The notes below the pieces were generated by a model that saw only the letters and a list, made by a program, of their open reading frames with translations, was not told the DNA's origin and made no database searches. Made by a program: the position numbers and the translations under genes. A stretch of 38,879 nucleotides of DNA from a virus: IMG/VR virus record IMGVR_UViG_3300025652_000188, positions 1 to 38,879 of that record, one strand, 5' to 3'. Positions 1 through 38,879 of the stretch are shown here, piece after piece (position 1 is the stretch's first letter; every line of letters begins with the position of its first letter).

Positions 1-32
1 AACACAATAGAGGATGCTGATTAAGGATGAAA

Positions 33-221
33 ATGAGTATGCAACCTGAACTAAAAGTACAACTAGAGCTTGATGCCCACGAAAAAGAATGTGCTATCAG
101 ATATCAGATGGTCAATGACAAGTTAGAAGGCTTAGACAAAAGAATGTGGCGAATAGAAGCTATGTCTATGGTGGGTACACTTGGGGTGGTAGCTTTGGTT
201 GTAGCAATAGTGATGAAGTAG
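33..221 (+). CDS. small coiled protein with C-terminal membrane anchor
   Basis: A 62-aa protein with a charged helical N-terminal part and one hydrophobic segment at the C-terminus (about residues 45-61, ending VVALVVAIVMK). The layout, a soluble coil followed by a membrane anchor, resembles XhlA-like small phage membrane proteins often found near lysis genes, but no specific family can be assigned. An AAGGA at 23-27 overlaps an upstream ATG at 27, so the ATG at 33 is the better start; starting at 27 would add two residues. It opens the visible part of the late plus-strand operon, 10 bases ahead of the next gene. A holin-associated role is a guess from architecture only. Confidence 0.6.
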   Translation: MSMQPELKVQLELDAHEKECAIRYQMVNDKLEGLDKRMWRIEAMSMVGTLGVVALVVAIVMK

Positions 222-231
222 GGATAAAAAT

Positions 232-1791
232 ATGGCTAACGGATTAGGAATGGGAGAATTTTACACTCCACAAGAAGGAGAAACATTACTTCAGTCAGAT
301 CCCACACCGACGGCTATTCGCTCTGCTGTGATGCCAATGGGTGATGCAATATTTGCTTACAGACAAGATGGTACACGAGTACAAGTTCCGACTGATTATT
401 TTACAAAACAGGAAACGAAACCTATGGCAGAGACTGATACAACTTTACAGACAACTCCAGTAACAGACGTTCAAAAGACGGTTGAAGAAAGAGCGGGTGC
501 GACCACGTTACCGACGGGTACTCAATACGTACCTGAAGTACAACAAGTACAACAAGAAGAGCTTCTTACACCACCAACTCCCTTAGATACGACCGATGCA
601 GTAAGTCCTAGTCTCGTATCAACAGAAAACTTAGATGTCACCGTACCATCTCAACAAAACGCAGAGAAGTACACAGCAAGTACTATCCCCGGAACTCCTG
701 AAGCCGTAGCCGCACAAGGTAAGCTATCATCTGAATCTGTGATAGGTGACGTACAAGGAGCAGTCAGTAAGGAATCCCTAGTTCAAGCAGCACAAGGTAA
801 AGTATCTGAACAGTCAACTGTCAAGTACCAACTAGAACAACTATTCTCATCATTTGAAGAAGGTAAACCTTTACCTGCTTGGGCAGCTCCTGCTGTAAGA
901 AACGTAGGTGCAATGATGCAGGCAAGAGGATTAGGTGCATCTAGTATGGCTTCTGCAGCCATAACACAAGCCATCATGGAATCAGGTATACCAATAGCCA
1001 AAGCTGATGCAGATCGTTATGGACAGATGGATATGGCTAATCTGAGTAACCAACAGCAAGCAGTTATGCAAAATGCCATGACTTATGCGTCAATGGATAA
1101 GGCTAACTTAGATGCTCGTATGCAAGTTGCCGTTAACAATGCTAAGTCATTCTTGTCAATGGATCTACAAAATTTAAACAACGAACAGAAGATGCAAGAG
1201 ATAGATTATGCTGGACAGATGCAAGCACTCACATCTAATCAAGCAGCAGAAAACTCAGCAGCTCAATTTAATGCACAATCACAAAATCAAATAGATGAGT
1301 TTTTTGCAGAATTAGGGGCCCAAATTGAAACAGGCAATGTAAACCGTAGAGCTGCTCAAGATCAGTTTAACGTCAACGAAAAGAATGCAATAGCTCAATA
1401 TAACGCATCTCTATCTGATGCTCGTGAAAGATTTAACTCAACTATGGCTACGCAGATAGCACAATCAAACGCTGTGTGGCGTAGGGAAATAAACACAGCA
1501 GAAACTGCCAACCAAAATGCAGCCAATCAGATGAACGTACAAAACCTACTGGGTATAACTCAAGCTTCTTTAGATGCTTTGTGGCAAAGATACAGAGATG
1601 AAGCAGGTTGGGCGTTGAAGATAGCAGAAAGCCAAGAGCAACGTTTCCACGAGATAGGGTTACTATCTATGGAGATAGACGCTAATACAGATCTGTACGA
1701 GATGGAAAGTGATGCTACCTTCAGTACAGAACTAGGTAAGGCTGTCTTGAATGGTATATTTAAAGTTGGTACGGCATACGTAAAATCATAG
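232..1791 (+). CDS. 519-aa Gln/Ala-rich candidate virion protein
   Basis: Unrecognised protein. Residues 1-200 are low in predicted structure, rich in T, P, Q and V, with short repeats around GKLSSES, GAVSKES and GKVSEQS. From about residue 210 to 500 it is strongly helical and rich in Q, N, A and M, with loosely repeated 15-20 residue units (for example MDKANLD and MDLQNLN) that suggest a long helical bundle. No signal peptide. It lies in the late operon just ahead of three other large unknown proteins, so an internal virion, tail or ejection role is likely but inferred. A copy of the GGTGCGACC motif lies at 496-504. Start ATG, preceded by GGGATAAAAAT. Confidence 0.75.
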   Translation: MANGLGMGEFYTPQEGETLLQSDPTPTAIRSAVMPMGDAIFAYRQDGTRVQVPTDYFTKQETKPMAETDTTLQTTPVTDVQKTVEERAGATTLPTGTQYVPEVQQVQQEELLTPPTPLDTTDAVSPSLVSTENLDVTVPSQQNAEKYTASTIPGTPEAVAAQGKLSSESVIGDVQGAVSKESLVQAAQGKVSEQSTVKYQLEQLFSSFEEGKPLPAWAAPAVRNVGAMMQARGLGASSMASAAITQAIMESGIPIAKADADRYGQMDMANLSNQQQAVMQNAMTYASMDKANLDARMQVAVNNAKSFLSMDLQNLNNEQKMQEIDYAGQMQALTSNQAAENSAAQFNAQSQNQIDEFFAELGAQIETGNVNRRAAQDQFNVNEKNAIAQYNASLSDARERFNSTMATQIAQSNAVWRREINTAETANQNAANQMNVQNLLGITQASLDALWQRYRDEAGWALKIAESQEQRFHEIGLLSMEIDANTDLYEMESDATFSTELGKAVLNGIFKVGTAYVKS

Positions 1792-1803
1792 AAAGGTTAA
1801 ATT

Positions 1804-2376
1804 ATGTGGGATTGGTTAAGTAATATTTGGACGGGCATAAGTGACAGTGTAGTCGGACAGGCGGTTGGAGATGTATATGATTATGTAGCCGATAGTTACG
1901 TGGGGCAAGGAATCGAAAGTGCCTATGATTTTGTAACAGGAAACGAGTCTTATGGTACATTCAAAGATTCTGATTTTGATAATTTTAACTATGCTAAAAA
2001 GTCTGCAGGATATCTTGGAACTGCACTAGAATTTGCAGGTGGTTTCATGGAAGTTGCAGCACCAGCGGGTGCGACCACTCAGATGCCATCGTCTAAAAAA
2101 AGAAGAGTATCTGCACCAAGAAGTACTGCAGGTGCAGGTCAATTTAACGTAAGTAAAAGTAATTTAGCAAATCTTCAATTTGGCTATACACCGAGAGTAA
2201 ATGATGCTATAATAAAAGCAAACGCAAGTAAAGTTCCCTCAATACAAATGGCAGTATCACAGATGATGAACTACAAAGGTTCAAGTGGTGCAACTATAAA
2301 GCTACAGGGTGCTAAGATGCCTAGTGTGGCTGCTCGTACTAAGCTACCATCATTTGCTCCTAAATACTATGGATAA
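1804..2376 (+). CDS. 190-aa candidate virion protein
   Basis: Unrecognised protein. The N-terminus MWDWLSNIWTGISDSVVGQ is amphipathic and Trp-rich. Residues about 60-90 are Gly/Ala-rich and mildly hydrophobic (YLGTALEFAGGFMEVAAPAG), and the C-terminal half is basic and Ser/Ala-rich, ending PSFAPKYYG. An AAAGG 8 bases before the ATG acts as ribosome-binding site, and it follows the previous gene by 12 bases. An N-terminal amphipathic segment plus a Gly/Ala patch is common in small ejected virion proteins, but that role is inferred. It carries a second copy of the 15-base string AGCGGGTGCGACCAC (2064-2078) that is also in the preceding gene. Confidence 0.7.
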   Translation: MWDWLSNIWTGISDSVVGQAVGDVYDYVADSYVGQGIESAYDFVTGNESYGTFKDSDFDNFNYAKKSAGYLGTALEFAGGFMEVAAPAGATTQMPSSKKRRVSAPRSTAGAGQFNVSKSNLANLQFGYTPRVNDAIIKANASKVPSIQMAVSQMMNYKGSSGATIKLQGAKMPSVAARTKLPSFAPKYYG

Positions 2377-2381
2377 TAAAC

Positions 2382-2960
2382 ATGAAACAAATAAAGCGTC
2401 CCCCTACAAGAGAAGACTTTAGAGCAAACCGTTTTAACAAAGCCCCTCCGGGATGGTCTTTGACTGAACCTAAAGGTAAATGGGCATGGGAAAAACCTCC
2501 TGTACATGCTACCCCTGATAAAGCAGTTGATGCTGTAATTGATAGGTTAGAAGCTCCTGAAGTTCGTACTCAAATGGAAAAGCTTATGGTTGCAGGTGTA
2601 TCTATTCAAGAAATAGTCAACACAATTGCAGTTGGTGGCTTTAGTCAAGGACAATTTACTCCTGATGTCGCAGAGATAATCAAAGGACCTCTTGCAGCTT
2701 ATCTTATGGGGGTAGCGGCAGAAGAAGAGATACCTGCAAAAGTTTACAACACAAGAGATGGTTTGTACCAACTAGACGAAGGTATGAGCGACGATGACAT
2801 GCTTGCAGTGATGAAAGACAGGAATCCTGATTTGTATCAGTTCATCCAATCAAAAGCAGATGAGATTGATGAAGAACCTGAACCTACTACAGTAAGGGGA
2901 TTTATAGCAATAGCTCCAGAAGAAGTAATAGAAGGGGACATAGATAATGGCAAGGCTTAG
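2382..2960 (+). CDS. 192-aa protein, candidate virion or tail assembly protein
   Basis: Unrecognised protein. It has a basic Pro-rich N-terminus (MKQIKRPPTREDF, then PPGWSLTEPKGKW), a helical centre (residues about 45-110) and a strongly acidic C-terminal third (DEGMSDDDM, DEIDEEPEP). It sits between the 190-aa and 650-aa late proteins and overlaps the latter by 14 bases, which suggests coupled translation and a shared structure. Small proteins with a Pro-rich start and an acidic tail occur among virion-associated and chaperone proteins of marine podoviruses, but no function can be assigned from sequence. Confidence 0.7.
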   Translation: MKQIKRPPTREDFRANRFNKAPPGWSLTEPKGKWAWEKPPVHATPDKAVDAVIDRLEAPEVRTQMEKLMVAGVSIQEIVNTIAVGGFSQGQFTPDVAEIIKGPLAAYLMGVAAEEEIPAKVYNTRDGLYQLDEGMSDDDMLAVMKDRNPDLYQFIQSKADEIDEEPEPTTVRGFIAIAPEEVIEGDIDNGKA

Positions 2961-4899
2961 TATGGGTGGTTTCTTTAAGAACTTTGTAAAAGGTGCGGCT
3001 CAACAATACAATGCTAATGTTGCGTACCTAGAGCAACAAAAGGTAGAAGAAGAGAAGCAAAAGAAAAAAGAAGCGAGAGAATTAAAAAGTAAGCAAGATT
3101 TACTAAAGATAGAATATGGCTACGAAGCTCAAGTTGAAGCTTTAAAAAGTGATAAGAATAAAAAAAGTTTACTGTCGATATCTTTACCTAACAGTAACAC
3201 AGTATTTACTGTTCCAAATACAATAGCAGGTCAAGAAATACAACTAACAGGTATGACTGAACCTCAGAAAAATAGAAATATATATCAAGCTTTTAAAGCA
3301 AGTATGAATGACAACGTTATAGACAACCTAAGAAAAAGTGGTGACTTAAATACTGTGGCAAACTCTTTTGCTACTACTTGGTACAATCAACTTCCTACTT
3401 TTGTAAAAAAGGAAGACGGAATTGAAAAGCCAGCAGTTACAGTCGAAACTACCGATTGGCAATATATAAATAAGTATCCTGAATTTGCTGAAGCTGTTGC
3501 AAAAAAAGTAGGTCAGACACGAGAAAATTTAACAAAGCTTGCTATTGAGCAAGAAAACTACACCAACGGTAAACTTGTTATGAAACAAGTAGGTGATAAG
3601 ATTGAAATGACACTAGATGATGTTGTACCAAAAGAATATGGTTTACAACCAAAACACATTGACATTTTAAGAAAACAAGCTCCTAGATTTAATAAGTTTA
3701 ATCCTAATGAAGAAGTTAAGCTACAACCTCTTGTTGCAGAAATAAACAACGTCTTAAAGCTTCCTGAAAATCAACCTGAAAAGGGGCAAGTTACTATGAC
3801 GGAAATGGTAGATGCCATAGCTGTTGCATCTCCTATTCTAGCAAATGTAAAAGAACCTACTAGATTAGATTCATTTGCATTAGAAGAGCTAAAAGCAAAC
3901 TTAAAAAATTCAAATATAGACCCCTACATATACAATGACGTTGACCTTTTAGGAAAAGTCATCTCTCTTAGTCTACCAGCTAAATTTAAAAGTGCAAAGA
4001 TTTTAAATGTCATGGCAGGAGAAGAATTAAAACTAGGAGCAGACCGTGTTGTAAGAGATATAATAGGTAATAAAAAGGCTCTACAAAATGTAGCATTAAA
4101 AGCAAGACTTGCGGGGGATTTGGAAACAGATGCTACAGCAGTTGAGCAATTATCTAGATCAGGTGCTAATATAGGCTTGGCTACTACCCCTCAAGCAATT
4201 CAAAATTTAGTAACAGTTAGTTCTAACGTTGTAATGGATGGTATAGGATTAATTATTGAAAATACTACAGGTAAACAGATTGATAGCCGACTTGTATTTC
4301 AAGATATGTTTAAAAATGCAAATCAAAGATTACAAAGAGGTATGCAATCCCAGAATGAACAAGACAGAAAAAATGCTCTATTAGAATTCTACGCAACAAC
4401 AATGGCATTTAGAATGGCTGCTCAAATACAAAATACGGGGGATACAGGATCAGGACCTAGAATATCTGATGACGACGTTAGGAGAATTGCAAGTGGTCTT
4501 GCTCAAGATTTTGTAAATAATCCTGATAAATTACAATCAGTTGCACGTGGTATAAGACTAGAAGCTGAGAGACAGAGAAAGATATATCAAATGTATCGAT
4601 CAAATAAGGTTCATCAAATAGTCACAGCTTCAATACTAGAAGATATGTATCAAGGAGCATTACCATTAGCAGTCCAAGAACTTACATCTGGAAACGGAAC
4701 AAGCGGTGTCCAACTTATAGGTACGTATATTGGAGGTGACAGTCAAGTTATAAACATACCAATAAATGACGATAAAAAAGAAGTTATTACTCCTCCAAAT
4801 CAACGTAGCTTGGGTACTTTAGACACAAGCACAAAAGGTCTAGGTAGCATTCCCACAGACCAAACAATTGAAGACGAGTTTGAACCTATAAAATTTTAA
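2947..4899 (+). CDS. 650-aa candidate internal virion protein
   Basis: Large, mostly helical protein. Residues about 20-60 form a highly charged Glu/Lys coiled coil (QQKVEEEKQKKKEARELKSK). The rest is mixed helix with no enzymatic motif I can recognise and no membrane segment. It overlaps the upstream gene by 14 bases, and the upstream end supplies a GAAGGGG ribosome-binding site. Its neighbour downstream is the 1625-aa protein. Two consecutive very large helical proteins at the end of a late operon match the arrangement of internal core or ejection proteins of T7-like phages (gp15 and gp16). That placement is the basis of the call, with no sequence similarity claimed. Confidence 0.7.
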   Translation: MARLSMGGFFKNFVKGAAQQYNANVAYLEQQKVEEEKQKKKEARELKSKQDLLKIEYGYEAQVEALKSDKNKKSLLSISLPNSNTVFTVPNTIAGQEIQLTGMTEPQKNRNIYQAFKASMNDNVIDNLRKSGDLNTVANSFATTWYNQLPTFVKKEDGIEKPAVTVETTDWQYINKYPEFAEAVAKKVGQTRENLTKLAIEQENYTNGKLVMKQVGDKIEMTLDDVVPKEYGLQPKHIDILRKQAPRFNKFNPNEEVKLQPLVAEINNVLKLPENQPEKGQVTMTEMVDAIAVASPILANVKEPTRLDSFALEELKANLKNSNIDPYIYNDVDLLGKVISLSLPAKFKSAKILNVMAGEELKLGADRVVRDIIGNKKALQNVALKARLAGDLETDATAVEQLSRSGANIGLATTPQAIQNLVTVSSNVVMDGIGLIIENTTGKQIDSRLVFQDMFKNANQRLQRGMQSQNEQDRKNALLEFYATTMAFRMAAQIQNTGDTGSGPRISDDDVRRIASGLAQDFVNNPDKLQSVARGIRLEAERQRKIYQMYRSNKVHQIVTASILEDMYQGALPLAVQELTSGNGTSGVQLIGTYIGGDSQVINIPINDDKKEVITPPNQRSLGTLDTSTKGLGSIPTDQTIEDEFEPIKF

Positions 4900-4908
4900 G
4901 GATTTTTA

Positions 4909-7900
4909 ATGGCTACAGTAGAAGAAATAAAATCTGGTTTAATTTCAGAACAAACAGAAACTGAAGATCCGTACAAACAGTTAAATATAGCTGATGTACC
5001 TGCTGTTGAACTAGACAGAAGGTATTTTTCAGGTGCTACTGAAATGGGCGATACTCTTAAGAGATACATAGAAAATGCTGATGGATACAGAAGTTTTGAA
5101 ACCTACTATGATATTTACAAAAAAGATAGTGAAGCAAACAAAAGATTAGCTTTACCTCCTGAAGAGTTTAAAAAATCCATACGTGAAGGTAAAATACAGT
5201 TTGGGGGTCAAAAGATAGATGAAACTATAGATCCACTTAAGGTAGGTCCTGTAAAACCTTTTCCAGCAGGGTTAGACTACGATGCTAAAATAAGATTTTT
5301 AGTTGACAACAGAGGTTCTGAAATAACACAAGGTGGTAAAAAGATAGGTGAGTTACCAATAAAAAGAATGTTAGGTCAATACGATGTTACGGAAGAAGAC
5401 GTAGCAGCAAGAATGCCAGTAATTCCATACACTCCGACTAAAACTCTTATAACAAAAGAGGGCAAAAGAGAAATTATAGAAGGACCTCAAAAGGAATTAT
5501 TCAAAGAAGAAATATCTGGAAAAGGTATTCCTTTAATAGATTTCAACAACAAAGCAGTTAAGTTTAAAAAGTTCTTAGACGTAAAAACAGACTTAAATCC
5601 CTATCAAAAAATACAACTAGTAAAAGCACAAGCAACGGGAAATTTAGGGTCTATGAGAACAGAAAAAGCCTTGACTAATGTACCTTTTGCTCTTGCAAAC
5701 TTTGCTCTTTATGCTTATGAAGGAATAGGTAACACTATTTTAGATCCTCTTGTAAATGCAAATATAGTTGATGGAAAAATACCATCGAGACACGTTGACT
5801 ATGCTACAGAAACTTTGACTAAATTAAGTGGGTTGAAATCATCAGATGCTGAATTAATTTTAGAATGGACTCCTGATGCACTTAATAAGATTGTAGATGC
5901 AGGCATAGAGGGTGCAACAGTTGCACTACCATTTCAGGCAATAAAAGTAGGAAGTTACTTTTACAGAGATAAAAGATTTAGAAACTTTGTTAAGGATCAG
6001 TTTGGTAAAAAAGGTGGTACTTTTGATGAAGCTTACGATAATGCAGTTAAACAAGGTAGAGGTCCTGATACTTTAATAAAAGATTTTGTTGACAGTACGA
6101 CATTTATAAACTCAACTAAGTACAGAAACTGGAAAGCAAACGGAGTTATGAACTCCATACAACGTGCAGGTGAATACAAAAGAATATTCAAAAAGAATCC
6201 TGTAGCTTATGAAGTATCTACTCAAAGACTAAAAGCTTTAAATGAAAGATTAGCTGTACTAGAGAAAAGAAAAAATCTTAGTCCAGAGTGGGAATCACAA
6301 TACAAACAAATTGTAAAAGATATAGATAAGGTTAATGGTCAACTAGACAGCATTAGCTTAATGAACAGAATACCTGATGACCTAAAAGAAATAGTTGGAA
6401 CTGAGATTGCTATTGCTACAGGCTTTGGGTTAAGTAGTTACACTCATCAAGAATTTTTTCCAAATTCAAATAAGACAATGTTTGAACTAGGAGGTATGGT
6501 GATAGGTGGATTTAGTGGTGGAAAAGTAATAAATCTAGTAAATGATTTTGGGGATGTGATAAGTGATCCTACCACAGTAGCTAATAAAATTAAAAAGGTT
6601 CTTACATTTAGAAGCTCCAATCAAAAGGAAGCTGATAAATTCATAGGAATGTTAAATGTTGCATCACCTCAGTTTGCTCAAAGAATGGAGCAAGGTATAT
6701 TAGCCGCTGAGAATTTAACAACTAAGATTTTAAAACTTGAAGATCAAAACGGAAGACCTCTCATAACAAGCCCAGACATAGTAACAAACAGTCTGGCCGC
6801 AATAAGTACTATCGATTTGTTGAAACAAACAGCAGCTAAAGTAGGTACAAAATTAAGTGTTGGAGGAGTGGCTGAACTAAGTGATAATTTTGTAAAAATG
6901 CAAACTGCACTTACAGGACAAATTCAACTTAACACAGAGCTTACAAATGCAGTCCGTGAGTTAAGTAAAATAAAATTTGCTCCTGATACTGACCCTGATG
7001 TTAAAAGTTTTGTAGACGGTTTAGAATCTTATTTAAAGAAGTCTCAAGAAGATGTATCTCGACAACTAAACAACTTTAATAAAAATATAGATGACAATGA
7101 AGCTTTACTACTTATGAAAACAGCAGGAGCAAAGCTTGACACCGACATAGACTACGATGCTCTAGATGAATTTTTTATTGCAAATGACACAACTAGAGAA
7201 ACCCTGATGAGAAGTTTGGGTATGCCTGAAAATCAAATAATTGCAGAGTCAAACAAAAGAATAGATGACATGAATAATGCAATTATTGATGCTTCTGTAA
7301 AAGCAGATAATATAAGTAAGACGTTGCCTAAAGAATATGGTAACTTAGTTTCTAGTTCCTTTCACAATATAAAACGAGGACTACGATCAAATGCTACACG
7401 TGGATACAAGATATTAAGGCAAGAAAATAAAAACGTTGCTATGGATATGTCAAACGTCTTTGATCAATTAGTCAAAGGTGTAGACGATTCAGATTTAGCC
7501 TTGAAACTAGAGGGTTCACCTGAAGCAAGAAGGATAGGTGGTACTCAGCTAGCCAAACTTCAACAAAGTCAAATGGGAGAGCTATTTGAAAGATCAGCAG
7601 GTAAGATGTTTTCAAATAACCCTAAGATTGGAGAGATGGCTGAGTTAGTTAGGGATCAATATCCAAACGCATCTAACATTGAGATATGGAGTGTGTTGCG
7701 TAATGGAGATCCAGAGAAAGGATTTGAAGGATTAGGGGATGCTATGAAACTTCCCTTAGACTTTGTGGACTATCAACTTGTACTCTCTGGATTAGGCAAA
7801 GTACAATTCAAAGCAAAAGGAAGACAAACTTTAGGCGTTAAACAAGCTAGAGAAATGTTGTACAAAGCTGCTGAATCCGAAAAGCACGGATTTAGAATAG

Positions 7901-9786
7901 GTATGTTTCAACCTGATGGCGGTCAATTAGTAAATGAAAGTGTACTATCTAAATTAAAACAAGTTAATAATACTTATTCTGAATTTGCATCTAGATACGA
8001 GACAGGTATAGCAGGAACTTGGAATGGCTATAAGTACAAAACATTACCTGATGGAACAATACGTTATGTAGATGAAGCAAATGATCCTATGAACTGGGTG
8101 CAAAGCAGTCTTAAGAAGTACAATCTAACAGAGCCATTTGCTAAAAACATAAACGAAGGATATATATCTGAAATGGCAGGTGTGTACGGTGGTAATTTAG
8201 TTCGAGGATTACCTGAAGGAAGTCCTGCACGGTATGAATTTGTAGCTGGTAAAGCAGGTACGACCATATTCAGAAACTCTATAGTTGCTGAACTTAAGTT
8301 TCAATTGTTAAACAACACGCAGGCAGGTAAAACTATACTAGACTTAAATAAAAACCCTGCGTTTAAAAATAAATATTTATTACCTGATGATATAAAAGGA
8401 AAAAGAATTATAGGAGACTATAAGGATAATGATATACATAATATTATATCAAATATGCAACAAGCAAAAATGAGAAATCCACAAACAGGTGAAATGGTGG
8501 ATATGTTTACAGATGTAGACATACAGAACATATACGATTCTATAGGTATAGAACAGCTAGTTCTGAAGAGTGATGATGCTAGAAAGGCTGTGCAACAAGT
8601 AAAGAAGAAGATTAAACAAGCAGAAACTGATATAATAGCAGGTAAGACAGAAGCGGGTAAAGATTACATTGCTCAGAAAAATCTACAAATAAAGATGGCT
8701 AATCAGTTAAACCCCGGAGATGTCTTTAACTACGTACAAAATGGCGAAACTGGTGTAAGAAATCTAGACAAACTTAGAGATGGGTATGAAGATAGCTTAA
8801 TAAAAGCAGGTAAAAATCAAACAGAAATTGATGATGAAATGATTGTTTACGATAGATTTATAGCAAACAAGCTCATGGAAGAAGTTGCAAATAAATCTAC
8901 TCAGAATATATTAGGAACAACATCAGTAGGTGTTGACATGGTAAACTCTTCTTTTACCGAAAGATTACCTCAGAAATTAGATGCCAATACTCTCATAAAT
9001 GCTTTAGGTGGAGCTAAAGATACACCTATGAATATTGCGGTAAGAGAAATATTAAAAAGAGGTACACGAACTAAGTTAGATAAAGAAGGATCTGATAAAT
9101 TTTTTGAAAATATGGAATTCATTGCAGAGTTATTAGCAGGAAGAACACCGAGTAATGCAGGACAATTATCCTTATCTGGAATACCTAGAGGTTTATCTGT
9201 AGAATCCTATATAAGTAGAATATATTCTGTAGCAAGAGGAGTTGTAAGTCTTAAATACTTAGCCACTGAAGCTATAATACAAACAGGTAGAGTAAGAAGG
9301 TTTAACTCTTTCAAAGCTATGATAAACAATCCAGAAATAGCTGATCTAGTTGTTAGTGCAATAAGAACAGGTAAACCTTTAACTGGAGACTTAGCCACTA
9401 AATTTGATCAGCTTATGATATCGGCAATTGCTAGACAAAGTGCTGACTTTGCAGATTCAAGTCAACCAGATCAGGTGCGACGACCAGCGGTAGAACAAGA
9501 AGTAGAATTATTTGGTCCTGATGCAGAAGCTCTTAAAGAAAGAAAGAACTTAGTAGAGGACATGTATGGTAACCTCATCAAAGTTGAAGACGATGAACAA
9601 GCTATACTAGGTTCTTCGGGACAAATAATAGGAGTAAGAAAAAAGACGGCACAAGAATTGGCTGGACCTTATCAAACTCCACTCCAAAGGATGCAACCAT
9701 CTTTTGAGAGTGCGAGAGAAAAGGCTTTTGAAAGGACAGGAGGAGTAAGACCCGGAAGTCCTGAATCATTTTCACAAATTAACTAA
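4909..9786 (+). CDS. 1625-aa giant virion (ejection-like) protein
   Basis: The largest gene in the window. It is helical and Lys/Asn-rich with no recognised catalytic motif. Several Gly/Ala hydrophobic stretches occur (for example VPFALANFALYAYEGIGNTI near residue 265 and GTEIAIATGFGL near 500), which could insert into the host envelope. Length, position at the end of the late operon and the lack of a signal peptide fit an internal virion protein delivered with the genome, like T7 gp16. I see no lysozyme-type Glu/Asp cluster in the N-terminal region, so a peptidoglycan-cleaving activity is not supported. Starts 10 bases after the 650-aa gene. Confidence 0.75.
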   Translation: MATVEEIKSGLISEQTETEDPYKQLNIADVPAVELDRRYFSGATEMGDTLKRYIENADGYRSFETYYDIYKKDSEANKRLALPPEEFKKSIREGKIQFGGQKIDETIDPLKVGPVKPFPAGLDYDAKIRFLVDNRGSEITQGGKKIGELPIKRMLGQYDVTEEDVAARMPVIPYTPTKTLITKEGKREIIEGPQKELFKEEISGKGIPLIDFNNKAVKFKKFLDVKTDLNPYQKIQLVKAQATGNLGSMRTEKALTNVPFALANFALYAYEGIGNTILDPLVNANIVDGKIPSRHVDYATETLTKLSGLKSSDAELILEWTPDALNKIVDAGIEGATVALPFQAIKVGSYFYRDKRFRNFVKDQFGKKGGTFDEAYDNAVKQGRGPDTLIKDFVDSTTFINSTKYRNWKANGVMNSIQRAGEYKRIFKKNPVAYEVSTQRLKALNERLAVLEKRKNLSPEWESQYKQIVKDIDKVNGQLDSISLMNRIPDDLKEIVGTEIAIATGFGLSSYTHQEFFPNSNKTMFELGGMVIGGFSGGKVINLVNDFGDVISDPTTVANKIKKVLTFRSSNQKEADKFIGMLNVASPQFAQRMEQGILAAENLTTKILKLEDQNGRPLITSPDIVTNSLAAISTIDLLKQTAAKVGTKLSVGGVAELSDNFVKMQTALTGQIQLNTELTNAVRELSKIKFAPDTDPDVKSFVDGLESYLKKSQEDVSRQLNNFNKNIDDNEALLLMKTAGAKLDTDIDYDALDEFFIANDTTRETLMRSLGMPENQIIAESNKRIDDMNNAIIDASVKADNISKTLPKEYGNLVSSSFHNIKRGLRSNATRGYKILRQENKNVAMDMSNVFDQLVKGVDDSDLALKLEGSPEARRIGGTQLAKLQQSQMGELFERSAGKMFSNNPKIGEMAELVRDQYPNASNIEIWSVLRNGDPEKGFEGLGDAMKLPLDFVDYQLVLSGLGKVQFKAKGRQTLGVKQAREMLYKAAESEKHGFRIGMFQPDGGQLVNESVLSKLKQVNNTYSEFASRYETGIAGTWNGYKYKTLPDGTIRYVDEANDPMNWVQSSLKKYNLTEPFAKNINEGYISEMAGVYGGNLVRGLPEGSPARYEFVAGKAGTTIFRNSIVAELKFQLLNNTQAGKTILDLNKNPAFKNKYLLPDDIKGKRIIGDYKDNDIHNIISNMQQAKMRNPQTGEMVDMFTDVDIQNIYDSIGIEQLVLKSDDARKAVQQVKKKIKQAETDIIAGKTEAGKDYIAQKNLQIKMANQLNPGDVFNYVQNGETGVRNLDKLRDGYEDSLIKAGKNQTEIDDEMIVYDRFIANKLMEEVANKSTQNILGTTSVGVDMVNSSFTERLPQKLDANTLINALGGAKDTPMNIAVREILKRGTRTKLDKEGSDKFFENMEFIAELLAGRTPSNAGQLSLSGIPRGLSVESYISRIYSVARGVVSLKYLATEAIIQTGRVRRFNSFKAMINNPEIADLVVSAIRTGKPLTGDLATKFDQLMISAIARQSADFADSSQPDQVRRPAVEQEVELFGPDAEALKERKNLVEDMYGNLIKVEDDEQAILGSSGQIIGVRKKTAQELAGPYQTPLQRMQPSFESAREKAFERTGGVRPGSPESFSQIN

Positions 9787-9798
9787 GGAGAGAGACTA

Positions 9799-10104
9799 AT
9801 GAAGACTTACTACAACGGACCACGTAAAGGCATGATGTACGGTGGTGGTGCTACCATGAGAAAGCCTATGATGTATGGTGGCATGGCTACAAAAAAGAAA
9901 AACATGCAAATGGGTGGACTAGCTGAACAAAACAGAAAGTCTAGCATGAATCAATCAGGTATGATGAACCCCAAAGGGAACATGATGACTGACGAAAAGA
10001 AGTTTGACATGGGCATGATGTACGGCGGTCAAGCCAAGCTAGACAAAAACAAAGATGGTAAAATATCAGGCAAGGACTTTGCTATGATGAGGAAGAAGAA
10101 GTAG
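9799..10104 (+). CDS. Met/Gly-rich MYGG-motif protein
   Basis: A 101-aa basic protein made of repeated MMYGG units: MMYGGGATMRK, MMYGGMATKKK, MQMGGLAEQ and MMYGGQAKLDK, followed by DKNKDGKISGKDFAMM. The last part reads like an EF-hand calcium loop (D-x-N-x-D-G-x-I-S-x-x-D). Function unknown. The [MR]YGG[KR] signature recurs in the 82-aa protein at 29074 and the 735-aa protein at 35607, suggesting a shared role in the virion. Its ribosome-binding site AAGGAGAG is excellent. It is the last late gene before the convergent minus-strand operon and overlaps the end of that operon by 23 bases. Confidence 0.75.
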   Translation: MKTYYNGPRKGMMYGGGATMRKPMMYGGMATKKKNMQMGGLAEQNRKSSMNQSGMMNPKGNMMTDEKKFDMGMMYGGQAKLDKNKDGKISGKDFAMMRKKK

Positions 10105-10213
10105 GTTTATCCCTCTTTCTCATTATCTTACGACCTCTGAAGAAAACAATTGTATTGATAGTGGTGTTGATAGTGATAGCTACCAGTAGCCAAATTTGCC
10201 ACCATTCTATCAC
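10082..10213 (-). CDS. 43-aa hidden membrane peptide (GTG start)
   Basis: A short open frame that starts at a GTG overlapping the stop of the 73-aa gene by four bases (GTGA), the classic spacing for coupled translation. The peptide begins with the Trp-rich VIEWWQIWLL, continues as one hydrophobic segment (residues about 6-25), then a strongly basic stretch (RGRKIMRKRDK) and a Ser run. This is the pattern of a single-pass membrane protein with positive residues inside the cell. It is the last gene of the minus-strand operon, and its end overlaps the converging late gene. Function unknown. Main doubt is its length. Confidence 0.5.
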   Translation of the reverse strand: MIEWWQIWLLVAITINTTINTIVFFRGRKIMRKRDKPTSSSSS

Positions 10214-10431
10214 ACGTACCTACCCGATTTATCCATGATCTCTTGTGCCATAGACTTCAGATACTTTATCAACTGAGTTACTTTATTTGTACCTTCATAC
10301 ATGGGAAGACCTAAGTTCATGGTCTTCTCAAATTCATTTGGATCTACTGCATCGTAGAGTATCTCAACATTTCCATCCTTATTAAGAAACGCTTCTAACG
10401 AGAACAGTTTCGCTTTCACCTTTGATTTCAT
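10210..10431 (-). CDS. 73-aa hypothetical protein
   Basis: Small protein with no recognised domain. It has a basic N-terminus (MKSKVKAK), then a mix of strands and a helical C-terminal half (VTQLIKYLKSMAQEIMDKS). It overlaps the end of the nuclease-like gene upstream by 50 bases, unusually long for this operon. A GTG at 10419 is an alternative start that would shorten the overlap, but neither has a clear ribosome-binding site. It is followed by the 43-aa membrane peptide in a GTGA overlap. Confidence 0.6.
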   Translation of the reverse strand: MKSKVKAKLFSLEAFLNKDGNVEILYDAVDPNEFEKTMNLGLPMYEGTNKVTQLIKYLKSMAQEIMDKSGRYV

Positions 10432-10900
10432 TGATCGGCTCTAATTCACTTATAGGTAAGTTATAACAATCAGCTTTAAACGTAAAGCCGTTGCTTGGAT
10501 CTACTTGACCTTTCTTATATCGAGTAGCTTTAGCGTAGTACTCTTGTTTACTAATGCTACCTAGTATCCAAGCTTTACTGAGATCGGTCAGTATTCTCAC
10601 AAACACATAACTATCACAGTCTTGTTTTGTACCATGAGATGCAACCGAGCAATCATAGTTAGACTGTGGCTTAGTGTTACAACGTTTAGTCTTAACGTCA
10701 ATACGATTCCCATCTTTCACTAAATCATAGTTATATGTATTTGCTTCAGTTGCCCCAATGATATCAGCTACGATTACCTCGCCTATCGCACCCACAACAT
10801 TGCTAGTGCCACCTGTAATACTTCCCTGCAATATGCCCACAGTAGAAGCTTTTTCCCTCGCATGACGCATGTAATCCTCGCTGATTGGTACTTCAATCAT
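10382..10900 (-). CDS. PD-(D/E)XK nuclease-like protein
   Basis: A 172-aa protein with the layout of a PD-(D/E)XK nuclease core: GAIGE (Glu41) in a first helix, YDL (Asp59), then IDVKTK (Asp68, Lys70). This matches the E...D...(D/E)xK order of the restriction-endonuclease-like fold. A Cys pair-rich segment follows (residues about 74-96). Its target is unknown; a role in host DNA breakdown or repair is plausible next to ribonucleotide reductase. Start ATG overlaps the reductase stop by one base (TAATG). The fold call is moderately sure, the substrate is not. Confidence 0.65.
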   Translation of the reverse strand: MIEVPISEDYMRHAREKASTVGILQGSITGGTSNVVGAIGEVIVADIIGATEANTYNYDLVKDGNRIDVKTKRCNTKPQSNYDCSVASHGTKQDCDSYVFVRILTDLSKAWILGSISKQEYYAKATRYKKGQVDPSNGFTFKADCYNLPISELEPINEIKGESETVLVRSVS

Positions 10901-12828
10901 TAGTTTGCACCTAAGTCTACAACTTCACAGGCATCTGCAGTGCAAGCCAATTCACGAGTACCGCTCGTGTTATCTTCCTTTTCATACTTAGAAAACTTAG
11001 TCCAATCCAAAGAAGCAGGCACACGGCTTTGCCACTCTAGATAGTCATCAGCTTCTATGTCTTGATAAGGAGCTTGTTGGTACGTATGATCGGCAAATGG
11101 AAGAAACGATACACCTGACGCTATATCAAAGTTATCGTACAACCACGCACCAACTTCCATCCATTCCTCTTCCTTTACAGTAATAGTCACAGACGGTTTG
11201 TGTTCGCACCAGTTAAGTGCATAGACTTTCCAAAGTTCTAGTTGTTCTATTGCACTCATCTCAGTTCTAGTGATAGCACCACTAGGAGATTTCATTGGAA
11301 AAGAAAACACGGTAACACTATCAGGCTTCATAACGTCAGGCTCTGCAGGGATACCTTCTTCTTTCATAAATTGTGTTAAGGGATCTTTGTTATCCCCACG
11401 TACTGTTCTGATGTAAAAATCATTATGTCTAGCATGAATACCTGATGCAGAGTCAGTTAACTGAGACACAGTACCACTTGGCTTTACACAAGTAATAGCC
11501 GTACTTCTCGGTATACCAATAGCATCTGCATATTCTTTGTTAGTCTTTATTGCCACTTGTTTCATCTCTTGTAACCAAATCTTTGAATCAGTTGTCTTAG
11601 ACAGTACATAATGATCCATGATACCAGTTAATGAAACACCAAGCAAGCGTTCTTCTTCAGTATTTGTTTTCCATATCTTACGTAGATACTTCAGATCTGT
11701 AAGAGTAGACTGAAATGTACCTAGCATTGTAGCAACACGTACCTTAGATTGAAGGCTCAGTAAATCATCGTTTTCACGTACGACCACTTCAGATAAGTTA
11801 CAGAATTGATAAGGTCGGAGTATGATCTCACTACATGGGTTCGTACCCCACATGTGACCTGTCTGTCTTCTACCACTCTTAGCTACCTGATCGTCGGCAG
11901 CCTTACGATTGAACATGCCACGCTCACCTGACTTAGACTCGTACAGAGATAACCATTCTCTCATGTAAGTTTCCATAGCAGGCTTACCTTTGTAGGCTAC
12001 AGAGTTATTTGCTAATGCTCTTTGACCATTGTTGTTCCACCACTCACCTGATTTAGCGTGAGCCATTTGATCATCATTTAGGTTAGATAAGCTAATCAAA
12101 GCAGATCGTCTTACACCACCTACAACTACAACCTCACCTACCTTGCACATGATATCGTGGCACTCAACAGGAAATAACTTTCTACCTGTAGCACCCTTGA
12201 ATTTCTCAATAGTGAACTTAAATAAGTTAACCAACGGATCAGCACCTGATGCCCTGCCACCCATAATTTTCAACCTTGCACCCGCAGGTCGTACCTTTGA
12301 TACATCCCAAGAAGGTATCATTCCTGAATAAAGTAAAGCCACAAGCTCACGATATGCTTTCGCCCACCCTGCTTTACTATCTTCCACAACAATAACAACT
12401 TCAGACTCTTGCATATTCTCACTGATTACAGGTAGCTTATCTACGTTCTCTCGTTCTACAGAGAAACCTACACCTGTACCACACATAAGAATGTACATAG
12501 CTTCATCAAAACTACGTGGACTATCTACTGGTAGGTAGCTACAATTATACCCGCAAGTGTTATCTCTCTTGAGTGCATCTCCTGCAGTCATCATAGCTCT
12601 CATCGATGGCATAACTCTCAAGTCACTAATGTACTCGTGTATTATCTCTTTATCAACTCTGTCCATCTTGTAGTTGTGCTTTTCTAAGAGAGTGTCTTCC
12701 ATAAAGTTTACATATCTTGAAACTGTCTCTAACCAGTTCTCTCTTCTACCTTCATCATCCATCCACCTAGCATACCTAGACTTGTGTATAAACTCCTGAT
12801 ATGAAGTTGGTAACATATTAGACGCCAT
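10900..12828 (-). CDS. nrdJ: class II adenosylcobalamin-dependent ribonucleotide reductase
   Basis: A 642-aa enzyme that reduces ribonucleotides (triphosphates in the monomeric RTPR family) to deoxyribonucleotides for phage DNA synthesis, using vitamin B12 coenzyme rather than an oxygen-made radical. Visible signatures: an N-terminal redox cysteine in NTCGYNCSY (Cys92), the active-site loop GTNPCSEI with Asn330, Cys332 and Glu334, the partner cysteine in QFCNLSE (Cys343), and the C-terminal redox pair CTADAC (Cys629 and Cys634, five apart as in Lactobacillus RTPR). It is somewhat shorter than the 739-aa Lactobacillus enzyme. It overlaps DUF3310 upstream by 11 bases, and an upstream GGAGAAG serves as ribosome-binding site. 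Cobalamin must come from the host or its surroundings. Confidence 0.93.
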   Translation of the reverse strand: MASNMLPTSYQEFIHKSRYARWMDDEGRRENWLETVSRYVNFMEDTLLEKHNYKMDRVDKEIIHEYISDLRVMPSMRAMMTAGDALKRDNTCGYNCSYLPVDSPRSFDEAMYILMCGTGVGFSVERENVDKLPVISENMQESEVVIVVEDSKAGWAKAYRELVALLYSGMIPSWDVSKVRPAGARLKIMGGRASGADPLVNLFKFTIEKFKGATGRKLFPVECHDIMCKVGEVVVVGGVRRSALISLSNLNDDQMAHAKSGEWWNNNGQRALANNSVAYKGKPAMETYMREWLSLYESKSGERGMFNRKAADDQVAKSGRRQTGHMWGTNPCSEIILRPYQFCNLSEVVVRENDDLLSLQSKVRVATMLGTFQSTLTDLKYLRKIWKTNTEEERLLGVSLTGIMDHYVLSKTTDSKIWLQEMKQVAIKTNKEYADAIGIPRSTAITCVKPSGTVSQLTDSASGIHARHNDFYIRTVRGDNKDPLTQFMKEEGIPAEPDVMKPDSVTVFSFPMKSPSGAITRTEMSAIEQLELWKVYALNWCEHKPSVTITVKEEEWMEVGAWLYDNFDIASGVSFLPFADHTYQQAPYQDIEADDYLEWQSRVPASLDWTKFSKYEKEDNTSGTRELACTADACEVVDLGAN

Positions 12829-13096
12829 TATATTCTTCTCCTACTTTTGTTTCAATTAAACGGTTTAGATACCACCGTGCTTTTTCTAAATCTTCTACTC
12901 CATTCTTGTACTTGTATCTGCATATGTACTTCAAAATGTTGCCTTGAAGATATGTTTCAAATCCATCTCCTGTGACAGATTGAATTATGTCTATGGTTTC
13001 AATGCCTGCCTTATTATAGTGTGCAGGGCTATTGACCATATCTGTTTGTTCCTCTACTTCCTTAAGTCTCATCTTCATATATTCCAAATGTCTCAT
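12818..13096 (-). CDS. DUF3310 family protein
   Basis: A 92-aa protein with the DUF3310 signature: NSPAHYNKAGIETIDII, then GNILKYICRYKYKNGVEDLEKARWYL. The family is widespread in phages, usually sits among nucleotide-metabolism or replication genes, and its function is not established. A role in nucleotide metabolism is suggested here by its position directly before ribonucleotide reductase (11-base overlap). The start ATG shares one base with the stop of the preceding gene (TAATG). The first 20 residues are not conserved in the family, so an internal Met (for example the one before VNSPAHY) is possible. Confidence 0.8.
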   Translation of the reverse strand: MRHLEYMKMRLKEVEEQTDMVNSPAHYNKAGIETIDIIQSVTGDGFETYLQGNILKYICRYKYKNGVEDLEKARWYLNRLIETKVGEEYNGV

Positions 13097-13434
13097 TACT
13101 GATCGTTACCAAAATCCACTTTAATTACATTCTCAGGAATGTCAAGCATTTCTCCTGTATCTTGTTGATATTCTACTTTGAGTTCTTTGGCCGCAAAGTT
13201 AAACTCTATCTCAGATTCCCCACAACGAAACACTTCATCACCTCGTCTACGTAGCAAAGCCATGACACCCTCGTGCATGATTGATGCAACAGAGTGATCA
13301 TCAAATGTCTTGTACTTCTTGCCTGTCGTATCGTAGGCTACCAAGTGAAACTGATCATCAGGCATCTCAGATATGATTATGTAGTACTTGTCTTTCTCCA
13401 AAGACATAAGTGTGTTCATGTCATCTTTTTTCAT
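13096..13434 (-). CDS. 112-aa hypothetical protein
   Basis: Unrecognised small protein with a beta-rich look (KYYIIISEMPDDQFHLVAYDTTGK) and an acidic C-terminus ending VDFGNDQ. I chose the ATG at 13434 (MKKDDMNTL), which overlaps the end of the endonuclease I gene by 14 bases. The frame stays open to 13542, but that longer form would overlap the nuclease's conserved C-terminus by more than 100 bases. It sits between endonuclease I and DUF3310 in the replication operon, so a DNA-metabolism link is only contextual. Confidence 0.65.
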   Translation of the reverse strand: MKKDDMNTLMSLEKDKYYIIISEMPDDQFHLVAYDTTGKKYKTFDDHSVASIMHEGVMALLRRRGDEVFRCGESEIEFNFAAKELKVEYQQDTGEMLDIPENVIKVDFGNDQ

Positions 13435-13804
13435 TCTTGAGCCACTCCATAGGTATTGTTTTTTCTGCCCACCTATAATTGTGCTTAAGACACCAATCAG
13501 CGTAAGTGGTTTTACTTCCTTTGTAGATCTTGTTCCGTGCATTCATAAACACCATACGGATGTCTAAGTCTTTGTGTTGCTCTTTTATGAGAGCCATCTT
13601 AACTCTGTCTGCTTTATCAAACTCACCTTTAGCTTCGATGTATATGTTAGTTACAGGGATGTAGAAGTCAGGAGTGTAGGTACGTATCTTAGGTACGTAT
13701 GTTATCTTCTTCTTCTCGTACTCAAATTTTATTTTATTATGTATCAGCTTTTTAGCTAGAGACAATTCAAAATTAGATCTGTATCCTGCATTACGTTTAG
13801 CCAC
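13421..13804 (-). CDS. T7 endonuclease I-type Holliday junction resolvase (GTG start)
   Basis: A 127-aa homologue of T7 gp3 endonuclease I, which cuts branched DNA and helps break down host DNA and resolve replication intermediates before packaging. Catalytic residues are in place: Glu13 (RSNFE), Asp46 (YTPDF), Glu57 and Lys59 (IEAKG), equivalent to T7 Glu20, Asp55, Glu65 and Lys67. Downstream KxxxIKEQHKDLDIRMVF, YKGSKTTYADWC and the final IPMEWLK also follow the T7 protein closely. The GTG at 13804 is preferred over an ATG at 13930: it overlaps the upstream stop by one base (TAGTG), has an AGGGGAT ribosome-binding site, and gives a protein that begins where T7's does. Confidence 0.93.
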   Translation of the reverse strand: MAKRNAGYRSNFELSLAKKLIHNKIKFEYEKKKITYVPKIRTYTPDFYIPVTNIYIEAKGEFDKADRVKMALIKEQHKDLDIRMVFMNARNKIYKGSKTTYADWCLKHNYRWAEKTIPMEWLKNEKR

Positions 13805-14199
13805 TATATTATCCCCTGTCGGATTTTCCAGTTCAATGATTCTAGGCGTTTGCTGATATACCCTGCCGTCTTCGGGGATTGTTTTTCTAGTATAGTAAGC
13901 TCGTCTAGAAGGGGATATATCGGCACACATAAAATCTTTCCGTAATTTAAACTGTAGTTAATTGTTTGAAATTCATTCTCCACTTTCACGATATCCCTAG
14001 CTTCTGTCTCAGGCGTTAACGCTCCATGCTCTGAGAAGTTATCTTTCAAAGTTAACGGTATACCTCTGTCATGTTGCCTAAGAAATGTAATGTCTCTACC
14101 GCCACCAATACCTTTGTGAGACTCTATGTAAAGATGATACAAGTTCTCATTCAACTCAAGTAGCTTAGTTTCATAGTTATCTACGTAGATTGCTGGCAC
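13804..14199 (-). CDS. 131-aa hypothetical protein
   Basis: Unrecognised protein, mixed alpha/beta, with a Gly-rich loop (KGIGGGRDITFLRQHDRGIP) in the middle and a basic C-terminus. It is locked between the Cas4-like nuclease and endonuclease I by single-base start/stop overlaps on both sides (TAGTG at each junction), so all three are likely translated in a coupled way. It starts with GTG. Its job may relate to DNA processing, from context only. Confidence 0.65.
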   Translation of the reverse strand: MPAIYVDNYETKLLELNENLYHLYIESHKGIGGGRDITFLRQHDRGIPLTLKDNFSEHGALTPETEARDIVKVENEFQTINYSLNYGKILCVPIYPLLDELTILEKQSPKTAGYISKRLESLNWKIRQGII

Positions 14200-15089
14200 T
14201 ACAATTCTTTCTTCTTCAAGACATCATACCATATCTTAGGTGCGGTCTTAGCCTTTGATGTTACCTTCGGATGCAACTGTGCTTTTGACCAACAATGTGA
14301 TCTGTATCCACACATGCTACATATCTTAGGTAGCGTCTTGTTGCCTGTTCGTATCTGTTCCCCTTTTACTTTGTACGTTTCAAACTCAGACTTAAATGGT
14401 TTTACAAAGTCAGGATTAGGGTCAAGTAATCTCTTTACTCGTACCTCTGCATCTTTCATATATTCTTTTCTATCTTCTTCTTGCCACTCAGGTGCTTCAA
14501 CCATAGCTATCTCACCACTTGACTTATTGACAACTATCCACCCACCAAAAGGTAACCCTGTAGCTTCACCATACAGATGACCTTGCATGACATAGCCAAA
14601 TGGATCTTCTTCCTTTATCTTGTCGTAGCCACCATACCCTGTGTACTTAAACTTATATGCCCACTCGCTAGCTGACTTAACATCCCACACCTTATCTGTG
14701 CCTGACTCATCTCTTACGATAAGATCGAGTGTACCTGTAATCTTTTTACCTGCTATCTCTAGCTCAACTGATTTTTGTTTGTCTATGATTTCTACGTCAG
14801 CTTGTTCCATTATAAGTACGACCACTGATTCAACAAGGTCACCAAACATAAAACGAAACAAAGCATTGTAGTCCATCTCTTCTTTGATGCCTTGCCTATC
14901 TAGCAATTGCTGACAGAGAGGTCTACCTAAACCTGACATACGTATGCTGAACTCACGCTTCTTATTTAGTTGCCTATCTACGGAGTCCTTGCATTCTTGT
15001 GCGAAGTCTTCAATAGCACTAGGGGAGATCGTGACTTCCCCCCTAGTTGCTTTTTGCATGTAGTCTTGGATTTTAAGCAGATTTAGCAT
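14199..15089 (-). CDS. Cas4/RecB-like exonuclease with Fe-S cluster cysteines
   Basis: A 296-aa PD-(D/E)XK nuclease of the RecB/Cas4 type. Core residues: Glu87 in FGDLVESV, Asp122 in GTLDLIV, Asp136 and Lys138 in VWDVKSAS, and the motif GYVMQGHLYG (Gln169, Tyr173). Near the C-terminus a CxxC-x5-C cluster (CSMCGYRSHC), together with an earlier Cys59 (GRPLCQ), fits the four-cysteine 4Fe-4S arrangement of Cas4 and AddB. Such nucleases act in phage recombination and DNA end processing. I chose ATG 15089, overlapping the 283-aa gene by 17 bases; the open frame reaches 15170, but that would overlap it by nearly 100 bases. Confidence 0.85.
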   Translation of the reverse strand: MLNLLKIQDYMQKATRGEVTISPSAIEDFAQECKDSVDRQLNKKREFSIRMSGLGRPLCQQLLDRQGIKEEMDYNALFRFMFGDLVESVVVLIMEQADVEIIDKQKSVELEIAGKKITGTLDLIVRDESGTDKVWDVKSASEWAYKFKYTGYGGYDKIKEEDPFGYVMQGHLYGEATGLPFGGWIVVNKSSGEIAMVEAPEWQEEDRKEYMKDAEVRVKRLLDPNPDFVKPFKSEFETYKVKGEQIRTGNKTLPKICSMCGYRSHCWSKAQLHPKVTSKAKTAPKIWYDVLKKKEL

Positions 15090-15924
15090 TGAAATCAGCC
15101 GACAAGTCCTGTTCCTCACTAGGAGAAATGAGTTTCTGAGCTTCTCTGAACTGATTAAGAACATTCTCATTGTGACCTTTGACAGTCTGTGAGAAATCTT
15201 TCATCAATGCCTTATCGTCTTCCGAGACTTGTACTTCCGAATGGAGAGTCGGAACTGGTACATAGTAGATAACTGAACCTGACTTGACCTTGCTTGTTGC
15301 CAACTTCATAACAACCTTTTGCATGATCTTCTTCTGCCTAGTTAAGCTCTCTATAAAATTGCTGATAGGTTTGAACCCTGATCTTTTGAAGTAGGATACG
15401 AAAGGTTTATCCTTGATCTCGACCTTAGTTCCATCAGCCTTTGCAAAGTCACCAGTTATTTGACCATAGATAACTTGGTTGCAAACTGCAGACCGTGACT
15501 TTACTTTAAGCGGGTCATCATCTTTAAGAAGTTCTTCTTCTTTAGCTGACAATCTACCACACTTATTCCCCGCTAGGGTGTCAGGGAATTCTCCTGCTAA
15601 TGTTGGTTTTTGCACAGACTTACAAACAAATGTTTGTTGCTCCATGTCATATACGCTCCATTCAAATGTACGTAAGATAGGTCTTACAAGTACTTCTTTA
15701 GCGTAGATAAACTCACCATCGACAAACATCTTCCATGAGCCACGTGTAAGTGTCACACCATCATCTGTCTCTGTGTCATAGTTTATGTTTAGTCTAGGTA
15801 GTCCTACATTGCTTGTAGCTTTCGCTTGTCCTGTAAGTTCCATAAATGTAGATGTATCATCATCGTTAAATGCTGATACTAATTGATCCATTTCGTTTCC
15901 GATTACTAGTTCATTTGTTTCCAT
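15073..15924 (-). CDS. 283-aa replication-operon protein, possible ssDNA-binding protein
   Basis: No family recognised. The protein is beta-rich with many aromatic and basic residues in its middle (SYFKRSGFKPISNFIESLTRQKK) and a loose acidic C-terminus (SPSEEQDLSADFNAKSA). It sits between polymerase and a recombination nuclease, the place where many phages encode their single-stranded DNA-binding or annealing protein. The acidic tail would fit that role, but no OB-fold signature can be asserted by eye. Ribosome-binding site AAAAGGA precedes the ATG; 44 bases separate it from the polymerase stop. Confidence 0.65.
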   Translation of the reverse strand: METNELVIGNEMDQLVSAFNDDDTSTFMELTGQAKATSNVGLPRLNINYDTETDDGVTLTRGSWKMFVDGEFIYAKEVLVRPILRTFEWSVYDMEQQTFVCKSVQKPTLAGEFPDTLAGNKCGRLSAKEEELLKDDDPLKVKSRSAVCNQVIYGQITGDFAKADGTKVEIKDKPFVSYFKRSGFKPISNFIESLTRQKKIMQKVVMKLATSKVKSGSVIYYVPVPTLHSEVQVSEDDKALMKDFSQTVKGHNENVLNQFREAQKLISPSEEQDLSADFNAKSA

Positions 15925-15968
15925 TTCATTTTCCTTTTTAGTTTTATTTAAAATGTAATTTGAGCTTA

Positions 15969-17501
15969 CTATTTAATTTCAGTAAGGTCAAGCCAATTAT
16001 TACCTATTTTTAATTCTATTCCTATTGGCATGTCGTACTCTAAGCCATACCTAGCTTTCGAGCCGTCAGAAATAGACAACATGGCTTCAGAAAGTACCTT
16101 CACACACTGATCTTTTTCATCAGGATGTACGTCAAGTACTATTGAATCATGTACTGTGTTGCATATAACTGACTTCATATCTAATTCTCTCATCACCTTA
16201 TCTAGCTTAACTAAGGCAATGGGCAGTAAGTCAGCCGTTGCAAATCCTTGTACGGGGTAATTACAGATAGCCGTTCTGTTTGTGGCTGCCCCCCACTCAG
16301 TCCACTTGGCATCAGGGAAAGCATAGGTGCGACCTGAAGGTAATTTTATCTCTTTGGTCTTGACTGCTTCTTTCTCTAATTCCTTGTGCCAATCAGCAAC
16401 CTTCTCATACTTCTCTTTAAACGCCGTGTAGTAGGCTTGTTGTGCGGGAGTACCACTGACCCCACCATAGAGAGGTTTGAACGTGTGTGCCTTTGCATCT
16501 TGCCTAGAACACCCTATTATCGATGCAGTGTAGCTATGGACATCAGTTCCCTTGAGAACATCGTCGTAAGCTTGTGGATCTCGTGCAAGAAACCCTGCTA
16601 CTCTGAACTCCAACTGAGAGTAATCTCCCTCAAGTATGTAGCCACCATCGAATCGACTTTCGACCACTTTACGTATGGCAAAGGTAGAACCACGTGGCAT
16701 GTTTTGAAAGTTGGGATTACGACTAGATAGCCTACCAGTAGCCGTGACACATTGCATGAACTCAGGATGAATGAAGTTATCATCATCTGCATTGTTCTTC
16801 ATGCCCTCGACAAAGGTAGATAGGTAGGTGCGAATAGCATTGTATCTTGAGTAGGCTACACAGAACTCACGTGCTTCACCACTTAGTTCAGTTGATCTAT
16901 CTTCAAGAGTAACCTTATCTGTCTTGAACCCTGCAGATGCTACATCTTTTGGATTACGAGGTATGATCTTAAAACCTGCTACCTCATTGGTGCTTTGATA
17001 GATAGTACCTTTACCTTTGCATGGCTTGCATATCCGTAATGCTTTACTTGGTTCACCATTCTTATTGACAGGTCTGACACGACCATGACCTAGACAACCT
17101 GCACACATCTGTCCCACAGTTTTGTACACGATATCAGTCATGTTACGTACATTACGAATGAAATCATTCTTCTTCATACGTGTACGTAGTTTAGGTTTGA
17201 TTGTGTTACCTCGCATCTCATGCCCAAGATTAAATGTAACTGACCACAGAGTTTTATCTTTTACTTTGCGAGAGTACAACAACACACTACGATCATCAGG
17301 ACTAGATAGATTGATAGGTGTATCCCCCATTGCTTCCTTTGCCATAGTCTGTAGTTTGTTTTCTAGGTAGGATAGTTCCTCGTTGTATTCTTTCTCTATC
17401 TCATCTAAGGTATCTAAGTTTACCTTAAGTCCATTCATCTCGATGCGAGTGAGGACGTTTGTCATTTCAAGCGAAAGTTTTAGTGTTGGTATAAGTGTCA
17501 T
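15969..17501 (-). CDS. family A DNA polymerase with DnaJ-type zinc insertion
   Basis: A 510-aa replicative polymerase without its own exonuclease domain. Polymerase motifs: TATGRLSSRNPNFQN (residues 253-267), motif A GDYSQLEFR with Asp293, O-helix RQDAKAHTFKPLYGG (Arg333, Lys337, Phe341, Tyr345), and motif C VHDS with His451 and Asp452. Phe341 matches E. coli Phe762. Motif C has Ser where most relatives have Glu. Residues 133-165 hold two CxxCxGxG motifs (CAGCLGHG and CKPCKGKG), a DnaJ-like zinc-binding insertion before the palm, as described for phage HMO-2011. The ATG at 17501 has GGAGA upstream; a TTG at 17537 is less likely. It overlaps the exonuclease gene by 35 bases, so the two are probably coupled. 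Confidence 0.93.
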   Translation of the reverse strand: MTLIPTLKLSLEMTNVLTRIEMNGLKVNLDTLDEIEKEYNEELSYLENKLQTMAKEAMGDTPINLSSPDDRSVLLYSRKVKDKTLWSVTFNLGHEMRGNTIKPKLRTRMKKNDFIRNVRNMTDIVYKTVGQMCAGCLGHGRVRPVNKNGEPSKALRICKPCKGKGTIYQSTNEVAGFKIIPRNPKDVASAGFKTDKVTLEDRSTELSGEAREFCVAYSRYNAIRTYLSTFVEGMKNNADDDNFIHPEFMQCVTATGRLSSRNPNFQNMPRGSTFAIRKVVESRFDGGYILEGDYSQLEFRVAGFLARDPQAYDDVLKGTDVHSYTASIIGCSRQDAKAHTFKPLYGGVSGTPAQQAYYTAFKEKYEKVADWHKELEKEAVKTKEIKLPSGRTYAFPDAKWTEWGAATNRTAICNYPVQGFATADLLPIALVKLDKVMRELDMKSVICNTVHDSIVLDVHPDEKDQCVKVLSEAMLSISDGSKARYGLEYDMPIGIELKIGNNWLDLTEIK

Positions 17502-18063
17502 TAAATAGTTCTCCAAATGTTGTGCCAAAGGCTTCAAGTTGTTTTACTGCCACTTCTTCTGTAGCAATCACGTCTGCTATACCATATTCTTTCACGATGT
17601 CATAAGGTATATCATAGAATGTTTTACCATCCTTTAGATAAGGTGCAACCAAATCTTTTTCTTTTTGTGTCACGCCATATCTTTTTGCAAGAGAGTCAAG
17701 ACTAAGTGACCATCTTCTTGCTTTAGCTAAGATGTACTCAGCCACCATAGTGTCGTACACGTGACCATCATACTTAAAGCCACATGCTCGTACCCAAGTT
17801 AAATCAAACTTGAGGTTCTGTCCTACAAGAACATCAGTCTTATCTAAGGTAGCCTGCATGTTTGCAAACCAATCTTCCCCTACTGATGCTCTCTCATCTG
17901 AGTGATAGACAAAATCGTAGCCTACCTCATCTTCACCTAGCCACTTATAACCGATGGATACAAGCCTATTATTAAAATAAGGCAAAGCAGTAGTGCCACC
18001 AGATCCCTTTGTTTTGTGAGTTGTTTCGACATCAAGTGTCAACACGTTTAGTTGTTCTACCAT
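17467..18063 (-). CDS. 3'-5' exonuclease (proofreading domain as separate protein)
   Basis: A 198-aa DEDDy exonuclease of the DNA polymerase I/DnaQ superfamily. ExoI is LDVETT (Asp11, Glu13), ExoII is GQNLKFDLTW (Asp87), ExoIII is KEYGIADV (Tyr160, Asp164). In most family A polymerases this domain is fused to the polymerase; here it is a separate gene that overlaps the polymerase gene by 35 bases. It likely proofreads as part of a two-subunit enzyme. Start ATG 18063 has a strong AGGAGAAG; an earlier in-frame codon at 18102 lies inside the HNH gene. Confidence 0.9.
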   Translation of the reverse strand: MVEQLNVLTLDVETTHKTKGSGGTTALPYFNNRLVSIGYKWLGEDEVGYDFVYHSDERASVGEDWFANMQATLDKTDVLVGQNLKFDLTWVRACGFKYDGHVYDTMVAEYILAKARRWSLSLDSLAKRYGVTQKEKDLVAPYLKDGKTFYDIPYDIVKEYGIADVIATEEVAVKQLEAFGTTFGELFNDTYTNTKTFA

Positions 18064-18316
18064 TTCTTCTCCTATCTGTATGTATTGAATGGCAATTAGC
18101 ACAGAGAACTCTGCACTTTCTTACTTCTTTAATTAAATTATTTATACTGTTTAAGACCATGTGGCTAACTTGCCTAGTTTTGTTACCTATGTGATCGAAT
18201 TGTAAAGCGAGAGGATTATCTCTGTAACCACAGATGTTACATCCACATTTCATCTTTATGTAGTTCAGCCAATACCTTCTGCGTTTCGCTCTATAATTAA
18301 GTTTAGGTCGGCTCAT
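18032..18316 (-). CDS. HNH endonuclease-like protein
   Basis: A 94-aa basic protein with a zinc-stabilised HNH pattern: CxxC (Cys26, Cys29), QFDHIG (Asp41, His42), then CxxCH (Cys72, Cys75, His76). Many such small proteins are free-standing homing endonucleases; others nick DNA in replication or packaging. It lies between helicase and exonuclease, joined by TAATG to the helicase and overlapping the exonuclease by 32 bases. This close fit suggests it is now an integrated operon member rather than a recent insertion. It is still suggestive that it stands beside a split exonuclease/polymerase pair. Confidence 0.8.
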   Translation of the reverse strand: MSRPKLNYRAKRRRYWLNYIKMKCGCNICGYRDNPLALQFDHIGNKTRQVSHMVLNSINNLIKEVRKCRVLCANCHSIHTDRRRNGRTTKRVDT

Positions 18317-19545
18317 TAGTAGTAGACTCCTCTGTGTACATCTATCTGAGCATTAATCATACCATGCCACCCGTTGATCTTGTTCTTGGATATACAGATA
18401 TGCCTGACAATGTTATCTACCTCACTTGATCCCGTCTTACCAATTCCTATGATAACGTCAGCTTCACCTGCCTTACCAGTTCTAGAATTGTCTAACATAG
18501 AGTAGTCAATAAATTGACGATCATGGGCATCGTAGCTAGCCTGACTGACTGCCCATATAAGTAATTGATTTCGCTTGGCAATTTCTCTTGCTGTTACATA
18601 AGTCTCTTTGAGTCGCTCGTCACCACGATTGTACTGACCATCAACACGGAACTTATCTAGCTGATCACAGAACATGACATCAGGTTTATTGAGCTTGGCA
18701 TACTCATCCATCTCCTCTACAGATGTACCAACTGAATCCATGATTGTTAGATAAGGTTCAATCTCAAAATGATATCGTTCAAGTAGTTGATCTTTTTGCA
18801 TAACCATTTCTTCTCTTGTCAACTCAAAGAAAGACTGAATGATACGTAGCTTAATTCGTTGGGCAGGTTCTTCGTTTGCCCAATACACAACTTTGAATTT
18901 TTGTTTGATGTAAGATGATGCAAGGAAACAACAAAAGGTAGTCTTACCCACTTCAGGTCGAGCAAATAATATACCTAGATTACCCTTATCCATTCCTTTA
19001 ACTTTTTCTTGGATAAGGTTGAATTGAAAAGGGAAATCGTTCTCCCCTGCTTCCTCTTCAAGTAGTTGAGCTAAGTCGCTCTCAACAATATTGTAGGTAG
19101 TCTTGTCGCTGATCCTACCATCTTCGACTGCATCAATAAGCCTACGTAGTTCACCAAACTCTTCATTCTCTCCAGTAAATATCTCTAAGGCTTTCTCGCC
19201 TATCTGTCTTGCCCTATCTCTGAGCCACAGATTGTTGACCAAGTCTAGATGAAGTTCATCGTTACCTGACACAGTATCTTCTAATTCAGATATAACTTCT
19301 TGTACTCTGTTTCTAGCTGAGTCAGGCATGGCAGGATTTCTATCATTAAATACTCCTGCAAGTTCAGACTTAGTTAAAGTCTTGGCATACTTTGTGTGGG
19401 AATATACAATTGTGTCAAAGATATCTTTTAGTTCCCTATCAAACATATCTCTATCTATTTTGTTCTTTACCTTTGCAAAGAAATCAACATCTAAACAAAA
19501 TCCTAAGACTTGTTTATCTACTGATATGATTGTTGATGAAGTCAT
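18316..19545 (-). CDS. DnaB-type replicative helicase
   Basis: A 409-aa RecA-fold ring helicase that would unwind DNA at the phage fork and work with the primase next to it. Walker A is ARPEVGKT (about residues 195-202), Walker B is VMFCDQLDKF (Asp294), followed by the motif region NQLLIWAVSQAS and the RTGKAGEADVIIGIG segment typical of DnaB/gp4 helicases. The N-terminal 150 residues are helical, DnaB-like. The ATG at 19545 follows GAGAGAGGAACG; a GTG one codon earlier is the alternative. The start overlaps the primase end by 32 bases. Confidence 0.92.
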   Translation of the reverse strand: MTSSTIISVDKQVLGFCLDVDFFAKVKNKIDRDMFDRELKDIFDTIVYSHTKYAKTLTKSELAGVFNDRNPAMPDSARNRVQEVISELEDTVSGNDELHLDLVNNLWLRDRARQIGEKALEIFTGENEEFGELRRLIDAVEDGRISDKTTYNIVESDLAQLLEEEAGENDFPFQFNLIQEKVKGMDKGNLGILFARPEVGKTTFCCFLASSYIKQKFKVVYWANEEPAQRIKLRIIQSFFELTREEMVMQKDQLLERYHFEIEPYLTIMDSVGTSVEEMDEYAKLNKPDVMFCDQLDKFRVDGQYNRGDERLKETYVTAREIAKRNQLLIWAVSQASYDAHDRQFIDYSMLDNSRTGKAGEADVIIGIGKTGSSEVDNIVRHICISKNKINGWHGMINAQIDVHRGVYY

Positions 19546-20308
19546 CACGTTCCTCTCTCTCCATATTTTTCAGGTCTTTCTTAAGTACAACTAATTTAGT
19601 GGGTACATAGTTAGACAAATGCCTGACAATGTCAACTGCTTTTCGAGTTGCATCTCTGTCTAATGCCACAAAAATTTTTTTATAGTTTTTGATTACTTGT
19701 ATGTGGCTATCAAGTAATGATGTTCCCATCAATGCCATACCTGATACTAGATCAGATACGCTACATGCAGATGGGCAATCTTCTACAACAAATAGATCAT
19801 CTGAGAATCCACACACAAATGGATACTTACTCATACCATATCGTAGCCACTTAGGCTTAAAGCTACCTAGACTACGACCAGTTGCATCGACGATGTTTCC
19901 ATTGCTGATATCTTTAACTAGATACACAACTCTATCTCTTTGGAAATCATATCGTATATCTGCTAGTCCATCTAGATAAGCATCGTAGGAATGCACATCT
20001 TTGACATAAGTTTCAGCCTTGATGTTACGTGATAAAGAGACAAACGTATCAGGTATAACAAAATCAATATCTGTCTCTTCTTTTTTAGTTTCTCTTCTGA
20101 CAAATGCCTTACTTGAATTATCTTTAGTTAGGCTTATGCCAGTTCCACCTTTAGTGTGGCAATCAGCGTGGAAACAATACCACAATCTTTCAAAACCATT
20201 ATCAGTTACACTAAAAGTGTTAGGCTTGCCACATAAAGGGCAATCAGACCTATAACGCCCATAAGCAGGAATGGAAAGGGATTCAACATAACTCTTCAAC
20301 CATTTCAT
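19514..20308 (-). CDS. DNA primase with zinc finger and TOPRIM domain
   Basis: A 264-aa primase that would make RNA primers for lagging-strand synthesis. N-terminal zinc finger: Cys23, Cys26, Cys45 and Cys50 (CPLCGK ... YCFHADC). TOPRIM region: acidic Glu176 in LFVVEDCPSA and the DxD pair Asp217/Asp219 in IFVALDRDA. This is the primase half of a T7 gp4-like function, here separate from the helicase. Its ATG overlaps the stop of a 30-aa membrane peptide in an ATGA, and its end overlaps the helicase start. Confidence 0.9.
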   Translation of the reverse strand: MKWLKSYVESLSIPAYGRYRSDCPLCGKPNTFSVTDNGFERLWYCFHADCHTKGGTGISLTKDNSSKAFVRRETKKEETDIDFVIPDTFVSLSRNIKAETYVKDVHSYDAYLDGLADIRYDFQRDRVVYLVKDISNGNIVDATGRSLGSFKPKWLRYGMSKYPFVCGFSDDLFVVEDCPSACSVSDLVSGMALMGTSLLDSHIQVIKNYKKIFVALDRDATRKAVDIVRHLSNYVPTKLVVLKKDLKNMEREERDDFINNHISR

Positions 20309-20397
20309 AAATTTATTCCCATGTGTTGCAAAATTTTAAGTAACACAAAAATCGCAACTAAAGCATATATGTAGGGAAGTGTGTGTCTATCTATCAT
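20305..20397 (-). CDS. 30-aa hidden membrane peptide
   Basis: A micro-gene joined on both sides by perfect four-base ATGA overlaps: its ATG overlaps the stop of the 86-aa gene, and its stop overlaps the ATG of primase. The peptide starts MIDRHTLPYIYALVAIFVLL and has one hydrophobic segment (about residues 8-24), so it is probably a single-pass membrane peptide. Two coupled junctions are strong evidence of a real gene despite the length. Without it, 85 bases would separate two genes in an operon that otherwise has almost no gaps. Function unknown. Confidence 0.65.
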   Translation of the reverse strand: MIDRHTLPYIYALVAIFVLLKILQHMGINL

Positions 20398-20654
20398 TTA
20401 GATATCGCTTGTTTATATTGCTTAGTATTCACAGTATAGACTTGCCCTAGCCTATCTAGGTCGTACCCATGTTTGAGTAGATTAGGTAGCTTGGCTACAG
20501 CGATAGGTATCCATGTTAGGTAGTCTCGCTGATTACCTAGCTTAACTTGTTCCTTATCAACGATACCTACTCTAACTGCTGATAACTTTGCCCAAAGGAC
20601 ATGTTGGTTATCATGGCTACGTTTCTTGACGTCAGTCTTCACTTGTTCGTTCAT
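20394..20654 (-). CDS. 86-aa hypothetical protein
   Basis: Unrecognised basic protein. A central stretch KLSAVRVGIVDKEQVKLG is followed by a Trp/Pro-containing segment (DYLTWIPIAVAKLPNLLKHG) and a basic C-terminus. It overlaps the ribbon-helix-helix gene upstream by 23 bases and the 30-aa micro-gene by four. As the second gene of the replication operon it may be an early regulator or replication accessory factor, but nothing in the sequence proves it. Confidence 0.65.
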   Translation of the reverse strand: MNEQVKTDVKKRSHDNQHVLWAKLSAVRVGIVDKEQVKLGNQRDYLTWIPIAVAKLPNLLKHGYDLDRLGQVYTVNTKQYKQAISK

Positions 20655-20838
20655 CTGCTATCCTCAAATCTTCTAAGTATAGTTTTATTGCATTTCGGAT
20701 TAGATCAGCTACGCTTATTTGGCTAGCGTATCTATCTGTCTCCCTAGTAGCAAATTTCTCTAGTTCGTCGTAGTCTGCTTTCGAGACTGTCAAGTTGTAG
20801 CTTTTAGTCTCTTCATTTATCTTAAAAGGTCGGCTCAT
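20632..20838 (-). CDS. ribbon-helix-helix DNA-binding protein
   Basis: A 68-aa protein with the Arc/CopG-type layout: a short strand (KSYNLTVSK) followed by two helices (ADYDELEKFATRETDRY and VADLIRNAIKLYLEDL). Such dimers bind short palindromic operators and often repress their own promoter. It is the first gene of the minus-strand replication operon, directly downstream of a divergent promoter region that contains the palindrome TCCCAAAGGGA. Regulation of both divergent operons by this protein is a reasonable inference. Start ATG has AGGAG upstream (in TTAGGAGTTACT). Confidence 0.75.
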   Translation of the reverse strand: MSRPFKINEETKSYNLTVSKADYDELEKFATRETDRYASQISVADLIRNAIKLYLEDLRIADERTSED

Positions 20839-20872
20839 AGTAACTCCTAACTATCCTCGTATGGGGTGTATC

Positions 20873-20883
20873 TCCCAAAGGGA
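20873..20883. promoter_or_regulatory. candidate operator palindrome
   Basis: TCCCAAAGGGA is a perfect inverted repeat (TCCC, spacer AAA, GGGA). It sits at the expected transcription start of the minus-strand promoter and about 35 bases ahead of the ribbon-helix-helix gene, the usual place for an autoregulatory operator. Binding is inferred from position and symmetry only. Confidence 0.4.
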
Positions 20884-20889
20884 TAAGTG

Positions 20890-20919
20890 CGTATATCACG
20901 AGATCATATTTTACGTCAA
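20890..20919 (-). promoter_or_regulatory. sigma-70 promoter for the replication operon
   Basis: Read on the minus strand: -35 TTGACG (20919-20914), 18-base spacer, -10 TATACG (20895-20890). It precedes the ribbon-helix-helix gene and is the only promoter-like element found upstream of the 10.7-kb minus-strand operon. Confidence 0.55.
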
Positions 20920-20942
20920 GAAAATAATTTTAAAAAAATAAT

Positions 20943-20972
20943 TTGACATATGTTTTTAGTTAGATGTATAAG
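20943..20972 (+). promoter_or_regulatory. sigma-70 promoter for the early plus-strand genes
   Basis: A perfect -35 TTGACA (20943-20948), 18-base spacer and -10 TATAAG (20967-20972). The expected start near 20980 gives a short leader with AGGAG before the ATG at 21003. An A/T-rich tract lies just upstream. It is divergent from the minus-strand promoter with about 24 bases between their -35 boxes. Confidence 0.7.
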
Positions 20973-21002
20973 ATACCCTGATCATAAATTATAGGAGATA
21001 AT

Positions 21003-21185
21003 ATGACACCTACTGATAAAAAAAGAATGAACTATCTTAGTTTCTTTAAAGATGGAGTTGCAGATGCTTTATTGCATGGCAATAGAGATGAAACCAAATT
21101 ATTTTCAGCTTACTACAAACAAGGTTATGATTTTGGTTTGACTATGTGGAATGAACAACAAGAGGAGATAGCTAATGGCATTTGA
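21003..21185 (+). CDS. 60-aa hypothetical protein
   Basis: Small protein with no known family: MTPTDKKRMNYLSFF, then a helical GVADALLHGNRDETKLFSAYYKQGYDFG. It is the first gene behind the early rightward promoter and has a good AGGAG at 20993-20997. First genes of such operons often encode host-takeover proteins, which is context only. It overlaps the next gene by 11 bases. Confidence 0.65.
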   Translation: MTPTDKKRMNYLSFFKDGVADALLHGNRDETKLFSAYYKQGYDFGLTMWNEQQEEIANGI

Positions 21186-21405
21186 CCAAATAAATATTAA
21201 AGATTGTCTGTGTGATATGTACGACATTAAACGTAAAGTTAAACAAACTAAAGTTGTTCACGATGTAAAAGGTCATACTTTGGAGATATCATTATTTAAT
21301 GCACCAAAAGATAATGATGGAACTATCTTTACTCTTGGCGATTGTATTGATAATGTCATTGAGCAATTAGAACAAGAACTTAAACTTAGAGGGCAAGAAA
21401 TATGA
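21175..21405 (+). CDS. 76-aa hypothetical protein
   Basis: Unrecognised acidic protein ending in a helix (CIDNVIEQLEQELKLRGQEI). Its stop overlaps the ATG of the cytosine methyltransferase in an ATGA, so the two are probably translated together. A helper role for the methyltransferase is possible but not shown. AGGAG lies ahead of the start, inside the preceding gene. Confidence 0.65.
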   Translation: MAFDQINIKDCLCDMYDIKRKVKQTKVVHDVKGHTLEISLFNAPKDNDGTIFTLGDCIDNVIEQLEQELKLRGQEI

Positions 21406-22562
21406 TTTATCTTGAATTATTCTCAGGTGGTAGTGTAGCTAGGCAATCTGTAAAAGAGTTAGGCTTGCCCGTTACTAGGTGGTATTCATCAGAGATCAAT
21501 AAGTTTCCAATCCAAATAGCTAACGATAACCACGATGATCTAATTCATCTAGGTGATGTACGAGGTGTACTAGATAAGCTAGTCTCACATAAAGACATCG
21601 ACGTTATCTTTTGTGGCTCACCTTGTCAGGGATTTTCCGTAGCAGGAAAGCAACTCAACTTTGAACACGAACAATCTAAGTTGTTCTTTGAGTTCCTCAA
21701 GATATACAAAGCTATCTATGATGTTAATCCTCATGTTAAGCTACTCTTTGAAAACGTGAAGATGAAAAAGGAATGGGAAGAGATTATCCTATCTAAGCTA
21801 CAAGAGATCAATCCAAAGCTAAAGCTACACATTATTGATTCGGCTTTGGTATCTGCTCAACGTAGAGTTCGTATGTACATAACTGATATAGAGTTCGATA
21901 TGCCTAAAGATAGAGGCATCGTACTCAAAGACATTATCGAGTGTGGTTGTGTAGATAGAAACAAGTCGTACTGTTTAGATGCTAACTATTGGAAGGGTGG
22001 TAACTTGAAGATGTACTTCGAGAAGTCACGTAGGCAATTAGTATTTGGAGATGGTTGTCACCAAGTAGGAGTAGCTGATATCAAAGGCTATGACATCATC
22101 AAAAGAGTTTACTCTATTCATGGCAAGTGTCCTACCTTAACGACTATGCAAGGTGGACACAGAGAACCTAAGATACTTTGTAATTCTGCATCAATCACGG
22201 GTAGAAGAATAGATAGCAATGGTGTACGTAAAGATGATGACACTAGCCTACCTATTGTACAAACCCTTGAGGTATCAGACTCAGGTAAGTCAAGATGCTT
22301 ATCTACCTTAACTAAGGATACAGTTGTTTCGCCTTTGCCTAAAGGTAGATATCCTGATGCTTATGGAGAACATAAGTTACATTGGAGAAAGCTAACTGTT
22401 AAGGAGTGTTGTAGGTTACAAACCTTACCTGATGATTACTGTAAATCCGTAAGTAATTCTCAAGGTTACAAGATGCTTGGTAATGGTTGGAATAATGAAA
22501 CTATCAAATCTATATTAAAGGGTTTGACACTTGAAAATAAATTTGGTAGGGAATTAGCCTGA
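21402..22562 (+). CDS. DNA cytosine-5 methyltransferase
   Basis: A 386-aa enzyme that would transfer a methyl group from S-adenosylmethionine to C5 of cytosine in DNA. Motif I is LELFSGG (residues 4-10), motif IV GSPCQGFS with catalytic Cys75, motif VI LFENVK (Glu117), motif VIII QRRVRMY (Gln153-Arg157), and motifs IX-X at the C-terminus include RLQTLPDDY and MLGNGWN. The target-recognition region lies between about residues 190 and 330. No restriction enzyme gene is next to it, so it is an orphan methyltransferase, probably guarding phage DNA against host restriction or marking it for timing. The recognition sequence cannot be read from the protein. Confidence 0.92.
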   Translation: MIYLELFSGGSVARQSVKELGLPVTRWYSSEINKFPIQIANDNHDDLIHLGDVRGVLDKLVSHKDIDVIFCGSPCQGFSVAGKQLNFEHEQSKLFFEFLKIYKAIYDVNPHVKLLFENVKMKKEWEEIILSKLQEINPKLKLHIIDSALVSAQRRVRMYITDIEFDMPKDRGIVLKDIIECGCVDRNKSYCLDANYWKGGNLKMYFEKSRRQLVFGDGCHQVGVADIKGYDIIKRVYSIHGKCPTLTTMQGGHREPKILCNSASITGRRIDSNGVRKDDDTSLPIVQTLEVSDSGKSRCLSTLTKDTVVSPLPKGRYPDAYGEHKLHWRKLTVKECCRLQTLPDDYCKSVSNSQGYKMLGNGWNNETIKSILKGLTLENKFGRELA

Positions 22563-22594
22563 AAGAAAATGTACGACACTATGGAGAGATCGTG

Positions 22595-22798
22595 ATGGCT
22601 AAATTAAATTTAACAAAAAATATAACACAAAAACATATAAGTGATTTGTTTTGGGAATACGATAGAATGTCTAGTTCAGGTCAATTCACACTAGATAGCC
22701 TAGCCGTTTTGCATGGTTTAGAAACTAATGCACAATTAGAAGAAAGACTATCTAAAATGTCAGAAGAAGAAATAAAACAAGCATTGGAGAAATCGTGA
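22595..22798 (+). CDS. 67-aa protein, first of a duplicated pair
   Basis: Unknown small helical protein. The core ISDLFWEYDRMSSSGQFTLDSLAVLHGLET closely matches ISDLYWDYDRLSSSGQETLDKLGKLFGVAT in the gene at 22999, so the two are paralogues. It starts at ATG 22595 behind GGAGAG; a GTG one codon earlier is possible. Its C-terminus (LEERLSKMSEEEIKQALEKS) extends beyond the shared core. Function unknown. Confidence 0.65.
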   Translation: MAKLNLTKNITQKHISDLFWEYDRMSSSGQFTLDSLAVLHGLETNAQLEERLSKMSEEEIKQALEKS

Positions 22799-22989
22799 TG
22801 ACAATGATACAACCAATTAGTTTAGATAAACATCTTGTCGATTGTGTAGCTGAATACAAAAAGCTAAGACAGTTACAATACGATTGTGAGTGGAATGGTC
22901 AAGATGATAAGGCTATTCTATATAGAAATCAAAGTGTGCGACTAAAGAAGTTAATTAAAGATGGCGTACTTTACCAACCAAAGTTTTAG
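22798..22989 (+). CDS. 63-aa hypothetical protein
   Basis: Small, probably helical protein (HLVDCVAEYKKLRQLQYDCEW, then YRNQSVRLKKLIKDG) of unknown function. Its ATG shares a base with the preceding stop (TGATG), and the ribosome-binding context GGAGAAATCGTGATG nearly repeats the one before the 67-aa gene (GGAGAGATCGTGATG). It separates the two members of a paralogous pair. Confidence 0.6.
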   Translation: MTMIQPISLDKHLVDCVAEYKKLRQLQYDCEWNGQDDKAILYRNQSVRLKKLIKDGVLYQPKF

Positions 22990-22998
22990 GAGAAACTA

Positions 22999-23169
22999 AT
23001 GTTTGATGAACAAATTGAATTGATAAAAGAAAAAAGAAAAATCTCATGGCAATATATAAGTGATCTGTATTGGGATTACGATAGACTATCTAGTAGTGGT
23101 CAAGAGACACTAGATAAGTTAGGTAAGTTATTTGGTGTTGCAACTGAAGAGGAGAACACACGTGACTAA
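22999..23169 (+). CDS. 56-aa protein, second of a duplicated pair
   Basis: A short gene with a good AGGAG (22988-22992), starting MFDEQIELIKEKRK and containing the core ISDLYWDYDRLSSSGQ shared with the 67-aa protein at 22595. The shared core, about 30 residues at roughly 60-65% identity by eye, is the evidence that both are real and arose by duplication. Its end overlaps the GTG start of the next gene by 8 bases. Function unknown. Confidence 0.65.
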   Translation: MFDEQIELIKEKRKISWQYISDLYWDYDRLSSSGQETLDKLGKLFGVATEEENTRD

Positions 23170-23974
23170 ATATTATTCAAGAAGTAAGCAAAAGTTTATA
23201 GACATAGCTACTATGACAGATCAATACGTTAGACATGCTTTTATCGAGAAGTGTAAACACGAACCTACTGAAGATGTTATGTTTGCTCAACAACAAGCTG
23301 AAAGATCAACTAGGCTAGAAGAAGAGAAGATATCTATGGGATACAAGATATCCGAATACAAAGATAGGATAATCTCTCTAGAGAACTCAATCAGAAAGCT
23401 GAACAGTCAACCTACTGTAACGGCAGATGCTTACAATGTTGCTTGGAAAAAGATCGAGACACTTGAGAAGGGTTTAAAAGAAAAGACGGCTGAGTTAGAG
23501 TTTCTTAAGCATCACAATAAACAAGACATAGAAACTATCAAAACCAAAACTTATGCTACAATTGATCTAGCAAAAGAAAACAAAAAATTAAAGCTCGAAA
23601 ACGCTAGGCTTGTAGATAGGCTAGAAAGAGATGATCATGGTATTGGTGAAATAGAGAGACAAAGAGATGACGCTATCTTTGATCTAAAGCAAGAACGAAA
23701 TCGTGCAATGATGTACGCTGAAATGATTAACGACAAATGCCCAAATGGTCATGCCTATGTGTTTAGCGAGATACCTAACGACGATGAGGGAAGAGAGTTT
23801 GTACAGAAGATGAAAGGCTATCTGAATAAGGAGAGCTACAAGCTACGTGTTAAAGGTCAATATTTAGATGAGGAAACTAAAAGGACAGAGGGTTGGAAAG
23901 TGCATCAGTATGGTCAACCTATCAGTAAGTCTAAGTGTCTTAGGGTTTACGTAGACGTGAGAAAAGGAGATTAA
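23162..23974 (+). CDS. 270-aa coiled-coil protein
   Basis: The N-terminal 45 residues are basic. Residues about 45-190 are a long coiled coil (EKISMGYKISEYKDRIISLENSI, later KENKKLKLENARLVDRLERD), and the C-terminal 80 residues form a compact domain with NDKCPNGHAYVFSEIPNDDE and a basic end. No family recognised. A coiled coil with a small C-terminal domain suggests a scaffold or oligomer-forming early protein. Start GTG 23162 with GAGGAG 8 bases before it; an in-frame TTG at 23132 would overlap the previous gene much more. Confidence 0.7.
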   Translation: MTKYYSRSKQKFIDIATMTDQYVRHAFIEKCKHEPTEDVMFAQQQAERSTRLEEEKISMGYKISEYKDRIISLENSIRKLNSQPTVTADAYNVAWKKIETLEKGLKEKTAELEFLKHHNKQDIETIKTKTYATIDLAKENKKLKLENARLVDRLERDDHGIGEIERQRDDAIFDLKQERNRAMMYAEMINDKCPNGHAYVFSEIPNDDEGREFVQKMKGYLNKESYKLRVKGQYLDEETKRTEGWKVHQYGQPISKSKCLRVYVDVRKGD

Positions 23975-23978
23975 TTCT

Positions 23979-24167
23979 GTGGAAAAAATCGCACCTATTT
24001 CTTCCAAAAAAATCGCACCTATTTCTCACAACGAACGTGGCTACATGTGCGACCAATGTGGGGATAAAGGAGATGTTTATAGTTTAAGCAGACTTCTTTG
24101 TGCTATCTGCTATTTGCTTGAAGTTGCACCTCATAAGGTAGATAAGTTAAGAAGAAAAATAATTTGA
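23979..24167 (+). CDS. 62-aa zinc-ribbon-like protein with N-terminal tandem repeat
   Basis: Starts at a GTG behind AAGGAGA. The N-terminus is a tandem repeat (KIAPISSK then KIAPISHN, period 8 residues). It is followed by a four-cysteine module, CDQCG and CAIC about 18 residues apart (Cys-x2-Cys ... Cys-x2-Cys), that likely binds zinc. The end is basic. Possibly a small DNA- or protein-binding regulator; function unknown. An internal ATG at MCDQCG would exclude the repeat and cannot be ruled out. Confidence 0.6.
   Translation: MEKIAPISSKKIAPISHNERGYMCDQCGDKGDVYSLSRLLCAICYLLEVAPHKVDKLRRKII
23983..24028 (+). repeat. 24-base tandem repeat with TCGCACC core
   Basis: Two copies, 24 bases apart, of the 20-base string AAAAAATCGCACCTATTTCT. 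The same AAAAAATCGCACCT string recurs at 24785-24798, and a variant GAAAAAATTGCACCT lies in the non-coding stretch near 27975. The TCGCACC core links these to the GGTCGCACC motif found elsewhere in the window. Confidence 0.7.
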
Positions 24168-24224
24168 CTAGGTAATCTATCTGTAGTAACTGTTAATTTC
24201 ATTCACATTTTATAGGAGAAATTG

Positions 24225-24569
24225 ATGAGCAGAGAATACTTTGTAGAAAGCCACCTTGAAGACTTGGTAGACAAGTTCATGGAAGAGGGAATATCAGAAG
24301 AAGATGCTATCCAAAAAGCCACGAGCTTTTATGATGGTCAAGTTAATCTAGTCGAGGAACAAGCACTCAAGATAAATGAAAAACAGATGGCTATCCAAAA
24401 GAAACTTAGGCAAGGTGTGTATCCAAGTGAGATAGTCTTATCTAAGGTAGTTGATCATCTTCAAGCTCACTACAATTCAGATAGTGAATACAATGTAGTT
24501 AAAATGTTTTGTCGTGAGTTACTAACTAAAATCAATGATGATACTTTGGAGGTAGCCAATGCAGAATAA
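24225..24569 (+). CDS. 114-aa hypothetical protein
   Basis: An acidic, helical protein of unknown family (HLEDLVDKFMEEGISEEDAIQKATSFYDGQ, then EEQALKINEKQMAIQKKLR). ATG 24225 is preceded by AGGAGAAATTG; a TTG one codon earlier is the alternative. The 57 bases before it contain only a weak promoter-like TTGACT. It overlaps the next gene by 11 bases. Confidence 0.65.
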   Translation: MSREYFVESHLEDLVDKFMEEGISEEDAIQKATSFYDGQVNLVEEQALKINEKQMAIQKKLRQGVYPSEIVLSKVVDHLQAHYNSDSEYNVVKMFCRELLTKINDDTLEVANAE

Positions 24570-24939
24570 GATAGCACGTATCCACGTAAACCAACACGTG
24601 ATCAAAGCCAATGCCAAATCAGGAGAGCGAAATCCCGTATTCACAATCAAACAAGGTGGGAAGAATACTTATGCTACTAGAGTTAAGGTAGTTGGGGAGA
24701 TGGAGCTAGTTTACTCGCCTGATAAGCCACTCTCTTGTGGAGCTAAAGTTTGGATCGAGACACGTGGAGAAATTGAGTTAGACGAAAAAATCGCACCTCA
24801 TGCTTCAGAGTTTCAAACCTCACTTGAACCTACCCATAATTTAGCAGTTAATTTAGATAGAGCATTAACAGAATTTCTAGCTAAAAAAAGAAAAAGACTA
24901 GTAAATAAAAATAAATTATCTGCTTGTTTAACTAGATAA
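24559..24939 (+). CDS. 126-aa hypothetical protein
   Basis: Unrecognised protein. The first 75 residues look beta-rich (NPVFTIKQGGKNTYATRVKVVGEMELVYS, GAKVWIETRGEIELDEK). The C-terminal part is helical and very basic (FLAKKRKRLVNKNK), which suggests nucleic-acid contact. It includes EKIAP, encoded by another AAAAAATCGCACCT copy. Function unknown. Confidence 0.6.
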   Translation: MQNKIARIHVNQHVIKANAKSGERNPVFTIKQGGKNTYATRVKVVGEMELVYSPDKPLSCGAKVWIETRGEIELDEKIAPHASEFQTSLEPTHNLAVNLDRALTEFLAKKRKRLVNKNKLSACLTR

Positions 24940-25016
24940 GATAGTTTACAAATCTATCTAGCTACTAATTAAGGTAGTTTAACAACAACACTTTTAGTGT
25001 AGAAAGAGAAAATATT

Positions 25017-26036
25017 ATGGATAGCGTAATAACCATAGATCAAGATACTAATCTTAAATCCAACGAACTTCACGAACATTCAAATCCTTTTGATGTTTCA
25101 TTATTTGAAGACAATGCGAAAATAAAAAGAATTCCATTGTATGCTTATGATGAAGATGAATACGGGGTTGGTAACCAAGTTAAGCTTGAAAGATATTCAG
25201 GTTTATATAATGAAAGCTTAAATAAAGTTTTACAATCTCGACCAATTGCAGATACTTATAAACTTGTACCTCACCAAGATTTATTTGCATTGCAAGCTAA
25301 CATTTTAGATAAAACAGATTTACCTAAAACAAATGTGCGAGTAGTAGATAAACTTATCAATGGTGGCTTACAAGCTCAAAGAACTATTTACTATGATGAC
25401 TTAGCCGTTCCCGTTTCTAATGATAGAGATATAGTAAAGGCAAGAATTGATATTTTTAATTCTGTTGATACTAGTTGGGCTTTCCAAGTTTTTAGCGGAG
25501 CTTATCGCAATCTATGTAGAAACACTTTAGTTTTTGGCGGGGAAAAATCTTATCATCAAAAGAAGAAACATACCTTAAATCTTAATCCGTCTGCTATGGT
25601 TCAAAAGGCGGGTTTGGGATTGTCTATGTGGTCGCACCAAAAAGACTTGATGCTTAATTGGCGTGGTATCCAAATCACAGATCAACAATTTGCAGATATG
25701 TTAAAAGAAACTATTTGCACCAAGAAAACTAAATCTGCTGAAGTTGGTGTTAATCCCGTAAATGAAACTAAGCTTAATTACTTGCTTGGCTTATTTGATG
25801 AAGAGAAAAAGGAATTAGGTTCTACACTTTGGGGAGCTTATAACGCCTTAACTCATTGGTCGACACATACTGATTATAAGGTGGAAAGATATAATTCTGA
25901 AACTCATAAATTGGAAACTATTAATGGTGGTCGCACCAATGCGAATAAACCAAACGTGGAAAGACAAAGAGCAGATGTAGTAAGGGAACTACTCACTTCA
26001 GATGCTTGGCAATCTTTAGAAATGGCTAATGCTTAA
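25017..26036 (+). CDS. DUF932 family protein
   Basis: A 339-aa protein with features of the DUF932 phage/plasmid-like family (TIGR03299 type): the segment FSGAYRNLCRNTLVFG near the middle and the family-like TLWGAYNALTHWSTH near residue 275-290. The family occurs in phages and plasmids; its function is not established. Two exact TGGTCGCACCA motifs lie inside this gene (25629-25639 and 25928-25938). It has its own 77-base leader, including the palindrome ACACTTTTAGTGT at 24988-25000. Confidence 0.75.
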   Translation: MDSVITIDQDTNLKSNELHEHSNPFDVSLFEDNAKIKRIPLYAYDEDEYGVGNQVKLERYSGLYNESLNKVLQSRPIADTYKLVPHQDLFALQANILDKTDLPKTNVRVVDKLINGGLQAQRTIYYDDLAVPVSNDRDIVKARIDIFNSVDTSWAFQVFSGAYRNLCRNTLVFGGEKSYHQKKKHTLNLNPSAMVQKAGLGLSMWSHQKDLMLNWRGIQITDQQFADMLKETICTKKTKSAEVGVNPVNETKLNYLLGLFDEEKKELGSTLWGAYNALTHWSTHTDYKVERYNSETHKLETINGGRTNANKPNVERQRADVVRELLTSDAWQSLEMANA

Positions 26037-26113
26037 TGGCTGAGTTTCTTGCAAATTTATCCCGTATAATGGTCATCTTTTTGGTGATCATTATCTTAGC
26101 AATCTTGTTTTAA
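26036..26113 (+). CDS. 25-aa hidden membrane peptide
   Basis: An open frame whose ATG shares one base with the stop of the DUF932 gene (TAATG), the junction used repeatedly in this genome. The peptide MAEFLANLSRIMVIFLVI continues with more hydrophobic residues to the end, so it is a single membrane segment with a short polar head. It has no separate ribosome-binding site and would depend on coupled translation. Very short, so moderate confidence; function unknown. Confidence 0.4.
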   Translation: MAEFLANLSRIMVIFLVIIILAILF

Positions 26114-26126
26114 CTTAGGAGAAATT

Positions 26127-26594
26127 ATGAAAAGACTACACTTAAATAAAATGTCAACACTTCTTGAAAGTTTGGAAGTTGTTGCACGTAACGCTAAGAA
26201 CAAAGGTCATAGATCGGGTTTCAGATGCCATGATCTTGCATTGCAGTTGGCTGATCAATTCAAAGTTTTTGAACCTACATTGGAAAGCGTAATTACTAAT
26301 AGGGAAAATAAAAACAATCCCTTTAAAATTAAAGGTAATGACACGCTAACACGTGGAGAATTTCAAGTTTACAAGCTTATTAAATCGCATGATATGGTTA
26401 AAATTATTGACGTCTACAATGATACAGATAATAAAAAAGCGTTTAATACTGTTAGGCAATACGTAAACATTCTTAAACAAAAAGGGTATTTACAAACTAT
26501 AAAGATTAAAGGCGATAGACATAAATACTATAAAGCTTATCCGCTTTCATTTCATACGATGGATAGAAATTTGGTGAATAAATTATCTAGTTGA
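26127..26594 (+). CDS. 155-aa winged-helix-like protein
   Basis: The C-terminal half has a winged-helix look: TRGEFQVYKLIKSHDMVKIIDVYND, then a recognition-helix-like AFNTVRQYVNILKQKGYL and a basic wing (IKIKGDRHKYYKAY). The N-terminal half is helical and basic with no known domain. It is probably a DNA-binding regulator made late in this early operon, followed directly by a strong terminator. TTAGGAGAAATT before the ATG is an ideal ribosome-binding site. Confidence 0.65.
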   Translation: MKRLHLNKMSTLLESLEVVARNAKNKGHRSGFRCHDLALQLADQFKVFEPTLESVITNRENKNNPFKIKGNDTLTRGEFQVYKLIKSHDMVKIIDVYNDTDNKKAFNTVRQYVNILKQKGYLQTIKIKGDRHKYYKAYPLSFHTMDRNLVNKLSS

Positions 26595-26620
26595 CTTAGT
26601 TTTTTAAATAAGATTATAAT
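26591..26620 (+). promoter_or_regulatory. sigma-70 promoter overlapping a terminator
   Basis: -35 TTGACT (26591-26596), 18-base spacer, perfect -10 TATAAT (26615-26620). Transcription would start near 26627, inside the left arm of the terminator hairpin at 26623. It would drive the four small genes from 26694 to 27789. Confidence 0.65.
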
Positions 26621-26622
26621 TA

Positions 26623-26656
26623 ACCATGCTAGGAACAATCTTAGCGTGGTTTTTTT
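26623..26656 (+). terminator. Rho-independent terminator
   Basis: A 12-base-pair stem (ACCATGCTAGGA with TCTTAGCGTGGT, two G-T pairs), 4-base loop ACAA, then a run of seven T. It lies just after the winged-helix-like gene and should end transcripts coming from 21003-26594. Confidence 0.85.
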
Positions 26657-26693
26657 AAACCTTAATTTTTAAATAGAAAAAGGATTTCTTACA

Positions 26694-27074
26694 ATGGAAA
26701 CAAAACAATATTTAATTAAAAGTGAATACGATTTTAACAATAAAAAATTTAATGCAGTCAATAATTGTGAACTAACTGTTCAATTCAAAATAATGGATAG
26801 TTGTGCAATGGTTGAAATTGTTGGTCGTTATAATGGTCGCACCAATGAAGAATTTAAACATCAAATATTTTGCCATAAAGATCAGATGTTAAAAGTTTTA
26901 CCTAATGTTAACGATCAAGTTGAAAAGTTTAATGAACCATTCAACAAAGATAGGGTTTTAATTGATCAGCGAATAGGTGTTATCTTTGAAGAGGAAAAGC
27001 AAAAAGAATACCAATTGGGCTTGCATGGTCAAATAGATCTTGAAGAGTTAATTAATAAAAAGAAAGGGAACTAA
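26694..27074 (+). CDS. 126-aa hypothetical protein
   Basis: Unrecognised protein. The N-terminal half is beta-rich (NNCELTVQFKIMDSCAMVEIVGRYNGR) and the C-terminal half helical and charged. First gene behind the promoter at 26591, with AAGGA ahead of the ATG. It contains an exact TGGTCGCACCA motif (26834-26844). Function unknown. Confidence 0.65.
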   Translation: METKQYLIKSEYDFNNKKFNAVNNCELTVQFKIMDSCAMVEIVGRYNGRTNEEFKHQIFCHKDQMLKVLPNVNDQVEKFNEPFNKDRVLIDQRIGVIFEEEKQKEYQLGLHGQIDLEELINKKKGN

Positions 27075-27076
27075 TT

Positions 27077-27262
27077 ATGGCTTATTATTTTAGTTGTAAC
27101 GAATGTAATTATAAAGAGCATTTTAATGATCAGTTTAACATTCCAAGTAAAGCCCTTGAAGGGAAGTTAAACGACTATGAAAGTGTTATTTGTTCTAGTT
27201 GTGTATCACAAAAAACAAGATTAAAAGGTAACTATATTATTATTGAAAAAGGAAACAAATAG
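27077..27262 (+). CDS. 61-aa zinc-ribbon protein
   Basis: Two CxxC pairs (CNECN near residue 8 and CSSC near residue 40) make a small zinc ribbon, with a basic C-terminal end. Such proteins bind nucleic acid or act as small regulators. It follows the previous gene by two bases. Function unknown. Confidence 0.65.
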   Translation: MAYYFSCNECNYKEHFNDQFNIPSKALEGKLNDYESVICSSCVSQKTRLKGNYIIIEKGNK

Positions 27263-27469
27263 ATGACTTTATATAATACAGATTATGTTTTAGTAGATAT
27301 TGAAACAAAAAAACCAATTGAAAGTTATGATGTTATTAATCACTTTTCGTCTGTCATTAATGAATATAATGATCATTTATTAAGTGAAAATATAGAATAT
27401 ATTCCAATGAATAAGTTATCAAAGGAAGAACAAACAAACTATTTAATTAACTTGAAAGGAAAAAACTAA
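27263..27469 (+). CDS. 68-aa hypothetical protein
   Basis: Unrecognised small protein (MTLYNTDYVLVDIETKKPI at the start, a helical middle). Its ATG follows the previous stop directly and its stop shares a base with the next ATG (TAATG), so it is held in a coupled run of small genes. A preceding AAAGGAAAC serves as ribosome-binding site. Confidence 0.6.
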   Translation: MTLYNTDYVLVDIETKKPIESYDVINHFSSVINEYNDHLLSENIEYIPMNKLSKEEQTNYLINLKGKN

Positions 27470-27789
27470 TGTCTACTTTATTTGAAAACATAAATAAAAA
27501 CGATCTAGAATTAAATAATCTTGCAAAGGTCGAGAACTTTAAAAGCTCAAGGTCAGGGAATCCAATTGCTAATCAATTTAGAATTACTTTACAGAATGGA
27601 ACAGAAATATTCCAATCTTACAATTCTATTATAGCCGTAAAGGTTAATGGTTTAACTTTCCTTGATCGCACGTGTTGGGATTACTCAAATACTACTTCAA
27701 GATATAGGAAAGAGTTTCTAAACGAGGATACTAAAACCACTAAACAAAAGATTAAAGATGATGTTTACATTCTTATGAACTTGAATTAA
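27469..27789 (+). CDS. 106-aa hypothetical protein
   Basis: Unrecognised protein with a beta-rich centre (ANQFRITLQNGTEIFQSYNSIIAVKVNG) followed by WDYSNTTSRYRKEFL, a pattern I associate with small early phage proteins of unknown function. Last gene before the terminator at 27810 and the long non-coding stretch. Confidence 0.65.
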   Translation: MSTLFENINKNDLELNNLAKVENFKSSRSGNPIANQFRITLQNGTEIFQSYNSIIAVKVNGLTFLDRTCWDYSNTTSRYRKEFLNEDTKTTKQKIKDDVYILMNLN

Positions 27790-27809
27790 ATATCTTAATT
27801 CCTCCCCTC

Positions 27810-27845
27810 AAAACCTCCCTTGATTTAGTTCTTGGGGGGTTTTTT
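27810..27845 (+). terminator. Rho-independent terminator
   Basis: Stem AAAACCTCCC with GGGGGGTTTT (10 pairs, one G-T), loop of 14 bases, then T residues overlapping the stem end. It ends the early plus-strand operon 20 bases after its last stop codon. Confidence 0.8.
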
Positions 27846-28377
27846 GTTGGGTAAACTAGAATAATAGTTAAATGGTTGGTATCATTGGGTTTCTTGGTGT
27901 GTTGTTGTTTTGGTATATGTTCGCAATCTGTACCTCAAACGCTACCTTTTAGGCTTTATCAATACAACTTATTGAAAAAATTGCACCTAAATTAAAAAAG
28001 AAATACACGTGACGCCTATATATTAAACGTGGCTAGCAATCCCAATATGAAACACGGCTTATATTAGGTTGGCTTATGATCCTATGGTTTCAATGAGGGT
28101 AAACACAAAAAAAAGTCCCTATACGGGGTGCAAAGGGACACTGGGGACCCCCCGGTATACGTATGCAATGTCGCCATATTTTTATCTGAATGAGTTACTT
28201 GTACAAGTTATTCGCACCCCTTTGGGTAAACATGCGAAATATCCCCTTGTGTTACGATTGGTCGCACCCTTTAGGGTATCCCTGTGTGTATGTAGGTGTA
28301 TTTCCCCGGAGGATCTACTCCGATTGTATCCATCCTGACGAAAAAGTCAAGTAAATTCGTACAAATTTTTTTTTTAT
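27846..28377. other. long non-coding stretch with clustered hairpins
   Basis: No convincing gene: an open frame at 28069-28338 begins with TTG, has no ribosome-binding site and an unnatural composition. The first half is AT-rich. From 28115 to 28322 there are at least six inverted repeats: GTCCCT/AGGGAC (28115-28139), GGGGACCCCCC (28143-28153), the 12-base palindrome ACTTGTACAAGT (28197-28208), TTCGCA/TGCGAA enclosing CCC/GGG (28211-28238), ACCCTTTAGGGT (28266-28277) and CGGAG/CTCCG (28307-28322). A GGTCGCACC motif lies at 28260-28268. The region is GC-rich compared with its flanks. It is a candidate origin, packaging or regulatory region ahead of the terminase genes. Confidence 0.6.
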
Positions 28378-28406
28378 TTGACATTAGGTTAATCTGTACG
28401 TATAAT
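28378..28406 (+). promoter_or_regulatory. consensus sigma-70 promoter for the head operon
   Basis: A perfect -35 TTGACA (28378-28383), exactly 17 bases of spacer, and a perfect -10 TATAAT (28401-28406). A T-rich tract (28366-28375) just upstream resembles an UP element. Transcription would start near 28413 and run into the terminase, portal and capsid genes. Confidence 0.85.
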
Positions 28407-28412
28407 CTAGGT

Positions 28413-28504
28413 ATCAAGACCAGTTAGAGCAGCAGCAACCGCTCCTTTCTCGTGCTTTGGCTCAACTTTTTAGGCTCTTGACTCAATAAGCAAAGGAAAA
28501 ACCC
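28413..28504 (+). promoter_or_regulatory. structured 5' leader of the head operon
   Basis: About 90 bases lie between the predicted start and the first codon. TCAAGACC (28414-28421) can pair with GGCTCTTGA (28473-28481) with one bulge, closing nearly the whole leader. Inside it GAGC (28427-28430) and GCTC (28441-28444) can form a small hairpin. The ribosome-binding site AAAGGA at 28492-28497 is left outside the stem. No known riboswitch or tRNA pattern is recognised. Confidence 0.45.
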
Positions 28505-28714
28505 GTGTTTGAAGCAATTGTACTCGTCTGTTACTTAGGATTGGCGTCCGATTGTAGAGAATTACACGATTCACGAGGTCCTTACGACACAGAAATGCTC
28601 TGTAAAGAGCGAGTTGTCGAAATAACAACAGAATTACCAACTTGGTTACCTAATTATAAGATGATGGGATACAGATGTAATGAATTTACTCCCGAAAAAG
28701 ACTTCCCAGCGTGA
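28505..28714 (+). CDS. 69-aa Cys-containing protein with hydrophobic N-terminus
   Basis: Starts with GTG behind AAAGGA. The N-terminus FEAIVLVCYLGLASDC is hydrophobic, like a short signal or membrane segment, followed by a polar part with further cysteines (residues near 33 and 58). The four cysteines may pair outside the cytoplasm. It is the first gene of the head operon and overlaps the small terminase gene by 35 bases. Function unknown. Confidence 0.6.
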   Translation: MFEAIVLVCYLGLASDCRELHDSRGPYDTEMLCKERVVEITTELPTWLPNYKMMGYRCNEFTPEKDFPA

Positions 28715-29081
28715 AATAACGCCCCAACAAGAAGAATTCCTAACTAATTTGTTCGAGAATGGGGGCAATGTCACCGATGCAGCACTTCAAGCGGGCTACG
28801 CTAAGGGTAGTATAACATGGTTAAAGAACAGTTTAGCCGATGAGATCATAACTCGCACAAAGAACATACTGTCTATGAACGCATTTAAGGCTGCTACACG
28901 CCTTGTAACGACAATTGACAATCCCGTACCCGAAAGAGGGGACGACCTACGCTTCAGGGCTGCAGAATCGCTCTTAAACAGGGTTGGCTTGGGAAAACAA
29001 GAAACAACTAACGTAAATGTACAAGCAGTACACGGTATTGTGTTGCTGCCACCAAAGAAAGAGGTCGTAATCGATGGCTGA
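28680..29081 (+). CDS. terS: terminase small subunit
   Basis: A 133-aa protein with the helix-turn-helix start typical of small terminases: ITPQQEEFLTNLFENGGNVTDAALQAGY, followed by KGSITWLKNSLADEI. It would recognise phage DNA and regulate the large subunit. The C-terminal half (AATRLVTTI ... FRAAESLLNRVGLG) is the usual oligomerisation part. Position two genes upstream of the large terminase supports the call. Its stop overlaps the next gene by 8 bases. Confidence 0.8.
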   Translation: MNLLPKKTSQREITPQQEEFLTNLFENGGNVTDAALQAGYAKGSITWLKNSLADEIITRTKNILSMNAFKAATRLVTTIDNPVPERGDDLRFRAAESLLNRVGLGKQETTNVNVQAVHGIVLLPPKKEVVIDG

Positions 29082-29322
29082 TCTAAACACATTATTCAAA
29101 GTACTCAACACAATCAACGCTCTGGCAACTCCCAACGAGCTTACTGACAAGATGAGTGACAAGTTAAACCAGATGATCCAATCCTTATCTCCATCTGAAA
29201 AGAAGGAAGCCAAAGATGCCCTCAAAGAAAAACAAAAGCAGGGAATGAAATATGGTGGCAAAGCATCAAAGAAATGTAGTGCCAACAGAGACAGTAGGAA
29301 TACACGTAAAGTCAATAGTTAG
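29074..29322 (+). CDS. 82-aa protein with MKYGGK motif
   Basis: Helical, then basic: NELTDKMSDKLNQMIQSL, SEKKEAKDALKEKQKQG, then GMKYGGKASKKC and a basic tail. The YGGK motif links it to the MYGG protein at 9799 and the GGRIG segment of the 735-aa protein. Lies between the terminase subunits; function unknown. Confidence 0.65.
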   Translation: MADLNTLFKVLNTINALATPNELTDKMSDKLNQMIQSLSPSEKKEAKDALKEKQKQGMKYGGKASKKCSANRDSRNTRKVNS

Positions 29323-29333
29323 GAGAAACGACA

Positions 29334-29699
29334 GTGGCTAAAACTATAGATAAGAATAAATTAAATCAAAGTAAACAATTACAAAAGAAAAGTGAACGAG
29401 AAAAAGCTCAAGGAAATCAACTTTTAGGTGCAAAATCAAAAATAAAAGGTGAGATGAGCAAGGATCTTGCAAGGGTAAAGTCTATTCAACAAAGTCAAAA
29501 AGATGCTGATAAAGCATTTGCAGATAAGCAAAAGAAAAGTGTACAAGACAGAAAGAAAAGTCAACTACAGGTTGCAAAAGATTATTACAATAGTAAGAAT
29601 AAATCTAAAATGGCACAGCCTCGAATTGGATTAAATCCAGATGCACTCTCTATTAAGGGAGCTTCAGGTCCTAGAGGTAAATTCTTAAAAAGAATATAG
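29334..29699 (+). CDS. 121-aa basic coiled protein
   Basis: Very Lys/Gln-rich helical protein (NQSKQLQKKSEREKAQGN, RVKSIQQSQKDADKAFADKQ) with a Gly/Pro basic C-terminus (SGPRGKFLKRI). Starts with GTG behind AGGAG. Its stop is directly followed by the large terminase ATG. High charge and position hint at DNA contact during packaging, but no family is recognised. Confidence 0.65.
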   Translation: MAKTIDKNKLNQSKQLQKKSEREKAQGNQLLGAKSKIKGEMSKDLARVKSIQQSQKDADKAFADKQKKSVQDRKKSQLQVAKDYYNSKNKSKMAQPRIGLNPDALSIKGASGPRGKFLKRI

Positions 29700-31394
29700 A
29701 TGACTGAACCAGAACCGAAGCGTGGACGTGGTCGCCCTAAGAAAGACCCCGAAGCACCGAAGCAAAGATATTTCCTGTCTGCCGCAGAGAAAGCGAGACG
29801 ACAATCACAAAAGAGATTACGTGACGCAAAGAAACGTGCAGATAAATTAACTAAAGTAGCAGAAAGTAAAAGAAGATATGCCAGAAAGCTTGAAGAGAAA
29901 GTTGGTAAAGTTGAGAAAGCTCTTAAGGGAGATACAAGTACCGTTATCGATACAGGTGACTTGGCAACACTTCCTCCACCTGTCCAAGAACTCGTGGGTA
30001 GCCGTGAAGTGGTGTTTCAGCCGAATGAAGGACCTCAAGAAGAGTTCCTTTCGTCTAGCGAAAGAGATGTACTCTATGGAGGTGCTGCTGGTGGGGGAAA
30101 ATCTTTCGCCTTGCTTGCAGATCCGCTTCGTTACTGCACTAATCCTAATCATAGGGGTCTTCTTCTCAGGCGTACTCTTGACGAACTTACTGAGTTAATT
30201 GACAAGTCACGACAACTCTACCCGAAAGCGTTCCCCGGAGCGAAGTTCAGGGAATCAAAGTCAACGTGGCACTTCCCATCGGGAGCTACCATTTGGTTTA
30301 CGTATCTAGACAAAGACAAAGATGTAACCCGATTTCAAGGACAAGCTTTCAACTGGATAGGCATAGACGAGATAACCCAGTACCCGACACCCTACGTGTG
30401 GGACTACCTGAGATCAAGATTGAGAAGCACCGACCCAGAGCTACAGCAAAATCTGTATATGAGGTGTACAGCCAACCCCGGAGGAATCGGCGGTTGGTGG
30501 ATCAAGAAGATGTACATTGACATAGGTGAACACAACAAACCGTTCCCTGCATCCGATGTCGAAACAGGTAAACCTTTCTTGTGGCCGCAAGGACACGAAA
30601 AGGAAGGACAACCTTTATTTTATCGTAGGTTTATTCCTGCACGTCTAACAGACAACCCGTTCCTTATGGCTGATGGACAATATGAAGCTATGCTTCGTTC
30701 ACTACCAGAGATAGAACGGAAGAGATTACTTGAAGGGGATTGGGATGTAGCCGATGGTGCAGCCTTCCCAGAATTTAGCAGAGCGAAACATGTTGTGGAA
30801 AGTTTTGACTTACCTACCAACTGGCCCCGTATCAGGGCGGCTGACTACGGGTATGCGAGTCCTTCTTGCGTTCTTTGGGGTGCTATTGATTGGGATAATA
30901 ATATCTGGATTTATAGAGAATTATACGTAAAACAGTTGACAGCGGAGCAATTAGCGGATAGAATACTAGAAGCGGAACAATTAGATCCGTTACCCCACTA
31001 CACAGTATTAGACTCATCATGTTGGAACAAGACAGGCTTTGGTCCTTCTATAGCTGAAACAATGATGAGATGTGGAGTTCGTTGGACTCCCTCAGATCGA
31101 AATAGAATACAAGGTAAAATGGAAATTCATCGTAGGCTTGCAGATGACCCAAGAACAAACGAACCGAGATTACGAGTGTTTTCTAATTGTAGCAACACTG
31201 TCAAGCAATTGGCAGCAATTCCTCTTTCCAAGACTAACAGCGAAGACGTGGACACAAAAGCAGAAGACCACGCATACGATGCGTTGAGGTATATGTTAAT
31301 GACAAGGATGACAGGTTATGCGGCGATTCATCAAACGCTTAATGGTATCAAGAATCAGGTCTATCAAGTCCAAAATGAAACATTTGGATACTAA
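29700..31394 (+). CDS. terL: terminase large subunit
   Basis: A 564-aa packaging motor. ATPase domain: Walker A GGAAGGGKS (residues 127-135), Walker B WIGIDE (Asp223, Glu224), and a coupling segment CTANPGG near 256-262. Nuclease domain: RAADYGYASPS with an Asp near residue 380, then VLDSSCW and, near the C-terminus, KAEDHAYDALRY, which would cut concatemers into genomes. The N-terminus is unusual: RGRGRPKK (residues 8-15) is an AT-hook-like DNA-binding motif, followed by about 60 basic helical residues before the ATPase. The rest follows the common terminase pattern. Confidence 0.93.
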   Translation: MTEPEPKRGRGRPKKDPEAPKQRYFLSAAEKARRQSQKRLRDAKKRADKLTKVAESKRRYARKLEEKVGKVEKALKGDTSTVIDTGDLATLPPPVQELVGSREVVFQPNEGPQEEFLSSSERDVLYGGAAGGGKSFALLADPLRYCTNPNHRGLLLRRTLDELTELIDKSRQLYPKAFPGAKFRESKSTWHFPSGATIWFTYLDKDKDVTRFQGQAFNWIGIDEITQYPTPYVWDYLRSRLRSTDPELQQNLYMRCTANPGGIGGWWIKKMYIDIGEHNKPFPASDVETGKPFLWPQGHEKEGQPLFYRRFIPARLTDNPFLMADGQYEAMLRSLPEIERKRLLEGDWDVADGAAFPEFSRAKHVVESFDLPTNWPRIRAADYGYASPSCVLWGAIDWDNNIWIYRELYVKQLTAEQLADRILEAEQLDPLPHYTVLDSSCWNKTGFGPSIAETMMRCGVRWTPSDRNRIQGKMEIHRRLADDPRTNEPRLRVFSNCSNTVKQLAAIPLSKTNSEDVDTKAEDHAYDALRYMLMTRMTGYAAIHQTLNGIKNQVYQVQNETFGY

Positions 31395-31399
31395 AACAA

Positions 31400-33190
31400 A
31401 TGGATGAACTACTACAAAAATTAAAAGATGGAAACTTAACAATAGCTGAAGCTTTTGAGTTAGGTCGTCCTGATGTGAAGTTATATCAAAACACTGGTAA
31501 ACCTACTGCATTCCTAGAGAAATTGCAAGATGCAGGATTTAACTTATCTGATAATTGGGATACTATCGGAGATAGGGAGAAGCATGATACCCTTAACAAG
31601 ATATCTAGTAGCTCAGACTATTTAACACTAGCTAAAGTAGAATCTAGTCTTACTAAGATGGCAGCAGGCGAAGATTTCGATTATCCTTACACTAATAGGT
31701 TTGAAGCAAAAAAGGGAACTATCCGAGTTGCAAAAGTAAAAGGTGATCCTACCAAGCTAAGATTTGAAAAAGCTACTCAGCCAAGAGGAGATGAAGCAGC
31801 TAAAAAGATTACTCTTCCATCTATAGAGGATTTGAACAAGGCGATACATGCTACAACCTTAAAGTTAAAAGGCAACAAAGAAGCGGTAGCATTCTTTCAG
31901 TTAAAGCATCTGTTAGGAATACGAAATAGAGATTTAGTTAATCTTACAGTCGGTGAAGCAATTGAAGATTCACCATATGGAACACTTGACCCCGGATCAA
32001 ACACTCTTTATGGCATAAGTAACAAAGGTCAGAGAACAAACTACCAGTTACCATCTTTAGCTCAAGACATACTTGCTGATCTTGGGACAGATGCTAAAGG
32101 AAGAATGGGAGACAGTAAATCTATAAAATTGTTTAAGCAAAGTGAAGCTAGTTTAAGAACACTTATAAATAACACTATGAATGAAACCATGTCCGAGATG
32201 GGCTTGGAAATTACAGACCAAAAGACAAATAAAAAAATACCATTTACAATATCTGACTTGAGAAAGAATGTATTTGATGCAATAAATGAGTCAGAGGGTG
32301 CAGGGGTAGCAAACGTAGTCTTGGGACATTCTACAAAAGGTGATGTAGGATTAACTCACTATAAGGTTGACAGACAATCACGAAGAAAAATGAGTGTGGT
32401 TCAAAGAGCTTCTGAAGAATTTGGTAACATGTATCTTCAGGATATCAATCAAGTAAGTCCAAAAAATTTATACAAAACTTATGGATTTAACGAAGACTTC
32501 TTTAAGGAAAGCTCAGTAATTCCTTTCTCTGCTCCTACTGATATACTATCACAAACAGCTAGAGATACAACTTTACAAGTTGAAGGAACAGCAGCAGACG
32601 TAAATAAAACTGCGGGTATACTCAGCAAGAAGGTCGAAGGTAAAGTAAGTAATCTTACAAAACAGGTAGCAAAACTACAAGCTTTAAATGAACAAATGAG
32701 TGAACTTACTGGTTCAGATGCTCCTACAAAAGAACCCAAAAAGAAAATTCCAAAAAAAGGATCACCTATTAGTTTATCTGATGTTTTTGATTCAGAGACA
32801 TGGGACAAACTAAAAGGGGGTTTAAAAGGACTTGCAATTGGTGCGTTAGGTGTAGAGACAGTTAGACAGCTTGTTACTAATCCTTCTCAAGCTGCTCAAG
32901 ACATCGGAACAGAACTTTTACTTGAAAGAGGATTAGGAATGGGTCCGGGAGCTGCAGTAGGATTTGCAATGCAATCAAGTCCAGCAGGTGCAGGCTCTGA
33001 GCTTGAAGCTACTGATCCGACAGCAGAATACAGAACTATATCTGACGATCAATACGCAAACATGACATCTATGGGCTTAGAGACATCTGAGCAAGACATG
33101 GCTACAACGAATCCAATGAATTACGCAATGGATCAACAAATGAGTGATCTTCTACGTAAGGATATCCCTGATGAACAGGGTATTATGTAA
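31400..33190 (+). CDS. 596-aa protein with tyrosine-recombinase-like domain
   Basis: Residues about 140-335 follow the catalytic order of a tyrosine recombinase/integrase: Arg175 in LLGIRNRDLVNL, Lys209 in the beta-hairpin SNKGQRTNY, Ser285 and Arg288 in ISDLRK (normally HxxR), His310 in VVLGHSTKG, and Tyr321 in LTHYKV. The first 140 residues are a possible arm or core-binding region. After 340 comes a long extension with a coiled coil (KVEGKVSNLTKQVAKLQALNEQ), a Lys/Pro linker and a Gly/Ala-rich part, more like a virion protein. It sits between large terminase and portal. It could be an integrase carried in the head operon or a recombinase fold reused as a structural or packaging protein. 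No attachment site was seen. Confidence 0.7.
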   Translation: MDELLQKLKDGNLTIAEAFELGRPDVKLYQNTGKPTAFLEKLQDAGFNLSDNWDTIGDREKHDTLNKISSSSDYLTLAKVESSLTKMAAGEDFDYPYTNRFEAKKGTIRVAKVKGDPTKLRFEKATQPRGDEAAKKITLPSIEDLNKAIHATTLKLKGNKEAVAFFQLKHLLGIRNRDLVNLTVGEAIEDSPYGTLDPGSNTLYGISNKGQRTNYQLPSLAQDILADLGTDAKGRMGDSKSIKLFKQSEASLRTLINNTMNETMSEMGLEITDQKTNKKIPFTISDLRKNVFDAINESEGAGVANVVLGHSTKGDVGLTHYKVDRQSRRKMSVVQRASEEFGNMYLQDINQVSPKNLYKTYGFNEDFFKESSVIPFSAPTDILSQTARDTTLQVEGTAADVNKTAGILSKKVEGKVSNLTKQVAKLQALNEQMSELTGSDAPTKEPKKKIPKKGSPISLSDVFDSETWDKLKGGLKGLAIGALGVETVRQLVTNPSQAAQDIGTELLLERGLGMGPGAAVGFAMQSSPAGAGSELEATDPTAEYRTISDDQYANMTSMGLETSEQDMATTNPMNYAMDQQMSDLLRKDIPDEQGIM

Positions 33191-33210
33191 CTGGTATATA
33201 GGAGACAACA

Positions 33211-33435
33211 ATGCCAAACAACAACTACAACTATGGTGCTGCATACATAATGAACAGCGACAAAACTTCAGTCGATGATCAAATGGGTGCAGATCAATTA
33301 ACTCGTGAAGGTGCAGACTTTGACACAAAGATGGGAAACTACGATTTACAATCTGACATGCCAAAGAAGCAGTCAAAGCCGACTGTTGAAAGTGGATTCT
33401 TTACTATGGCAGACGACAAAAACTACTTTGGCTAG
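33211..33435 (+). CDS. 74-aa hypothetical protein
   Basis: Small Asn/Asp-rich protein (MPNNNYNYGAAYIMN ... GFFTMADDKNYFG) of unknown function between the recombinase-like protein and the portal. It has a good ribosome-binding site (TAGGAGACAAC) and a consistent late-gene context. It may be a minor head component. Confidence 0.65.
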   Translation: MPNNNYNYGAAYIMNSDKTSVDDQMGADQLTREGADFDTKMGNYDLQSDMPKKQSKPTVESGFFTMADDKNYFG

Positions 33436-33444
33436 GACTTATTT

Positions 33445-35583
33445 ATGGCTGACAACTTTTTAAATTCAGACGAAGAATCTGATTCTCCTTTACCAATGTC
33501 CAATGCGGCAGAAATTATGCCGGGACTTGCAGGATATGTAAAGAGTAGATTTGAAGATTCTGAAAACGGAAGACGTTCACACGAACATAGATGGCTACAA
33601 GCTTATAAAAACTTTCGTGGCATCTACGATTCAACTACACAATACCGTGATTCTGAACGATCAAAAGTATTTGTCAGAATAACCAAAACCAAAGTTCTTG
33701 CAGCATATGGACAAATTGTTGACATATTATTTGCCAACAAGAAGTTTCCTATTGTTGTAGAAGATACACCCGTACCAGAAGGTATAGCAAAGTTTGCTCA
33801 TTTGGAAACTCCTGCTGATCAGGTAGCACCACCACCTCCGCCACAAGATATGTATGGCTACGAGGGGGATGGTAGAGAACTACCTCCGGGAGCAACTCAA
33901 GCAACACCTATGGATTTCTTAGGTGGTATGGCTGACAAATTTCCGAATGCACCACTTGTCGAAGGTCCTGCTAAAGTAGGAGAACCTCAGATAAGCCCAT
34001 CTGGTGAAGCTGCACGTAAAATGGAACAGATGATCCACGATCAACTGCTCGATACAAATGCAGTCAATGTATTCCGACATGCTATATTTGAAGCATCTCT
34101 ACTCGGTACAGGAATTGTTAAAGGTCCTTTCAACTTTAACAAGAAAGTACACAAGTGGCAAAGAGATGAAGAAGGCAACAGGGAGTACATGCCCTACGAA
34201 AAGGCAGTGCCTAAAATAGAGTCTGTATCCGTGTGGGATTTTCATCCCGATCCAGCAGCTACAAGTATAGATGACTGTGAATACGTTATACAAAGACATC
34301 GCATGAATAGGCAACAACTTCGTGCTTTATCACAGCGACCTCATTTCGATATGGAAGCCGTAGAAGAGTGTCTTGCAAAAGGTCCTAACTACGAAGATAA
34401 GTACTACGAAGATACTATTCGTGAAGATGAGACTGAGCCATACTATCAGGAAAATAGATTTGAAGTTCTAGAGTATTGGGGTGTAATTGATGCTAAGTTT
34501 GCTGATGAAGCAGGACTAGAGCTACCTCAAGGAATATCAGAGCTAGATCAAATACCTGTAAACGTATGGGTTTGTGGCACAATGATACTTAGATGTGTTC
34601 TTAATCCATTTACACCGTCAAGAATACCTTATCAAGTATTTCCATACGAAGTCAATCCCTATCAAATGTGGGGTGTTGGTGTAGCAGAAAATATGGAAGA
34701 TGCACAGATGCTTATGAATGGTCACGTAAGAATGGCTATTGATAACTTAGCATTGGCAGGTAATCTTGTATTTGACGTAGATGAAGCAAGTTTAGTTCCC
34801 GGACAAAACATGGATATATTTCCCGGAAAGATATTCCGCAGACAATCTGGGGTTACTGGAACTGCAATCAATGGTCTTAAGTTTCCAAACACTGCAGGCG
34901 AAAACATACAGATGTATCAAATATCTCGCCAGTTAGCAGATGAAGAAACAGGCATACCATCAATTATGCACGGACAGACAGGTGTAACAGGGACAGGACG
35001 TACTGCTTCAGGTTTATCTATGTTGATGGGTTCTGCAGGTTTGTCTATGAAGACAGTCATAAAGAATATCGACGATTATCTACTGAAACCAATGGGTGAA
35101 GCTTATTTTCAATGGAACATGCAGTTTAACGACGATGCAGATGACATTGAGGGGGATCTTGAGATCAAACCTCGTGGGGTAGCTGCAGTGATGCAAAAAG
35201 AGGTACGAAGTCAAAGATTAACTGCCTTGTTGCAAACTGTGATGAACCCAACATTAGCACCATTTGTAAAAATACCGAATTTAATGAGAGAGTTGGCTAT
35301 ATCACAAGACATCGATCCAGATAGTTTAGTCAACGACGTAAACGAAGCACAGATTTACGCAGAAATATTGAAAGGAATGCAACAGAATGCTCAACAAGGA
35401 ACAGGCGGTGAAGGTAGCCCCACTGGTCAACAATCCCCAGATATGGGCGGGGCTGGAGGAGTACCTCCTCAACCTCAAGGATCTAACGGTCAAGGGGCTG
35501 GCGATGGCACAATCGGAGTCGGAGCTACGCCAGCTGCAGGGGAAGCTGGTTTTACTGGAAACGCTCCTCAGTTTGAAGAGTAA
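33445..35583 (+). CDS. portal protein
   Basis: A 712-aa head-tail connector that forms the ring through which DNA enters and leaves. The call rests on position after the large terminase, length, and the portal-like segment near residues 495-550: ADEETGIPSIMHGQTG, GTGRTASGLSMLMG and an ensuing helix with IKNIDDYLLKPMGEAYFQW. An insertion rich in Pro and Gly lies around residues 125-160. The last 70 residues are low in complexity (Gly, Gln, Pro), and the DNA there also encodes another protein in a different frame (35387-35617). Starts at ATG after a 9-base gap. Confidence 0.88.
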   Translation: MADNFLNSDEESDSPLPMSNAAEIMPGLAGYVKSRFEDSENGRRSHEHRWLQAYKNFRGIYDSTTQYRDSERSKVFVRITKTKVLAAYGQIVDILFANKKFPIVVEDTPVPEGIAKFAHLETPADQVAPPPPPQDMYGYEGDGRELPPGATQATPMDFLGGMADKFPNAPLVEGPAKVGEPQISPSGEAARKMEQMIHDQLLDTNAVNVFRHAIFEASLLGTGIVKGPFNFNKKVHKWQRDEEGNREYMPYEKAVPKIESVSVWDFHPDPAATSIDDCEYVIQRHRMNRQQLRALSQRPHFDMEAVEECLAKGPNYEDKYYEDTIREDETEPYYQENRFEVLEYWGVIDAKFADEAGLELPQGISELDQIPVNVWVCGTMILRCVLNPFTPSRIPYQVFPYEVNPYQMWGVGVAENMEDAQMLMNGHVRMAIDNLALAGNLVFDVDEASLVPGQNMDIFPGKIFRRQSGVTGTAINGLKFPNTAGENIQMYQISRQLADEETGIPSIMHGQTGVTGTGRTASGLSMLMGSAGLSMKTVIKNIDDYLLKPMGEAYFQWNMQFNDDADDIEGDLEIKPRGVAAVMQKEVRSQRLTALLQTVMNPTLAPFVKIPNLMRELAISQDIDPDSLVNDVNEAQIYAEILKGMQQNAQQGTGGEGSPTGQQSPDMGGAGGVPPQPQGSNGQGAGDGTIGVGATPAAGEAGFTGNAPQFEE

Positions 35584-35617
35584 TGTAGAGAAAGTCAAAA
35601 GCAATAATGGCATTTAG
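35387..35617 (+). CDS. 76-aa protein overlapping the portal gene out of frame
   Basis: Reads in another frame across the last 197 bases of the portal gene. It has an AAGGA ribosome-binding site nine bases before the ATG, and its composition is natural and helical: NNPQIWAGLEEYLLNLKDL, then SELRQLQGKLVLLETLLSL. That pattern (Trp, then a helix, then RxxQGxxxxLxxLLxL) resembles small proteins found just after the portal in marine podoviruses, from memory. The portal's C-terminus over this stretch is low in complexity, as expected when two frames share DNA. Its stop lies 11 bases inside the next gene. Confidence 0.65.
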   Translation: MLNKEQAVKVAPLVNNPQIWAGLEEYLLNLKDLTVKGLAMAQSESELRQLQGKLVLLETLLSLKSNVEKVKSNNGI

Positions 35618-37814
35618 TACTGGAAACCAACAATTTGATTTTTTACTAAGTCGAGCTAGAAATAGAAGACGATCTAAGCAAGCTTTGGAAGAAAACAATA
35701 TTGATGTCGAAACATCTTTAGAAAAAAGAAAAGAAGAATCTGAGTCTAGTGATGTTACATCTATTGGTACTCAAGTAGCAGATATGAGTGGTTTGGGAGC
35801 TTCAGGTATATCAGCGACTGATGTTTCAGTTTCCGCTGGATCTCAATCCATAGCTGATGCACAAGAGATGATGGATATTGCAGGAGTTGGCAGGGGTCAA
35901 ACAGTAGGGCAGGTGGCATTTGAAACAGAGATGGACAGAGCCAAAGCTGATTTTGCACAGTCTAATCCAGTTGGTGCGGCGATTGCAGGAATTTCTACTG
36001 ATGCAGTAGTTCAAGGGGCAATACAAACAGCACCTTTAGGTTTGGCTATGGCTGGAAAAATGGAAGCAGCAAGAGCTGCGGCTAACGTTGCAAATGTAAT
36101 TGGTGGTCCTGCATTTGGAATGATATCAGGAGTCATAGGACCTTCAATGCAAGATCCCTACGGACAAAACGTTGCAATGGGAAGTGGATTGCTTGGACAA
36201 GTGTCTCAGTCCTTAATGTCAACGCATTATAGCGTTGCAGACAAAGTAGCACAAGGAGTTCCGGGATATGCACAGGGATATTATGGTTATGATTTAGTTA
36301 GCACGTACCCCGGAATATTTGGTCCTACATTTTCTACAACGGCTATGGGGTATCAAATGGGTATGCCATTGGCAAATGCACCTTACTCACTTCAAAAAAA
36401 TGTATTTAAAAACCCAGTTCCTTCCTATACTGGTGACCCCGATGCAATGACAGATTTTGGTAGATTTGGTCTTGACCCAAGTCAAGCAACTTATGGAAGT
36501 ATAAGTGATTTTGGAACTGCAATGAGTGCAGCTCAGAATACAGGTTACTACGGTACATATGGTCAAGCTGTAATAGATGCTAAAGCAGGCAATAAAAAAG
36601 CACAATCTTTTCTGACAGAGATTGATGATACTAAGGGTATTGAAACAACAGGCGATTTAGGCGGTGTAGGGGATTTAGGAAGTGGCTATGGTATAGGAAC
36701 ATCTACAGGAACAGGCTCACAGACTATAGGTGGACAAGACGTAGATCCATCGCAGGGCGGTACAACTAGTGGAGGTGCAGTAGGATCAACTGGAGGTCTA
36801 GGAGGAGCTACAGGTGTAGGTGGAGGATATGGTAGCCCTAATGATGGAGATGGGGGAGACTCAGGTCCGGGAGGTGCAGGAGACTCTAGTGAACATGGTG
36901 GAACGAGATATGGCGGAAGAATTGGAATGGCAGCAGGAGATGTTGCTCAAAATCCATCAACTGAAATGGGATTCATCGGAGGACCACCAGATCAGTTTAC
37001 TGAACAACAAACCATAGCTGACGACATACCCAAAGAAGTACCTGAAGGAACATTTGTAATCAACGCACCTGCTGTAGAGTTTGCAGGTAAAGAAGATATA
37101 AAACAAATGTTGATCGAAGCTTATGAGATAATTGCTCAAGCAGATACAAATGCAGGAACAGACAGAACTGCTCAAGCAGCTAAAGTACCTAGCAAAGAAC
37201 AAGTTGAAATAATGATATCACGTGGAGAAGTTGTTGTGCCACCTGAGATAGCTAAAGTTATTGGTTACGATAGATTAGAAAAAATAAATAATCGTGGCAA
37301 AAAAGAAGTAGCTCGCAGACAAGAAGAATCCGAACAACAAGAAAAACCACAAGCTAGACAAGCTGCAGAAGGTGGTTTCATAGACACAGACGACAAAATA
37401 GCTTCCGCTGATTATTCAGAAGGTGGAATTGATGCTCTCCGAGCTACCTTGTTACGTGCAACAGGTCACTTAGAAAATGTAGAACAGGGACTAGGAGAAG
37501 GATTTAAGTATGGTAAAAAAAGTAAAGAAGGAGACACTTTACGTCACATACTTACAAGTGGATATATAAGTGAAGATGGGTTTTTAAATAACTTTATGTC
37601 AGATCTCTTCGATAGCAGAGAGAAAAGTAAAAATATGTCAGAAGAAGACAAAATTGATTTGAACAACAATAAATTCGGAAGGCTTTTACGGCAAAAATAT
37701 CCAGACAGATTAGAGTTTACAAAACAAGCTAGAAATGTAGTGGATAAACTAATTAAAGGTGAGACAATTGAAATAGACGGAATTTCACCAATGATGAGTG
37801 TAAGAGCAGAGTAG
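35607..37814 (+). CDS. 735-aa Gly-rich candidate virion protein
   Basis: Residues 1-60 are basic then acidic, and residues about 60-330 are Ala/Gly/Ser/Met-rich with hydrophobic stretches (AGISTDAVVQGAIQTAPLGL). Residues about 350-440 are a Gly-rich linker. It includes TRYGGRIGMAAGD, related to the MYGG and MKYGGK motifs. Then EGTFVINAPAVEFAGKEDI and EVVVPPEIAKVIGYDRL form a compact unit near 480-570. The C-terminal 130 residues (DTLRHILTSGYIS ... DLNNNKFGRLL) have an RH ... D-x-N-N-x-x-G-R pattern reminiscent of small alpha-helical domains seen in secreted bacterial proteins. Role unknown; minor head or ejection protein by context. Confidence 0.7.
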   Translation: MAFSTGNQQFDFLLSRARNRRRSKQALEENNIDVETSLEKRKEESESSDVTSIGTQVADMSGLGASGISATDVSVSAGSQSIADAQEMMDIAGVGRGQTVGQVAFETEMDRAKADFAQSNPVGAAIAGISTDAVVQGAIQTAPLGLAMAGKMEAARAAANVANVIGGPAFGMISGVIGPSMQDPYGQNVAMGSGLLGQVSQSLMSTHYSVADKVAQGVPGYAQGYYGYDLVSTYPGIFGPTFSTTAMGYQMGMPLANAPYSLQKNVFKNPVPSYTGDPDAMTDFGRFGLDPSQATYGSISDFGTAMSAAQNTGYYGTYGQAVIDAKAGNKKAQSFLTEIDDTKGIETTGDLGGVGDLGSGYGIGTSTGTGSQTIGGQDVDPSQGGTTSGGAVGSTGGLGGATGVGGGYGSPNDGDGGDSGPGGAGDSSEHGGTRYGGRIGMAAGDVAQNPSTEMGFIGGPPDQFTEQQTIADDIPKEVPEGTFVINAPAVEFAGKEDIKQMLIEAYEIIAQADTNAGTDRTAQAAKVPSKEQVEIMISRGEVVVPPEIAKVIGYDRLEKINNRGKKEVARRQEESEQQEKPQARQAAEGGFIDTDDKIASADYSEGGIDALRATLLRATGHLENVEQGLGEGFKYGKKSKEGDTLRHILTSGYISEDGFLNNFMSDLFDSREKSKNMSEEDKIDLNNNKFGRLLRQKYPDRLEFTKQARNVVDKLIKGETIEIDGISPMMSVRAE

Positions 37815-37903
37815 AATTCGTCAGCTACCCACATTAGTGGCCCTGACAAACCGAAGCAGCTACCCGCAGCCATGTGGCACTGCATATTATGAGGTAAAAA
37901 ACA

Positions 37904-37966
37904 ATGGCAAAACAAGTAAGAGGTGCGAGAGCATTTAAACCCAATGACTCCTTTGGAGGTGATTAA
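37904..37966 (+). CDS. 20-aa micro-ORF ahead of the scaffold gene
   Basis: ATG at 37904 with GAGG nine bases upstream opens MAKQVRGARAFKPNDSFGGD and stops at 37966, inside the start of the scaffold gene in another frame. The ribosome-binding site is better placed for this ATG than for any scaffold start. It could be a real micro-protein, a leader that couples translation into the scaffold gene, or the true N-terminus if the sequence has a frameshift error here. Tentative. Confidence 0.35.
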   Translation: MAKQVRGARAFKPNDSFGGD

Positions 37967-38789
37967 CAATCCAAATCTTTACAAAAACAAGTACCGAGAG
38001 GAAGTTGATAAGGAAGATGAGGATGATGAAGTAGTAGAAGCAAAACAAGAAGACGTTGGCACTCAACAAGAAGCTACCCAACAAGAAGGTTTTGTGGAAA
38101 CTAAGCAGGAAGAGAGTCCTGAACACGACTATAAGAAACGTTATGATGACTTAAAAAAACATTATGACAACAAACTCCAAGAATGGAAGAATGAGAAAGA
38201 AGCGTTGAAAACAACTGCACAACAGATGGATTTAGACCCTTCAATCAAACTTCCAAAAAGTCCAGACGAACTAGAGGAGTTTAAGAGTAAGTATCCAGAC
38301 GTGTATGCCGTAGTGCAAACCGTAGCGGCAATGCAAGCTCAAGAACAATCTGAAAGTTTAAAGAAGGAACTTGAAACTATAAAAGGTCGTGAGAAGGAGA
38401 TGGAAGTTCAAAGTGCATACAAAGTGTTACTTGCCGCACATCCTGATTTTAATGATATTAGGAATGACGAGAAGTTTCTTTTGTGGCTTGACGAGCAACC
38501 TAAATCGATTTCTGAGGGTATAACTAAAAACAATACTGATAGCAAATGGGCAATCAGAGTTCTTGACCTTTACAAAGCCGATACTGGCTTAAAAACGAAA
38601 TCTACTAAATCTAATGCGTCTGCTGCCGAAGCAGTCAGGACACCAAGTTCTAGAGAAGTCCCGATTGACAAGAATGCAAACAAAAAGATTTGGAAGGTAT
38701 CAGACATCGCTAAACTCAAGCCGTGGGAGTTCGAGAAACTTGAAAAAGAAATCGACCAAGCACGAGCCGAAGGGCGAATAACTCAATAA
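37944..38789 (+). CDS. scaffolding-like protein
   Basis: A 281-aa highly charged helical protein just before the capsid gene. It has an acidic Glu/Asp-rich N-terminus (REEVDKEDEDDEVVEAKQE), coiled coil in the middle (KKRYDDLKKHYDNKLQEWKNEKE, later SLKKELETIKGREKEMEV), and a basic C-terminal end that would contact the shell (EKLEKEIDQARAEGRITQ). This is the usual design of podovirus scaffolding proteins, which guide capsid assembly and then leave. Start is uncertain: ATG 37944 is chosen, a GTG at 37923 is in frame, and both overlap a 20-aa open frame with the better ribosome-binding site. Confidence 0.8.
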   Translation: MTPLEVINNPNLYKNKYREEVDKEDEDDEVVEAKQEDVGTQQEATQQEGFVETKQEESPEHDYKKRYDDLKKHYDNKLQEWKNEKEALKTTAQQMDLDPSIKLPKSPDELEEFKSKYPDVYAVVQTVAAMQAQEQSESLKKELETIKGREKEMEVQSAYKVLLAAHPDFNDIRNDEKFLLWLDEQPKSISEGITKNNTDSKWAIRVLDLYKADTGLKTKSTKSNASAAEAVRTPSSREVPIDKNANKKIWKVSDIAKLKPWEFEKLEKEIDQARAEGRITQ

Positions 38790-38818
38790 CTAACCTCAAA
38801 TAGAGGAAGGATAGAAAA

Positions 38819-38879
38819 ATGGCTTTTAATTCAGCTTCAGGGTACAATAATTTACCGACAGGTAATTTTGCTCCCGAAA
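38819..38879 (+). CDS. major capsid protein, N-terminus only (cut by window end)
   Basis: The first 20 codons of a gene that runs off the window: MAFNSASGYNNLPTGNF. The string SGYxNLPxGNF is typical of the start of marine podovirus major capsid proteins, and position directly after the scaffold fits. AGAGGAAGG at 38802-38810 is the ribosome-binding site. Everything beyond residue 20 is outside the window. Confidence 0.75.
   Translation, partial: MAFNSASGYNNLPTGNFAPE

Follow-up and report, generated by a model that had tools for sequence, protein, structure and literature searches.

Lambda Int, Brujita Int and the Xer proteins are tyrosine recombinases (TRs) in which a helical N-terminal region precedes a catalytic domain with an R-K-R-(H)-Y active site. 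Residues at box II and at position III of the active site vary among accepted TRs. The canonical integrase gene (int) of HMO-2011-type phages lies upstream of the replication genes and is patchy in the group (PMC9038755). Phage phiCbK encodes a bare TR core that was proposed to resolve genome multimers (PMC3556154). In baculoviruses and bracoviruses, the TR-family protein VLF-1 is part of the virion and is required for the formation of nucleocapsids and for DNA processing (PMC11654684, PMC3649998). No virion-borne phage TR was found in the literature (open-access papers).

We analyzed a stretch of 38,879 bases comprising the whole IMG/VR record IMGVR_UViG_3300025652_000188, which is classed as linear (hereafter, the window). 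An open reading frame on its plus strand (31400..33190) encodes a protein of 596 aa, here termed the head-operon TR. It is preceded by the terminase gene terL (29700..31394, plus strand), whose stop codon lies 5 nt ahead of the TR start, and followed by a small ORF of 74 aa (33211..33435, plus strand), for which relatives have an ORF of similar size, and by the portal protein gene (33445..35583, plus strand). Because of its direction, the 5-nt gap to terL and its neighbors, the TR gene is probably co-expressed late with terL and the portal gene. The best matches of the TerL and portal proteins are to the HMO-2011, CRP and HTVC phages (46–58% and 45–55% identity, respectively), and these homologous proteins place the phage, by sequence, with the HMO-2011-type marine podoviruses. 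The carriers of the TR gene are a clade of uncultured marine podovirus-like phages; a tblastn search of 50,697 phage records with the window TR and four allele representatives gave no match, and no cultured relative came to light.

The head-operon TR resembles lambda Int, Brujita Int and Xer in its catalytic fold, active-site residues and domain order. In contrast to them, it has a long C-terminal extension with a tail motif, carries Arg in place of His/Trp in half of the family, and is located in the head operon of every genome examined, where it is hypervariable and lacks adjacent att DNA. The int gene of the HMO-2011-type phage CRP-3 (448-1521, 357 aa) belongs to the same superfamily, and the phages are related by TerL and portal; however, int adjoins replication genes, whereas the head-operon TR adjoins TerL, and the head-operon TR family profile does not match CRP-3 Int. 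The phiCbK gp143 protein (a 208-aa bare core) and P1 Cre are phage TRs with a known or proposed action on multimers of their own genome, but both occupy an early or replication position and neither has the head-operon place or the tail extension. VLF-1 would be a parallel in the way it works: it belongs to insect viruses with an unrelated capsid type, and the homology seen is that of the superfamily.

Fold and active site of the head-operon recombinase

The window TR protein alone had no significant match in Pfam or PHROG. A profile of 32 same-slot proteins searched against PDB sequences matched XerC-like/XerA proteins (best E 1.8e-9), XerD and the Tn1549 integrase. Among the single members, 13 of 32 matched the Pfam Phage_integrase family and 11 of 32 matched PHROG integrase families (best E 7e-11). 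An AF2 model of aa 1-366, based on an alignment of 95 sequences, reached a pLDDT of 89.8 and a pTM of 0.81, and its best matches in the PDB are all TRs, including Tn1549, XerA, SSV1, IntI and Cre. The model superimposes on Brujita Int with Z 14.2 and on the lambda Int core with VIA Z 12.4 (rmsd 3.0 over 147 residues); Foldseek against the PDB gave modest E-values (1.4e-3) with a probability of 1.00. Among the viral models of BFVD, 12 pass an E-value of 0.001, and the named ones are all integrases. Nudivirus integrases occupy ranks 6, 16 and 26 amid many phage integrases, which is not specific to VLF-1 kinship. The absence of a family from the fold-match lists was given no weight as evidence.

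The modeled catalytic domain spans aa 135-345 (31802..32434, plus strand), with PDB matches at aa ~135-337. The N-terminal helical region (aa 1-120; 31400..31759, plus strand; AF2 pLDDT mostly >90) lies where TRs have their core-binding domain, and structural alignments to lambda Int, Tn1549 Int and Cre reach into it. The predicted fold of the catalytic domain is that of TRs, which makes the protein a member of the tyrosine recombinase superfamily as modeled; a preliminary description of the window from its sequence had proposed a TR core with intact catalytic residues, and conservation, PDB profile matches and the AF2 fold all bear this out, with no sign of an unrelated fold. The identity of 31400-33190 as a TR gene is based on family conservation, profile and fold, and relatives carry an exact ORF-for-ORF replacement.

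All six residues named in that description are exactly where it had placed them. Their codons, all on the plus strand, are those of Arg I (R175, 31922..31924), the beta-hairpin Lys (K209, 32024..32026), the segment S285-D-L-R288 that includes Arg II (32252..32263), H310 at the His/Trp position III (32327..32329) and the nucleophile Tyr321 (32360..32362), which lies in a loop (315-325) of low model confidence. The genes found in the same slot, at loci fetched via TerL and, independently, via the portal, number 139, or 95 after redundancy was removed at 85% identity. The 95 proteins share a mean column identity of 14%, and their sole invariant columns are R175, R288 and Y321 (95/95 each). The next most conserved columns are F245 (92/95) and K209 (88/95 in alignment A5; this column is less clear in a second family alignment). 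Arg I, Arg II and the nucleophile Tyr follow one another in the order and at the distances proper to TRs, with 22 to 25 residues from Arg II to His and 9 to 21 from His to Tyr. At position 310, His (48 members) and Arg (47 members) are about equally common. Ser285 of the window protein had been noted as a replacement of the usual His, correctly, but the point is minor and no defect of this copy, since the box II column holds S, Y, K, A or T across the family. In alignment A5, Arg310 pairs with Tyr or Ala at position 285, and His310 with Ser, Thr or Lys. By their aligned residues, these pairings constitute two active-site classes in one genomic slot.

Close or partial relatives of the window TR were found at 26 loci in IMG/VR. 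Twenty further full-length or near-full-length relatives, 68–100% identical, retain R175, K209, S285, R288, H310 and Y321 unchanged, so that R288, H310 and Y321, whose loss in close homologs would have counted against the assignment, are all kept. Within the window's own allele, dN/dS is 0.07–0.11 in the TR part and 0.2–0.4 in the tail; the former values indicate strong purifying selection on the TR part. Since the active site is invariant, catalysis appears to be selected, and the TR is predicted to be catalytically intact with an R-K-R-(H/R)-Y site. A chance motif match is ruled out by the 95/95 invariance, and a degenerate recombinase was likewise rejected.

The same columns bear on the idea that a TR fold was put to structural or regulatory use without catalysis, as in the TR-fold repressors YopR and MrpR. 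Weak structural matches to YopR and the position in a structural operon fit such a role, but it would not keep exactly the catalytic residues (two Arg and Tyr in 95/95, Lys in 88/95) while the rest diverges. Active-site conservation largely refutes this explanation, which we regard as very improbable. In this respect, the earlier suggestion that a recombinase fold was recruited into the particle has to be modified: the invariant active site speaks for an enzyme.

Occupancy of the slot and exchange of alleles

The TR gene was found, in one copy, in 101 of 101 distinct TerL-portal intervals; 99 were assigned by an automatic rule, and L068 and L080 were confirmed by score (E 5e-55 and 6e-48). The unusual location in the head operon between terminase and portal, remarked on in the preliminary description, is therefore general, as is the occurrence of the same domain with its Tyr321 (95/95) at this locus in related phages. 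No TR was found outside the slot in the 101 interval loci. The portal-anchored sample contained the TR in 72 of 74 cases, the other two being cut by the contig end; this set is free of TerL selection and gives the same occupancy, although some contigs are common to both sets, whereas loci of the TerL-anchored set had been selected for their TerL identity, so that TerL similarity is overestimated in it. Counting relied on an HMM trained on members of these sets; the PDB, Pfam and PHROG matches did not depend on this HMM. The Pfam integrase model found nothing in 14 of 15 records, and its single match was below the cut-off. These phages thus appear integrase-free by ordinary annotation, yet each TerL-portal interval examined has a predicted intact TR next to the packaging ATPase.

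In cultured phages, the slot of HTVC115P and HTVC033P holds small ORFs only, and that of CRP-3 nothing sizeable. Genes at the corresponding position in Rhizobium phage N3_19 and Sinorhizobium phage phiM6 were considered and found to be unrelated; the one in phiM6 is annotated as an SGNH hydrolase.

The TR itself is hypervariable. In pairs of phages with TerL 98.5–100% identical, the median TR identity is 27%, and 65% of the pairs fall below 35%; for instance, the TerL proteins of the loci L018 and L064 are identical, and their TRs share 28% identity. Blastp similarity of any kind was detected between the TR parts in only 1,054 of 4,465 pairs, and the 95 TRs form 21 clusters at 40% identity. 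We located the DNA junctions in 282 pairs whose TRs are unrelated. Similarity of the flanking DNA breaks off and resumes within about 10 nt of the ends of the TR ORF, with quartiles of -5/3/7 nt at the start and -3/8/11 nt at the stop. The exchange is exact, ORF for ORF, beside TerL genes that are 94–99% identical, and the portal-side flank in the swap pairs has a median DNA identity of 74%. A swap inside the gene was observed in L024, where identity to the window is 96% up to codon ~20, is replaced by an unrelated TR, and is again 96% from codon ~491; the segment swapped in the window is 31461..32871 (plus strand). Tails and N-terminal extensions are common to unrelated TR cores. In L119, L123 and L113, N-terminal extensions of about 110 aa are found on different TR cores, making the protein a mosaic at both ends.

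Seen in these alignments, the slot is a fixed position with a hypervariable, swappable cassette. This combination of constant occupancy and exchangeable content is the main feature of the locus, and it was overlooked in the preliminary description. Because the TR part is strongly conserved within an allele, the diversity is old and kept by exchange rather than by fast change. Whole-ORF swaps combined with an invariant active site amount to a natural library of TRs, probably of differing specificity, that would be useful for studies of the evolution of TR specificity and as a source of recombination tools.

The pattern of exchange could point to a selfish, homing-like cassette, in which the TR promotes its own transfer from one co-infecting phage to another at the TerL-portal slot. 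The exact ORF-for-ORF replacement with 94–99% identical TerL on one side is what such an element would leave, but the TerL identity is inflated, the loci having been ranked by TerL, and the portal flank is not homogenized. A homing element also needs empty targets, whereas an empty slot was never seen among these intervals, and ordinary homologous recombination between flanking sequences is enough to explain the swaps; we consider this reading improbable. Hardly better are the prospects of a delivered effector, a TR with targets in the DNA of the host or of competitors (for example dif-like sites or the genomes of rival phages), whose diversity would reflect an arms race. A hypervariable protein that keeps its active site while its tail and N-terminal parts can be exchanged is reminiscent of polymorphic effectors, but the strong conservation of the TR part within an allele gives no sign of rapid change.

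The window terL is ~95–98% alike among relatives at the DNA level, above both flanking genes, a figure inflated by the TerL-based sampling; this likeness suggests recombination or homogenization. The protein encoded after the portal (35607-37814) is conserved at its N-terminus and exchangeable in its C-terminal parts, with a weak DUF6973 match in the window. It has 616–1154 aa in relatives, and the stretch at ~36323-36963 cannot be aligned.

The C-terminal extension and a possible link to the head

The C-terminal extension (32591..33187, plus strand) comprises a helix (398-436), a basic linker, a Gly/Ala-rich part and the tail end NYAMDQQMSDLLRKDIPDEQGIM. The extension of about 260 residues, described earlier as coiled coil and Gly/Ala-rich, is real, as is its Gly/Ala-rich part; a coiled coil is suggested by helix 398-436, which comes from a full-length AF2 model of low confidence (9 sequences, pLDDT 38). 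The extension is under weaker purifying selection than the TR part, and identical or similar tails occur on unrelated TR alleles. An example of a tryptic peptide of the family is DLVNLTVGEAIEDSPYGTLDPGSNTLYGISNK.

A motif of the form [GSN]F[ILVAMTF] was found within the last 14 residues of 66 of the 90 TRs with a real C-terminus, compared with a mean of 3 and a maximum of 10 in shuffled sequences. A GF-hydrophobic motif within the last 45 residues is present in 86 of 121 portals and in 0 of 127 TerL proteins. The window portal ends in the tail AGFTGNAPQFEE with a [GSN]F-hydrophobic motif, as in most TR tails. The window TR itself does not have the GF-type motif and carries the other tail type, DQQMSDLL. 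In the 74-aa ORF (33211-33435), VDDQMGADQL and SGFFTMADD occur together and resemble the two TR tail types. A docking peptide shared by TR and portal is a reasonable inference from these motifs.

Searching the genomes tried with a C-terminal profile, we found motif-bearing tails solely on the TR proteins themselves. A tail-peptide pattern search hit two unrelated chance loci, L040 and L054. The first of these (L040:1-2788) contains a DNA polymerase gene with an apparent intein, followed by a GIY-YIG-like ORF.

Possible roles at packaging, entry or integration

The place beside the packaging gene throughout the clade, the unchanging active site and the wholesale exchange of the remainder suggest a recombinase that has been drawn into the phage particle or the packaging machinery. 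We tentatively favor, giving it nearly an even chance, an active recombinase that is tied to the head or to packaging, has an exchangeable specificity and acts on phage DNA during packaging or entry. The TR would be made late alongside TerL and portal and would dock on the head or portal via its C-terminal tail. It could then exchange strands of the phage DNA during packaging and in this way resolve or define genome units. Alternatively, it may be carried in the particle and act straight after entry, for example by closing the genome into a circle; Cre circularizes the P1 genome. The recognition sites would be located away from the TR gene. Alleles would represent alternative DNA specificities, which would keep the genomes of co-infecting relatives from recombining with one another; we conjecture that the alleles are incompatibility groups. 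An enzyme acting on its own genome would not need hypervariability, which counts against the favored explanation, as do the tail of the window TR with its missing GF-type motif and the fact that no recombination site was identified. The more specific proposal of an obligate head or packaging recombinase, loaded by its C-terminal peptide and existing as dozens of interchangeable specificity or incompatibility alleles, is possible but somewhat doubtful. If true, it would be the first such role of a TR outside baculo-like viruses. A packaging or virion enzyme would add a new step to the assembly or entry of tailed phages, in parallel to baculovirus VLF-1.

In the main rival explanation, the gene would instead encode a cryptic lysogeny integrase oddly placed in the head operon, expressed late or carried in with the DNA, with swaps that switch the host attachment site. 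Its closest folds include the integrases of phages Brujita and lambda, the Pfam and PHROG matches of single members are to integrase families, and turnover of target sites would account for the hypervariability. Some HMO-2011-type relatives are temperate, but the known int of the group lies upstream of replication genes (PMC9038755), and the family profile fails to match it. It is also unusual for an optional lysogeny gene to occur in every interval. No allele-specific att DNA adjoins the TR gene: in the 282 pairs, the adjacent flanks can be aligned to within ~10 nt of the ORF ends and hold no allele-specific DNA fit for an attP; an attP farther from the gene is possible. Direct and inverted repeats around the gene include no convincing lox- or dif-like site. 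A search for an attP matching a tRNA gene had been proposed in the preliminary description; no tRNA gene or other RNA family (Rfam) match was found in the window.

Other integrase families had no match in the near-complete records, and no integrase, repressor or excisionase is among the families listed for the 56-kb genome G001 (Pfam; PHROG best 25 of 105), where small regulators may escape recognition. When 84,980 species genomes were scanned once with a TerL pattern, no close prophage appeared, only one relative with 35% identity in Jiangella; the hosts may be missing from this collection. From the universal presence of the TR and the lack of adjacent att DNA, other integrases, a repressor and a close prophage in these searches, the sequence evidence on the three candidate roles (virion or packaging enzyme, multimer resolvase, integrase) leans away from a classical lysogeny integrase, which we regard as unlikely. 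If the TR is an integrase after all, an abundant and supposedly lytic marine group may hide a temperate life.

The single bacterial match of the TerL scan (L132, Jiangella muralis NZ_LFXL01000053) is possibly a distant prophage. The first and last ~2 kb of G001 and ~0.86 kb of G004 share sequence, and IMG/VR lists no end repeats for them; the shared ends suggest that these genomes are circular or terminally redundant.
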